From Candidatus Bathyarchaeota archaeon (GTDB lineage Archaea > Thermoproteota > Bathyarchaeia > Bathyarchaeales > Bathyarchaeaceae): 49,836 bases of DNA. The stretch is taken from contig JAUWDY010000009.1 of assembly GCA_030608565.1 (NCBI GenBank), positions 1-49,836 of the forward strand, given 5' to 3'. Shown here in pieces: positions 1 to 49,836 of the stretch; the first letter of the stretch is position 1; the number at the start of each line of letters is the position of its first letter. Position numbers and translations under genes: made by a program. The notes under the pieces are model-generated. The model was given only the letters and a program-made list of their open reading frames with translations. It ran no database searches and was not told the DNA's origin.

Positions 1-298
1 TTCTTATCCCTAAGTCAAGTTCTATAAGATAGAGAATAAAACTATAGCTATATGTGGCGAGGAATGCAAAGGCGAAAATAATGTTTAAGGTAAATCCGAC
101 AATAAATCCTAACACACTACTTTTGAAGGCTACGTCCTGAAGGCATATATAAAGAAATGCTAGCCAACCGATAGTAACAGACATTGTGAGAGCTAGAGAT
201 GTGTTTAATAACCTCGAAATATGTGAGTAGTAAGTCAAAATACCGTCTTTGTCCTTTTCCATTCTCCTTTCAATATTCCATAACCTTGAAGCCCACAT
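1..298 (-). CDS. Membrane protein, N-terminal part (runs off window)
   Basis: An open frame on the minus strand starts with ATG at 298 and continues past the left edge, giving the first 99 codons. A second possible start is the ATG at 262. Residues 1-33 are polar and charged. Two hydrophobic segments follow, at about 34-54 and 62-85, so it is an integral membrane protein with a cytosolic N-terminus likely. I do not recognise the family. Its upstream region shares the string AAGCCTCTGAAAA with the region before the small gene at 5682, which fits the repeated promoter pattern of this island. Confidence 0.6.
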   Translation of the reverse strand, partial: MWASRLWNIERRMEKDKDGILTYYSHISRLLNTSLALTMSVTIGWLAFLYICLQDVAFKSSVLGFIVGFTLNIIFAFAFLATYSYSFILYLIELDLGIR

Positions 299-402
299 AA
301 AGTTTGCTCCATTTTCACCTTTTTGAAAAAACCTACATAAACGAAATTTTCAGAGGCTTTTTCTCAAGCAAATAACAAGAAAGAATTCAAGTAGTAAATC
401 GT

Positions 403-1101
403 CTACAAACCTAAATATTCTTGCTCTTCTGCGACAAAATCCTTAATGACGTTTTTTGTTTCTGGACTTAGGTCTTCTTTGAATATCTCAATTAGATTGA
501 GCAACATTGAAGTGTTAAGTGTTCTAAACGCTTTAAGCAAAATGTCGGCATCTTTTCTGAATTCTGGTCTCTCTTGGGGTCTGATTTTTGGTTTACGCTC
601 GTACTTAACAAAGCGTGCCACAGCAGGCATTTTCGAATGAACAAAATCGTCCATGAAGTCCCGTGCATCTTTAAGGTGCTTTCGGTAGCTTGGTTTGATA
701 ACTTTTCTAACCTTTTTGAAAACCGTTCGTGTTCTTAATCGTCTTTCAAACCATAGTTTTGCATAGTCATTGGACTCCACAAAACAAAGGCAACAGGCAA
801 CACCATCCTGTAAATTTCTCATTAGTATCCACGCTTCATAGTAGTATCCTTGCATTACTGCATTGAACAAACATTTTGCAGAGACCATAAATTTTGAGGC
901 AAGGAGAACTGCTGCAATTTTGGATTCTGGTTTTAGAACCTTGCCTTCGATGACACTGAAGGCTTTGTCTATCAAATTGAGTGTCCGAGCAAGGACATTG
1001 ACAGATAGTTCATACCTCTGCAAATCCTGTGAAAAATACTGTTGTGAAAGTTTGATGTTCTGTTCTTCGCTTTCTTCTACATATTTGAAATAGTCAACCA
1101 T
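403..1101 (-). CDS. Hypothetical helical protein
   Basis: 232 residues, soluble and mostly alpha-helical as judged from its composition, with no signal peptide or clear membrane segment. The middle part (about residues 65-110) has a helical run with several Cys and aromatic residues (AWILMRNLQDGVACCLCF), and the C-terminal half is basic then acidic. The pattern recalls bacterial and archaeal DUF5677-like or AbiV-like helical proteins, but no motif is decisive and I do not assign a function. The ATG at 1101 has purine-rich sequence (GAGGAG, AAAGG) just upstream. It lies downstream of the tiny zinc-ribbon gene on the same strand, separated by a short palindrome. Confidence 0.7.
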   Translation of the reverse strand: MVDYFKYVEESEEQNIKLSQQYFSQDLQRYELSVNVLARTLNLIDKAFSVIEGKVLKPESKIAAVLLASKFMVSAKCLFNAVMQGYYYEAWILMRNLQDGVACCLCFVESNDYAKLWFERRLRTRTVFKKVRKVIKPSYRKHLKDARDFMDDFVHSKMPAVARFVKYERKPKIRPQERPEFRKDADILLKAFRTLNTSMLLNLIEIFKEDLSPETKNVIKDFVAEEQEYLGL

Positions 1102-1146
1102 TACCTTTCATTCTCCTCATATGTTCACTACCTCTGCAAACTATAA

Positions 1147-1163
1147 TCTTAGGGTGCCTAAGA
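1147..1163. terminator. Short palindrome between two minus-strand genes
   Basis: TCTTAGG and CCTAAGA form perfect 7-base arms around a 3-base loop. It lies between the end of the tiny zinc-ribbon gene and the start of the 232-residue gene. It could end the upstream transcript or be an operator; the sequence alone does not decide. Confidence 0.3.
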
Positions 1164-1175
1164 CTTGAACAAAAC

Positions 1176-1298
1176 CTACATAATTGGTTGTGCTATGACT
1201 TTTCCACATTGCTCACATTTCAAAGTTTCATATACGAGAATGAGGTTTAGATGTTCACATCCACATCGAATTTTCACAAACTGTAGTGTCCTAATCAT
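1176..1298 (-). CDS. Tiny zinc-ribbon protein (40 aa)
   Basis: A 40-residue frame with two metal-binding knuckles: CGC at residues 12-14 and CEQCGK at 28-33. Its ATG at 1298 comes one base after the TAA stop of the membrane protein gene upstream (TAAgATG), so translation is probably coupled. A second tiny protein at 8327-8461 has nearly the same layout (CxC, 13-14 residues, CxxCGK) and also directly follows a small membrane protein gene. Four cysteines in this spacing could bind one zinc. No function is known to me; a nucleic-acid-binding or partner role for the membrane protein is only a guess. Confidence 0.6.
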   Translation of the reverse strand: MIRTLQFVKIRCGCEHLNLILVYETLKCEQCGKVIAQPIM

Positions 1299-1299
1299 C

Positions 1300-1791
1300 T
1301 TACTTGTGACCATACCTAACAGATAGTGCATTACGAATTTCAAAAACAAAAAAAACTAGAACAAGACCTGCTGAAGAAGGTAAATACAGGGGAACAATGT
1401 TAGTTGAGTTTACGTAAATTGGAAGATAACTCGAAACAAACTCATTGAAAAGGAGTACTGCCTCAAAAGTAAGATAATAAACCAGTATTAAGGATGAGTA
1501 GAGTCTATATTTTGGACTATTTCTTACAGCACCATATCCTCTGAGAATAAAAAATAATATAGTAACAAGGGGAATGGTCCATCTAAGAAGGGTTAGATGA
1601 ATTGAAGATAATATCAGCTCTTCAGACAAACTCAAATATATAAATAATGTTCCTTGAAGAACTCCTATACCCTCAAGTAAGACAGAATCCTCTACTCTTA
1701 ATTCATTGAGAGAAGCCTTTTTCCACTTCAGTGAAAATCTTGTCGAAATAAAGTAGAATAACGCAATACCAATCCAATAAGAACACATCAC
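1300..1791 (-). CDS. Multi-pass membrane protein, N-terminus uncertain
   Basis: 163 residues from a GTG at 1791 (ATG at 1788 is the next option), with about four hydrophobic segments and little soluble sequence. Family not recognised. The frame stays open upstream to 1923 and encodes another hydrophobic stretch typical of this kind of protein, yet that extension contains no ATG, GTG or TTG in frame. An ATG preceded by GGGAG lies at 1916 in another frame. The simplest reading is a gene starting at 1916 with a one-base frameshift a few codons in, or a non-standard start. It is followed at once by the tiny zinc-ribbon gene. Confidence 0.55.
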   Translation of the reverse strand: MMCSYWIGIALFYFISTRFSLKWKKASLNELRVEDSVLLEGIGVLQGTLFIYLSLSEELILSSIHLTLLRWTIPLVTILFFILRGYGAVRNSPKYRLYSSLILVYYLTFEAVLLFNEFVSSYLPIYVNSTNIVPLYLPSSAGLVLVFFVFEIRNALSVRYGHK

Positions 1792-1991
1792 AAAAAGTAA
1801 ATGCTGAACGTATTTGTCAAAAGGAGTTATCGAGACATAACTTAATGGTTGAAATAACTGTATGATAATCGCAGGAACAAACCAAAAAAATCTTCTTAAT
1901 TGCAGATTAAGTTCATCTCCCGATTATCTGTTGGACCTATATTACCATAATCTATTAACTTTTCAAGCACATAAACTGTAACGATAGAAAT

Positions 1992-2468
1992 CTAGTCTTT
2001 CAGAATAGCTGTTTTAATCTCTTTCCAGAGATAAATGAACATTATTACAAATCCTGAAATATAGATAACAAAAAATATCCACAGTTGCGTCAAGCAAATT
2101 TCAGAAATGATTAATGGAATCATTAGGGGTAAGAGTACTCCCACAATCGCAAAATAGATGAAGGCAAATATTCCCACTCTCCAATACGGAGGAAACAGTA
2201 GAACATATAGTTGACGTTCATACAGCATTCTTTGAGCCTTCAAGATTTCAATTCTTGCAGCTCTCTTTGGATCGTATCCATATTTCGCTCCTCCTTTAGG
2301 TTGTAACTTTTCAAGTCCGTCAATTTCCGATGTAAGGTTATCCATTGTGTTCATGACTCTTTTTTTCTCAGAAGATATGGATAGAATCCTTGTTGTGTAG
2401 AACGCTCCTATAATAGCAACAAAAGATGCCCCACATTGTGCTGAAGCATACAACCAATTTTCGTACAT
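1992..2468 (-). CDS. Membrane protein with N-terminal TM and two C-terminal TMs
   Basis: 158 residues. The N-terminus (SAQCGASFVAIIGAF, about residues 9-23) matches a pattern often seen at the start of small bacterial and archaeal membrane proteins in which a helix containing AQ..A..VAI.GAF leads into an R-rich amphipathic turn. Residues 35-85 form a charged helical, probably coiled-coil, cytosolic part. Two strong transmembrane helices follow at about 98-122 and 128-150. Function unknown. It is the first gene of a minus-strand run with the 163-residue membrane protein and the tiny zinc ribbon, and it is divergent from the secreted-type gene at 2574. Confidence 0.65.
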   Translation of the reverse strand: MYENWLYASAQCGASFVAIIGAFYTTRILSISSEKKRVMNTMDNLTSEIDGLEKLQPKGGAKYGYDPKRAARIEILKAQRMLYERQLYVLLFPPYWRVGIFAFIYFAIVGVLLPLMIPLIISEICLTQLWIFFVIYISGFVIMFIYLWKEIKTAILKD

Positions 2469-2501
2469 TCAGATCGCCAATTGTATTTTCATTTTACAAA
2501 C

Positions 2502-2537
2502 ATAGAAGTTTCTTTCTTAAATCTTTAGTACAAGTTG
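2502..2537 (+). promoter_or_regulatory. Island repeat element, 5' type, copy 1
   Basis: Contains the core TTTCTTAAATCTTTAGTAC followed by AAGTTG, identical to copies at 5931 and 7660 apart from one base. The TTAAAT looks like an archaeal TATA box, and a gene starts 37 bases downstream. Identity continues well past the TATA box, so the element is more than a promoter core and may include an operator or a recombination junction. Confidence 0.6.
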
Positions 2538-2573
2538 TATGTATGTAATATAGAAAGTAAGAGGGTTGAAAAC

Positions 2574-3239
2574 ATGAACAGGGAGAAAATGCTATTATTC
2601 TGGTTGACATTTTGCTCTCTCTTAATCATCAAACCTATGTTAGTACAAGCCACAAATACGGTAGCCAGTGGGTGGCTGGGAACAGAAGACATATTATTTA
2701 CAATAAATGTCTCTTCTCCTTCGGGAACTGCCAATGAATGGGTAATCGGGGAAAACGTAACAGTAGATTTCCTTTTCCAGTCTTATCAACAACATTGGGG
2801 TTACGAGTGGGAGTATCCCTTGAAAATCCACCGTCTAGAGATTGAGATTTCTGGTGCTGGTATTTCACACAACAAAACAATAGCAACTGATAGAGTCCTG
2901 CATCAGTTTGAGTATTTAAGGCATACTACTGAAGTAAAGCCTGCATATTCTGGCGAAATCACAGGTAGTATTGATATTTCCTTTGAATCTAATGATCTAG
3001 CTCATGAAGGCTGGATGGATGAAAGACAGGAGAGATTTACGTTTCCAATAGCAGTAGCCAGACTTACAACATATGATAATCTATATGACAATTACGCTAG
3101 TTCTCAAAGTAATATCAGTTCTCTTCAGAACCAATTGAACAACATCAAAACTCTAATGTATGCATTTGTAGCTTCAACAATAATCCTCTTATTTACAACA
3201 ATCTACTTCGCAACAAGAAAATCTAAAGTTGGACAATGA
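2574..3239 (+). CDS. Secreted-type protein with C-terminal membrane anchor
   Basis: I place the start at the ATG at 2574, because from there the protein begins with a classic signal peptide (positively charged MNREK, then a hydrophobic stretch, then a small-residue cleavage region near VQA). The frame is open further upstream, to 2535. About 150 residues of beta-rich extracellular sequence with several N-x-S/T sites follow. Next come a short coiled coil (SNISSLQNQLNNIKT) and one transmembrane helix with a basic tail at the C-terminus. It is a surface-anchored protein of unknown function. It is preceded by the island repeat element and followed by a 55-base tail that is repeated behind the gene at 5975. 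Confidence 0.7.
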   Translation: MNREKMLLFWLTFCSLLIIKPMLVQATNTVASGWLGTEDILFTINVSSPSGTANEWVIGENVTVDFLFQSYQQHWGYEWEYPLKIHRLEIEISGAGISHNKTIATDRVLHQFEYLRHTTEVKPAYSGEITGSIDISFESNDLAHEGWMDERQERFTFPIAVARLTTYDNLYDNYASSQSNISSLQNQLNNIKTLMYAFVASTIILLFTTIYFATRKSKVGQ

Positions 3240-3247
3240 TGAAGCAC

Positions 3248-3302
3248 AAATAGTCAACCATTCCATTTTATAACTAAGCTAGATTATAGAATGAAGAAGT
3301 TA
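3248..3302. repeat. Island repeat element, 3' type, copy 1
   Basis: About 55 bases just behind the stop of the anchored protein gene, roughly three-quarters identical by eye to 6861-6916 behind the helical gene. The shared end is ATAGAATGAAGAAG. The 15-base string AAATAGTCAACCATT inside it also occurs at the start of the 232-residue gene near 1092. Confidence 0.5.
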
Positions 3303-3428
3303 CAGTTGTTAAAATCAAATGTTAATGCGGTCATGTAACCCTTATTCTCCGTATATGAAGTCTTTCATGTCTATGAACCTATTAAATGTGAGAAATGCCG
3401 TAAGATGTTAGTGAGGGAATGATGGTTT

Positions 3429-3965
3429 ATGACAATAGATGACGAATTATTCGTTGAACTATTTAAGCCACAGAGACTTGCAAAAATTGTGGGAACTCTA
3501 AAAGCTAAGGTTCAATTTGAAGAGCCAACATACTATTTTGGTCATTATGAAGACAGTGAAAGAGCATTTTCACCACCAAAATCTGAGCTTGTCAAAATGA
3601 CACCAGACATAACCGTCACATTTTCAAGAAAAAAGAACATTAGGGTTGCCATTGAACTTGAAAACGACATTAAATGGGATTTTGGCGAATCATTAAGACA
3701 ATTGAAGAAATACAAAGCCAAGTTTCGGGACACGAGAGTGATAATTCCAGAAGAATACAAACGATTTGCACCAATCTACAAGAATGAGGGTTTCCGTGTC
3801 TACCTTTGGAAGGCAAAACGAAAATGGCAATGTTTGAAATGCGGAACTATAACTGAGAAAGAAGGCCCAATTCAACCGCAATGTAAGAATGAGGATTGTA
3901 AGAACAAGAATCGAAATGAGTTTAGACTTGTTGGATTGCAGGACACAGAGATTTTGGAAGCCTAA
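3429..3965 (+). CDS. PD-(D/E)XK-like protein with C-terminal zinc ribbon
   Basis: 178 residues. The middle shows the layout of a restriction-endonuclease-like fold: PD at about residues 59-60 on one strand, then IELEN about 15 residues later, then a helix with SLRQLKKYK, and a following strand RVIIP. This matches the PD...(D/E)xK...QxxxY pattern, except that the lysine position reads E (ELE), so catalysis may be lost or the lysine may have moved. A zinc ribbon follows (CLKC at about 135, then two further Cys in a CxxxxC pair). It may be a nuclease, a nuclease-derived DNA-binding protein, or a defence component. It stands alone between orphan genes. Confidence 0.6.
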   Translation: MTIDDELFVELFKPQRLAKIVGTLKAKVQFEEPTYYFGHYEDSERAFSPPKSELVKMTPDITVTFSRKKNIRVAIELENDIKWDFGESLRQLKKYKAKFRDTRVIIPEEYKRFAPIYKNEGFRVYLWKAKRKWQCLKCGTITEKEGPIQPQCKNEDCKNKNRNEFRLVGLQDTEILEA

Positions 3966-3994
3966 TTACTCAATTGCTAAATGTGAGAAAGTGG

Positions 3995-4020
3995 AAAGTT
4001 TTTAGTGGAACAAAAGAACC
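3995..4020 (+). promoter_or_regulatory. Second shared upstream motif, copy 1
   Basis: AAAGTTTTTAGT followed by AACAAAAGAACC, 23 bases before the gene at 4043. Nearly the same string is at 4760-4787 before the gene at 4815. TTTAGT and the spacing resemble the main island element, so the two may be recognised by the same regulator. Confidence 0.4.
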
Positions 4021-4042
4021 ATCAGAATTATGAAGTGTTAGG

Positions 4043-4495
4043 ATGCAGTTCTTTTATTTGTCAGACGAAATTACTGGAACCGAACACAACTATCTCATTC
4101 TATCATTAGAGAAAAAACAATTTGAGCGCATCAGAGAATTGTGCGAAGAATATATTCCTTCCATTTCCTGTTCTGCTGTAATTCGTAAAGGACATCCTTT
4201 CATCGCTGTTGATTATGGGTTTTGGGGGTCCTTTAAGTACGCTATACCTCTTGATGAAGTCTTTTACAGTGGTGAAAAATTAGGTGATAAACTTAAAGTC
4301 GGTGATGTCTTAACCGTTATTTTGACCGCTCATCCTCAAGATAGGGTAATAACCCTCTCCAAAAAGAAAGTGTCTTTTAATGTTCCATTGGAAGAAATTC
4401 TTGCATTCAGTTTTGAATACACGAAAGAAATGGACGAAATCTACACTTTCTACAAATTGATCCAACGTCTTCAATCAACCAGAACTAAGGCTTAA
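4043..4495 (+). CDS. Hypothetical protein with possible S1/OB-like module
   Basis: 150 residues, soluble. Residues about 50-110 resemble an S1-type OB fold: a hydrophobic strand around a Gly-rich turn (DYGFWGSFKYAIP), then LKVGDVLTVILTAH, then DRVITLSKKK, which is the usual ending of an S1 repeat. On that basis it could bind RNA or single-stranded DNA, but the match is by eye only. The N-terminal 40 residues are acidic and helical. The start ATG at 4043 fits a shared upstream motif at 3995-4020. The small membrane protein gene downstream may be co-transcribed. Confidence 0.6.
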   Translation: MQFFYLSDEITGTEHNYLILSLEKKQFERIRELCEEYIPSISCSAVIRKGHPFIAVDYGFWGSFKYAIPLDEVFYSGEKLGDKLKVGDVLTVILTAHPQDRVITLSKKKVSFNVPLEEILAFSFEYTKEMDEIYTFYKLIQRLQSTRTKA

Positions 4496-4530
4496 AATGT
4501 TGAAAGAGCAAGTAGATTTGGAGATTTGAT

Positions 4531-4740
4531 TTGACAGAATATCGTAGGAGCAAACGCAGAGATTTCATCCTTTTGGTTTATGGAATTTTTTTGGGAATGT
4601 TTGGAAATCTTATTGCAGAAATTCTCCTTAAGATATATTCTCCTTTGCCTGAGGAGTTGCCTATGCTTTTGTTAGTCATGCATATAATGTTAGGTTTCTG
4701 TTTGGTTTCCGCATTCTTGGCATTATGGAGATTTGGATAG
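4531..4740 (+). CDS. Small two-helix membrane protein
   Basis: 69 residues from a TTG at 4531. A basic N-terminus (YRRSKRRD) is followed by two transmembrane helices at about 12-32 and 43-66, so both ends are probably cytosolic. There is no motif and I do not know a function. It lies 35 bases behind the S1-like gene on the same strand. Confidence 0.5.
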   Translation: MTEYRRSKRRDFILLVYGIFLGMFGNLIAEILLKIYSPLPEELPMLLLVMHIMLGFCLVSAFLALWRFG

Positions 4741-4757
4741 AATCATACATGAAAACC

Positions 4758-4787
4758 TTAAAGTTTTTAGTTCAAACCAAAAGAACT
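4758..4787 (+). promoter_or_regulatory. Second shared upstream motif, copy 2
   Basis: TTAAAGTTTTTAGT followed by TCAAACCAAAAGAAC, 28 bases before the gene at 4815. It matches 3995-4020 and also the TTAAA..TTTAGT.CAA core of the main island element, linking the two motif groups. Confidence 0.4.
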
Positions 4788-4814
4788 AATTGACATAAGA
4801 GAGAATTTCTTTTT

Positions 4815-5549
4815 ATGCTATCTGAGAAAATCTATTGGATTATTCTGATTGTAGGTTTGATTGTCTTTGTGTCTCTGATAGGACTTGTGCTTATCCCTTG
4901 TCGGATTCTTGACTACAACCTGGGAATCAACCTAATCTCTGAAAGTATTGGAATATTGTTTACCATAGTTTTCTTGACTTGGCTATTTAATTTGAGAGAG
5001 AAAAATCAATGGAAAGTCGTCGAGAATGAAGTTTATTCTGACATACAAATGGAAATAGCTTCCTTATTTAATGCCATTTTGGATTATGTCGAAGGGGGGC
5101 TTAAGCTAAAAGTAACAGCTCTAGGAAAACAAGACAAGGAGACAAGAAAGAAGAGTCTTATTGTATTGCAAGAGTTGAAAGATACTGAAAAAATGAAGCT
5201 CAATGATGTTCTGCTATATACACTTTTGGAAAACAGAAATTCAACGGAGATTTTTTCAGAAATAGCACGGAGACTTAGCGATATAGAGAGGAAATACTCC
5301 AAATTCTTGTCTGCGGAAATCACTCTTTCTTTGATGCGGCTTCAAATTGCTATACAGGGGCTTAATGGTGTTTTAACTCTATACTCAAAATACTCAAAAA
5401 GCAAATTGATAAGGAAGACACTACCCAAGAAGTTGGAAGCGGAAATTATGAAAATTGACTATGCGGAATTGGTTGGGTTTTCTTTCAAAAGGTTGATAGA
5501 AGAAATACACAAGCTACATAGGATAGGAATTGAATTCACCTATCCTTAG
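4815..5549 (+). CDS. Two-TM protein with cytosolic helical domain
   Basis: 244 residues. Two transmembrane helices at about 7-29 and 38-60 are followed by LREKNQWKVVENEV and a long helical cytosolic part. The sequence NLGINLISESIGILFTIVF resembles a recurring family of bacterial and archaeal membrane proteins in which the second helix leads into an R/W-rich juxtamembrane segment. Function is unknown. The general design, a membrane anchor with a helical sensor-like domain, is also seen in the gene at 8831-9607. The start ATG is close behind a shared upstream motif. Confidence 0.65.
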   Translation: MLSEKIYWIILIVGLIVFVSLIGLVLIPCRILDYNLGINLISESIGILFTIVFLTWLFNLREKNQWKVVENEVYSDIQMEIASLFNAILDYVEGGLKLKVTALGKQDKETRKKSLIVLQELKDTEKMKLNDVLLYTLLENRNSTEIFSEIARRLSDIERKYSKFLSAEITLSLMRLQIAIQGLNGVLTLYSKYSKSKLIRKTLPKKLEAEIMKIDYAELVGFSFKRLIEEIHKLHRIGIEFTYP

Positions 5550-5625
5550 AATTCACAAAATTTCTTTCCAATTCGACTTTTGAAAGTCGCCTTATGTATT
5601 GTTTTTCTGAGATAAGCCTCTGAAA

Positions 5626-5646
5626 ACTTTAAGTCTGTTTAGTCAC
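5626..5646 (+). promoter_or_regulatory. Divergent copy of the shared upstream motif
   Basis: ACTTTAAGTCTGTTTAGTCAC keeps the TTAA, TTTAGT and CA positions of the island element. It is preceded by AAGCCTCTGAAAA, which also occurs before the gene cut by the left window edge. Confidence 0.3.
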
Positions 5647-5681
5647 TCTAATGTTTGAATGATAGGAGGAAACAAAATCCC

Positions 5682-5906
5682 ATGAAGATTACACGACATG
5701 GAATGCTGCATGCAGATGAATCAAACATACATATATGCGGATACAAAATTGATGCAGAGGGACAACCTGCAGATGGAGAAGAACTAGTCAAAGCAGTTTT
5801 AGAATATCTGTTTAAAGCATTAGAAAACAAATGGATAAATTTAGAGTTTACGTGTAATGAGGTGGAAAACGCACAATCAGATGATGTGCGTGCTCAAGCA
5901 AGATGA
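5682..5906 (+). CDS. Small hypothetical protein
   Basis: 74 residues from the ATG at 5682, chosen because an AGGAGG ribosome binding site ends 11 bases upstream; the frame is open to an ATG at 5655. It begins MKITRHGMLHADESNIHICG and ends in an acidic helical part. No cysteine motif or membrane segment is seen. The stop codon lies inside CAAGCAAGATGAAG, the first part of an island junction repeat that runs straight into the promoter of the next gene. Confidence 0.55.
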   Translation: MKITRHGMLHADESNIHICGYKIDAEGQPADGEELVKAVLEYLFKALENKWINLEFTCNEVENAQSDDVRAQAR

Positions 5907-5962
5907 AGGAAACACTACCCTAGAAGGCTCTTTCTTAAATCTTTAGTACGAGTTGAAACAAT
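5895..5962 (+). repeat. Full island junction element
   Basis: The most complete copy: CAAGCAAGATGAAG and AAACACTACCCTAGAAGG (3'-end part), followed directly by TTTCTTAAATCTTTAGTAC and GAGTTGAAACAAT (5' part). The first half recurs at 7957-7991 and, more weakly, at 6839-6860. The second half recurs at 2502-2537 and 7660-7691. This is the joint expected between two neighbouring cassettes that carry the same ends. Confidence 0.6.
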
Positions 5963-5974
5963 GTATTAGAAAAG

Positions 5975-6850
5975 TTGAAGGTGCACTATGAAATGGAGGA
6001 TGTAGCTTCTTATTATGCAAACGTAGAGCCTTCATATTATCTTTTAAAAGAGACACTTAGACGAACACCGAGAGAAGAAATTCTTCAAATCATAAGACAG
6101 AAAGTGATTGTTTCCGATTTAGATTCTGTTCTTCTCAGAGATGCGACTGAGTTCCTTCGGCTATCTATTCTTAATCTTCTAGCCTCCAAGTTTTTAATGT
6201 CTGGGAGCTTCTTAGCTTGGGGGGAAGTGACCAACTATTATGGGGCTTTCTATTCAATTAATTGTCTCTTGAGATTGAAAGGGTTTGCCTTAGTTCACAT
6301 AGATTACGTTGATGAGAAAGTTCTTAGAGTTCAGATTGAAAGAATAAAGGATAAACATGAATACAAACTACATCAATGGAAAAAAGGCAACCCACACCAA
6401 TTCTTATGGAAAAAATTCTCTCACTTTTATCCTGAATTGTGTAGTCCAGGTTTAGGAGAGATTCTAATCCAACAGAGAATAAGGTGGAACTATGATCTCT
6501 TCTTTCCCTCACAAAGCATGAGTGACTATGCAAAAGAAGAAGCGAAAATTAGATGGGAAAACAACTTCCTAGATCCCAACTTTGGGAACTATGCTAATCC
6601 AGATGCAGCTGAATACTACGCTGACCTTATGGCACAAATAGGATATCATGAGGCTGGCTTGGGAGATTACATACAACAATGCATACATGCTTTTACCACA
6701 ATAGCAGGTAAATCAAAATACAAGACATGGTACCTTTCATACTTCGAGGAACTGGCAAGAGGTATAGAAGACTTTGGTTCTCACCCAGATACAATAAGAG
6801 AAATTCAAAATTGGCTAAGATCATCTATTGTTAATCTTCAAACAAGATGA
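5975..6850 (+). CDS. Hypothetical helical protein (HEPN-like pattern possible)
   Basis: 291 residues from a TTG at 5975; GTG at 5981 or ATG at 5993 are also possible. It is soluble and helical, rich in Tyr and Trp. Residues about 55-105 (a hydrophobic helix, then WGEVTNYYGAFYSINCLLRLKG) recall helix pairs of HEPN-type proteins, where an aromatic-rich helix precedes an A/L-rich one, but the RNase motif RxxxxH is not evident. I therefore leave the function open. The gene carries the island element at both ends. Confidence 0.6.
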   Translation: MKVHYEMEDVASYYANVEPSYYLLKETLRRTPREEILQIIRQKVIVSDLDSVLLRDATEFLRLSILNLLASKFLMSGSFLAWGEVTNYYGAFYSINCLLRLKGFALVHIDYVDEKVLRVQIERIKDKHEYKLHQWKKGNPHQFLWKKFSHFYPELCSPGLGEILIQQRIRWNYDLFFPSQSMSDYAKEEAKIRWENNFLDPNFGNYANPDAAEYYADLMAQIGYHEAGLGDYIQQCIHAFTTIAGKSKYKTWYLSYFEELARGIEDFGSHPDTIREIQNWLRSSIVNLQTR

Positions 6851-6916
6851 AGTAAACACCAAATACTCAACTATTCCGTCCTTTCTAACTATGCTAGGTC
6901 ATAGAATGAAGAAGCT
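6839..6916. repeat. Island repeat element, 3' type, copy 2
   Basis: Begins at the gene end with CAAACAAGATGAAGTAAACACC. From 6861 it is about three-quarters identical by eye to 3248-3302 behind the anchored protein gene, ending ATAGAATGAAGAAG. Two genes (2574 and 5975) thus share both their upstream and their downstream element. Confidence 0.5.
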
Positions 6917-6968
6917 AATCCGATAGAGCCTAAGTCAAAGAACATTTTGATTTAGACTAATCAGTGTT

Positions 6969-7634
6969 TCAAGGAGATGTTATGTTTATACTCGCTGCTG
7001 CACGAAAGAGAAGATTAGACCGAATGTAACCAGAGTTTACACTTGGTATGAATGCTTCAATGTAGTATATGCCTGGTTCAATTTTTTCACCGAATTGAAT
7101 GTTCAGAGACTTGGTTTGGTTCCAAATGAAGTTTCTTTCAAGAGACTCATTTGGTCTTACCGAGAATTCTGTGATACTTCTGTGGAATGGATTATACCAC
7201 ACTTGATAATTGCCCTCTATACTGACTACAACGGGGTCACTTACTGCTGACTCAAAAGAGTGTGTGATGAAACCAAGATTCTTAAGAGATACTGTGATTT
7301 TCACATATTCACCAAGTATGTAGGTTGACTTGTCAGTTGTAACTGAGAAAGACCATTTCGGAGTGATAATAGTCCAGACTGAATGTGTAACAAATCCCCC
7401 TATCATTATCATGCTAAATGTAAGGAGCCCCATTTTCTTGCCGCTCAACTTCCTCTCGCCAGCAAGTAGAGGTTGAACAAGAAAGGCGTACATGCAAGAA
7501 ATAGCGATTACATAGGCAAATGCTAACCAAAGAATTTGAACCAGATAGAGTCTCGTATACAGAGCTGTCAAGCCTACAGCTGTTAGAAAGAATACTACGA
7601 CACAGAATGCCAGAATGTACAATCTAAACTTCAT
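6969..7634 (-). CDS. Membrane protein with extracellular beta-sandwich domain
   Basis: 221 residues. Three transmembrane helices (about 5-25, 32-55 and 68-90) are followed by a beta-rich domain from about residue 95 to the end. Its sequence (LGEYVKITVSLKNLG early, GIYYIEAFIP late) looks like an immunoglobulin-like or BsuPI-type intracellular proteinase inhibitor fold, a domain that archaea often place outside the cell. N-x-S/T sites are present. It could bind a ligand or another surface protein. It is divergent from the zinc-ribbon gene at 7719, and the island element lies between them. Confidence 0.6.
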   Translation of the reverse strand: MKFRLYILAFCVVVFFLTAVGLTALYTRLYLVQILWLAFAYVIAISCMYAFLVQPLLAGERKLSGKKMGLLTFSMIMIGGFVTHSVWTIITPKWSFSVTTDKSTYILGEYVKITVSLKNLGFITHSFESAVSDPVVVSIEGNYQVWYNPFHRSITEFSVRPNESLERNFIWNQTKSLNIQFGEKIEPGIYYIEAFIPSVNSGYIRSNLLFRAAASINITSP

Positions 7635-7659
7635 TTCTACTTCATATATCAGCTCAAAC

Positions 7660-7691
7660 TTTCTTAAATCTTTAGTACAAGTTGAAACAAT
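7660..7691 (+). promoter_or_regulatory. Island repeat element, 5' type, copy 3
   Basis: TTTCTTAAATCTTTAGTAC followed by AAGTTGAAACAAT, matching the copies at 2513 and 5931. The zinc-ribbon gene starts 28 bases further on. Confidence 0.6.
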
Positions 7692-7718
7692 AGTTAAACT
7701 ACAGGATAGGTGATTGCT

Positions 7719-7910
7719 ATGCCCAAGATAACTATTCCAAATAAATGTGCAAAATGTGGCTCAGAGAATATTAAAACAGAAGAATTGGCTATGGGTAGGA
7801 AGCATGGGGCACTCGGAGGCGGAGGTAGAGGTTACATATTCAATGTCTACATTTGTGAAGAATGTGGCTATTCAGAGCTTTACTTCAAAGAACGTACTAT
7901 ATGGGTTTAA
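7719..7910 (+). CDS. Zinc-ribbon protein (COG3478-like)
   Basis: 63 residues from the ATG at 7719; GTG at 7710 would add three. Two CxxC knuckles (CAKCGSENI and CEECGYSELY) flank a Gly-rich middle. This layout, ending in a CGY.E.Y pattern, resembles the small predicted nucleic-acid-binding Zn-ribbon proteins of COG3478 (PF09855 type). Role unknown. It carries the island repeat upstream, and half of the junction element starts about 45 bases behind the stop. Confidence 0.65.
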   Translation: MPKITIPNKCAKCGSENIKTEELAMGRKHGALGGGGRGYIFNVYICEECGYSELYFKERTIWV

Positions 7911-8326
7911 ATAATACACAGGCTATTCAATAGCTATTTCCATTGAATACTAATATCAAGCAAGATGAAGTAAACATTACTATAGAAGTTCTGAAAATCT
8001 TCTAGAAGAATCTTTCACAAACCTCATTAAGCATCAATCGTCTTTCTCTAGATTGCCATTCTCTGAAAGAGAAAGGAGAGACATATACATCCTAGGAGGG
8101 AGCTATTTCCCCTCACATACTTAGCTCCCTCCTACGATCTGTTAAATCTCTTCCTTTACCATTTTAAGTCCAGATTCCCTTTTCTTGATTTAGGAAAATA
8201 TAGTCAAGATATTCACCTTATAGTTTCTTTCTTGCTTGTGAAACAGGTTTAGGAAACTATCAAATGTATTCTACAAGGAAAGAGAGGTCTTCAGTCCAAC
8301 TAAAGACGTTAGAAACTGGGTAGATA
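7911..8326. other. Gene-free stretch with half junction element and hairpin
   Basis: No convincing gene. It holds the first half of the island junction repeat at 7957-7991 (CAAGCAAGATGAAG onwards) and a strong hairpin at 8093-8134. The remainder is AT-rich. Confidence 0.5.
8093..8134. terminator. Perfect 13-bp hairpin
   Basis: TAGGAGGGAGCTA and TAGCTCCCTCCTA are exact inverse complements separated by 16 bases. It lies between the plus-strand zinc-ribbon gene and the convergent minus-strand tiny zinc-ribbon gene, so a two-way terminator is the simple reading. Because one arm contains GGAGG, it could also be a structured RNA. Confidence 0.5.
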
Positions 8327-8461
8327 CTATGTTGTTCTTCTTTTCTTTCTATCCACAGAAAGGAGGAGTTTGCCACATTGTGGGCATTTAACAGGACAGT
8401 CGTAGAGGAGTCCTTTGTACTCGTATCCACATTGACACTTGGCATGAACCGTTTCTGACAT
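8327..8461 (-). CDS. Tiny zinc-ribbon protein (44 aa)
   Basis: A 44-residue frame with CQC at 9-11 and CPQCGK at 26-31, and a basic tail (DRKKRRTT). The ATG at 8461 is preceded by AAGGTGCTGAGGA, a fair ribosome binding site. It starts 24 bases after the stop of the small membrane protein gene at 8486-8725. The Cys layout (CxC, 14 residues, CxxCGK) matches the 40-residue protein at 1176-1298, which also follows a membrane protein gene. It probably folds around one zinc; the basic tail would suit nucleic acid or membrane contact. Function unknown. Confidence 0.6.
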   Translation of the reverse strand: MSETVHAKCQCGYEYKGLLYDCPVKCPQCGKLLLSVDRKKRRTT

Positions 8462-8485
8462 TTCCTCAGCACCTTTGTCTCTTAT

Positions 8486-8725
8486 CTAAGTTGGAACTTG
8501 ATGTTTATCTTCTTCTTTTCTTCCATATTCTGAGACTATCCAACCAACAACAACCAACACAACCCCTATGAACACTAGAGGAAAAGCATAGTCTCTATAT
8601 GGATAAATGGGAATGACTCCATACCACATTTCTGACCAAATGTAAGCAATCAATGCAAAAAGGAAAGAGATACAGCCTATAACAAAACAAGTTAGACCTA
8701 ACATTTTCATATCTGAATATTGCAT
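8486..8725 (-). CDS. Small two-helix membrane protein
   Basis: 79 residues from an ATG at 8725; ATG at 8710 is an alternative. Two transmembrane helices at about 8-28 and 45-66 are joined by an aromatic loop (MWYGVIPIYPYRDYAF), and the tail is charged (EYGRKEEDKHQ). No family recognised. It forms a pair with the tiny zinc-ribbon gene 24 bases downstream. Confidence 0.55.
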   Translation of the reverse strand: MQYSDMKMLGLTCFVIGCISFLFALIAYIWSEMWYGVIPIYPYRDYAFPLVFIGVVLVVVGWIVSEYGRKEEDKHQVPT

Positions 8726-8830
8726 GTGTAAACCCTAGAAATGAGTTTACGATTTGTATTAAAAAACTATCTGAGTATGTATGTTAAGCTAGAATTAATG
8801 TTATTATGCGTAAATCGTTCATAGGTCAAA

Positions 8831-9607
8831 CTAGATGGGCTTACTGATATATTTCTTGAGTAGAGGAAGTAATTTCCCTCTAACTTCATTGTCATTTTGT
8901 TTCTTTAGTTTCTTATGCTTATCTACAATATTTGCTATCTCTGGTTTGGCTTTATCCATAAGTGCTTTGAAGATTTCATCATAATTGATGACTCCTTTTT
9001 GCCATTTAATAACAAACGGTCTCTCTGCTATTTTCTTGCGAATATAAGAAGTTCTAGCCAAAATGCATCCTTCTATCTTATTTCTGATCTCTTCATCTCT
9101 TCCATTCAAGAGGAGAGCCAGTACATTATATTGGTTCATGGATGTCAAGAGGTCTTGTGCAATGGAGTTACTTACACCTGCAACCTCACTAGGCAGAGAT
9201 TTACTACTCAGACAATTTGACCAAATATCACGTACTTTTATCCTTGACTCCTTTCCTAGAGAATCAAAATCTCTGAATTTGGGAAGAATATTCCTTTTGA
9301 AAGAATCAACAACTAGATACAAATCTCTATGATGGTTCTTCATAAACTCATCTAGCCCTTCGTTGTATATTGTCGCTAGTCTTGGATAACTGAAGTTTAC
9401 AAATGGTTTCTCAAGATAGTTATCCAGAAGTTCTGAATTCTTTCTTATTTCATTAAATAGTGGTCGATACTCGTCTTTGACTGTACTAGTTATGTGTTCT
9501 CGTAGGGTTTGTTTCTTCTGTCTTTTGCTACCTAGGAGATAACCAATTATGGCTGTAACTAATGCTAGAGCAATTTGTAGAATCCATTGAACCCATTCAC
9601 CATTCAT
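8831..9607 (-). CDS. Single-TM protein with cytosolic helical domain
   Basis: 258 residues from the ATG at 9607, preferred over an in-frame TTG at 9616. One transmembrane helix at about 6-27 is followed by a basic stop-transfer (GSKRQKKQ) and about 230 residues of charged helical sequence ending in Lys-rich segments. There is no enzymatic motif. A TATA-like string (CTTATTTTATAG read on the minus strand) lies about 30 bases upstream, suggesting a very short leader. It may be a membrane-tethered scaffold or effector; unknown. Confidence 0.6.
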   Translation of the reverse strand: MNGEWVQWILQIALALVTAIIGYLLGSKRQKKQTLREHITSTVKDEYRPLFNEIRKNSELLDNYLEKPFVNFSYPRLATIYNEGLDEFMKNHHRDLYLVVDSFKRNILPKFRDFDSLGKESRIKVRDIWSNCLSSKSLPSEVAGVSNSIAQDLLTSMNQYNVLALLLNGRDEEIRNKIEGCILARTSYIRKKIAERPFVIKWQKGVINYDEIFKALMDKAKPEIANIVDKHKKLKKQNDNEVRGKLLPLLKKYISKPI

Positions 9608-9721
9608 TTCTATCAAACAGTAGTTGTAGTTGCTATAAAATAAGTGTAATTCTTAATGAATTAGAAAAGACTATATCTCAATAAATCCCCTTCTTCTTTA
9701 TCGTTTAGGAATGTGGTATGA

Positions 9722-10123
9722 TTGAGGATACCTGAATATCCGATTATTCTATACATCATGATAATACTCCTTTTGTTTGTTTGCTCCCTTGGTGTGTTTG
9801 TTATTGAAATGACTATTGAACCTGAATATATCCCATCAATCCTTGAGGGTTTAACATCATCTATAAGTATCATGATAGGATTTACTGCAACAATCCTTGC
9901 TATCATGTTTCAGAGAAGTAAGTTAAGACTCTCACCATTATACCTTGAGTTGGTGATTACTGCAATGATGTTATCCATTTGTGTTTTGTTTTTAACATAC
10001 TTCACTCTGGTAATGCAAGGAAACTTTCAACAAGCTCTTAGATATGGAATGTTCGACTTGATTCTTACTTTTTGTATACTTACTAGTCTCTTGAATTTCC
10101 TATACATAAAAATACGTGAATGA
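9722..10123 (+). CDS. Four-helix membrane protein
   Basis: 133 residues from a TTG at 9722. Four hydrophobic segments lie at about 7-30, 42-65, 75-98 and 108-130, with a short basic stretch (QRSKLR) between the second and third. Almost no soluble part, no family recognised. It is the last gene of the accessory island before the conserved archaeal block. Confidence 0.55.
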   Translation: MRIPEYPIILYIMIILLLFVCSLGVFVIEMTIEPEYIPSILEGLTSSISIMIGFTATILAIMFQRSKLRLSPLYLELVITAMMLSICVLFLTYFTLVMQGNFQQALRYGMFDLILTFCILTSLLNFLYIKIRE

Positions 10124-10594
10124 CTCTCTATTCCACAATATCTCTCAACTCTATAGAGTTACTCTTCTTCTCTGGTTTGTCTTGCTCTTTCCTTTTCTAT
10201 TCTCTCTCTTTCCTCTGCTTTGCATGCAGTACTTTCTTTTTAAGTATTAGATAAAAAAAGAGAGATTATGGAGATAGATTCTTTTCTAGCTCTCTTAAAG
10301 CATTGAATACCCTTTGTCTTAGTTCTTTGATAGCAGGACTCCACTATCATACACAAGTTCTGTGTTTTCAGGTCATAAGAAATGTTGTTTCACCTTTGTT
10401 GCCCTGTGCAACGCTACCCTCTCTCACCAAACAATGTCGAAACTCTCAGAGAGAGAATGTTAAAATCCTATACATGGTAATGTGCAAAAACACCATACAG
10501 TACAAAATTAACCTTAAAATCACTCCTAACCCAGAATTCAACATAGTAGTGATACGAAAAGGGTTACTTGAATGAATACCTTCTTAAAAAAGGG
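10124..10594. other. Gene-poor boundary with possible gene remnants
   Basis: No intact gene is supported. Read on the minus strand, three short pieces look like coding sequence (near 10140-10210, 10267-10340 and 10376-10440), each with a stop and no start, as expected from decayed genes. A 13-base direct repeat (AAAAGGGTTACTT) at the right edge overlaps the end of the DHH gene. Confidence 0.35.
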
Positions 10595-10600
10595 TTACTT
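10557..10600. repeat. 13-bp direct repeat at island/core boundary
   Basis: AAAAGGGTTACTT occurs at 10557-10569 and 10588-10600. The second copy includes the stop codon of the DHH gene. A short duplication of the end of a conserved gene where an accessory region begins is the sort of scar integration or recombination can leave. Confidence 0.4.
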
Positions 10601-11563
10601 CAGCTTCTCTTTAAAGAGCCTCATACAACGCTTAAGGCTTGCCTCTACATTGCCCATCCCATTAGCTCCTGCTGACACCGCGTGCCCTCCACCCATGCCG
10701 TGGAGGTATTCACCGATAGGTTTAGCTATGTCCCTGCCCAGATGTACACCTGTTTTTTCGTGGAAATCACGGCTTGAACGCAAGCTGATTTGAATCTCAC
10801 CCTCTCTCTGACCTACAACAACAGCTACATGAGCTCCTAATCCAATCAAGGCCCTTGCAGCTGAAGCTTGGTAGGCGCCAACATGGGAAAATGCGATCAG
10901 CCACTTCCCCATTTTCAGCAGCTTTGTGCGTCGACTCGCCTTAAGCCGTGCTATGCGTTCTGAATCGTTCATCGGCAAAGAAAGCAGAGGCAAGACTTCT
11001 TGGACGTTCACCCCGGCGTCGATGAGATCAGCTACGGTCTTAAGTGTGGCAGAGTTGGCCAAAATGAAGTGTCGGGTGTCAAACGCTATTCCGAGGAACA
11101 AAGCCTTAGCCGCGGGTTCTTCTAGCTTAACCTCCGCTTCCCTGAAGAACTGGTACACAATCTCGCACGTGGACGCGGCTTTTTCGTCACTCACGGATAT
11201 CGTTGCGAGACGTTCCGTTTCAGGATGACGTGCATGATGGTCAATCACGATGAGTGGAGAGTCAGATGCCCTGACTCGTTCAGCCCATTCATCCAGCTGC
11301 TGAATGGTGTTGGTGTCCAATAACACAATAACGTTTGCTTCCTCAATACGTGGATGCGTTGTCAGTTTTATGGGCAATGACTTTAACATAAATTTGGTAA
11401 GTCTGCTAGGTCCTTGGGCCGCTGCAATTTCAACGTTTAATTTAGGTCGTAGGTGCTTCAGTAGTCTGGAGAAGGCAAATGCTGCGCACACTGCGTCTGG
11501 GTCAGCGTTGTGATGGCACAATAAAACGATCAACTTAGCATTATGTTTGTCTATGAGGAGCAT
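10595..11563 (-). CDS. DHH family phosphoesterase
   Basis: 322 residues from the ATG at 11563, which overlaps the stop of the upstream gene as TAATG; an in-frame ATG at 11581 is also possible. The DHH fold is clear: HHNADPDA near the N-terminus, DTNT, then VIDHHARHP (the DHH motif), and GIAFDTRHF. The C-terminal DHHA1-type Gly-rich motif GMGGGHAVSAGANG is also present. Such enzymes use two metal ions to cut short RNA or DNA (nanoRNase, RecJ-like) or cyclic dinucleotides. It closes the exosome superoperon, where a DHH gene is commonly found in archaea, so RNA-fragment clean-up is a reasonable inference. Confidence 0.88.
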   Translation of the reverse strand: MLLIDKHNAKLIVLLCHHNADPDAVCAAFAFSRLLKHLRPKLNVEIAAAQGPSRLTKFMLKSLPIKLTTHPRIEEANVIVLLDTNTIQQLDEWAERVRASDSPLIVIDHHARHPETERLATISVSDEKAASTCEIVYQFFREAEVKLEEPAAKALFLGIAFDTRHFILANSATLKTVADLIDAGVNVQEVLPLLSLPMNDSERIARLKASRRTKLLKMGKWLIAFSHVGAYQASAARALIGLGAHVAVVVGQREGEIQISLRSSRDFHEKTGVHLGRDIAKPIGEYLHGMGGGHAVSAGANGMGNVEASLKRCMRLFKEKLK

Positions 11564-11865
11564 TATTTTGTGGATTTGCATGTAAGCGCCCTCAGATATC
11601 TTTCAATAGATGCGAAGGCTTCTTCTGTAGCTTCGTTGACCAGCCTTTTAACATCATGATTTTTCATAAGGGGCGATAAGGTGACTTCTACGTCGACGTT
11701 CACGGTGACGGGTTTTGTCCCTTCGGTGTCAATGGTTATGTCAAGGGTAGAAATTCTATTTGAAGGAATCTTTGACAGGATATGTTTTCTCGCCGCCTTT
11801 TCTGCAATTTCGCAAAGCTCTTTCACCTGCTCAGAAGTAAGTTCAGGTATACCTATTTCTTCCAA
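11563..11865 (-). CDS. DUF3194 family protein
   Basis: 100 residues from a TTG at 11865, with AGGATGA at a suitable distance upstream. A helical N-terminus is followed by a beta part with the typical ILSKIPSNRISTLDITI and PVTVNVDVEVTLSP segments and a C-terminal helix. This fits DUF3194, an archaeal family of unknown function that sits next to prefoldin beta. The conserved position between prefoldin beta and the DHH protein supports the assignment. Confidence 0.8.
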   Translation of the reverse strand: MEEIGIPELTSEQVKELCEIAEKAARKHILSKIPSNRISTLDITIDTEGTKPVTVNVDVEVTLSPLMKNHDVKRLVNEATEEAFASIERYLRALTCKSTK

Positions 11866-11877
11866 AAAACTTTCATC

Positions 11878-12249
11878 CTATGGAGGCGGTGGCGAAAGCG
11901 GGCGCAGGTCACGCTGCAGTTTTGTCTGCAAATCCTTCACTTGGGTTCGTAGCCGCTCCTCCTGTTTACCAAGAACGTTAATCCTCATGTTAAGAAGGTC
12001 TTTCCGTTCATTCAGTTCAGTTGTCACCTTACCTTTCTTCGCCTTCACTAGAAGCGAACCAATGGACTTATAAATTGTCGCGGAGTCGGTCAGTTTCGCC
12101 AACTCGCTTAACGCCTGCTCCACCTCAGTAAACTCCAACTCAAGCTGCTGCTTCTGCGTTAGAACCGCCTGCAATGTCTGCTGTAACTGCTGAAGCCTCA
12201 ACAACCGCTGTTGAACTTGAGGTGGAAGCCTAGAAATATCCTCGCTCAT
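11878..12249 (-). CDS. pfdB: Prefoldin subunit beta
   Basis: 123 residues from the ATG at 12249. Two long coiled-coil helices, rich in Gln and Leu (LQQLQQTLQAVLTQKQQLE early and a Lys/Glu/Leu-rich one late), are joined by a short beta-hairpin region with YKSIGSLLVKAKK, the beta-prefoldin signature. The hexameric chaperone (two alpha and four beta subunits) captures unfolded proteins and hands them to the group II chaperonin. Ending in PLSPPPP is unusual but harmless. A TATA-like GTTATAATG in the 130-base gap upstream suggests its own promoter inside the block. Confidence 0.93.
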   Translation of the reverse strand: MSEDISRLPPQVQQRLLRLQQLQQTLQAVLTQKQQLELEFTEVEQALSELAKLTDSATIYKSIGSLLVKAKKGKVTTELNERKDLLNMRINVLGKQEERLRTQVKDLQTKLQRDLRPLSPPPP

Positions 12250-12383
12250 CACAATTCCTCAAACCGTCGTTTCTCAACTCTGTCTGCATTATAACGTCGC
12301 GTTAATTAAGCGTTTTCACGTAAGACATCATCTGTAGCTAGTTTGCAGGTTAGAACAGAATCCATATTTTGAAACGTATCATC

Positions 12384-12650
12384 TTATTTATCGGCAAATT
12401 GAAGTTTATCAACAGATTTCAATACTGTTTTCGTTAAAAAAACCCAACGAAGGAAAGAGTTTATGGAAGCTCTTAAAGCGGACGTGTCTTCCGCCTCAAA
12501 GCGTATTATCAACGTTTTTCCTCTGCCTTCGATATAGACTCTAGAGCGACGGGTAGACATCGTTCTAGTCTCAGGTCGTAATGCCTTGAGCATGATTTTT
12601 GACTGCTTTTGAGATGGAAAATCTAAGTGGACAACCGCTTGAGCTCTCAT
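12384..12650 (-). CDS. pcc1: KEOPS complex subunit Pcc1
   Basis: 88 residues from the ATG at 12650; the frame is open upstream to 12689 but the family begins at MRAQAVVHLDF. The sequence has the Pcc1 pattern: an N-terminal strand, a helix KIMLKALRPET, a two-strand hairpin (RSRVYIEGRGKTLIIRFEA), then DTSALRASINSFLRW. Pcc1 is the dimerising subunit of KEOPS, which makes the t6A modification at position 37 of tRNAs that read ANN codons. Its place between Brix and prefoldin beta is the usual archaeal one. Confidence 0.85.
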   Translation of the reverse strand: MRAQAVVHLDFPSQKQSKIMLKALRPETRTMSTRRSRVYIEGRGKTLIIRFEAEDTSALRASINSFLRWVFLTKTVLKSVDKLQFADK

Positions 12651-12698
12651 TTTCGAGTTTCCCACATCACCTGCGATATGGTAACACAAGGACCTATT

Positions 12699-13069
12699 TC
12701 AATCCTTGTGCTTACACATCCTAATTCTCGCTACTTTTTGGTTGCGACCGTATCCACTGTAAAAGAGACCAAAAATCTCTTTATCTGGCGAATGTAGGTT
12801 CATGGACCCCCCAAGTGTAGATTCGCTTATAGGGATAATCTCGTCTGGTTTACCTCTTGGAACTTCACAGACAGCATCAAAAAGCAACATTTTTGTTGCA
12901 AAAACAATAATAACTCGGTCAGCACTTGATTCAATAGCTTTTTCAGCTGTTCCACCAAGATTCAACTTGCCCTGACTAATTCAGACAGCATCAGGTATCA
13001 AACGTTCAACATCGTGACAAAAGCGCTTTATCCTCTTCGTCGGCCTTCGAGAGGTATTAGTAAGATCAC
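12699..13069 (-). pseudogene. Broken Brix (archaeal Imp4-like) gene
   Basis: Reading the minus strand gives a clear Brix N-terminus (SRRPTKRIKRFCHDVERLIP, then GKLNLGGTAEKAIESSADRVIIV), but it is disrupted. A GTG at 13069, coupled to the L37Ae stop, opens with VILL and must lose frame near 13056 (one base missing) to enter SRRP. An in-frame TGA at 12981-12983 replaces the residue after DAV, where Arg is usual. The part after about 12900 no longer looks like Brix in any single frame. Intact archaeal Brix proteins help process pre-rRNA. Sequencing error could explain one lesion but hardly all of them. Confidence 0.6.
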
Positions 13070-13371
13070 TCTCTTTCTTCTGCAACGAGAACTTCCGGGG
13101 TTTCTGGAGATGGTAGCCCCTTAGCTGAACGCTTCGCTATGATGCCAAGCTTTGTGATTGGGGTGTAAGCGCCGCCCGTGAATGTTAGACCGCATTTTTT
13201 ACAGTTCCAGACGCCTACGCTTTTTCTTCGAACCGAACCAAAGCCGCATTTGGGGCATCTGTGGGCTTTTTTCATTTCCGAAAGCACTTTGACGTATCTT
13301 TTTCTAACACTCGAGCCGTAGCGAGCCCCAAATCCTCTCGTTGAACCAACCTTTTTGGTTCGTCCGCCCAT
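13066..13371 (-). CDS. rpl37ae: Ribosomal protein L37Ae (eL43)
   Basis: 101 residues from the ATG at 13371, which overlaps the rrp42 stop as TGATG; the frame is open further but the protein family starts at [20 protein letters not shown] four-Cys zinc ribbon is present (CPKCGFGSV and CKKCGLTF), followed by the family ending TGGAYTP. It is a structural protein of the large ribosomal subunit. The C-terminal tail after residue 80 is longer than in many homologues. In many archaea rpoP follows this gene; here the broken Brix gene overlaps it directly. Confidence 0.92.
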   Translation of the reverse strand: MGGRTKKVGSTRGFGARYGSSVRKRYVKVLSEMKKAHRCPKCGFGSVRRKSVGVWNCKKCGLTFTGGAYTPITKLGIIAKRSAKGLPSPETPEVLVAEERE

Positions 13372-14168
13372 CAGCCTTTCACCATGAGCTTTCGTAATTC
13401 TATACTTTTTTCTTGGGCTATCTTTGTGGCTTCCATGATTTGTTGCGTCGTGAAATAGCCGCTGCCACCTTTCTGCATTGCACAAATTTTTCCGTCTTTT
13501 TCTATGGTCATTGTGAGCCGGGTATCCATAACTTGTTCCTCTCCGAGTTCAGGGTCCACTATAAGCTTCTCGTTGATTTTAGCAAGCGTAACAGCTATTG
13601 GATGGTTTCTTATTGGAAGTTGAGTGTATCCAGGCTTTATCTCGATTTCGCCGTCTTTCACTTGATATTTAAACATCTTTGTGTTAAGCAACGCGGCAAG
13701 TGCTGCTAGGGCTGAGGCGTCTATAAGATTTCCGTCGTGGTTCAGAACGTAAATGTCGATGAAGACGATGAAAACTTTCTTTTTAGGGATAGCACATAGC
13801 TTCTCTAGTGCAATTGCCTTGGACTCTCGTATGCCGCGGTCAACGACTCTTGCAAGTTCTATCGCTTCTTTGCCTGGTGGTCCGGTTTCAAATGTGGGTG
13901 ACGCCAGCGGCACAAGCTCAGCGTTAACCGTGAGTACTCCCTCGTTGGGTATGTCGGAAAACGGTGCACCAACTTCGATTTTTATTCCAACAAGTACTTC
14001 GGTTTTGCCTAGGCGCACGCGAGCTGAACCTTCAGCGCTCCCAATGATACCTGCCTCCAGCTGGACTTCACGATAATCAGTTAATCCCCGTCCATCCAGT
14101 CGCTTCCCGTCAGAGATGGATTGAACAATTTGCTTCTGCGTTATATGGGGAATTATGATCTGGGTCAT
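13371..14168 (-). CDS. rrp42: Exosome complex protein Rrp42
   Basis: 265 residues with an RNase PH fold: [15 protein letters not shown] near the start, [12 protein letters not shown] and [14 protein letters not shown] in the middle, and [19 protein letters not shown] later. Rrp42 and Rrp41 form the alternating hexameric ring of the archaeal exosome. Rrp42 is the inactive partner, needed for RNA binding, while Rrp41 carries the phosphorolytic site. The ATG overlaps the rrp41 stop by 4 bases (ATGA). Confidence 0.96.
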
Positions 14169-14908
14169 TGTTTTTCTACCGCCTTCTTAACAGCGATGTA
14201 CCTTGCCTTTAAAGCTTCCTTTTGAAGCGTGTGTATTTGCTTGCATCCGGTGAGAGCAAGGTTCACCACCTGCTCAAATTCGTCCGTTGTTAGTCCCCCA
14301 TCCATCTGAAGTAACGTTATGGCGTTCAAATTTGGCATCAGCGCCAAAGGTAAATCCGCTTCACCCATTTTGTCCTCAACATCCATCAAATCCAGCACTA
14401 GATGTCCTTCTACTTTTCCAGCCGCACACGCCGCAACCAAATCTCTCATAGGAATTCCAGCGTCTGCTAACGCTACAGAGGCAGCAGTAATGCCCGCGCA
14501 TCTAGTTCCGCCGTTTGCTTGCAAAACTTCAATGAAAACGTCTATGCATGTTCGTGGAAAATGTTCAAGAAAAATGGATGGCTCAATGGCCCACGTAATC
14601 ACCTTGGAGAGTTCCTGTTCCCTTCTCGAGGGAGCTGGTCTTTTCCTCTCATCAACTGAAAACGGTGCCATATGATAGCGGCAACGGAGCAAGGCGCGGT
14701 CCAGCAGGGTTAAATGTTTGGGATGAACCTCCTTGGGGCCGTACACTCCGACGAGAATCTTGTTCTTACCCTGCTCGATGTAGGCGGAACCGTCGGCGTT
14801 TCTAATTACACCAGCCTCGATTTTTATTGGCCTTAACTCATCTAGTTTTCTTCCATCTGCTCGAATGCCATTTTTGTCGATTAATTTTTTAGTTGTCTTT
14901 CTGGGCAT
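14165..14908 (-). CDS. rrp41: Exosome complex exonuclease Rrp41
   Basis: 247 residues from the ATG at 14908, chosen because GGGAGGTG lies seven bases upstream; a GTG inside that site could add three residues. It has the RNase PH fold with [29 protein letters not shown], and the acidic [13 protein letters not shown] (Asp about 185), which holds the catalytic aspartates in archaeal Rrp41. It degrades RNA 3' to 5' with phosphate and can also add tails. The start lies inside the end of rrp4, so the two are translated together. Confidence 0.96.
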
Positions 14909-15602
14909 GTTTAACACCTCCCTTTTCCTTCTGAATCATTTTCGTTACGCGATCCGTTAACCCGCTTGTGTGGGCTTCTTGATCGATCTTGCGAATGGCC
15001 ATAATCGCGAGTCTTTCATCTTCAAGAGTTTTGCCGCTAACGAGAACCAATCCGTTTTGACCAAGAGTGATATGACACCCGGTTTCTCTTTTCAGCATAC
15101 TTATCATTGAACCTTGCCTTCCAATAAGTCGCGGAATTTTTGTGGGGGTAACTTCCACGATTTGTCCGCGCGTGATCTTCCCGAGACTTGGTTCACCGAC
15201 AGTAAGTAGGGGGTCGCGTGTTCGGTTGTATGCAACTACTTTGGCAATGATAAGATCACCTATATTGAAGATGGAGAACAAATCGTTTTTCTGTGGTTTA
15301 AACGGGCGGTCAAGTACGTCTGACGCTCGGAGCATTGCAAGGTAAGGGGCGTTGATATCCAACATCCAGCCACTGAAGCCTACGTCAACTACTTTTCCAA
15401 TAATTGTATCCTCAATGTAAGGGATGTAAAACGCTCTTAGGGCAACGACGTGAACTCTTCGCTCTTCATAGTCTACAAGCCCAAGTTGGGTAGAATAAAT
15501 TTTGCCGTCTTCCTTGTACGCGTTTTCGCCAGCCACGTAGTTACCTTCGGCAAGCAGATCTCCTGGCGTTACAAGTTGTTTATTCTCATAAAAGGTGGGC
15601 AA
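14889..15602 (-). CDS. rrp4: Exosome RNA-binding cap protein Rrp4
   Basis: 237 residues from a TTG at 15602. I prefer this to the GTG at 15611 because that GTG is part of a GAGGTG ribosome binding site six bases before the TTG. The domain order is that of archaeal Rrp4: an N-terminal strand domain ([11 protein letters not shown]), an S1 domain (about 60-145, with [15 protein letters not shown]), and a KH domain (about 150-215, with [20 protein letters not shown]). It forms the cap that feeds RNA into the Rrp41-Rrp42 ring. Confidence 0.95.
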
Positions 15603-15626
15603 TTTTGTCACCTCAATGTAAATAAT

Positions 15627-16316
15627 CTATTCAACCAATTTTGCTTGGAGATTACCTCGAGTTATTTCTCCTAGCTTTTCTAGAAATGGGCCGTATAGCC
15701 CTGCAGGCAATTCTACGATTGTAGACCAAGATCCGTCGGCTCGCCACTCCTCACGTCTTATTACGCCGAATCCCTTAATTGCTCCGTAAGCTTTACTCGC
15801 GTATTCGGGTGGAATGTGAACGGCCACAGAGACTTTTTCCATTTTAAGGGGGAGAATTGGGCGTAAGAGCTTTATGATCTCTTTTGCCTGTTCCTCAGCT
15901 TCTTTGAAAGGGTCTATCGGATGATGAATTTGCTTCCACGCTTGTTCTATGCGGAGAGGAGGATGTGGAAGATTAGTTCTCGGGTCAACGCATTGACGGG
16001 ATATGAAAGAAATGATTTGTTTTCGTTTGTCCTCGATCATCTGTCTTCGTTGCTCTGTAGTTAGCTGCAATGTACCCTTCTTCAAAATCACGCTGGCAAT
16101 CTTGATTGGATCTAAGGTTCCGAACGTTTTCTGTAGTTTATCTTCTGAGGCTCGTAATCCTTTGTTAGCATCAATGAAAATGGTGTCAGCAATCAATGCT
16201 TCAGAGATCGAAGTGATTTTTCCGAGTCTGTAGGAGAGAGCATGTTGAGGTTTGACAAGAATTTCGAAGTGTTCTCCCTCGCGGGTTATGCGTGCAATTG
16301 TGTGGCGTTCGCTCAT
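15627..16316 (-). CDS. Ribosome assembly factor SBDS
   Basis: 229 residues with the three SBDS domains: the N-terminal FYSH domain (ITREGEHFEILVKPQHAL), the helical middle with TTEQRRQMIEDKRKQIISF and ARG-like region around PRTNLPHPP, and the C-terminal ferredoxin-like domain (EKVSVAVHIPPEYASKAYGA). In archaea and eukaryotes SBDS helps release the anti-association factor aIF6 from the large ribosomal subunit. Its start overlaps the proteasome alpha stop as ATGA, which is the classic arrangement of this superoperon. Confidence 0.95.
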   Translation of the reverse strand: MSERHTIARITREGEHFEILVKPQHALSYRLGKITSISEALIADTIFIDANKGLRASEDKLQKTFGTLDPIKIASVILKKGTLQLTTEQRRQMIEDKRKQIISFISRQCVDPRTNLPHPPLRIEQAWKQIHHPIDPFKEAEEQAKEIIKLLRPILPLKMEKVSVAVHIPPEYASKAYGAIKGFGVIRREEWRADGSWSTIVELPAGLYGPFLEKLGEITRGNLQAKLVE

Positions 16317-17050
16317 GGAGTTCCACTGCCCTTGATACCCCTCCGATAAGCCTCAATTTCTTTGTCGGTAAGCTCTTTGAGCTTTTTCGTTGCGGATGGG
16401 ATCACGGATATTTTGACTCTTGTTGGCTGTTCCCTTGCCTCAAGGGCTTTAACAAGGCATTTTATGGCGAGTTTGATCGCTTCATCAAGTTTCATATTTT
16501 CATGATACTCCGTTTTTAAGATGTTTATCACCGTTTCGCGACCAACACCTACTGCAACGGCCTTATAGCCCCTGTAGGAGCCGCTTGGATGGGTCGCGAA
16601 TAACCTATTTCCTAGTCTATCCACGCCACCAAAAAGAATTGACACTCCGAAGGGTCTTACTCCTGCATGCTGAGTATACAGTTGCTTTAGGTCTCCTATT
16701 CGTTTCGTGATAACTTCAATGTCGATGGGGTCATCGTACATTAATCGATTGCTTTGAGCGTAGACCCTTGATTGGTCAATGAGAATGCGAGCGTCGGAGC
16801 TTAAACCAACAATCGCTGCTCCAACATGGTCGTCTACTTTATAGAGCTTCCATGAAAAATTAGGATCCTCTAATTTTGTTTCGATTGTCTCTTCTGCTCC
16901 TAACACTACTCCTTCGGAGCAGGTAATCCCCAATATGGTTGCCCCACGATTCACTGTTTCAACGGCATATTCAACCTGAAAGAGGCGTCCATCTGGGGAA
17001 AACACGGTGATGGCGCGATCATAAGCTCCTGGTGCTGCGAACATAGACAA
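16313..17050 (-). CDS. psmA: Proteasome subunit alpha
   Basis: 245 residues from a TTG at 17050, seven bases behind GAGGTG; the ATG at 17044 is the alternative. The N-terminus AYDRAITVFSPDGRLFQVEYA is the alpha-subunit signature, with the gate-forming segment in front. Alpha subunits form the outer rings of the 20S proteasome and control entry; the catalytic Thr is in the beta subunit, which is not in this window. It heads the minus-strand block psmA-SBDS-rrp4-rrp41-rrp42. The 270-base gap upstream is shared with the divergent DUF2096 gene. Confidence 0.97.
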   Translation of the reverse strand: MSMFAAPGAYDRAITVFSPDGRLFQVEYAVETVNRGATILGITCSEGVVLGAEETIETKLEDPNFSWKLYKVDDHVGAAIVGLSSDARILIDQSRVYAQSNRLMYDDPIDIEVITKRIGDLKQLYTQHAGVRPFGVSILFGGVDRLGNRLFATHPSGSYRGYKAVAVGVGRETVINILKTEYHENMKLDEAIKLAIKCLVKALEAREQPTRVKISVIPSATKKLKELTDKEIEAYRRGIKGSGTP

Positions 17051-17322
17051 ACTTTATCACCTCATGTTTGTAAACTCGTTTTGCTTGTTCTGTTGTAGAG
17101 ATGAAACTAAAAAGGCTTTTTGTTAAAAGGGATACTGTTGACTCTTTTGTTAATGAAGGATGGAAGACCATTCAAAAAGTCACATGTACACGTTGTTCTA
17201 GCTGGTCTGAGATGTGATTCAAACAGGCTTTTCTGAATTCAGTTTACCGTTATTCTACAAAGAACTTAAATGACCCGAAGGATTCGAAGATAATATTGAG
17301 AAGTGTTTGAGGCTTAAAGGGT

Positions 17323-17868
17323 ATGCGTTACGAGGAAACATGGAAAGTGTTGGCAGATCTGATCACCGAGCTTCGGAAAAAGGGTGAAGTAATTCCGGCT
17401 AGTGTTATGAATGATCTGCGCTCTGCTAAGACGATGATACAGATTTTTAAAGCCGATCCATCACACATCGAGAATATTCCGAGGATTGAGACTTACTTGG
17501 AAAACGTTGAATTTTATCTTATTTCCATGGCACAGGAGAAGTTTGGGTCTGAGTTTGTGGAGCATTGGATGGGAAAGCTTGGGATGGCTAGAAAAAGGAT
17601 TTCTGGTGAGGAAGATGTGAAAGTTGTTTCAAGGTTTGTTTCAGGGCTTCCACGAGGTAAATGTTGGGTGCGGGTTCAGGTTTCGGAAGATACTCCTCAT
17701 GAGGATATTGAAAATTTGGCTGAGGAGGTTGGGCTTTTGCATAAAATGCAGGAGAATGGTTTTGTGCTTGTTTATGGGGATGATGAGAGTATGAGATCGT
17801 TTATTAGGAGGTTGAGGTTACAACAGGGTTTTTTGAAACGTAAGACGAAGAAAAGTGTATCTGTTTAG
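17323..17868 (+). CDS. DUF2096 family protein
   Basis: 181 residues. It opens with ETWKVLADLITELRKKGEVIP and continues with ASVMNDLRSAKTMIQIFK, the pattern of DUF2096, a family known from methanogens and related archaea with no assigned function. The N-terminal 80 residues are helical. Residues about 100-165 are alpha/beta with an acidic loop (VYGDDESMR). A TATA-like GAACTTAAATGA lies about 60 bases upstream, and GAGGCTTAAAGGGT precedes the ATG. It is convergent with the aminotransferase gene. Confidence 0.8.
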   Translation: MRYEETWKVLADLITELRKKGEVIPASVMNDLRSAKTMIQIFKADPSHIENIPRIETYLENVEFYLISMAQEKFGSEFVEHWMGKLGMARKRISGEEDVKVVSRFVSGLPRGKCWVRVQVSEDTPHEDIENLAEEVGLLHKMQENGFVLVYGDDESMRSFIRRLRLQQGFLKRKTKKSVSV

Positions 17869-18185
17869 TTTGTGTTGGGTTTTGAGGTTATCTGTTTTGT
17901 CATGTTATTTGGGTGTCTCTCTCTTTTTAGACCCCCCTATAGCCCCCCCTAATTTTTGCTACATTGTGTTTGTCTCTCTCTAGACTCCCCCTATAATTTT
18001 TTTAGTTTTTGACAAAGCTTGTTTTTCGTTTGTTTTTTGAAAATAAGCTTGGAAATGGTTTTTCCCACGATAGTATTTTTTGGTAAAATATACGAAAATT
18101 TATGGAATGGTGAACGTTTTTACCTTTAATGCATGCATATAAGGGGGTATCCGTGACAACCCTTCCTTTTTTCTTGATGTGTTTG
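17869..18185. terminator. Convergent T-rich intergenic region with CCCCCTATA repeats
   Basis: No gene is seen. Two direct copies of a short unit occur: a TCTCTCT run, then AGAC and CCCCCTATA (17913-17942 and 17970-17996). An inverted match, TATAAGGGGGTATCC, is at 18138-18152. T-runs at 17931 and 17997-18050 suit archaeal termination of the DUF2096 transcript. TGCATGCATATAAG at 18130 recurs at 41408. Confidence 0.45.
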
Positions 18186-19391
18186 TCACATATTTTCCTT
18201 AAGCATCTTCGCTAGTCGCTGTATTCCTTCAACTATTTGTTGTTCCGATGCGTAAGAGAAATTGATCCTCATAGTGTTCTGTCCTTTGCCATTGCAGTGA
18301 AAAGCTGAGCCAACAACATAGGCAACTTTATTTCGAATAGCTTGGGGGAACAAAATGTTAGCACTCATTTTCTTTGGTAATTCGATCCATAGGAACAATC
18401 CTCCTTTCGGCTTGGACCATTTTACTCCTTTAGGCATATGCTGTCTTAGAGCATTTAGCATAACCTCGAGTTTCCTGCTGTACAGTTTTCGGATTTTCTC
18501 GATTTGTCTTGACAACAGTCCGCGTCTCAGGTATTCTGCAACCAGAAGTTGTGTGTAGGTGGGCGAGCAGAGGTCCATGCCTTGCTTGGCTACTACCATT
18601 CGATCCATCCATTCAGCTGGAGCCATTATCCAAGCGATCCTTAAACCAGGACACAGCAGTTTGGAAAATGTGCCAAGTACTATGACTTGGTTTTGAGTGT
18701 CTAAACTGTAGATGGCTGGAACATTTTTCCCTGCATAGCGCAAGTCCCGATAAGGGCTATCTTCAAGGATCGGAAACCCGTATTGATACGCCATTTGCAG
18801 AAGCTTCTTGCGCCTTTGCAAGGACATGGTGACGCCCGAAGGGTTCTGGAAATCCGGTACTACATAGATGAATTTTGGTTTCTTGTTTCTTTTCGCCAGC
18901 TTAGCCAACACTTTCTCCAGCAAATCCATCCTCATTCCCTCATCATCCTGGGGCACACCAATCATCTTGGCTCTGTAAGCGTTGAAGGCCTGCAAACCGC
19001 CAATGTAAGTGGGTAACTCCATTATTACGAAGTCGTTGGGATCCAGGAATACTCTGGAGACAATGTCCAGACCTTGCTGTGATCCAGCCGTGATCAGGAT
19101 GTTCTCGGGTTTGATTGAGGCCTTTTCACCGCTCATCCATTTGGCAATCTCTTCGCGCAATGGGGCTTCCCCTTCAGTAGGTCCATACTGCAAGGCAATA
19201 GCCCCTTTCTCGCGCAGAAGCTGACACGAGATATCTTCCAGATCCTTTACGGGAAAAGTTTGAGGATCAGGAAAACCACCAGCAAAGGAGATTATATCTG
19301 GTCGCCGGGTTACTTTAAGAAGCTCTCTGATTTCAGAACGTTTCATGTTGAGAGCAGCTTTGGAGTAAAATGCTGTCAAGTCTTTAATCAA
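18186..19391 (-). CDS. PLP-dependent aminotransferase (class I/II)
   Basis: 401 residues with a complete fold type I aminotransferase: ISFAGGFPDPQTFP at the N-terminus, ALQYGPTEGEAPLREEIA, ITAGSQQGLD, PDFQNPSG (cofactor-binding Asn), EDSPYRDLRY, the lysine motif GTFSKLLCPGLRIAW, and a C-terminal Arg in NTMRINFSYAS. This is the archaeal group that includes 2-aminoadipate and aromatic aminotransferases, so the substrate is open. An aromatic specificity would connect it with iorAB further on. A TATA-like CTTATATCC lies 64-72 bases upstream of the start. Confidence 0.9.
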   Translation of the reverse strand: MIKDLTAFYSKAALNMKRSEIRELLKVTRRPDIISFAGGFPDPQTFPVKDLEDISCQLLREKGAIALQYGPTEGEAPLREEIAKWMSGEKASIKPENILITAGSQQGLDIVSRVFLDPNDFVIMELPTYIGGLQAFNAYRAKMIGVPQDDEGMRMDLLEKVLAKLAKRNKKPKFIYVVPDFQNPSGVTMSLQRRKKLLQMAYQYGFPILEDSPYRDLRYAGKNVPAIYSLDTQNQVIVLGTFSKLLCPGLRIAWIMAPAEWMDRMVVAKQGMDLCSPTYTQLLVAEYLRRGLLSRQIEKIRKLYSRKLEVMLNALRQHMPKGVKWSKPKGGLFLWIELPKKMSANILFPQAIRNKVAYVVGSAFHCNGKGQNTMRINFSYASEQQIVEGIQRLAKMLKENM

Positions 19392-19454
19392 ATTAACACC
19401 TTCTTCCCCAACGTTTATGGAAGTCTTTGCTTGTCCGTCAACATTAAGCCGGGA

Positions 19455-19463
19455 GGATATAAG
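19455..19463 (-). promoter_or_regulatory. TATA box of aminotransferase gene
   Basis: CTTATATCC on the minus strand. A transcript starting about 26 bases downstream would have a leader of roughly 40 bases before the ATG at 19391. Confidence 0.45.
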
Positions 19464-19494
19464 ATTTCCGAGAGATACGTGCTGTGAAATCCTA

Positions 19495-19680
19495 GGTGGG
19501 CCGGGAGAGATTTGTATTCATGCACCCGAGTTCTTGAGTACTCCAAAATTAAGGAGGTTTTTCCATTCAAACCCTACCCGGCTAGGGCAACCCCCCAAAG
19601 GTAACTATACCTCAGTTTTTAGCCTTTTCCAGTTAGAGATTACCCAATGAAAATTGTGGCAATGTTATTCTTGTCTTTTG
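19495..19680 (+). repeat. 187-bp dispersed repeat, copy 1
   Basis: Starts GGTGGGC..GAGATTTGTATTC and ends TTGTCTTTTG. It aligns over its full length with 24350-24536 with about 22 differences and one indel (roughly 88% identical, counted by hand). It contains a small hairpin CCCTACCCGGCTAGGG. The two copies have the same orientation and bracket the HD-grpE-dnaK-dnaJ locus. With the promoter region of the aminotransferase it fills the gene-free stretch 19392-19768. Confidence 0.8.
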
Positions 19681-19768
19681 ACCTGGGCTAGACTTGACAC
19701 ACACTCAGAAAGATTGATGCCGAGAACGTCTGGGAGCATCCGTACTGATTGCATGCATTTGTTGTGCG

Positions 19769-20662
19769 TTAGAGTTCAAATCTCTCTATTATCTTCCTTT
19801 CCTTTTCGCCCTTTATCTCTGCTGTGACGTGTATGTACTTCTCAAGTCCTGAATTCTGGATTTTAGCCTTCAGCAACTCATCTATTTGGAATATCCCTGC
19901 TGAGTTCGACATTTTGATCTTTATGATTATTGGTTTTTCCTTACCCTCAAAAATCTCTACTTTTTCTATTGAAAGGGCAGAAATGGAGTGGATGTCGACT
20001 TTCCCTGCTTCAAAAGGTATTCTGGCTCTACCCTGTTCCATATCCAAAGAGTCTGCGATTCGGACTACGCCCGCTTCTATAGTTAGAACTTGTTGCTCAG
20101 GTTGGTGTGCCAGCATGGCTTGCAGAACTTCAGAAAGGATCATTGCGCTTTCTTCTTCAGTGTAGATTGAATGTAAGTAGCGTTGCAGAAAGCCGAAAGC
20201 CAAGAGGAGACTGTGTTCTTCGTGACCCTCTCTGCCCATTGCCATTCCTAGGTCGTGAAAGATAGAGGCAAGAACAACTATGACTTCAGCATCTTCAACT
20301 GATAGGTTGTAGTCCTTGACTACGCTTGGCACAACTCCTTTGCTTACTAGTATTCTCAAGAGTTTCAGGGCGGAGTTTGCAACGATCTTTACATGGATAG
20401 GACCGTGATCGGTGTAGCCCATGCGATCAATAGCCATCACGTTGGAGCATTTCCAGAATGTCTGTAACTTAACGTCCTTGTTCACCAAGCCCACAATCTT
20501 TTCTAGTTTTTTGTTATCCTTACATGGCACATTGAAAGCATACGTCAACTCCTCACCACCGCAAAATGTATTCCTTGTCCTAGAAGATAAATGCATCAAA
20601 ACCTCTTGCATGTTAGAATGTAGACGAGCATCATAACTGAAGAAGCTGAAGCGCGTATACAT
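19769..20662 (-). CDS. HD-domain phosphohydrolase-like protein
   Basis: 297 residues. The HD superfamily metal motifs are visible: YTDHGPIHV (His 86 and His 90), FHDLGM (His 136, Asp 137), GREGHEEHS (His 147) and VRIADSLD (Asp 204), which together could hold two metal ions. Such proteins cleave phosphate esters, nucleotides or cyclic nucleotides; the substrate is unknown. The C-terminal 80 residues form a separate alpha/beta part. It is divergent from grpE, with a 127-base shared gap, and lies inside the repeat-bracketed locus. Confidence 0.8.
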   Translation of the reverse strand: MYTRFSFFSYDARLHSNMQEVLMHLSSRTRNTFCGGEELTYAFNVPCKDNKKLEKIVGLVNKDVKLQTFWKCSNVMAIDRMGYTDHGPIHVKIVANSALKLLRILVSKGVVPSVVKDYNLSVEDAEVIVVLASIFHDLGMAMGREGHEEHSLLLAFGFLQRYLHSIYTEEESAMILSEVLQAMLAHQPEQQVLTIEAGVVRIADSLDMEQGRARIPFEAGKVDIHSISALSIEKVEIFEGKEKPIIIKIKMSNSAGIFQIDELLKAKIQNSGLEKYIHVTAEIKGEKERKIIERFEL

Positions 20663-20671
20663 GCGAAATCA

Positions 20672-20689
20672 GAAATCCTTATATCTTTT
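20672..20689 (+). promoter_or_regulatory. Probable grpE-dnaK-dnaJ promoter
   Basis: TCCTTATATCTTTT resembles an archaeal TATA box. It lies about 110 bases before the grpE start and is too close to the HD start (17 bases) to serve that gene. No bacterial CIRCE element is seen. Confidence 0.4.
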
Positions 20690-20789
20690 AGAACATGAAA
20701 AGCGTAGCGCGAGAAATTGAAGACTTGAAACCACATCCTTCGTCGTGTGTACTCGCTGTGTGGATATCAGTAGAAGGAGATGCAAATTA

Positions 20790-21299
20790 TTGAAAAAAGA
20801 AAAAATCAAGGCGGATCAAGCCAAGAATCTTCGAAAGGCTCTAAAGATGGAGCGCGAAAAGTCTGATGGATATTTGAGCCGACTCAAGTATTTGCAGGCA
20901 GATTTTGAGAACTATAGAAAACGCATGGAGAAAGAAATCCGTGAAGCTGTCCAAGTCAGCAACGAAAAGCTCATCGTCAACCTTCTTAATGTTATAGATG
21001 AGCTTGAGTTGGCTCTTCATTCTGGAAGAGAGACCGAAAACAAGCAATCAATCTTGGAAGGTGTCGAGATGACTCTAAGAAAAATGTCCTCAGCTCTTGA
21101 ACAGGAGGGTTTGGCCAAAATTAAGGCAGTTGGAGAAACCTTCGATCCAGGACTCCACGAGATTGTGATGAAGGTCTCAACAAAAGAGCATGACGAAAAC
21201 GTGGTTATTGCGGAGGTTAGGACAGGTTACATGTTTAGAGGTAAAGTCATCAGGACAAGCATTGTTAAGGTCGCTACATGGTTAGGTGTTGACTCATGA
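20790..21299 (+). CDS. grpE: GrpE nucleotide exchange factor
   Basis: 169 residues from a TTG at 20790, chosen because AAGGAG lies ten bases upstream; the frame is open to 20745. A long N-terminal coiled coil contains the GrpE pattern [17 protein letters not shown]. The C-terminal beta domain has [12 protein letters not shown] and a [17 protein letters not shown] ending. GrpE makes DnaK release ADP. Its stop overlaps the dnaK ATG (ATGA). In archaea the whole GrpE-DnaK-DnaJ system is known to be of bacterial origin. Confidence 0.93.
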
Positions 21300-23164
21300 G
21301 TGAAGAAAAGATTAGAGAGAGAATATTGGGAATAGATCTGGGAACCACTAACTCGGCAGCCGCCATCTTGGAGGTTGGAAGGCCAGTTATAATACCCAGC
21401 GCAGAAGGCCCCACAACTGCTGGCAAAATGTTTCCCTCCGTGGTGGCGTTCACCAATGATGGCCAACTCTTAGTAGGCGAACCCGCTAAGAGACAAGCGG
21501 TAACAAACCCCGACCGAACCATTTTCGAGATTAAGAGGAAGATGGGAACCGACTATAAAGTGAGCATAAATAATGAAGAGCACACCCCGCAGCAGATTTC
21601 AGCCTTCATTCTGCAAAAGATAAAGAAGGATGCAGAGACTTTTCTAGGTCAAAAACTGAAGAAGTGTGTGATTACTGTCCCCGCTCACTTTAACGATAAC
21701 CAGAGGCAGGCCACTAAAGATGCTGGCGAGATTGCAGGTTTTGATATCGCTAGGATCATAAACGAGCCAACAGCAGCTTCCTTAGCCTACGGCCTCGACA
21801 AGACAGAGAAAGAGATGAAGATTATGGTCTTCAGCTTTGGGGGAGGAACCAACGACACAACTATAATGGATTTCGGGGATGGAGTGTTCGAGGTACTAGC
21901 CACTAGTGGCGATACAAAAATAGGAGGAACAGACTTGGATAACGCTGTAGTCCAACACCTCATCAAGGAGTTTCATGATCAGACAAGCATCGACCTCAGT
22001 GGCGACAACGTGGCAATGCGAAGGCTCAAGGAGGCCGCTGAAAAGGCTAAGATCGAGCTTTCCACGCTGACAACCACGGATATTAACCTTCCATTCATTG
22101 CCTCTGATGCAAACGTTCCCAAACACCTACATAGCACGTTGAACAGGGCGAAGCTCGAGCAGCTAACACGTCCGATTGTTCAGAAAATTAGAGACCCGAT
22201 AACGCAAACTCTCTCAGACGCGAAGCTCAAACCAGAAGACATTGACAAGATTGTGCTGATTGGTGGCCAAACAAGAATGCCACTGGTAAGAAAGTCCGTA
22301 GAGAATCTGATGGGTAAACCTGCTGAACGAGGATTGGATCCAATGGAGTGTGTCGCTGTCGGAGCAGCCATTCAAGGAGGTGTATTGGCTGGCGAGGTGA
22401 AGGATCTACTTCTCTTGGACGTAACACCTCTCTCACTAGGTGTCGAGACGCTAGGAAGTGTTTTCACAAGGATCATAGAGAGAAACACAACCATCCCGAC
22501 GAAGAAGAGCCAGATATTCTCAACTGCAGCGGACTTCCAAACCACCGTAACAATAAATGTGCTACAGGGAGAAAGAGCCATGGCGGCGGACAGCATCTCC
22601 CTTGGAATGTTCAACCTTACTGGAATACCTCCAGCTCCAAGAGGTGTACCCCAGATCGAGGTGACCTTTGATATCGACGCTGATGGCATACTCAATGTCT
22701 CAGCCAAAGATATAGCCACAGGAAAGGAGCAGAAAATCACCATCACAGCATCGACGAAACTCTCAGACAAAGAGAAAGAGAATATGATGAAGGAAGCCGA
22801 GAAGTTCGCCGAAGAGGACAAAAAGAGGAAGGAAGAGGCTGAAGTCCGCAACAACGCCGACTCGCTGATCTACACCGCTGAGAAAACAAAGACAGATTTG
22901 GCTGACAAGCTCGGGAAGGAACAGGTGCAGAAGATTGATGAGGCGGTCGCCAAACTGAGAGAACCACTCAGCGGCAAAGACTTCGAGAAGATCAAAACCA
23001 AGAACGAAGAGCTGGCAAAAGTTCTCCAAGAGGTTGGCACTGTCATCTACCAGCAAGCTGCGGCAGAGAAAGCGAAACAAGGAGAAACAGAGCAGGCCAA
23101 AGAGCCCAAAGAGAGAGTTGTGGACGCCGATTACGAGGAAGTAAAAGAAGAGAAAAAAGGGTAG
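21296..23164 (+). CDS. dnaK: Chaperone DnaK (Hsp70)
   Basis: 622 residues, full length. The ATPase domain (1-370) begins [14 protein letters not shown] and has [13 protein letters not shown]. The substrate domain follows the linker [15 protein letters not shown], and the tail ends [13 protein letters not shown]. One feature is odd: the second phosphate motif, usually DLGGGTFD, reads SFGGGTND (residues 180-187), so the first Asp, which in bovine Hsc70 contributes to ATP hydrolysis, is Ser, while the second Asp is kept. The rest of the domain looks intact. The ATP cycle may be slow or changed. It is translated with grpE and followed by dnaJ. Confidence 0.97.
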
Positions 23165-23199
23165 CATGCAAGTTCTTCTCTGGTTTAGGCTGATCACGG

Positions 23200-24312
23200 A
23201 TGACCCCCCGCAAGCAAGACTACTACGAAATCCTCAATGTGCCCAGAACTGCCTCAAAAAAAGAGATAAAAAAAGCATATCGCAAACTGGCGTTAAAACA
23301 TCACCCTGACCGAAACAAGTCGCCGGAAGCTGAGGAAAAGTTCAAGGAAATATCAGAGGCGTACGCCGTTCTCTCAGACAAGGAGAAACGGATACAATAT
23401 GACCAATATGGTCACGCAGGGATAAGTGGCAGATATTCGCGGGATGACATATTCAGGAGTGCCGACTTCGAGAGGATCTTCAAGGACCTAGGCTTCAACT
23501 TCGGTGGCCACGCCACGATTTTCGACATTTTCTTCGGACGTGGCGCACGCCGAAGGCATCGTCGCCAGAAAGGAACAAACCTACGATATGATCTGCAAAT
23601 AACCCTAGAAGACACTGCATTTGGTCTAAACAAGGACATGGAAATACCTGGTTTTGATGTTTGCGACACCTGCCACGGTAGCGGAGCAAAACCTGGAACA
23701 AGCCCAAAAACCTGTCAGAGATGCAAAGGAACTGGCGAAATACGACGCACAAAAAGCTTTGGCTATATGCACTTCACTGAAATCCAAACGTGCAATAAAT
23801 GCCACGGAAAAGGCGTGCTCATCGAAACCCTCTGTGACGACTGCAAGGGTGCTGGGAACGTACAACGTCTCCACAAGATAAGACTGAAAATTCCTCCAGG
23901 TATTGACAATGGACACGGCCTAAGGTTAGATGGAAAGGGAAACCCCGGTGCCCAAGGAGGCCCTAACGGAGACCTATACGTAGTTGTACATGTCAAGCCC
24001 CATGAGATCTTTGAAAGAAACGGAAGCAACATCCTCTGTGAAGCCCGCATAAGCTTTCCCCAGGCGACGCTGGGAACAAAAATCAATGTTCCAACCCTCA
24101 AGGGAGAAGCAAAGCTCAAAATACCCGCCGGAACCCAGAGTGAAACCATGTTTCGACTAAGAGGAAAAGGAGTACCACACTTGCATGGATGGGGAAGAGG
24201 AGACCAGTTTGTAAAAATCATTGTTCAAACGCCCACAAAACTAACGCGACACCAAAAGAAACTTCTATCTGAGCTGGCAGAGGAGATGGAACACGAAATC
24301 ACATTTAGATGA
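23200..24312 (+). CDS. dnaJ: Chaperone DnaJ (Hsp40)
   Basis: 370 residues with all type I parts: the J domain (1-70, with HHPDRN), a spacer that is poor in the usual Gly/Phe repeat, four zinc-binding repeats ([32 protein letters not shown]), and the C-terminal substrate domains ([28 protein letters not shown]). It delivers substrates to DnaK and triggers its ATPase. It lies 35 bases behind dnaK and ends 37 bases before the second copy of the long repeat. Confidence 0.96.
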
Positions 24313-24349
24313 TGCCTTGGAGCACATGAATGTATGCTATGCATGCATT

Positions 24350-24536
24350 GGTGGGCAACGTGAGATTTGTATTCATGCACCCGAGTTCTTGAGTACTCTA
24401 AAATTAGGGATGATTTCCCATTCAAACCCTACCTGGCTAGGGCAACCCCGCAAAGGTAACTCTACCTCGATTTTTGACCTTTTCCAGACAGAGATTACCC
24501 AATGAGAATTGTGGCATGTGTTATTTTTGTCTTTTG
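24350..24536 (+). repeat. 187-bp dispersed repeat, copy 2
   Basis: Same start and end as the copy at 19495-19680 and same orientation. Differences between copies are spread evenly and change about a quarter of the codons in the only shared plus-strand frame. On the minus strand copy 1 has a stop where copy 2 is open. A non-coding element therefore fits better than a protein. Confidence 0.8.
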
Positions 24537-24542
24537 TGCACC

Positions 24543-24562
24543 GGTGGGCAAGATGAGATTTG
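24543..24562 (+). repeat. Start of a third, truncated repeat copy
   Basis: GGTGGGCAAGATGAGATTTG matches the first 20 bases of copy 2 at 18 positions and begins six bases after copy 2 ends. After it the similarity stops. This suggests the element was once in tandem, with a period near 193 bases. Confidence 0.55.
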
Positions 24563-24829
24563 GACCCCCACCTATAGTGAAGATGTCCCATGCAACGCCG
24601 TTTTTTTGTGTTCGAAAATCTTGGGTCACACTTTGCTTTTAGGGGAAAGCGTGGTTGAGAAAAATTGTGATGCAAGAGGAGCGCGGAAAACCCTGAGCTT
24701 TGACTGCACAATGCCTTAAACATGTTTCTGATGCATATTTTATTATAGAAGAATTTTATAGAAAGAAGGGGTAAATGATTAGGTTAATTCCCGCTATACT
24801 AAAAACGTTGGAGGCGGGTTAGAAGAGAA
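24563..24829. promoter_or_regulatory. Upstream region of smc
   Basis: Gene-free. ATATTTTATTATAG near 24737 and GCTATACTAAAAACG near 24793 are TATA-like; GGAGGCGGG lies about 10 bases before the smc ATG as ribosome binding site. A T-run at 24600-24607 may end transcription coming from dnaJ. Confidence 0.35.
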
Positions 24830-27800
24830 ATGCCGTACATTAAAAAAATCGAGTTAAGAGGCTTCAAATCTTTTGGTCCGAAAACCGCTAGCATAACACT
24901 AGATAAAGGCTTCACAGTGCTCACTGGGCCAAACGGAAGCGGAAAAACCAACATTGTAGATGCGGTCTTATTCGGGTTGGGCGAACTGAGTGCTAGAAGA
25001 CTGCGCGCCGAAAATTTTGCAAAACTCATTTTTCACGGTTCCCCTAATGCGGGTGTAGAAAAAGCGAAAGCTGCAAAAGTTGTTATTCAATTTGACAATA
25101 ATGACCATCGCATACCAGTTGGCACCAACACTGTAACCATTTCTCGTGAAGTCCGCAGGAATGGTCAAAGCGTTTATCGGCTCAACGGGAGGAGGATTTC
25201 AAGATTTCGCATAGTCGAAATGTTATCTATGGCGGGGATCAGCCCAACCGGACACAACATTATTGTGCAGGGAACAATCACGCGCATGGCTGAGGTCTCT
25301 CCTCATGAACGCAGAAGAATCATAGAGGACTTGGTTGGCATTGCTCAATACGACGTTGAAAAGGCTGAGGCCGAAGAAAAGCTTCGAGCCGCCGAAATAT
25401 CTATTCGGACGGCCATGGGGCGAATAGACGAAGTGCAGAAAAGAGTTGACGACCTGGAAAGAGAACGTAATGACCTACTTTGTTGCACTTTCATCCAAAA
25501 TGAAATCAAACGATTTGAAGCTATGAAACTCTCTCATGACATTTCGGAAGTGAAGAAAAAAATCGAAAAGATAGCGTCCAATGTTGAAGAGGTTGGCACC
25601 AGAGTTGAAAAATTAAGGCAATTAAGAGAAGGTCTCAGAACTCAGCGTCATGAGGTTGAAACAGAATGGAGAAAACTCAGCTCAGAAACGGTGGAGGAAG
25701 GCAGTACACAAGTTCTTGAAGTTCAAATAAAGATAGGTGACATCAAATCGAAATTGACTGAACTGACGACCAAGATAAGCGCAGGAACAATGAGTCTCGA
25801 AGGGCTCAAGAAGGTGAGAGAGAATAGCCTTCAACAGTTAGAGCCTATTAAGAACGAGATCGCTGAAAGCCGCAAGAAAGTTCAACAATTGAAACGGCAA
25901 CATGATCGTTTATCCAAAGAGGTTGCAATTAAACGGTCCGAACACGACTCCGTCTCAAGTGAAGCAGCACAACTAAGAGCAAATTTAGGCGGAAACAGTA
26001 AGAAAATCAGGGAAATGGAGCAACAATTAGACAAACTTTATCAAAATCTGTTCGTTCTTCGAAGCGGTCACGCCAGAAGTCAAGCCACAATTAAAGTACT
26101 TTCACGCAGACTAAACGACATCAACGCTCGCAAGGAGAGATTCACGTCTAGCCTTGAAGCACTCAAAAAATCTTTTAGAGACCTTAAAGAGGTGAAGAAA
26201 AAGCAAGAAAAGCAACTTAAAACTCTTCAACAAGCACTGGAACGAAAAAAAGTGCAAAAAGAGTCCATGGAGAAGGAGATTGTTGAAGCCGGCAAAATCG
26301 CTGGCACTGCTCGAGAGGCCGTGGTGGAATTTGCTACTCAGCGGAAATTGGCTGAACGTATTGCAAGAGAGGAAAAGGCGTTAAGGAACATCGAAGAGCT
26401 TGGAGAACTTGGCGTCATCCCGGGCATATATGGGCGACTCAGAAACTTAATCACGATAGATCGTGGTTACGAACAAGCAATAGAGGCAGCTTCAGCTGGC
26501 TGGTTGAATTCCATTGTTGTCCAAGATTTTAACGTTGCATTCACATGTACGGAAACACTTACACGCTTGAAGCTAGGTAGAATCAAGATAATCCCTGTTC
26601 AAGAATTATCTAATATCAAGCCTGTGAGGCCTCAGAAAATCAGAGATGCAAGCGGGACCGCCTCCATGTTTGTTAAATGCGCAAAACAGTATGAACCCGC
26701 GGTTGTTTTCGTTTTTGGAGACACTTTGATAACGAGGGATGATAAGACTGCGCTCTCTGTTTCTCGGGACGGCTATCGAACGGCTACCGTTAACGGAAAT
26801 GTTTACGAGACTGGTGGAGGGATAGAAAGTGGTTATTATCGTGCTCCTATCGACTTTTCTTCAATTATTCCAAGCGAGTCAGCCGTCGAGAGCTTGAACC
26901 AGGCAGTAAGTGCCCTTCAGGAACACTTGGTAAGAAGAGAAACTGACGTAACCAGCTTCGAAGAAGAGATTGGCAAAAACCGAGTAGAATTCACTCGATT
27001 AACGGAGGCAATACGCACACTTGAAGGTGAAATTGAACGAATACACAAAAGCATCAAATATACCAAACGAAACGTTAAGCGCATCGATAAACACGTTCAA
27101 AACGTGCAAGTGCGTCTAGAAAAAGAGAAAGCACAAATAGTTCTTCACAAGGCACAGCGTAACGCTATCAACAGAGAAATACAAAAACTACGTAACGAAT
27201 TGATTAATTTACGACGAAAAGTGGATTTAACTCAGATTCAGGAAATGGAGATTCAGAAGGAAAGGTTAGGAGATGGAATTATAGAGTTACGGCAAAATCT
27301 TGGCAGCATAGAAACTGAACTTGCAACTCTTCAATCCAAGTTGAATAACGTTCTCAAATTAGGTGCCGATAACATTAGGATTCAACTTCGAAAGGTAAGA
27401 CAACAGTTTTCCACTGTTGAAAAAGAAGTTGGAGAAGCCCTTGAACAGAAGGAGATGCTTGAAAGAGAGCTTCCCGAACTTGAGAAGTCCAAGGAAGACT
27501 TGTCTCGTTCAATTTTAACCGCTAGGAAAGAATCCAAGAAATTTACGTCTCGAATTGACTACATTGACAAGAGGTTGCACCGATATGACCCAGAGTATGA
27601 GCGAGCCGATCAGTTGTTCAACAAGCTTCAACTCAACCTACAAACATTCCAACTACAGCTGGATCAACGTAACCTTCAATTGAAGGAGTTTGGTTACGAA
27701 GAAACCTTGGAAGTATCGCCGAAACAACTTGAATTAGCTGAATCATCTGTTAAATTGATGCGTTTCGAGCTGGAAAGACTTGGTGCTGTGAATCAGTTAG

Positions 27801-28378
27801 CTCTGTCACACTATGCTGACCAAGCTTCACGATACAAAGAACTATCTATACGCATGAACGAGTTGGAGCTAGAAAAACAGGCTATACTTTCATTTATGGA
27901 CGAGATTGAACAAAAAAAGCGTAAGATTTTCCTGGAGGCTTTCAATCAAGTAAACGAAAACATCGGCAGGTTTTTCTCCAGACTCACAGGTGGCGGGGAA
28001 TCTGCTTTAAGACTTGAAAAACCTGAAGAACCGTTCGCTGGTGGGATAGATATGGTCGTTCAGTTCCCGGGTAAACCACCGATCCTTGTGAGTGGAGCCA
28101 GTAGCGGAGAAAGATCAGTGGCAGCAGTTGCCTTCATATTCGCTCTGCAAGACTTCTTGCCCGCAACTTTCTACCTATTCGACGAGGTTGACGCACATCT
28201 GGATGCACTTCACGTGGAGAAGCTGGGGGCGCTGTTAGCTGAGGAATCAACGAATTCTCAGTCTCTAATTGTTACGTTAAAGCCTGAGATGGTTAGCAAA
28301 GCAGGGAGGATATACGGTGTATATGAACGCAACGGAGTCTCCAATGTGGTTTCCGCTACGTTTAAGGGGGCGGGCTAA
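24830..28378 (+). CDS. smc: Chromosome segregation protein SMC
   Basis: 1182 residues, normal length. The N-terminal ATPase half has Walker A GPNGSGKT (33-40). Two long coiled coils flank a hinge at about 510-680 (LGVIPGIYGRLRNLI early). The C-terminal half has the signature region and Walker B YLFDEVDAHLD (Asp 1118, Glu 1119). The ABC signature reads SGASSGERS (from 1088) instead of the common SGGEK, with two extra residues. SMC dimers compact and separate chromosomes. The stop overlaps scpA as TAATG, so smc-scpA-scpB is one operon. Confidence 0.97.
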   Translation: MPYIKKIELRGFKSFGPKTASITLDKGFTVLTGPNGSGKTNIVDAVLFGLGELSARRLRAENFAKLIFHGSPNAGVEKAKAAKVVIQFDNNDHRIPVGTNTVTISREVRRNGQSVYRLNGRRISRFRIVEMLSMAGISPTGHNIIVQGTITRMAEVSPHERRRIIEDLVGIAQYDVEKAEAEEKLRAAEISIRTAMGRIDEVQKRVDDLERERNDLLCCTFIQNEIKRFEAMKLSHDISEVKKKIEKIASNVEEVGTRVEKLRQLREGLRTQRHEVETEWRKLSSETVEEGSTQVLEVQIKIGDIKSKLTELTTKISAGTMSLEGLKKVRENSLQQLEPIKNEIAESRKKVQQLKRQHDRLSKEVAIKRSEHDSVSSEAAQLRANLGGNSKKIREMEQQLDKLYQNLFVLRSGHARSQATIKVLSRRLNDINARKERFTSSLEALKKSFRDLKEVKKKQEKQLKTLQQALERKKVQKESMEKEIVEAGKIAGTAREAVVEFATQRKLAERIAREEKALRNIEELGELGVIPGIYGRLRNLITIDRGYEQAIEAASAGWLNSIVVQDFNVAFTCTETLTRLKLGRIKIIPVQELSNIKPVRPQKIRDASGTASMFVKCAKQYEPAVVFVFGDTLITRDDKTALSVSRDGYRTATVNGNVYETGGGIESGYYRAPIDFSSIIPSESAVESLNQAVSALQEHLVRRETDVTSFEEEIGKNRVEFTRLTEAIRTLEGEIERIHKSIKYTKRNVKRIDKHVQNVQVRLEKEKAQIVLHKAQRNAINREIQKLRNELINLRRKVDLTQIQEMEIQKERLGDGIIELRQNLGSIETELATLQSKLNNVLKLGADNIRIQLRKVRQQFSTVEKEVGEALEQKEMLERELPELEKSKEDLSRSILTARKESKKFTSRIDYIDKRLHRYDPEYERADQLFNKLQLNLQTFQLQLDQRNLQLKEFGYEETLEVSPKQLELAESSVKLMRFELERLGAVNQLALSHYADQASRYKELSIRMNELELEKQAILSFMDEIEQKKRKIFLEAFNQVNENIGRFFSRLTGGGESALRLEKPEEPFAGGIDMVVQFPGKPPILVSGASSGERSVAAVAFIFALQDFLPATFYLFDEVDAHLDALHVEKLGALLAEESTNSQSLIVTLKPEMVSKAGRIYGVYERNGVSNVVSATFKGAG

Positions 28379-29076
28379 TGTCATCCTCCATCGAAAAACC
28401 CTTTTATTTTCAACCTCCTTTGAACGTACTCTTCGAACTTGATAAATTGCAGAAGATATTGCCATGGGACATCAGCATTTCGTTTCTATTGACATCCTTC
28501 TTGAATGAGATGGAAAAAAGAGGGGAGGTCGATTTTAGGGCTTCAGGAATGGCGCTTGATTCTTCTGCCACCATATATCTTATGAAGTCTAAGCTTCTGC
28601 TGAAGCTAGAGGAGCCTCCGCTTCCCTCCAAGCCTCCACCAGATTTTTCGCCTCCGCCTTTGTTTCTCCCTCTTCGTTACGAATTGACATCTACTACGAT
28701 TCAGCATTTGTTAACGGTGCTGGATGAAGTGTTAACGGGTGAACGCTTATTCGGATTGAAACCACGTTCGGAACCTATCTTGCCGTCTCCTCCGGATTTT
28801 CTTCCTCCAGTTGATTTGTACATGATGGAGATCGAGGAGAAGATGAAGAGCTTGTATCGTCTTCTGCGGCAACTTGTAAGTGGAGAAAAACTCGTATTCT
28901 TTTCTAAGGTGATAGCTGGACTAGAAAAGTTGGAAGCAATCAAAACGTTCATTACTCTTCTCTTCCTTGCGCAAACAGGTAAAGTCGCCTTATGGCAGGA
29001 GGAAGATTCGAGCGATATTTTCATAACTCTCTCAGAGGGTTCTGTTGTTGGAGGAGATAGAGCGGAAATCATCTGA
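28378..29076 (+). CDS. scpA: Kleisin ScpA
   Basis: 232 residues. The N-terminal part has the kleisin pattern (PLNVLFELDKLQKILPWDIS), which binds the SMC neck. A Pro-rich linker (PPLPSKPPPDFSPPP) follows. The C-terminal winged helix contains FFSKVIAGLEKLEAIKTFITLLFLAQTGKVALWQ, which binds the SMC head. ScpA closes the SMC ring. Its last 32 bases overlap scpB. Confidence 0.92.
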   Translation: MSSSIEKPFYFQPPLNVLFELDKLQKILPWDISISFLLTSFLNEMEKRGEVDFRASGMALDSSATIYLMKSKLLLKLEEPPLPSKPPPDFSPPPLFLPLRYELTSTTIQHLLTVLDEVLTGERLFGLKPRSEPILPSPPDFLPPVDLYMMEIEEKMKSLYRLLRQLVSGEKLVFFSKVIAGLEKLEAIKTFITLLFLAQTGKVALWQEEDSSDIFITLSEGSVVGGDRAEII

Positions 29077-29629
29077 GTTGCTTAGCGAAGAGAAGTTAAA
29101 ACGTGATTCAGCTTTATTAGAGGCTGCGCTCTATGTGGCGGGTCGCCCTCTGGATTTAAAATCATTAGGATCTATCATTAAGACTCGTTCTAAGAGGAAG
29201 GTTCAGAGGCTGGTAAGCATTCTTATGGAAGAGTATAAGAATCGCGAAACTGCCCTTGAAATCTTGGAGCTTGATGATGAACGGTTTGTTTTGCAGTTGA
29301 AGGCTGAATATTCGCCTCAGGTTCAGAGGTTGGCGATTCGGCCGCTTCTTTCTAAGGGTCCGTTGAAGACGTTATCTTACATTGCTTATCGACAGCCTGT
29401 TTTGCAGCCTCAGGTTGTTGATGTGCGGGGTCATCATGCTTATGGTCATTTGAGGCAGTTGGAGAGTATGGGTTTGATTTCTCGTGAGAGGGTTGGTCGG
29501 ACTAGATTGTTACGGACGACTGGGTTTTTTGCTGACTATTTTGGTTTGAGTCATGATTTGCGAACTATGAAGCGGCAGCTTAAGAGAGTGTTTGAGGATT
29601 TCGAGAAAACCGAGCCTGAGAAGAAATAG
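29045..29629 (+). CDS. scpB: Segregation and condensation protein ScpB
   Basis: 194 residues from a TTG at 29045; a later TTG at 29078 is possible. Two winged-helix domains are seen: ALLEAALYVAGRPLDLKSL opens the first, and PLKTLSYIAYRQPVLQPQVVDVRG the second, the latter being the best-conserved ScpB segment. ScpB dimers bind ScpA and stabilise the condensin ring. The operon order smc-scpA-scpB is known in several archaeal lineages. Confidence 0.92.
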   Translation: MLEEIERKSSELLSEEKLKRDSALLEAALYVAGRPLDLKSLGSIIKTRSKRKVQRLVSILMEEYKNRETALEILELDDERFVLQLKAEYSPQVQRLAIRPLLSKGPLKTLSYIAYRQPVLQPQVVDVRGHHAYGHLRQLESMGLISRERVGRTRLLRTTGFFADYFGLSHDLRTMKRQLKRVFEDFEKTEPEKK

Positions 29630-29667
29630 AACGTTCAGATTATTTTTGCGTGCGTGTGCGAGAGGTC

Positions 29668-29718
29668 TACTCCAATGGGCTTCAGATAAAATTCGCGTAT
29701 GTGAAGCCCATCGGAGTA
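29668..29718. terminator. 17-bp inverted repeat behind scpB
   Basis: TACTCCAATGGGCTTCA and TGAAGCCCATCGGAGTA are inverse complements with one mismatch and a 17-base loop. It lies 39 bases after scpB, before the CoA ligase gene. A terminator is plausible, though no T-run follows; a protein-binding site or structured RNA is the alternative. Confidence 0.5.
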
Positions 29719-29836
29719 AAAGCATATATCAAGCTTGCCCCTATGGACCCCTACCGAGATTCGTGGGAAAGCCAAAAAGGTGAAAGACTCGAGAAAACAC
29801 ATCTGAAATTAACAAACAATACGTGAAGGTGAAAAA

Positions 29837-31771
29837 TTGAGCTATATTTGGTATCCTCCGAAAAAGCTTGTTGAAAATAGCAACGTGAAGAAGTTCATGG
29901 TTAAGCATGGAATAAAAGATTATAAAGATTTGATCAAGCGCTCCACAGAAGATATTGAGTGGTTTTGGGATGCGGCAATTGAAGAGCTAAATGTGGAGTG
30001 GTTTGAGAAATATAAGAAAGTTTTAGATGCGTCTGAAGTTCAGTGGGCCAAATGGTTCATTGAGGGCAAATTAAACATAACACATAATTGCCTTGACAAA
30101 CATGCCAAGTCGTGGAGAAAGAACAAAGTTGTGTTTATATGGGTAGGCGAAAACGGTGAAGAAAAGAGATATTCCTACTGGGACCTGTATTTTGAAGTCA
30201 ACAGATTTGCTAACGCTTTGAAAAATCTGGGTGTTAAGAAGGGGGACACCGTAGGCCTCTGTATCCCCATGTTGCCGGAAACAGTGATTTCGCTCTTTGC
30301 AATTTTGAAAATAGGCGCAATAGTCGTGCCAATATTCTCCGGATACAGTCCGGCGGCGGTGTCCACACGATTAAAGGATGCGATGTCCAAGATTCTCATA
30401 ACAGCAGATGGCTATTACCGGAGAGGCAAGGTTGTTAGGCTTAAGGAAATGGCTGATGAGGCAGTTAAAGCCGCTGAAAACGTGGAAAAGGTGATCATTT
30501 GCAAGAGGATGGGCATCGAAGTTCCATTGACAAGCGGCAGAGACATCTGGTGGCATGAGCTAGTTGCGGAGCAGCCGGCAAAATGCGAAAGTGAGAAAAT
30601 GGATTCGGAAGCTCCAGCGCTCTTGCTTTATACATCGGGCACAACGGCCAAGCCAAAAGGAACAGTCATATCTCAAGCGGGCACTCTGCTTCAAAGCTCA
30701 AAGGAAATCCATTTTAACCTCGACTTAAGAGAGGACGATGTCTTCTTCTGGATCACTGATATCGGCTGGATGATGGGCCCTTGGCAGATAATAGGGGTTC
30801 AACATTTGGGTGGAACACACCTAATTTTTGAAGGTGTACCCGACCATCCTAAGCCGGATAGACTTTGGAGCATGATAGAAAAGCTCGGGGTCACGGCTTT
30901 AGGAGGCTCCGCAACAGTCTTCAGAATGTTAAAGAAATATGGAAATGAATATGTTAAAGCTCATGACTTGAGTAGCCTAAGAATGCTTGGAAACACTGGG
31001 GAAACCATAGACCCGGACACTTGGCTCTGGCTTCACAAAATAGTTGGCGGAGAAAACTGTCCAATAATAAATCTTTCTGGAGGAACCGAGATTTTCGGAT
31101 GCTTCCTGTTGCCATTACCGGTCATGCCCCTTAAGCCGTCAACATTGGGAGGCCCTGGGTTAGGCATGGACATAGACGTATTTAACGACGAGGGAAAACC
31201 AGTTAGGGGCGAGGTTGGTTACTTAGTCTGTAAAAAGCCAGCGCCCTCCATGACGAGGGGCTTCTGGAAAGAACCCAAAAGATACATTGAGACCTATTGG
31301 TCTAGGTGGCCCAACGTTTGGTATCATGGGGACTGGGCTTCCATCGACGAGGATGATTTCTGGTTCCTTCATGGAAGGGCTGACGACGTAATCAAGGTGG
31401 CTGGGAAAAGAATTGGACCAGCGGAGATAGAGTCCATTCTAAACCAGCATTCAGCAGTCTACGAGTCTGCGTGCATAGGCGTACCTCATGAGGTCAAAGG
31501 CGAAGAGGTAATGTGCCTTGTTGTTCTAAATCCTGATTATGAGCCCAGCCAAGAGTTGAGGGATGAACTTGTAGGCGAGGTTGTCAAGTATATGGGTAAG
31601 CCTTTCAGACCTCGAGATGTCAGTTTCGTCGGCGATCTGCCTAGAACAAGGTCTGGTAAGATTCTGAGAAGATTGATGAGGGCTGTTATACTTGGAAAAG
31701 AGTTAGGCGACATATCAGCACTGGAAAATCCAAAAGCGCTGGAAGAGGTAGCTAAAGTCACTAAATCCTAA
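29837..31771 (+). CDS. AMP-forming acetyl-CoA synthetase family protein
   Basis: 644 residues from a TTG at 29837, behind GAAGGTGA. It has the ACS N-terminal helical part (ELNVEWFEKYKKVLD), the ATP motif YTSGTTAKPKG, the W-rich acyl-binding segment WITDIGWMMGPWQ, LSGGTEIFG, the hinge region GRADDVIKVAGKRIGPAEIE, and the C-terminal lysine in RTRSGKILRR. The family joins acetate, propionate or longer acids to CoA via an acyl-AMP. The exact acid is not clear, so I give no symbol. It begins a run of CoA-ester genes. Confidence 0.9.
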   Translation: MSYIWYPPKKLVENSNVKKFMVKHGIKDYKDLIKRSTEDIEWFWDAAIEELNVEWFEKYKKVLDASEVQWAKWFIEGKLNITHNCLDKHAKSWRKNKVVFIWVGENGEEKRYSYWDLYFEVNRFANALKNLGVKKGDTVGLCIPMLPETVISLFAILKIGAIVVPIFSGYSPAAVSTRLKDAMSKILITADGYYRRGKVVRLKEMADEAVKAAENVEKVIICKRMGIEVPLTSGRDIWWHELVAEQPAKCESEKMDSEAPALLLYTSGTTAKPKGTVISQAGTLLQSSKEIHFNLDLREDDVFFWITDIGWMMGPWQIIGVQHLGGTHLIFEGVPDHPKPDRLWSMIEKLGVTALGGSATVFRMLKKYGNEYVKAHDLSSLRMLGNTGETIDPDTWLWLHKIVGGENCPIINLSGGTEIFGCFLLPLPVMPLKPSTLGGPGLGMDIDVFNDEGKPVRGEVGYLVCKKPAPSMTRGFWKEPKRYIETYWSRWPNVWYHGDWASIDEDDFWFLHGRADDVIKVAGKRIGPAEIESILNQHSAVYESACIGVPHEVKGEEVMCLVVLNPDYEPSQELRDELVGEVVKYMGKPFRPRDVSFVGDLPRTRSGKILRRLMRAVILGKELGDISALENPKALEEVAKVTKS

Positions 31772-31809
31772 ACGTCGAGCAGGCAGTAGCCTCCATAATG
31801 AATCTCTTA

Positions 31810-33150
31810 TTACACAGTCTTCTTTCTTCGGTCAATAACCCTTTTTGCTTTTCCCATAAATCTTTGTAGAGATCCGTGTGGGACTAGTACAACCTTTGAT
31901 TTTACACCGACAACAGATTTTATCGATCCCGCAATCTCTGGGCTTAGTTCTTTAAGTTTTGAGAGGTCACCGTTGACACTTTTATACAACTCTTTGCTAG
32001 GCTCCACTTTAACAGTCATCGTATCCAAATCTGCAGTTCTATCTACAATTATTTCATAGTTCTCGGAAGCGCCTTCCACTTTCAATAATGCATGTTCCAC
32101 GGTTGATGGCCAAAATTTGACGCCTCGCACCTTCAACATGTCGTCTGCCCTTCCAAAAACTCGCTCCATTCTCCTGATTGTTCTACCGCATGCACATTTT
32201 TCCGAAGTGAACGTTGTAAGGTCTCCTGTTCTAAACCGTAATAGAGGAGTGGCTTCTCTAGTCAATGTTGTTAAAACTAGTTCTCCAGTTTCACCTTCTT
32301 TCACCTTTTTTCCAGTCTTCGGGTCAATAATTTCTGCCAGAAAATGATCTTCCTGAATGTGCAGTCCGTCATGTTCTGTGCACTCAACAGAAACTCCGGG
32401 ACCTATTATCTCTGATAAGCCGTAGATGTCGAAAGCTTCAAGTCCAAGAGTTCCTTCAATTCGTTCTCTAAGCTCTTCTGACCAAGCCTCAGCTCCAAAC
32501 AGTCCGATTCTCCATTTCAAATCTTTCGACGGGTTAATCCCCATCTTTTCTTTCGCGTATTCCCCCAAATAAACAGCATACGTAGGAGTACAAGTCAACA
32601 CGGTAGTCTCATATTCCTTTGCGAGTCTTATCTGACGTTCAGTTTCACCAGCAGCTATCGGCAGAACGGTGGCGCCGATTTCAAGTGCTCCATAATGGAA
32701 ACCTAAACCGCCTGTAAAAAGACCATAACCATAGGCGTTTTGCACAACATCACCTTTCTTAGTTCCCGCAGAAGCATAAATTCTCGCCATCACCTTTGAC
32801 CAAACTTTCAAGTCATTTTTTGTATACGCACATGTTGTAGGATGCCCCGTGGTCCCTGAACTTGCATGAAGCTCCAAGACTTCGCTTAGCGGTGAGGCGA
32901 CTAATCCATATGGATAAGCATCCCTCAAGTCATCTTTTGCTGTGAACGGTATTTTTTCCACATCATCCAAATTTCTTATATCATCTGGTTTAAGTTTGGC
33001 ATCCTTGAATTTCTTCCTATACATCGGTAGTTTTTCGTAGCAGTATTTTACAATTTTTTTGAGCCGTTCTTCCTGTAGTTCCTCCAATTTGTCTCTAGGC
33101 ATAGTCTCGTAGTCAGGCTCGTATATCCAACCTTCAACTGGTCGTTTCAT
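31810..33150 (-). CDS. paaK: Phenylacetate-CoA ligase family protein
   Basis: 446 residues from the ATG at 33150, which follows GGTGAGCACC; the frame is open to 33249 but the extension is hydrophobic and does not fit the family. Motifs: ELHASSGTTGHPTTCAYT (ATP site), YGYGLFTGGLGFHYGA, DIYGLSEIIGPGVSVEC, LLRFRTGDLT, GRADDMLKVRGVKFWPS, and a C-terminal GKAKRVIDRRK. PaaK turns aryl-acetates such as phenylacetate into CoA thioesters, with AMP and pyrophosphate as products. In archaea it is often found with ior genes, where it may recycle aryl acids. Confidence 0.9.
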   Translation of the reverse strand: MKRPVEGWIYEPDYETMPRDKLEELQEERLKKIVKYCYEKLPMYRKKFKDAKLKPDDIRNLDDVEKIPFTAKDDLRDAYPYGLVASPLSEVLELHASSGTTGHPTTCAYTKNDLKVWSKVMARIYASAGTKKGDVVQNAYGYGLFTGGLGFHYGALEIGATVLPIAAGETERQIRLAKEYETTVLTCTPTYAVYLGEYAKEKMGINPSKDLKWRIGLFGAEAWSEELRERIEGTLGLEAFDIYGLSEIIGPGVSVECTEHDGLHIQEDHFLAEIIDPKTGKKVKEGETGELVLTTLTREATPLLRFRTGDLTTFTSEKCACGRTIRRMERVFGRADDMLKVRGVKFWPSTVEHALLKVEGASENYEIIVDRTADLDTMTVKVEPSKELYKSVNGDLSKLKELSPEIAGSIKSVVGVKSKVVLVPHGSLQRFMGKAKRVIDRRKKTV

Positions 33151-33392
33151 GGTGCTCACCGTTAAAGAGAATAGGAATTTGTAATTGAAAGAAAAATAAA
33201 CTTTGTGATGCACCTCTAAGAATTGAAACAGGATAATACAACCCGACACAAGACTATCTACTTTTGATGGGCTAATTTGCTTCTACAGTCAACTAATGCT
33301 TGAGAATATTGGCACACAACAGAGGAGATGAGAAAAGCTTTTCTGGGAATCATATTCCTCTATGATATGCACTGTAAGTGAAAAGGTGATTC

Positions 33393-34262
33393 ATGATGGA
33401 AGTAAAAAAGGTAGCCGTATTAGGCGCCGGATTAATGGGCCACGGAATCGCGCAAGTTGCTGCGCAAGTGGGAAAATACGAGGTTAGTCTAAGAGACATA
33501 AAACAGGAATTCATAGACAAAGGCATGGAAATGATAAACAAGAGTCTACAGATATATCTGAGAAAAGAAAAAATGACAAAAGCAGAAGTCAACCAAGTCT
33601 TAAGGAGAATCCATCCAACACTAGACTTGAAAGAAGCTGTATCCGACGCAGATCTTATAGTCGAGGCTGCTCCAGAAAAAGTTGAGATTAAAAAAAGTAT
33701 TTTCAGTGAAGTAGACAAACTCGTTCAGAAAGATGCACTTATTGTTTCCAACACATCCTCAATCAGCATCACCGACATCGCCTCAGCAACAAAAAGGCCG
33801 GAGAAATGTTGTGGCATGCACTTTTTCAACCCGCCACAACTGATGAAATTAGTAGAAATTGTTCGTGGGACCAGAACCTCAGATGAAACTATCCATACGG
33901 TGATGGATGTTTCGCATAAGATGGGAAAAGAAACCGTTCTTGTCAAGAAAGATTGTCCCGGCTTTATTGTAAACCGAATCCTCATTCCAGCTTTGAACGA
34001 GGCAGCCGTTCTTCTTTGGGAGGGAATCGCTGATAGAGACGACATCGACAAAGCAATAAAATTGGGGCTAAACTGGCCTATGGGACCACTAGCTCTGTCA
34101 GACTACATCGGATTGGACACAACCTTAGACATAGCAGAGATTCTTGCCCGAGATGTTGACCCCAAGTTTCATCCATGTCCGCTCTTGAAACAGATGATGA
34201 GGGCTGGTTATCTAGGCAGGAAGACAGGAAAGGGCTTTTATGACTGGACGAAAAAGAAATAA
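33393..34262 (+). CDS. hbd: 3-hydroxyacyl-CoA (3-hydroxybutyryl-CoA) dehydrogenase
   Basis: 289 residues, the short single-domain-pair form. NAD-binding Rossmann motif GAGLMGHGIAQVAA near the start, SNTSSISITDIA, GMHFFNPPQLMKLVEIVRG (catalytic His), KDCPGFIVNRIL, GLNWPMGPLALSDYIGLD, and the ending GRKTGKGFYDW. It interconverts 3-hydroxyacyl-CoA and 3-oxoacyl-CoA in beta-oxidation or butyrate-type pathways. The start has two adjacent ATG codons behind GGTGATTC. It is followed 23 bases later by enoyl-CoA hydratase. Confidence 0.94.
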   Translation: MMEVKKVAVLGAGLMGHGIAQVAAQVGKYEVSLRDIKQEFIDKGMEMINKSLQIYLRKEKMTKAEVNQVLRRIHPTLDLKEAVSDADLIVEAAPEKVEIKKSIFSEVDKLVQKDALIVSNTSSISITDIASATKRPEKCCGMHFFNPPQLMKLVEIVRGTRTSDETIHTVMDVSHKMGKETVLVKKDCPGFIVNRILIPALNEAAVLLWEGIADRDDIDKAIKLGLNWPMGPLALSDYIGLDTTLDIAEILARDVDPKFHPCPLLKQMMRAGYLGRKTGKGFYDWTKKK

Positions 34263-34285
34263 GATTACTATGGGAGATGAAAGAC

Positions 34286-35068
34286 ATGGAGTATAAGAAC
34301 ACTATTTACGAAAAAAGTGAAGGAATAGCAACTATCACCATCAACCGTCCAAAAGTCTTTAACGCCTTTAACGAAGAGACCGTTTCCGAAGTTTTAGATC
34401 AACTTGAAGATGCGAGAAAAGACGAAAGCGTGAGAGTAATAATTATCACTGGTGCTGGAGACCGTTCCTTCTCCGCAGGCGCAGACATCAACGTAATGAA
34501 GGGCATGAATCCGTTAGGAGCCAGAAAACTTTCCATAATGGGATACAAAATATGCACCAAAATAGAAAAACTGGAGAAGCCAGTGATAGCGGCCATAAAC
34601 GGTTACGCTTTAGGCGGAGGATTAGAGTTAGCTATGGCCTGCGACCTCAGAATAGCCTCAGAAAAAGTAAGGATGGGACAAACAGAGATCAATATTGGAT
34701 TTATTCCAGGCTGGGGAGGAACCCAACGCCTACCACGATTTGTAGGAAAAACGATGGCAAAGGAAATGATTTACACTGGAAAAATGATTGACGCAAAAAC
34801 AGCGGAACAACTGGGCCTACTGAACAAAGTTGTACCCCCCGATCAGTTGATGACAGCAGCCAGAGAATTAGCCGCAGAAATAGCCAGCAAAGCCCCGGTA
34901 GCCATCAGAGTGTCAAAATCACTAATAGACAGCAGCTTAGAAACCAACCTTGAAGTTGGGCTAGCACACGAACGAGAAGGCTTCGCAGTCGTTGCATCTA
35001 CAGAGGACCTACAAGAAGGAGTATCAGCATTCTTCGAAAAGAGGAAACCGAAGTTCAAGGGAAAATAA
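34286..35068 (+). CDS. Enoyl-CoA hydratase
   Basis: 260 residues from the ATG at 34286; GGGAG is nine bases upstream and an ATG at 34277 is the alternative. Crotonase motifs: DRSFSAGADINVMKGM, AAINGYALGGGLELAMACDLRIA (oxyanion hole), and GQTEINIGFIPGWGGTQRLPR with the Glu of the active site. It adds water to trans-2-enoyl-CoA, the step before the neighbouring dehydrogenase. The two form a short operon for fatty acyl or crotonyl-CoA turnover. No thiolase is in the window. Confidence 0.94.
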   Translation: MEYKNTIYEKSEGIATITINRPKVFNAFNEETVSEVLDQLEDARKDESVRVIIITGAGDRSFSAGADINVMKGMNPLGARKLSIMGYKICTKIEKLEKPVIAAINGYALGGGLELAMACDLRIASEKVRMGQTEINIGFIPGWGGTQRLPRFVGKTMAKEMIYTGKMIDAKTAEQLGLLNKVVPPDQLMTAARELAAEIASKAPVAIRVSKSLIDSSLETNLEVGLAHEREGFAVVASTEDLQEGVSAFFEKRKPKFKGK

Positions 35069-35362
35069 TCAAAATACCAGAAGGTTAGATAGTGTACCTC
35101 GCTTTCTAGCAGTCTTAATACTTCACCATCCTCCATTATTTCCAACAATCTTTCTGGATTTCATATTTTTGGCGGTTCTGACTTTCTAAGAGTCTTGCCT
35201 ACTTCAAGAATAGAAGCAAAGATTTTCTGCTGCAACTATGCCCAGCACATTCACTTTCACAAGTAATATCGCAATATGCATGAAACACTTTCCTGTTTAC
35301 AGATAAGTTTTAAGGATTGGGATTATTTAATAAGAAGCCCGAAATCATCTGGAGGATTATCG

Positions 35363-37246
35363 TTGGTTAGTTCTAAAGTGTTGTTGGAAGGTGCTTCTGG
35401 AAAACGTTTCCTTCTTCTTGGAAACGAGGCTATCGCGCGTGGAGTACTTGAAGCAGGCGTGGGAGTTGTCACAACCTATCCGGGCACCCCGGCATCTGAG
35501 ATAGCCGATTCTATTTCAGCTGTTGCCCCAGACGCGGGACTGTACATGGAGTATTCCACAAATGAAATCGTGGCAATTGAAACTGCTGCCGGGGCTGCCA
35601 TGTGTGGGGTTCGTGCTCTAGCTTCTATGAAACATGTGGGATTGAACGTGGCTGCAGATGCATTCATAACGCTTGCTTACGTAGGGGTTCGAGGTGGATT
35701 CACCATTATTACCGCCGATGATCCCTATTGTTACAGTTCACAGAACGAACAAGACAACCGCTACTACGCCTTACTCGCCAATGTGCCCTGTCTTGAGCCC
35801 TCAAACCCACAAGAAGCGAAAGAAATGGTTTCCTATTCCATGAATATTTCCGAAAAACTAGAACTACCTTGCCTTTTCAGAACAACCACCCGTGTGAGTC
35901 ACACTCGTGGACCCGTAGTTTTTGGTCCTCTTAAACAGCCAAAGTTGAAAGGCAATTTTGTTAAAGATGTCAAACGATTCGTGATGGTGCCAGCACACGC
36001 TCGAATCCAACATAAAGCTCTCTTGGAAAAAATGGAACGTGCAAAAAAAATTAGCGAAGAATCGCTATATAACAAAATCGTTCGAAACGGTTCAGGAATG
36101 GGCGTAATCTCGTCAGGTGCGGCGTACAATTATGCTGTCGAAGCTATTGATTTTCTTGATGTCGACGCCAGCGTACTAAAACTAGGAATGACTTTCCCTT
36201 TCCCTGAACAAAAGATTGTAAAGTTCATGGAGAAGCATGATCAGATTGTTATCGTAGAGGAACTTGAACCTTATCTTGAAATGCAAGTAAGAGCCATAGC
36301 AAAGAATTATGTGCCCCACGTGAAAATCCACGGTAAGACTATAACAAAATACTTTCCGAGGTTTGGAGAATTATCCACGCGGTTAGTAGTTGAAGCTCTA
36401 GCCAAAATCGCAGGCAAGGCTTTACCAGTCGCCATTAAGGAAATTGATGAAAAGTACACTCAAGTAAGTGAATCTGTTCCCCCAAGACCTCCTGTGCTAT
36501 GCCCTGGCTGTCCACATAGAGCTTCGTTCTATGTGATAAAAACCGTGACAAAGAATCGAGCGATATACTCTACAGACATCGGCTGTTATGCTCTGGGCAT
36601 CCAACCCCCGTTGCGTATCGGAGACACTCTTGTATGCATGGGAGCCAGCATTGGAACCGCTTGTGGAATTTCTAAAGTGATAGAAGAGGATGTGGTTGCA
36701 GTCGTTGGAGATTCCACGTTTTTTCACGCGGCTATACCGGGGCTGATTAACGCCGTCTATAACAATCATAAGGTAACACTTGTTGTTCTTGACAACTTGA
36801 CAACCGCCATGACTGGACATCAACCTCATCCGGGAACCGGCAAAACTGGAATGAAAACACGTGCTAGGAAGATCCTTATCGAAGACGTAGCTAGGGCTTG
36901 CAATGTTAAGTATGTTAAGGTAGTTGACCCATTCAAAATCAAAGAGGCTATGAAAACTTTGAAGGAAGGCTTGAAAACGCGTGGTCCATCAGTAATCATT
37001 TTTCGTCAACCGTGCGCGCTTCTTGTCTCGAGTGAAAAACGTAGAAAAGGTGAAAAAATCGTTCCCGTCAAAATCTCGGAAAAGTGCACAAACTGTCGAG
37101 TGTGTATAGAGGCGTTTGGATGCCCCGCTCTTTATGTCGAGAACGACCGCGTAATGGTTAATGAAGCGCTCTGTACAGGGTGCATGGTGTGTGCAGCCAT
37201 TTGTCCTTATGATGCAATCGAAGCTGGAGGCTCACTTGATGAGTAA
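35363..37246 (+). CDS. iorA: Indolepyruvate:ferredoxin oxidoreductase alpha subunit
   Basis: 627 residues from a TTG at 35363, seven bases behind GGAGG; the frame is open to 35276. An N-terminal 2-oxoacid oxidoreductase domain (LLGNEAIARGVLEAGVGVVTTYPGTPASE) is followed by a thiamine diphosphate domain (CPGCPHRASF, then DSTFFHAAIPGLINAVYNN and TGHQPHPGTG). Two 4Fe-4S motifs are at the C-terminus (CTNCRVC and CTGCMVC). With IorB it decarboxylates indole-, phenyl- or hydroxyphenylpyruvate to the aryl-acetyl-CoA and reduces ferredoxin. It overlaps iorB by 8 bases. Confidence 0.95.
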   Translation: MVSSKVLLEGASGKRFLLLGNEAIARGVLEAGVGVVTTYPGTPASEIADSISAVAPDAGLYMEYSTNEIVAIETAAGAAMCGVRALASMKHVGLNVAADAFITLAYVGVRGGFTIITADDPYCYSSQNEQDNRYYALLANVPCLEPSNPQEAKEMVSYSMNISEKLELPCLFRTTTRVSHTRGPVVFGPLKQPKLKGNFVKDVKRFVMVPAHARIQHKALLEKMERAKKISEESLYNKIVRNGSGMGVISSGAAYNYAVEAIDFLDVDASVLKLGMTFPFPEQKIVKFMEKHDQIVIVEELEPYLEMQVRAIAKNYVPHVKIHGKTITKYFPRFGELSTRLVVEALAKIAGKALPVAIKEIDEKYTQVSESVPPRPPVLCPGCPHRASFYVIKTVTKNRAIYSTDIGCYALGIQPPLRIGDTLVCMGASIGTACGISKVIEEDVVAVVGDSTFFHAAIPGLINAVYNNHKVTLVVLDNLTTAMTGHQPHPGTGKTGMKTRARKILIEDVARACNVKYVKVVDPFKIKEAMKTLKEGLKTRGPSVIIFRQPCALLVSSEKRRKGEKIVPVKISEKCTNCRVCIEAFGCPALYVENDRVMVNEALCTGCMVCAAICPYDAIEAGGSLDE

Positions 37247-37865
37247 CTGCAACGTAGTTTTGGCGGGAGTCGGTGGCCAAGGCATATTGTTAGCGGCGAA
37301 CGTTCTTGGTTCTGCCGCTGCGAAAGAAGGCTTCAATGTGAGAGTTAGCGAAATTCATGGGATGGCCCAACGGGGAGGCGCGGTAGTTTGCCACATGAGG
37401 ATCGGCGATAGGGTTCACGCACCAACTACCATGGAAGGCGAAGCAGACGTGATTGTCGGACTTGAACCTGTTGAAGCGCTTCGCAACATTAAGTTCGCTT
37501 CTAGTCAAACGTGGGTTCTCTTAAATATTGAGGCAATCATACCCAGCACAGTTTCGTTGGGAACCGCCGCGTACCCAAGTCTGCAAACCATAATGAAAAT
37601 GATTCGTTTATTCGCTGGAAAGATTGTAACGATTGATGCTGCCGATTTGGCTAGAAAAGCTGGGAGCGTTATAGCTCAGAACACGGTTATGTTAGGCGCT
37701 TTGGTGGCGACAAAAAAGTTGCCTATGCGATTGGAAACGATAAAGAACGCTATTAGAGAATTGGTTCCACCAAAATATGTGAAAATGAACCTTGAAGCAC
37801 TTGAGCTAGGATACGGTGTATTACGAAATAGTGATGAAAAAAGACGAGACGAATTAGATAAGTAG
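37239..37865 (+). CDS. iorB: Indolepyruvate:ferredoxin oxidoreductase beta subunit
   Basis: 208 residues from the ATG at 37239, inside the end of iorA and preceded by GGAGG; the frame is open to 37161. The gamma-type domain of 2-oxoacid oxidoreductases is plain: VVLAGVGGQGILLAANVLG, then EIHGMAQRGGAVVCHMRIG, and EADVIVGLEPVEALR. It is the small partner of IorA. Together with the nearby CoA ligase and aminotransferase it points to amino acid fermentation. Confidence 0.95.
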   Translation: MSNCNVVLAGVGGQGILLAANVLGSAAAKEGFNVRVSEIHGMAQRGGAVVCHMRIGDRVHAPTTMEGEADVIVGLEPVEALRNIKFASSQTWVLLNIEAIIPSTVSLGTAAYPSLQTIMKMIRLFAGKIVTIDAADLARKAGSVIAQNTVMLGALVATKKLPMRLETIKNAIRELVPPKYVKMNLEALELGYGVLRNSDEKRRDELDK

Positions 37866-37870
37866 TGTCT

Positions 37871-39403
37871 CTAGAACAGATATTCTTTTTCTACCCACTC
37901 GGGGAACCATTTGTAATAGTCCAGCGGCTTTGCTTTTCTCAGTCCTTCATACGTTGCTTTCGCCAAGTCGATTGTACCGTGCCTACCCTTGTACAGCTTT
38001 ACGAAGCCTTTCTCTTCCAGTGATGTTAGTAGCTTGTCCAATTGTTCATCATCGATACCCTTTAGTCTTTCTTTAATGTCATCACGGCTCATGTGTAAGC
38101 CGGGGTTAACCCTATAATCTTCTACAAGTATCTCAAGTAATGTGTCCGCATTAACTTTGGAAGTGCTTGAAGGTTTAGTTGTGGAAATGGGTATTCCCAG
38201 TTTCTCATGTATATGTCTAGGTGGTAGTCTCAAATCTTCAGCCATGGCTCTAAGCTCCTGTCTGCGAATAACCATTCTCATAACTTCACTAGTTCCTGCA
38301 CCTATTTGGTTGACCTTTGTGTCCCGCATAAAACATTCAACTGGATAAAACCTCGTCCAACCGTCTCCGCCCATGAGCTGAATGGCATCGCTCATCAGCT
38401 TTTCATAGGCTTCAGAGGCAAACAGTTTGGCCATCGCAGCTTCCGATATTGCTGTTTCTTTCAAGTCAAGTCGGTGAGCCGCGTGATACGTAAGCAGTCG
38501 AGCAGTGTGCAACGCTGAAAACATGTCAGCAAGTTTAAACTGGCTATGCTGAAAATCAATAGTTCGTCTATTAAACTGTATGCGTCGCTGCGAGTAGCTT
38601 ACGGCATATCGTATTGCCTCACGCATCGGCCCCAACATACCAGCAGAGTAAAGAGTTCTCTCGAAGTTGAAGCCAGCCATCATCACCTTCCAGCCATCAC
38701 CCTCAGCTGCTATTCTGTTCTCCGCGGGCACCCTTACCTCGTTAAAGTCTAAGATACCATTAGGGAGACCAACCCAACCACCCAGCTCGTTTATCCTCTC
38801 AACCGTGAAACCAGGCGTGCCCTTCTCAACAATGAAAGCACTGAGATGATTGTATTTTGCTCTGTCTTCCGGACGGTTGCTCGTTTTGGCGTATACGCAG
38901 TATATGTCGGCTACAGCGGTGTTACTTATGAATCGTTTTTTACCGTTGAGCACGTATTCATCGCCCTCATGCCTTGCAGTTGTTTCAACACCTGCGGCGT
39001 CAGAACCTACGCCTGCTTCCGTGACGCATACAGCTCCCAACACTTCGCCTTTGGCGATTTTAGGCAGCCACTTTCCCTTTTGTTCGTTACTACCGAACAC
39101 TAACAGTTGCTCAACCCCGCCGAACATAGTTACTGAGTATGCTACATTGAGGGCTGAACACACGCGGCTGAGCTCCTCAGCAATAATGCAGTTGCCAGTT
39201 ACGCCAACACCCATTCCACTGTACTCTTCTGGGATTATGGCACCAAACCAGCCCTTGTCAGCCACTTTTTTCAGAATGCCAGATGGAAACTCTTTGGTCC
39301 ACATGATCTCTTCTCCTCGTGGTATGTTTTCGTCAGCAAATTTCTTAGCCGCATCAGCGAGCTTTTTCTGTCTTTCATTCCACCAAGGATATTTCATGAT
39401 CAT
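37871..39403 (-). CDS. Acyl-CoA dehydrogenase with C-terminal winged-helix-like domain
   Basis: 510 residues; normal members end near 385. Residues 1-385 form a complete acyl-CoA dehydrogenase (CVTEAGVGSDAAG, QLMGGDGWTRFYPVECFMRD, QIGAGTSEVMR). The site of the usual catalytic Glu in that last motif is Ala, as in isovaleryl-CoA dehydrogenase, where the base comes from an earlier Glu; here NFERTLYSAG (Glu 248) fits that position. Residues about 417-490 look like a winged helix (three helices, then GFVKLYKGRHGTIDLAKATYEGL). The extra domain could sense or tether. An ATG at 39397 is an alternative start. Confidence 0.9.
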   Translation of the reverse strand: MIMKYPWWNERQKKLADAAKKFADENIPRGEEIMWTKEFPSGILKKVADKGWFGAIIPEEYSGMGVGVTGNCIIAEELSRVCSALNVAYSVTMFGGVEQLLVFGSNEQKGKWLPKIAKGEVLGAVCVTEAGVGSDAAGVETTARHEGDEYVLNGKKRFISNTAVADIYCVYAKTSNRPEDRAKYNHLSAFIVEKGTPGFTVERINELGGWVGLPNGILDFNEVRVPAENRIAAEGDGWKVMMAGFNFERTLYSAGMLGPMREAIRYAVSYSQRRIQFNRRTIDFQHSQFKLADMFSALHTARLLTYHAAHRLDLKETAISEAAMAKLFASEAYEKLMSDAIQLMGGDGWTRFYPVECFMRDTKVNQIGAGTSEVMRMVIRRQELRAMAEDLRLPPRHIHEKLGIPISTTKPSSTSKVNADTLLEILVEDYRVNPGLHMSRDDIKERLKGIDDEQLDKLLTSLEEKGFVKLYKGRHGTIDLAKATYEGLRKAKPLDYYKWFPEWVEKEYLF

Positions 39404-39462
39404 TTTTTACACCATGCGATGTATCAGATACACTTGGGAGGCACTTAAAATTTGTGAGTTGA

Positions 39463-39798
39463 TCATTGACCTTTTAGAATAGCCTTTAACAGACTGCAGT
39501 ATATTTGCATGTCCGAAGCGTTTACGATGGGGATTCGAACCCCTTTCTGTACCTCAAAGACCTTGGTGTATTTTGGAAAGCTTGTATAGCAGACTTGGCT
39601 TATTGGAAACACCTTCCTTTTTATCTCATGTTCAAAGGATTTTTCATACACCTCTACGCAGAGGAGGTAACCATCAACCCAGAAGAGACGATTGATTCCG
39701 TAAGTTGTAGCGCACCAAGCGAGATTTTCGAGTGAACGTTTGTCTACGCCTAGAACGAGGAGCTTTTTTGTTGGAGCAATTTTAACTTCCATGCTCAA
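39463..39798 (-). CDS. Hypothetical protein next to XPF nuclease
   Basis: 111 residues (ATG at 39792 is an alternative start). Alpha/beta, with KLLVLGVDKRSLENLAWCA early and HEIKRKVFPISQVCYTSF in the middle. No catalytic motif and no recognised family. The gene follows the XPF-type nuclease with one base between them, so both are probably made from one transcript, and a link to DNA repair or to regulating the nuclease is a fair guess from position only. Confidence 0.6.
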   Translation of the reverse strand: MSMEVKIAPTKKLLVLGVDKRSLENLAWCATTYGINRLFWVDGYLLCVEVYEKSFEHEIKRKVFPISQVCYTSFPKYTKVFEVQKGVRIPIVNASDMQIYCSLLKAILKGQ

Positions 39799-39799
39799 T

Positions 39800-40504
39800 T
39801 CACTCCTTGTACCGTATATGCAAAACCTGTTTGACTTTCTCGGTGATTTTAGGTCCTAAACCGTGGACATCTTTAGCCCATTGATCTACGTTTATCAGAG
39901 CGTTCATAGGAGTTTGATATGAGCGAAGGAGAGCTATTGTTTTTTCTCGTCCGATTTTTGGGAGGCTGGCTATGAAGAATATTTGAGCTTCAGCTAACGT
40001 TTCGTGTTTCTTGAACGGATGTACAATGGGTATTCTCTTTTCGACTATTTGTTCTTGTTTGGCAGCTGTGTATAGGAAGTTTATGGTTTCTTTGTAGGTG
40101 GTCGTTTGTATCATGTAGATTCCTTGTTTTGCGAGGGCGAACATGGCTCCCCACACTGAGGCTGGTTGGATTTTGCTGAATTTGTAGATTATGGGGAGGT
40201 ATCCTTCTATGAGGATGAAGGGTTTTGGGTAGACTTCTTTTAGTCTAAACAATTGTTCGAATAGGTATCTTCGTGTGAGTGTGTAGACGAAGTCGTGTAC
40301 GGTTTTTCTTTCGATGGCGCATTGGTCGGATATGATGTAGTCGCCTTTCTGTAGGGTTTCTGTTCTGATGTTAGCGCCATGTTCTTTTAGGCCTTTGATG
40401 ATTTTCGCGGCTGTGGATGCTTCCCGCGTGTCTACAATAATTGTGGGTTGTGTTTGTTTGTCTTGCGGTTTGATGTATGGTACGAGGGTTTCTGTTCCAG
40501 ACAT
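39800..40504 (-). CDS. XPF/ERCC4-type structure-specific nuclease
   Basis: 234 residues, the short helicase-free form found in Thermoproteota-type archaea. The nuclease domain has IIVDTRE (Asp 25), GDYI (54-57) and the hallmark ERKTVHD (65-71). A tandem helix-hairpin-helix domain fills the C-terminus (ASLPKIGREKTIALLRSY and VHGLGPKITEKVKQVL). Such enzymes cut flaps, forks and damaged DNA near double/single-strand junctions, usually with PCNA. A C-terminal PCNA-binding box is not evident here. Confidence 0.92.
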   Translation of the reverse strand: MSGTETLVPYIKPQDKQTQPTIIVDTREASTAAKIIKGLKEHGANIRTETLQKGDYIISDQCAIERKTVHDFVYTLTRRYLFEQLFRLKEVYPKPFILIEGYLPIIYKFSKIQPASVWGAMFALAKQGIYMIQTTTYKETINFLYTAAKQEQIVEKRIPIVHPFKKHETLAEAQIFFIASLPKIGREKTIALLRSYQTPMNALINVDQWAKDVHGLGPKITEKVKQVLHIRYKE

Positions 40505-40698
40505 GTTTTTTCACCTTTGCTGGTGTGTAGTTTATTATTTGATATGTTTGTTTAATATGTTGAGTATTCCAGTTTCAGCAACCACTCTCTTTCTATACCT
40601 ACGAATCCATTTGATCAGGCAAAACATAAGTTGAAGCTCGAATATGGAAAATCATAACGTTATGAATCTCTAAAATAAGCAGCTCATTCTTCAATAAT

Positions 40699-40740
40699 GT
40701 TTAAATACGCCCGCCCAACCCAAAACGTTTGTCAAGGTGG
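40699..40740 (+). promoter_or_regulatory. Promoter and ribosome binding site of rps7
   Basis: GTTTAAATAC at 40699-40708 is a near-perfect archaeal TATA box. A start about 25 bases on would give a leader of about 20 bases. AAGGTGG at 40734-40740 ends seven bases before the TTG start and supports it. Confidence 0.7.
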
Positions 40741-40747
40741 CACGTAG

Positions 40748-41323
40748 TTGAGCCAGAAACAAGAAATCAAACTATTCGAAAAATGGAGTTTTGACGAAAT
40801 CAAGGTAGAAAACCCCGGCATCAAAGACTACATCTCTCTCAAACCCGTTTATGTCCCCCACAGCATGGGACGCCACGAACACGGAAGATTTCGCAAGGCT
40901 GAAGTCAACATCGTGGAGAGATTTTTGAACAATCTCATGCGGCCAGGAACGACTGCGGGGAAAAAGGCGAGAGCTATTAATGTGCTGAGAAATGCTTTCG
41001 AAATTATTCATCTTCGCACTGGACAAAATCCTATACAAATTCTTGTCAGCGCTGTTGAAAATTCAGCGCCTTGCGAGGACACTACTAGGATCGGTTACGG
41101 TGGTGTGACTTATCACATGGCAGTGGACATCTCGCCTCAAAGACGAGTGGACTTGGCTCTACGTTTTCTTTCGGAAGGCGCCAGAAAAGCGACGCTTCGT
41201 AACCCCCGCCCCCTCGAAGAGTGGCTTGCAGAAGAGCTAATCTTGGCGGCAAACAGTGATTCGAAGAGTAAAGCAGTAGCAAAACGTCACGAATTGGAAA
41301 GAGTAGCGAGGTCGTCTCGTTAA
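40748..41323 (+). CDS. rps7: Ribosomal protein S7
   Basis: 191 residues from a TTG at 40748. The archaeal S7 pattern is present: KPVYVPHSMGRHEHGRF, ERFLNNLMRPGTTAGKK, HLRTGQNPIQILVSAVENSAP, YGGVTYHMAVDISPQRRVD, and the C-terminal NPRPLEEWLAEELILAA. S7 binds the head of 16S rRNA and starts assembly of the small-subunit head. In many archaea it precedes EF-2 and EF-1alpha in the str operon. Here an aldo/keto reductase and a GTPase lie between it and EF-1alpha. Confidence 0.95.
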   Translation: MSQKQEIKLFEKWSFDEIKVENPGIKDYISLKPVYVPHSMGRHEHGRFRKAEVNIVERFLNNLMRPGTTAGKKARAINVLRNAFEIIHLRTGQNPIQILVSAVENSAPCEDTTRIGYGGVTYHMAVDISPQRRVDLALRFLSEGARKATLRNPRPLEEWLAEELILAANSDSKSKAVAKRHELERVARSSR

Positions 41324-41340
41324 AGCAAGATTTCGAAACT

Positions 41341-41367
41341 TTATTTTATGTGCATCTCTACGATGTC
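41341..41367 (-). repeat. 27-bp copy of a GTPase gene end
   Basis: The 27 bases match the last 27 bases of the GTPase gene (42706-42732) at 25 positions, in the same orientation. Read on the minus strand it encodes EDIVEMHIK and a stop, against GDIVEIHTK and stop in the GTPase. The aldo/keto reductase lies between the two copies. Only a few further codons look related. Confidence 0.6.
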
Positions 41368-41488
41368 TTCATCGCGTCCATGCGGTTCTTTGCAGCAGCA
41401 GAGTGCCTGCATGCATATAAGCAGTAGTTAGGTGCATAATTAGTAGGTTGGAAGGGGTAGAAAATGATATTCAAGGAGACCTTGACAA

Positions 41489-42607
41489 ATGATTCTCAAA
41501 AACCAATTTGGTCGCACTGGACATGCTAGTACTCGAATAATATTTGGCTCGTATGCCTTGAGCAAGGCAACACAAGCGGAGGCCGATCGCATACTCTATA
41601 TGCTATTAGAGTGTGGCGTAAATCATATTGACACAGCACCCATGTATGGAAATGCCGAGAAGTGCATCGGATCGTGGATGGAGCAGCATCGCGATGATTT
41701 CTTCCTCGCAACCAAGTCTCGAAAGCGTACATACAAAGGAGCCTGGGAAGATCTTCGGCGTTCCTTGAGCCGATTGAGAGTTGACTATATAGACCTTTGG
41801 CAGTTGCATGGTTTGACCAATCCGGCAGGTTGGGGAAAAGTGATGGGGCCTGAGGGCGCTTTGGAGGCCTTTATTGAAGCGCGTGACAAAGGTTTGGTGC
41901 GGTTTCTGGGCGTAACAGGCCACGGTAACAAAGTGCCAGCAATGCACAAACGTAGCTTGGAGCGTTTTGATTTTGATACAGTCTTATTGCCGTACAACTA
42001 TTTGCTGATGCAGAATCCTCGTTATGCAGCTGACTTCAATGAGTTGGTTGGGTTGTGCCGTAAGCGTAACGTTGCAGTACAAACCATGAAATCCATTGCT
42101 CGGCAGCCGTTGGGGGGTCGTTCCAAGACTTACAATACGTATTTCTATGAACCGTTAGAGGCTCAAGATGCCATTGATAAGTCGGTGCATTGGTCGTTGG
42201 GTTTCCCGGACAGCTTTGTGATCACAGTGGGTGATATGCAGCTTCTGCCCAAGATGTTGGATGCTGCCAATCGTTTTGAGAAGCGACCATCTGATATAGA
42301 AATGAGCGCTATGGTTGATGCGTTTGATGTCCAGCAGATTTTCCCGCGCGCGGTGAAGCGCAAGGGCAAGGGACCTCAAACCTGGGGCGGTCAATTGTAT
42401 CGGGCGCTTGAAGGAATAATTCGTGAGGGATTCTTCAAACATCCCAATAAGAGAACGCTAGAGCATGTGGTCAAAGCCTTAGAGTCTAAAGATCTCTCGA
42501 CTAACGGCAAAGAGGACAACATTACTAATTCTCTCGCTAGAAGAGTGAAAAAGGGAGTCTTGAAAAAATCCAAGATATCAAACAGATGGGTTTACTGGGC
42601 AGAATAG
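41489..42607 (+). CDS. Aldo/keto reductase with C-terminal extension
   Basis: 372 residues. Residues 1-285 are an aldo/keto reductase barrel with the catalytic tetrad Asp 48, Tyr 53, Lys 76 and His 107 (IDTAPMYG, LATKSRK, WQLHG). Residues about 300-372 are an added helical domain, basic, ending VKKGVLKKSKISNRWVYW, like a small helix-turn-helix or SAM-like unit. Its base composition is visibly richer in GC than its neighbours, and it lies between two copies of a 27-base sequence, so it is probably an insertion between rps7 and the GTPase. Substrate unknown. A TATA-like GCATATAAG lies about 70 bases upstream. Confidence 0.88.
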   Translation: MILKNQFGRTGHASTRIIFGSYALSKATQAEADRILYMLLECGVNHIDTAPMYGNAEKCIGSWMEQHRDDFFLATKSRKRTYKGAWEDLRRSLSRLRVDYIDLWQLHGLTNPAGWGKVMGPEGALEAFIEARDKGLVRFLGVTGHGNKVPAMHKRSLERFDFDTVLLPYNYLLMQNPRYAADFNELVGLCRKRNVAVQTMKSIARQPLGGRSKTYNTYFYEPLEAQDAIDKSVHWSLGFPDSFVITVGDMQLLPKMLDAANRFEKRPSDIEMSAMVDAFDVQQIFPRAVKRKGKGPQTWGGQLYRALEGIIREGFFKHPNKRTLEHVVKALESKDLSTNGKEDNITNSLARRVKKGVLKKSKISNRWVYWAE

Positions 42608-42705
42608 TTCAGTTGCAGAAAAAAGAGGGGTTTGCAGGGAAGTAATTTCGGGAGATATCACCCGTTTCAATAGGTATTAAACTTAGGCATGCATGCATTA
42701 CACGC

Positions 42706-43929
42706 TTATTTTGTGTGTATCTCTACGATGTCACCGTCTTCTAAGGGAAATGTTAAGCCTACTTTCTGTGGACTGAAGGGAAAGCGTCTTTTTGATGTTG
42801 AGATCTTGTTTACACCTTTACGTTTTTCAGATGGTTTAGCCCATACCTTTGCATAATTGAATTGTTCGTAGAAGTCGCTGTGTATTTGTTTTGCCAAATC
42901 TTGAATCATGGCTCCCTTTTTGAGGATGAACGGCCTTGGAGAGTGCTCTCTCTTGTTCGGTTCCTTCGTGTAGACACGGATTATATTCAACATTTTGAAT
43001 AGTTCCACTCCCAATTTCTCTAAGCCAGTTTGGTTTTTGCAGGAGATTGGGATGCTTCCTATCCGATTACCTACGAGACTGCTCAGTTTCTTCGTTTTTC
43101 TCATTGCATTAGGAGCATCCGTTTTGTTGGCAACGATTATTGCAGGTCGATACACTGTGCTTTCGAAAACGGCGTCTTCTATATCATTTAGAGTTGCTTC
43201 GCCGTAGATTTTCACTGTTCCGTCTGAGATTCGGTAGCTTTTCAGCAGTTGTTCTACATCTCTTACAGTGCAGTCGTTCAGCCGGCCTAGTACGAGAATT
43301 TTAAGGCCTACGTTCATATGCTTTCGTTCAATGTCTACTCGTGCGCGAGGTTCTTGGGTGAGAATTTTTGCTTTTTCTAATTCACTTAGAATCAGAGACA
43401 GTTGTTTACTGGGGTTTTGTGACAGGTCAACCATTAGAATTAGTCCGTCGGCGTTGCGAGCTAGTGCTAACGTCTGTGGACCCCGTGCTTCGCCGTCGGC
43501 TGAACCTTCTATTAACGGTGGGGCTTCGACTATCTGAAATTGTAGGTTTTCATATTGAAACATTCCTGGCACGGGTTCTAGTGTCGTAAATGGATAACTT
43601 GAAACCGTGACTTTTGCGTTCGTGATCGAAGTCAACAAGCTGCTTCGACCCACGTTTGTTGGGCCTAAAACTACAATTTGCGCTGCGCCTTCTTTCTCTA
43701 TGAAGAATTTTGGTCCGCCCTTCCCAATTCTCCTTTGCTTTCTTTCCTCGATTTCTCTTCGCAGAGTGGCGATTTGGCGTTTTGCTTGAGCGCGGATGCG
43801 AGATGTGCCTTTGTGTTTCGGAACTAAACTCAAAAACTCTTTCAGTGCTTGAAGTTTTTCTTGAGGCGTCCTCGCTGATGAAACTTCACTCCATTTATGC
43901 TTTGCCTGTGCGGGAAGATTCGCTGGCAT
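42706..43929 (-). CDS. DRG/Obg-type GTPase with TGS domain, altered P-loop
   Basis: 407 residues: an N-terminal basic helical part (1-80), a G domain (83-310) and a C-terminal TGS domain (about 335-407, ending GDIVEIHTK). The G domain is unusual. The P-loop reads GPTNVGRSS (89-97) with Arg in place of the invariant Lys, and the G3 motif DLPG is EAPP (135-138), while G4 NKTD is intact. It may bind GTP weakly or act as a nucleotide-independent ribosome factor. DRG proteins normally work on translating ribosomes. It is convergent with the aldo/keto reductase and lies close to EF-1alpha. Confidence 0.85.
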   Translation of the reverse strand: MPANLPAQAKHKWSEVSSARTPQEKLQALKEFLSLVPKHKGTSRIRAQAKRQIATLRREIEERKQRRIGKGGPKFFIEKEGAAQIVVLGPTNVGRSSLLTSITNAKVTVSSYPFTTLEPVPGMFQYENLQFQIVEAPPLIEGSADGEARGPQTLALARNADGLILMVDLSQNPSKQLSLILSELEKAKILTQEPRARVDIERKHMNVGLKILVLGRLNDCTVRDVEQLLKSYRISDGTVKIYGEATLNDIEDAVFESTVYRPAIIVANKTDAPNAMRKTKKLSSLVGNRIGSIPISCKNQTGLEKLGVELFKMLNIIRVYTKEPNKREHSPRPFILKKGAMIQDLAKQIHSDFYEQFNYAKVWAKPSEKRKGVNKISTSKRRFPFSPQKVGLTFPLEDGDIVEIHTK

Positions 43930-44398
43930 AACGCAACCGCATCCACGCCTATAAATCAGCGCAATGACGCTAATATCTTTTTAAACGCATCGCCTAGCGA
44001 AAAATAAGGGCAACGACGTTACGTAAGGACAAGCCTCAACATTAATACTTGAAAGAGGAAGGATACATTGTTGCGTCAGTAGACATTGACGGAAAAGCCA
44101 TTCAAAAAGTTGTAGAATTCATTGAAACACATGCTAAGGAACTGGAAACATAAAGAGGAACGCCTTTCAGGCAAACGCGCTGAGACAGCTTTTTACCTAA
44201 ACTAAAATTTTTTCGTTCGTGCAGGAAGCCGAGGATGCAGAGCGTTTTAGTCAGTTTCAACTGTGACTCATTCTATTAACCTTCCTCAAAAACTATTTCT
44301 ATTCAAAAACTTTATCTAATGGAACAGACGTCTCTAATAACGAATTTCACTACAACTAAAGGAAAATAAGTAAAAATTAAGATTTGGAGAAAACGGAA
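43930..44398. other. Divergent gap before EF-1alpha, with a possible gene remnant
   Basis: A frame at 44049-44153 (TTG start, 34 codons) encodes GYIVASVDIDGKAIQKVVEF and ends normally, with stop codons just upstream. It reads like the C-terminal end of a lost gene. AAACTTTATCTAATGG near 44308 is a candidate TATA region for EF-1alpha. Nothing else is seen. Confidence 0.4.
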
Positions 44399-45700
44399 AT
44401 GAGCAAAACCGAAAAACCTCACCTAAACCTCATAGTCATCGGACACGTAGACCACGGAAAATCTACAACGGTAGGACACCTCTTCTACCTCACCGGAACC
44501 ATTGATGAACGAACCAAAAAATCATATGAAGAAGAAGCAAAAGCATTAGGCAAAGAAACCTTCAAATTCGCTTGGGTTCTCGACAAACTGAAAGAAGAAC
44601 GAGAACGTGGACTAACCATTGACCTGGCCTTCCTAAAATTGGAAACACCAAAATACTTCTTCACCGTCATCGACGCACCCGGACACCGAGACTTCGTAAA
44701 AAACATGATCACAGGAGCCAGCCAAGCCGATGCAGCTTTCCTTTTTGTTTCCGCAAAACGAGGAGAATTCGAGGCAGGAATCGGTACAGGCGGGCAAACC
44801 AGAGAACATGCTTTCCTCGCCTTCACGTTGGGAATAGGCCAGCTGATTGTAGCCGTCAATAAGATGGATGATGCATCAGTAAACTGGAGCCAAGAGAGAT
44901 ATGAGGAGGTCAAGAATGAAATTTCTAGAATGCTCAAGATAGTTGGATTCAAAGTTGAGAAGATTCCGTTTGTACCCACTTCTGGATGGACTGGGGACAA
45001 TCTAGCCAAACCCAGCGAAAAAATGCCGTGGTACAAGGGTCCAACGCTCCTCGGCGCTCTTGACAAATTCGAAGTACCTCCTAAGCCTATTAAGAAACCA
45101 CTCCGCCTTCCAGTGCAAGACGTTTACACCATCACTGGAGTTGGAACAGTCCCTGTTGGAAGAGTAGAGACCGGCGTGTTGAAAGAAGGCGACACGCTTG
45201 TATTTATGCCATCGAATGTTAAAGGTGAAGTCAAATCCATCGAAACACACCACGTTAGGATGCCAAAGGCTGAACCTGGCGACAACATAGGATTCAACCT
45301 CCGAGGTATAGCTCATACGGATATCCACAGAGGAGACGTAGGAGGACATCCCGACAAGCCACCAACTGTTGCCAAAGAATTTATTGGACAAATAATCGTT
45401 ATTTACCATCCAACAGCTATTGCCGCCGGATATTCTCCAGTGTTACACGCGCACACCAGTCAGGTTGCATGCCGATTTGTAGAGTTGATTAAGAAACTGG
45501 ACCCGCGTACAGGACAGACTGTTGAGGAAAAGCCAGCTTTCTTGAAGACTGGAGACGGTGCAGTCGTTCGACTTGAGCCGCTTCAGCCCATAGCCGTTGA
45601 AGCTTACTCTGATTTTCCTGAGCTTGGACGATTTGCGGTACGTGACATGGGAACTACCGTCGCCGCTGGAGTGATCAAAGAGATCACCAAGAAAGGATAA
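44399..45700 (+). CDS. tuf: Translation elongation factor EF-1alpha
   Basis: 433 residues from the ATG at 44399, nine bases behind GGAG; a TTG at 44384 is possible. G motifs are complete: GHVDHGKST, the switch region RERGLTIDLAFLKLE, DAPGHRDFVKNMITGASQAD, and NKMDD. Two beta-barrel domains follow (PVQDVYTITGVGTVPVGRVETG and the C-terminal AVRDMGTTVAAGVIKEI). It brings aminoacyl-tRNA to the ribosome. The common archaeal neighbour rps10 does not follow; transcription seems to end at a T-run. Confidence 0.97.
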   Translation: MSKTEKPHLNLIVIGHVDHGKSTTVGHLFYLTGTIDERTKKSYEEEAKALGKETFKFAWVLDKLKEERERGLTIDLAFLKLETPKYFFTVIDAPGHRDFVKNMITGASQADAAFLFVSAKRGEFEAGIGTGGQTREHAFLAFTLGIGQLIVAVNKMDDASVNWSQERYEEVKNEISRMLKIVGFKVEKIPFVPTSGWTGDNLAKPSEKMPWYKGPTLLGALDKFEVPPKPIKKPLRLPVQDVYTITGVGTVPVGRVETGVLKEGDTLVFMPSNVKGEVKSIETHHVRMPKAEPGDNIGFNLRGIAHTDIHRGDVGGHPDKPPTVAKEFIGQIIVIYHPTAIAAGYSPVLHAHTSQVACRFVELIKKLDPRTGQTVEEKPAFLKTGDGAVVRLEPLQPIAVEAYSDFPELGRFAVRDMGTTVAAGVIKEITKKG

Positions 45701-45716
45701 GTTAACCGCTCTAAAA

Positions 45717-45740
45717 CCCTCTTTTTCTTTTTTGTTTTTT
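45717..45740 (+). terminator. T-rich terminator behind EF-1alpha
   Basis: After the stop, CCCTCTTTTTCTTTTTTGTT and a further T-run give a strong poly-T tract on the plus strand, the usual archaeal termination signal. The gene beyond is convergent. Confidence 0.6.
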
Positions 45741-45751
45741 CCGAAATCGCA

Positions 45752-46348
45752 CTATAATGTTTGAAAGATTTCAAATAGGCTTCGATCTAAAAGTAGAAGA
45801 ACACCTTGTATAACACATAACGTTCCAATGGTGATTGTTACAAGTCTAAATGATAGAATTGTTCCGATGAATGTTAGCAGGTCCTCAACGAACTTGAAGA
45901 GAAGGTATGTGAACAGTGTTGGAACAAGGAAAATCACTGTGTATATCCATTTTGATTCAATGCCAAAAATACTTGGAGGCAAAGGGTTGAGTAACATAAC
46001 ATATCCGAGGCACAAGCAACCCGCTGCTAGCCCGATGAGTGATGCCCAGCGAATATCCTTGATAGGCTTTAGAAACAGTGCTATTCCAGTGACGATCAAA
46101 AGGGTTTGCGTGACGGAATCCCAACCTTGCACAGCCCAGGCAAGTATCCCCGTGGCCATTAAGAGGATTCCTATGATGAAACCAAGGCCTGATATGATTT
46201 TTACGAGCCAGCGCAACGGTTTTCCAAAGATGGGTGTACGCCTCACCAGTTTTTCCAGTACCCCAGAAGTTGCAGCGATACCTCCTACAATCAGAAGGAA
46301 TGGCGTATAATTCACTAACAATTCACGCCACAATTTATCACTTCGCAA
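45752..46348 (-). CDS. Multi-pass membrane protein
   Basis: 198 residues with about six hydrophobic segments (starting near 13, 47, 75, 100, 133 and 165) and short basic loops such as EKLVRRTPIFGKPLRWLVK. No recognised family or catalytic motif. It is convergent with EF-1alpha, and the gene for an 86-residue protein is the next one upstream on the same strand. Confidence 0.6.
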   Translation of the reverse strand: MRSDKLWRELLVNYTPFLLIVGGIAATSGVLEKLVRRTPIFGKPLRWLVKIISGLGFIIGILLMATGILAWAVQGWDSVTQTLLIVTGIALFLKPIKDIRWASLIGLAAGCLCLGYVMLLNPLPPSIFGIESKWIYTVIFLVPTLFTYLLFKFVEDLLTFIGTILSFRLVTITIGTLCVIQGVLLLLDRSLFEIFQTL

Positions 46349-46430
46349 TTAGATTTCAGTTTGCGCTAATAAAAATTTGATGCTTCTATTCTAGAATTTG
46401 GAGATTTGCGAAGTGGTTTATACGCTTTGG

Positions 46431-46664
46431 TTAGCGTATGTAGGATATGTCTCCGTTTTCTTGTTTTACAGCATCAAGTAGGCGAAGGTCTAAGCTTATT
46501 GTCAGTTTCCTTTGACCAGTTATGTTTGTTGCTTTTATTGTGAAAAACTTTGTTTTCTTTCTCTGGTTATATGTAGGATCGATTTCTGAAATTTCTTCGA
46601 TGCCGTATAGTTCTCCGTTTATCATGATGATCAATGGTCTGCCTTTCGTGTTTAGCTTAACCAT
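46431..46664 (-). CDS. Small hypothetical protein
   Basis: 77 residues from the ATG at 46664, eleven bases behind GGAG; the frame is open to 46691. A short beta-rich protein (GRPLIIMINGELYGIEEISEI, then KFFTIKATNITGQRKLTISLD), which could be a small barrel. Not recognised. A TATA-like AATAAATATC lies just upstream on the minus strand. Confidence 0.55.
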   Translation of the reverse strand: MVKLNTKGRPLIIMINGELYGIEEISEIDPTYNQRKKTKFFTIKATNITGQRKLTISLDLRLLDAVKQENGDISYIR

Positions 46665-46952
46665 CGTTTCATTTCTCCACTTAGGCTTCAAAGATATTTA
46701 TTGTAGGCTGTTTTAATGGTGTTATTTCTCGTCCTTACACATTCCCATATTCGTAACTTGTCGCGTTATGACAGAATTCAGAGAATTTGGTGACCCAAGT
46801 TGAAATCGTATTGTTTAGCGGTGTTCTGACCAGTTTTTGTGAAAATGAATTAGGGAAGTATGTAGAGGGGTCTATTTGGGAGGATGCAACAGGATTGGAG
46901 TGTGTTGTAATTTTTGGATTAGCGTTTTGGAAGGATTGGGGTTAGGTAAAGG

Positions 46953-46960
46953 TTATAAAT
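46953..46960 (+). promoter_or_regulatory. TATA box before arrestin-like gene
   Basis: TTATAAAT lies about 40 bases before the ATG at 46996 and supports that start over the open frame reaching to 46876. The rest of 46692-46950 shows nothing further. Confidence 0.5.
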
Positions 46961-46995
46961 TGTCCATTGGGAAGAGAAATTGTGTGGGATGGTTC

Positions 46996-47442
46996 ATGGG
47001 TTTGTTTAAACGGTTAAAGACGCCTAAGGCTACCATTTCTATAACACTCGAAAAAGGTGAATTTAGCCTCAGAGACCCATTGACAGGTACTGTTAACGTG
47101 TCGTCGTCTGAGGATTTTGATGTGGACGAGATAAGAATTGAATTTGAAGCAACCGAGTGGACATGTGCTACGCAGAGCATAGACATAGAAGGAAACCAAA
47201 GAACTGTGACAGCTCGGCAAACCAATAGAATACATGAAGGAAAAACAGCGATAACAGGAAGGATGCATGTTACAGATGGTTTTAAGAAAGACTTCCCCTT
47301 CAGCATAAATCTGCCACAGGGTGTTCCACCGAGTTATCGGGGCAAAAATGCAACTAACACTTGGAAGATGAAAGCAGTGTTAGCTGTCAAAGGTCGTCCA
47401 GACGTAACTAGTCATCAGATGGAAGTTCAAATAAACTCCTAA
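46996..47442 (+). CDS. Arrestin-like / SpoOM-like protein
   Basis: 148 residues from the ATG at 46996. Beta-sandwich pattern: [20 protein letters not shown], then DFDVDEIRIEFEATEW, and later FPFSINLPQGVPPSYRG followed by WKMKAVLAVKGRPDV. This order of strands, with the late PPSY(R/K)G motif, fits the arrestin N-terminal fold as seen in SpoOM-type proteins. Such proteins act as adaptors; the partner here is unknown. Confidence 0.7.
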   Translation: MGLFKRLKTPKATISITLEKGEFSLRDPLTGTVNVSSSEDFDVDEIRIEFEATEWTCATQSIDIEGNQRTVTARQTNRIHEGKTAITGRMHVTDGFKKDFPFSINLPQGVPPSYRGKNATNTWKMKAVLAVKGRPDVTSHQMEVQINS

Positions 47443-47475
47443 CATGAAAATTCCAATGTGGACTGCGTAGGTTAG

Positions 47476-47553
47476 TGGCGCCCTGGCCGGGATTTGAACC
47501 CGGGTCGGGCGGGCGACAGCCGCCTATACTAGACCGAACTATACTACCAGGGC
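47476..47553 (-). tRNA. tRNA-Asp (GTC)
   Basis: The minus strand folds as a full cloverleaf: acceptor GCCCTGG/CCAGGGC, anticodon stem GGCGG/CCGCC with loop CTGTCGC (anticodon GTC), T-arm CCGGG-TTCAAAT-CCCGG, discriminator G, and an encoded CCA at 47476-47478. No intron. Confidence 0.93.
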
Positions 47554-47718
47554 ATCAATTTCCATAAAGAAAGAAGAGTTCTACTTAAATTTTGTCAAGC
47601 ACATTTCCCGCTTCCACTGAGAAGCTTCTTTCTTTGAGCAAATCTCTCTAAGCTTAGCTGGCAAACTGGCTATAAAAGCCAAAGAAAATATCCAGAAAAC
47701 CTTGGAACAAGAGAAAAG

Positions 47719-47813
47719 TGGCGGGCCCGGCGGGAATTGAACCCACGACCACCGGGTTAAAAGCCCGGTGCTGTAGACGCTTTTGAACTCTATCCTTGCT
47801 GAGCTACGGGCCC
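47719..47813 (-). tRNA. tRNA-Lys (TTT) with probable 17-nt intron
   Basis: Acceptor GGGCCCG/CGGGCCC, T-arm GTGGG-TTCAATT-CCCGC, anticodon stem CCGGG/CCCGG with loop CTTTTAA (anticodon TTT), discriminator G and encoded CCA. Between the D stem and the anticodon stem there are 17 bases too many. Removing TTCAAAAGCGTCTACAG (47771-47787) restores a GCTC/GAGC D stem and a 75-base tRNA. The exon bases TAGA can pair with TCTA in the insert, as in bulge-helix-bulge introns. The position, about 24/25, is not the canonical 37/38 one. Confidence 0.88.
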
Positions 47814-47990
47814 TCTTTTACCTTCACCATTAAAGATTAAATTAAGGGTTTCTGTTACTTGTAATCTCGAAACGTCTGAAATGAACTTCAATGTACTGGG
47901 GTTTCAGAAGTCAAACAAAAAAGATGCAGGAAATATTTAAATCACGAGTTATTCGAAGTCGCGGTTGTGTAGTTTGGTTCTAGAAAATAA

Positions 47991-47999
47991 CCTTATAAA
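47991..47999 (+). promoter_or_regulatory. TATA box of four-helix membrane protein gene
   Basis: CCTTATAAA. The start codon is 32-41 bases after the box and no ribosome binding site is visible, so the mRNA probably has a very short leader or none. Confidence 0.5.
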
Positions 48000-48039
48000 G
48001 ACTTAAAAGTGAAACTATGCTTAACAATTTGTGATAAAT

Positions 48040-48429
48040 ATGACAAACGAGTATGCTGCCCTAGCTTTCTGGATGTGTACCACGATTTTGGGTGTAATGG
48101 GCTTCATCTTGTCATTTGGAGGACTGCTTCTCCCGTGGGAAGGCCACACCGCTGGAATTATGACAGGTGGCGCTACATGGGCTGTTTATGGGTGCGTAAT
48201 AATATTAGCTGGTCTCTTCGTCTTAATAATGCCCGGATCTCTCAGCGCAAGCCCAGTGCTCATGGCAGCTGGAAGCCTACTTATAATATTCAGCGTGATT
48301 CACTCGTTCTTCAACACATCGGGTCTAGTATCCTACGGAATATACGTCGCTCTAATAGGCGCAATAATAACATGCATCGGAGCAATTTTCTCCGCAATAT
48401 ACATCAAGTTTAAAGAAATGGCCAAGTAG
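48040..48429 (+). CDS. Four-helix membrane protein
   Basis: 129 residues from the ATG at 48040; GTG at 48031 would add three. Four transmembrane helices at about 6-30, 40-62, 67-87 and 95-120, with Gly- and Ala-rich packing and hardly any loop. It is likely to be expressed from its own promoter. No family assigned. Confidence 0.65.
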   Translation: MTNEYAALAFWMCTTILGVMGFILSFGGLLLPWEGHTAGIMTGGATWAVYGCVIILAGLFVLIMPGSLSASPVLMAAGSLLIIFSVIHSFFNTSGLVSYGIYVALIGAIITCIGAIFSAIYIKFKEMAK

Positions 48430-48529
48430 ACACCGTCTGCTGCAACAGTTTTCAAGCCAACAATCTATTCTAATAATACGGAAAAAGTGTACAGCTACTG
48501 GCGTTTTAGTTTTTGTTGCTTATTCTCAC

Positions 48530-49291
48530 CTATGTGGTGAATTTTTCCCCTTCGGTAGCAATGCGTTCCAGCGCCATGTTAAGGTTGATGAGTCCATCGT
48601 TTGTTTTTGCGGAAACGGGTATCAGAAAGAACCTCAACCCCAACCTGTAAATAGCGTGCATCATGTCGCGGCTGAGTAAACGTCTTGTTCCAGTCAACTT
48701 TTCTTCGATCGCTGATTCTAACGTCTCAGGAGAAGCCGACCAGTCAACGATGCGATTTACGTCTTCAGATGGAAGGAGATCGCATTTTGACAGCACATAC
48801 GTTTGGGGAACAAAAAAACGGTTGTATACAGCAGCGGATAAAAACATGTTTGAAACGTAATTAAGGGGACTAGCAGAGAATACGGAGTCGAATAGGTATA
48901 TGATCGCTTTAGGCTCCTTAGTTAGTTCATTTACAATGTAAGGTCCACTGGCCCTGAAGGCAAAGAGTTCCATTTGACCCGGGGTATCTACAATAACCAT
49001 GTCGGAATTGAGATTTCTAATTTCTCGACCAAGCTTTTCCGCTTCTTCTGCGATTAGATCTGCTGCCATTACGAGTGCACCGTTGGGTCCAAGTTCGTAT
49101 TGTTCCATTAATCTTTGAACACTCACGTAGTCGCGGGCGTCGATGTCCGGTGTGTATGGTAAGGTAAGGACTCCAGGGTCTAAATTCACGATTGCCACAT
49201 TTTGTTTCTGAATTTGTAGCCAGTCTGCGAAGCAAGCGGTGAGGAGAGATTTCCCTGAACCCGCTGTGCCGACTATAAAGATTATAAGCAT
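48530..49291 (-). CDS. GPN-loop GTPase
   Basis: 253 residues. P-loop GTAGSGKS at 8-15, then NLDPGVLTLPYTPDIDARDYV, the hallmark GPNG insertion in ELGPNGALV, DTPGQMELFAFR (G3), and SKCDLL (G4). GPN GTPases form dimers in which the GPN loop reaches across to the other nucleotide. Eukaryotic members assist RNA polymerase II assembly; the archaeal role is unknown. The gene precedes a small zinc-binding protein gene on the opposite side of a 230-base gap with no visible gene. Confidence 0.92.
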   Translation of the reverse strand: MLIIFIVGTAGSGKSLLTACFADWLQIQKQNVAIVNLDPGVLTLPYTPDIDARDYVSVQRLMEQYELGPNGALVMAADLIAEEAEKLGREIRNLNSDMVIVDTPGQMELFAFRASGPYIVNELTKEPKAIIYLFDSVFSASPLNYVSNMFLSAAVYNRFFVPQTYVLSKCDLLPSEDVNRIVDWSASPETLESAIEEKLTGTRRLLSRDMMHAIYRLGLRFFLIPVSAKTNDGLINLNMALERIATEGEKFTT

Positions 49292-49519
49292 TTAGAACAC
49301 CTGTCGTATGAACGAAACAGCCTAAATAAATTCGTTGCGTTTGTTTATCTGTTTTAGGGTTTGCTCGGGCACTTAGAGTTCAAGCATTCTTTTCAATGTT
49401 CAAGTTGCATCTTCGCTTCGACTCACATAATAGCTGTAAGACAACATCTGTTTCTTGGTTCACGAACTGCCACAAGTAACAGCTGTTTGTCACGCTGTCA
49501 CGTAAAATTATACGAATTT

Positions 49520-49729
49520 TCACTTTTTCTGAGTAGTCTCTATGAGAAATACCATTCCTTTCTTAGTTTTACTTTGGGCATGTGAACTGAACCTTGTGGG
49601 CGGGGGACTTAGTTGGCTATGGTATCTGGTGCATTTTATTGCCTCAGTTTTTTCGTCTTGTGAAATCCAAACAACACGGGCGGGTCCACCGCATTGTGGA
49701 CACCTAACATGGTCACCTTTTTTAGTCAT
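49520..49729 (-). CDS. Small zinc-binding protein
   Basis: 69 residues from the ATG at 49729; the frame is open to 49744. One clear knuckle CPQCGGPARVVW is followed by a single further Cys (KCTRYHSQLS), where a Cys-x-x-His or Cys-His pair could complete a zinc site. The rest is basic and low in hydrophobic residues. Unrecognised. Beyond it, GCTTAAATACG at the right edge looks like the promoter of a plus-strand gene outside the window. Confidence 0.5.
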   Translation of the reverse strand: MTKKGDHVRCPQCGGPARVVWISQDEKTEAIKCTRYHSQLSPPPTRFSSHAQSKTKKGMVFLIETTQKK

Positions 49730-49836
49730 CTTTACCGCACCCAAAAATTGGGGCCGCTAGAACTTGGTCGGAACTCGGCATTTTTTTCTCTACCTCTGAC
49801 TTCCCTCTCCTAAACAGTGGCATAGCTTAAATACGT

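Follow-up and report, generated by a model that had tools for sequence, protein, structure and literature searches.

Putative promoter and 3'-end repeats common to unrelated accessory genes in integrative islands of one Bathyarchaeia family

The ways in which archaea acquire and express new accessory genes are poorly known, above all in uncultured groups. In phage morons, a foreign gene that brings a promoter and a terminator of its own has been inserted singly in a mobile genome; to our knowledge, one promoter and one terminator sequence are not normally common to them. Repeated promoters have been described in halovirus HF2, whose dispersed intergenic repeats of 29-58 bp are proven promoters, with class II repeats acting in both directions (PMC8707807). 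Bidirectional promoters of P. furiosus direct transcription from two starts lying 49 bp apart, using one near-symmetric TATA box (PMC6640164).

Here we analyzed a stretch of 49,836 nucleotides (the window) from a Candidatus Bathyarchaeota genome of 1.76 Mb in 45 contigs, labelled G000, in which unrelated orphan genes share one repeat at their beginning (head) and another at their end (tail). Positions 1-10582 of the window are the right-hand portion of an integrated element, on a contig ending at base 1. We consider it probable that the heads are copies of one strong archaeal core promoter, which probably works in both directions, and that the tails are copies of one 3'-UTR/terminator, common to an accessory-gene pool in mobile islands.

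Layout and spread of the repeats

The original prediction had described cassette-like genes with repeats on both sides, and all of the repeats were found at the places described. The head TTTCTTAAATCTTTAGTAC occurs exactly at 2513, 5931 and 7660, embedded in a longer repeat of 33-60 nt, and the tail CAAGCAAGATGAAG is present at 5895 and 7957, with CAAACAAGATGAAG at 6839 (Table 1). The core at 5894-5926 recurs at 7956-7988 with 88% identity. A second tail repeat (3247-3302 versus 6860-6917, 83% identical) was likewise recovered, the second half of the first long tail recurring at the latter position, and at the supposed joint between two units the end element 5894-5926 indeed passes into the start element 5918-5962. 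The heads had been placed before three plus-strand genes. These positions are right, but at two of the three sites the head also lies directly upstream of a minus-strand gene (1992-2468 and 6969-7634), and it reads as a better promoter on the minus strand; head 2 has no convincing minus-strand gene alongside it. No known defence or virus families were found among the window genes, weak matches to pAgo and AbiH (E about 0.005-0.008) not being trusted.

Table 1. Features of the window and of the element to which it is assigned (positions in the window unless a contig of G000 is named)
Feature	Position	Strand	Context	Match or remark
Integrated mobile element, right-hand part	1..10582		Contig ends at base 1	GC 0.35 vs about 0.44 in flank
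Other end of element (putative)	C45:1-7849		Tyrosine recombinase at C45:6610-7779
Orphan membrane-like protein	1992..2468	-	Divergent from head 1	No Pfam/PADLOC match
Head 1	2502..2542		About 41 nt, between divergent genes 1992-2468(-) and 2574-3239(+)	nhmmer E=1.9e-11 (profile member); exact 19-mer
Orphan protein	2574..3239	+		Signal peptide and C-terminal membrane helix, by eye
Tail, divergent long form	3218..3329	+	Overlaps stop of gene 2574-3239	nhmmer E=6e-16 (copy used in building profile)
Tail core	5894..5926	+	Includes stop codon of ORF 5655-5906 (..QAR*)	E=1.1e-6
Head 2	5918..5962		Directly after tail 5894-5926, before gene 5993-6850(+)	nhmmer E=2.6e-11 (profile member); exact 19-mer
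Orphan gene	5993..6850	+	Between head 2 and tail 6824	No family match
Tail, long form	6824..6941	+	Includes stop codon of gene 5993-6850 (..QTR*)	E=4.7e-22 (profile member); E=6.8e-7 in iterated core profile
Orphan membrane-like protein	6969..7634	-	Divergent from head 3	No family match
Head 3	7658..7690		Between divergent genes 6969-7634(-) and 7719-7910(+)	nhmmer E=1.2e-8 (profile member); exact 19-mer
Zinc-ribbon protein	7719..7910	+	Between head 3 and tail 7938	PF09855 E=1.8e-5
Tail	7938..7989	+	Behind zinc-ribbon gene 7719-7910	E=9e-12
Block B, non-coding	7985..8354		Recurs in G000 C45, G003 C5 and C12
Block C, dispersed non-coding	10241..10346		Island edge in G000 C45 (34241-34328)
Block C', dispersed	10378..10553	-	Closely behind DHH gene

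Both repeats are far more frequent than expected. The 34-nt head has two matches in the window and none in 100 shuffles of it, and G000 as a whole contains 11 heads with at most two mismatches and six tails, against none for the reversed head and for the tail control. A profile search of the genome and its relatives, which had been proposed as a check, recovered head and tail in genomes of the same family. Among 31 genomes, which are assemblies of varying completeness, the head (at most two mismatches) was found in 14. All of these belong to the same family as the window, and the 12 genomes from other families of the order have no copy. The exact 19-mer of the head occurs in the GTDB genome collection in Candidatus Bathyarchaeota MAGs and in two bacterial (Jeotgalicoccus) records, taken as chance; the IMG/VR viral collection contains no exact head match. 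With the 19-mer confined to Bathyarchaeota MAGs and the head to its own family, the element is therefore lineage-specific. Because independently assembled relatives carry copies, the repeats are not an assembly artefact, as had been feared.

Three further non-coding repeats lie downstream of the last unit. A shorter part of block B (about 8178-8339) is found behind tails in G003 (contigs C4, C5 and C38) and elsewhere. In the window, block B adjoins the 3' side of a small zinc-ribbon ORF in convergent orientation, 8327-8461(-); this unlisted ORF of 44 aa (MSETVHAKCQCGYEYKG..) was found in C17:14197-14330, too. A copy of block C' at G000 C21:8600-8775, 91% identical, lies directly behind a ubiX-like gene, so that two core genes without relation to each other (ubiX-like and DHH) have this block closely behind their stop codons; it contains ATCACT..AGTGAT, a possible hairpin.

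Promoter anatomy of the head and 3'-end character of the tail

On its minus strand, the head reads ATCATTTCAACTTGTAC-TAAAG(BRE)-ATTTAAG(TATA)-AAAGAAACTTCTATA, and the minus-strand consensus over 63 aligned copies, atcaTTtcAAcTTGTACTAAAGATTTAAGAAAgAaacTtctat, shows the TAAAG/ATTTAAG promoter and, after it, an initiator-like end that is conserved as well. In many copies, two of the three in the window among them, a start codon on the minus strand comes 10-60 nt past this end, and plus-strand genes lie on the opposite side. At the sequence level the head thus combines BRE, TATA box and a downstream gene start, as an archaeal core promoter does. A good BRE is present on the minus strand only. At 20 of 46 heads, compared to 18% at random, each side has the start of an ORF of at least 70 aa no more than 150 nt away, which is the layout of a bidirectional promoter. 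Because the minus-strand BRE and TATA box are good and the head often sits between divergent genes (window 2502 and 7659), it is probably best explained as a shared core promoter, and from the gene layout we infer that it is probably bidirectional. Binding of TBP to the near-symmetric TATA box would permit transcription both ways, with starts predicted about 45-50 nt apart, at both ends of the conserved block; the direction and strength of transcription are likewise predicted. Two other interpretations of the head were rejected. One copy (C6) has an inverted repeat that is nearly perfect and suggested a palindromic operator, but this fails over 63 copies (P 0.22), and the likeness to a CRISPR repeat (GTTTC..GAAAC) concerns single dispersed copies, with no array at the copies examined.

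The tail core (consensus attgaAtAc.AATaTCAAGCAAGATGAAGTAAACACtAa, 34 copies) lies immediately behind stop codons and often includes the stop itself, as in CAAGCAAGATGA (QAR*). It belongs to a motif of about 60 nt that lacks structure and is T-rich downstream: a T-rich stretch follows 56% of the copies versus 20% at random, an enrichment that leaves some copies without one. A sense ORF of at least 100 aa ends between -130 and +15 of the core in 17 of the 34 copies, against 10% at random (P 6e-9), and on the antisense strand ORF ends were found at 6 of 34. Elsewhere, too, the tail recurs behind numerous genes that are unrelated to one another, guaA-like and D-aminoacyl-tRNA-deacylase-like ones among them (named by sequence reading, without family search); in relatives, the unrelated genes upstream of tails include housekeeping types, again named by eye. 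No conserved fold was detected in the tail, there being no consensus structure in 14 tails, no hairpin in the core and DNA folding z-scores of -0.15 to 2.24. As to known RNA families, only two far-off tRNA matches and weak chance matches were obtained, and the tail was not assigned to any. The simplest reading is probably that of a 3'-UTR/terminator at which transcription would end, although a terminator need not be conserved over the length of the tail.

Heads and tails are combined on the same strand. In G000, a head on the same strand lies no more than 1.5 kb upstream of four of the six tails, where 0.03 would be expected (P 7e-9, treating copies as independent, like all P-values here). Same-strand heads within 1.5 kb were also found for 2/7 tails in G003, 2/13 in G009 and 1/1 in G010, and for 0/7 upstream in G008; a tail was never paired with an opposite-strand head in the genomes counted. 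Because this pairing is far above chance, head-gene-tail is a real pattern of putative transcription units on unrelated genes. The original prediction had offered a regulon under one control element as an alternative, and the head does look like a promoter common to the genes. An ordinary promoter and 3'-UTR motif of a regulon, with an island turnover unrelated to the repeats, would fit the promoter anatomy, the conserved upstream half ATCATTTCAAGTT of the head and cases in which several species share a gene together with its head (L024/L047, L031/L044/L055). On its own, however, it leaves unexplained why heads and tails are paired on unrelated genes, why they are concentrated in islands and why blocks B, C and C' are kept while genes change, and we regard it as rather unlikely.

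MITE-like ends, in which the head would form the left end and tail-B-C the right end of an element around passenger genes, would account for the dispersed copies, for within-genome tail similarity that extends to 100-240 nt and for blocks at island edges. However, head and tail are unrelated sequences rather than inverted repeats of each other, heads without tails and tails without heads are both common (many occur singly), and tails are sense-oriented just behind stops. Moreover, none of the element ends that were inspected showed a target-site duplication, and direct repeats were seen at island junctions rather than at head or tail. We therefore consider such ends very improbable.

Integrated islands and turnover of their genes

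The original prediction had seen no integrase, yet the island does have one, located on contig C45 at its opposite end, across the contig break. An empty site was found directly after the DHH gene in G001, G002 and G003, a congener about 95-97% identical to G000 (G001 is a further species). The G003 flank, here 97% identical, leads back to G000 contig C45:7850, and it is this comparison that ties the C45 junction to the window, contiguous sequence between them being absent. Both junctions carry a repeated att core, CTTTTTTAAG. The recombinase on C45 belongs to the phage-integrase family (Pfam E=9e-8) and has two ParB-like proteins and a PAS sensor kinase as neighbours. Insertion was right after the stop of the DHH-phosphoesterase gene. 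Because of the low GC, the empty sites, the second junction with its shared att core and the integrase, we assign window positions 1-10582 to one end of an integrated element with an unassembled middle, inserted by a tyrosine recombinase after the DHH-phosphoesterase gene; integrase at the end, direct att repeat and empty site are those of an integrated mobile element.

Several other features of these islands were observed. An 85-aa protein (G000 C45:3065-3322, G003 C31:83029-83286, E 1e-46) is common to the window's element and the ubiX island of G003 and is a possible marker of the element family. A 414-aa protein at G000 C21:4513-5757 (L024) looks like a tyrosine recombinase by eye (WMGH..Y); it has no Pfam or PHROGs match. 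A repeat of about 60 nt at G000 C45:22834-22894 and 25421-25483 (L027:2834-2894, 5421-5483) is dispersed and perhaps palindromic; G003 has some 15 copies of it or more, which lie in either orientation.

Comparison with relatives revealed gene turnover. G000 C45:22834-34240 and G003 C5:75397-86842 form a collinear core; beyond it both genomes carry block C, block B and heads, and the genes differ, collinearity stopping in G000 exactly where block C starts. The region behind the ubiX-like gene (flavoprotein family) comprises about 120 nt in G001, about 1.4 kb in G000 (block C', a head and a PLD-like gene, PF13091 E=1e-22) and 9 kb in G003, so that this site holds zero, one or many genes across the three genomes. 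The interval between thiI-like and ABC-type genes (named by eye) is empty in G001, holds 3 kb in G000 and has other DNA from the same point in G003; its junctions carry TACTGTTC. The site was thus empty or nearly so in the third species at two of the three compared loci. Some genes sit with their signals in different islands: the PLD-like gene with its head is on C21 in G000 and C5 in G003, and another gene with head and block B is on C45 in G000 and C12 in G003. Head-gene-tail units differ between relatives. At the heads themselves the picture is mixed. Similarity ends at the head in five pairs from four independent loci (L024/L106, L024/L047, L022/L102, L027/L110 and L030/L149), while synteny runs unbroken through other heads (L032/L103, L031/L044/L055), as it would for a plain promoter; breakpoints at the head are also expected if a promoter merely stays with its own gene.

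What stands of the proposed gain or swapping of modular units is that genes change between preserved flanks and non-coding blocks, at two hot spots and one att-like site. The repeats themselves do not appear to be the sites of cassette recombination. No IntI-type integrase (TIGR02249) exceeded the cut-off in any of 19 genomes, only general tyrosine recombinases being found, and together with the missing tail fold this led us to reject an integron/attC array. A dedicated exchange in which head and/or tail are recombination sites, integron-like or other, acted on in trans by one of the many tyrosine recombinases, would agree with the similarity breaks at the head, with the 0-1-many hot spot, with the joint 5894-5962 and with the many tyrosine recombinases of element-rich genomes. 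Nevertheless, besides the lack of an integron integrase, the tail folds neither as DNA nor as RNA, the head arms lack pairing covariation (P 0.22), island junctions use other, att-like sequences (CTTTTTTAAG, TACTGTTC) and the head has full promoter anatomy; we regard dedicated exchange as improbable.

Our verdict is that of a mosaic accessory-gene pool in integrative islands with putative common transcription signals, in which accessory genes with nothing else in common carry the same heads and tails, both in integrated mobile elements and in hot-spot islands, within one Bathyarchaeia family. In 12 genomes, head plus tail number rises with PF00589 integrase number (rho 0.80, P 0.002), a correlation that genome size and completeness confound. 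It is plausible that exchange takes place at these signals by homologous recombination, the repeats perhaps serving as short homologies through which one-gene units, like phage morons, would be exchanged. It is a tentative further idea that the standard signal pair of the whole family acts as interchangeable plugs, with any gene so flanked being swapped or stacked between islands by short-homology recombination, without recombinase sites of the system's own.

Comparison with known systems

If promoter and end signal are common to many genes, a new gene could be expressed as soon as it arrives and recombination would find a foothold, a simple way to modular gene gain that needs no integron. The elements also provide a handle for locating mobile islands and orphan accessory genes in Bathyarchaeia.

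As in archaeal integrons (PMC9668308), small genes without relation to one another follow each other in arrays with similar elements between them, but the islands differ in having no IntI over the cut-off and no attC-like fold, and in that their units have promoter-like elements and vary in orientation. The HF2 repeats include CTAAAGACTTAGAA / TCTTTAAGTC, which resemble the head in style (PMC8707807). Their positions are conserved within one virus genus, whereas the heads are spread over many islands and genomes and are paired with a 3' repeat. The head spans about the start-to-start distance of the P. furiosus promoters, whose reverse transcripts are thought to be non-functional (PMC6640164), whereas here both sides often carry genes. 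Each part by itself, whether promoter, 3' end or integrated element, is ordinary; what is unusual is their combination, with one putative signal pair on many unrelated mobile genes.
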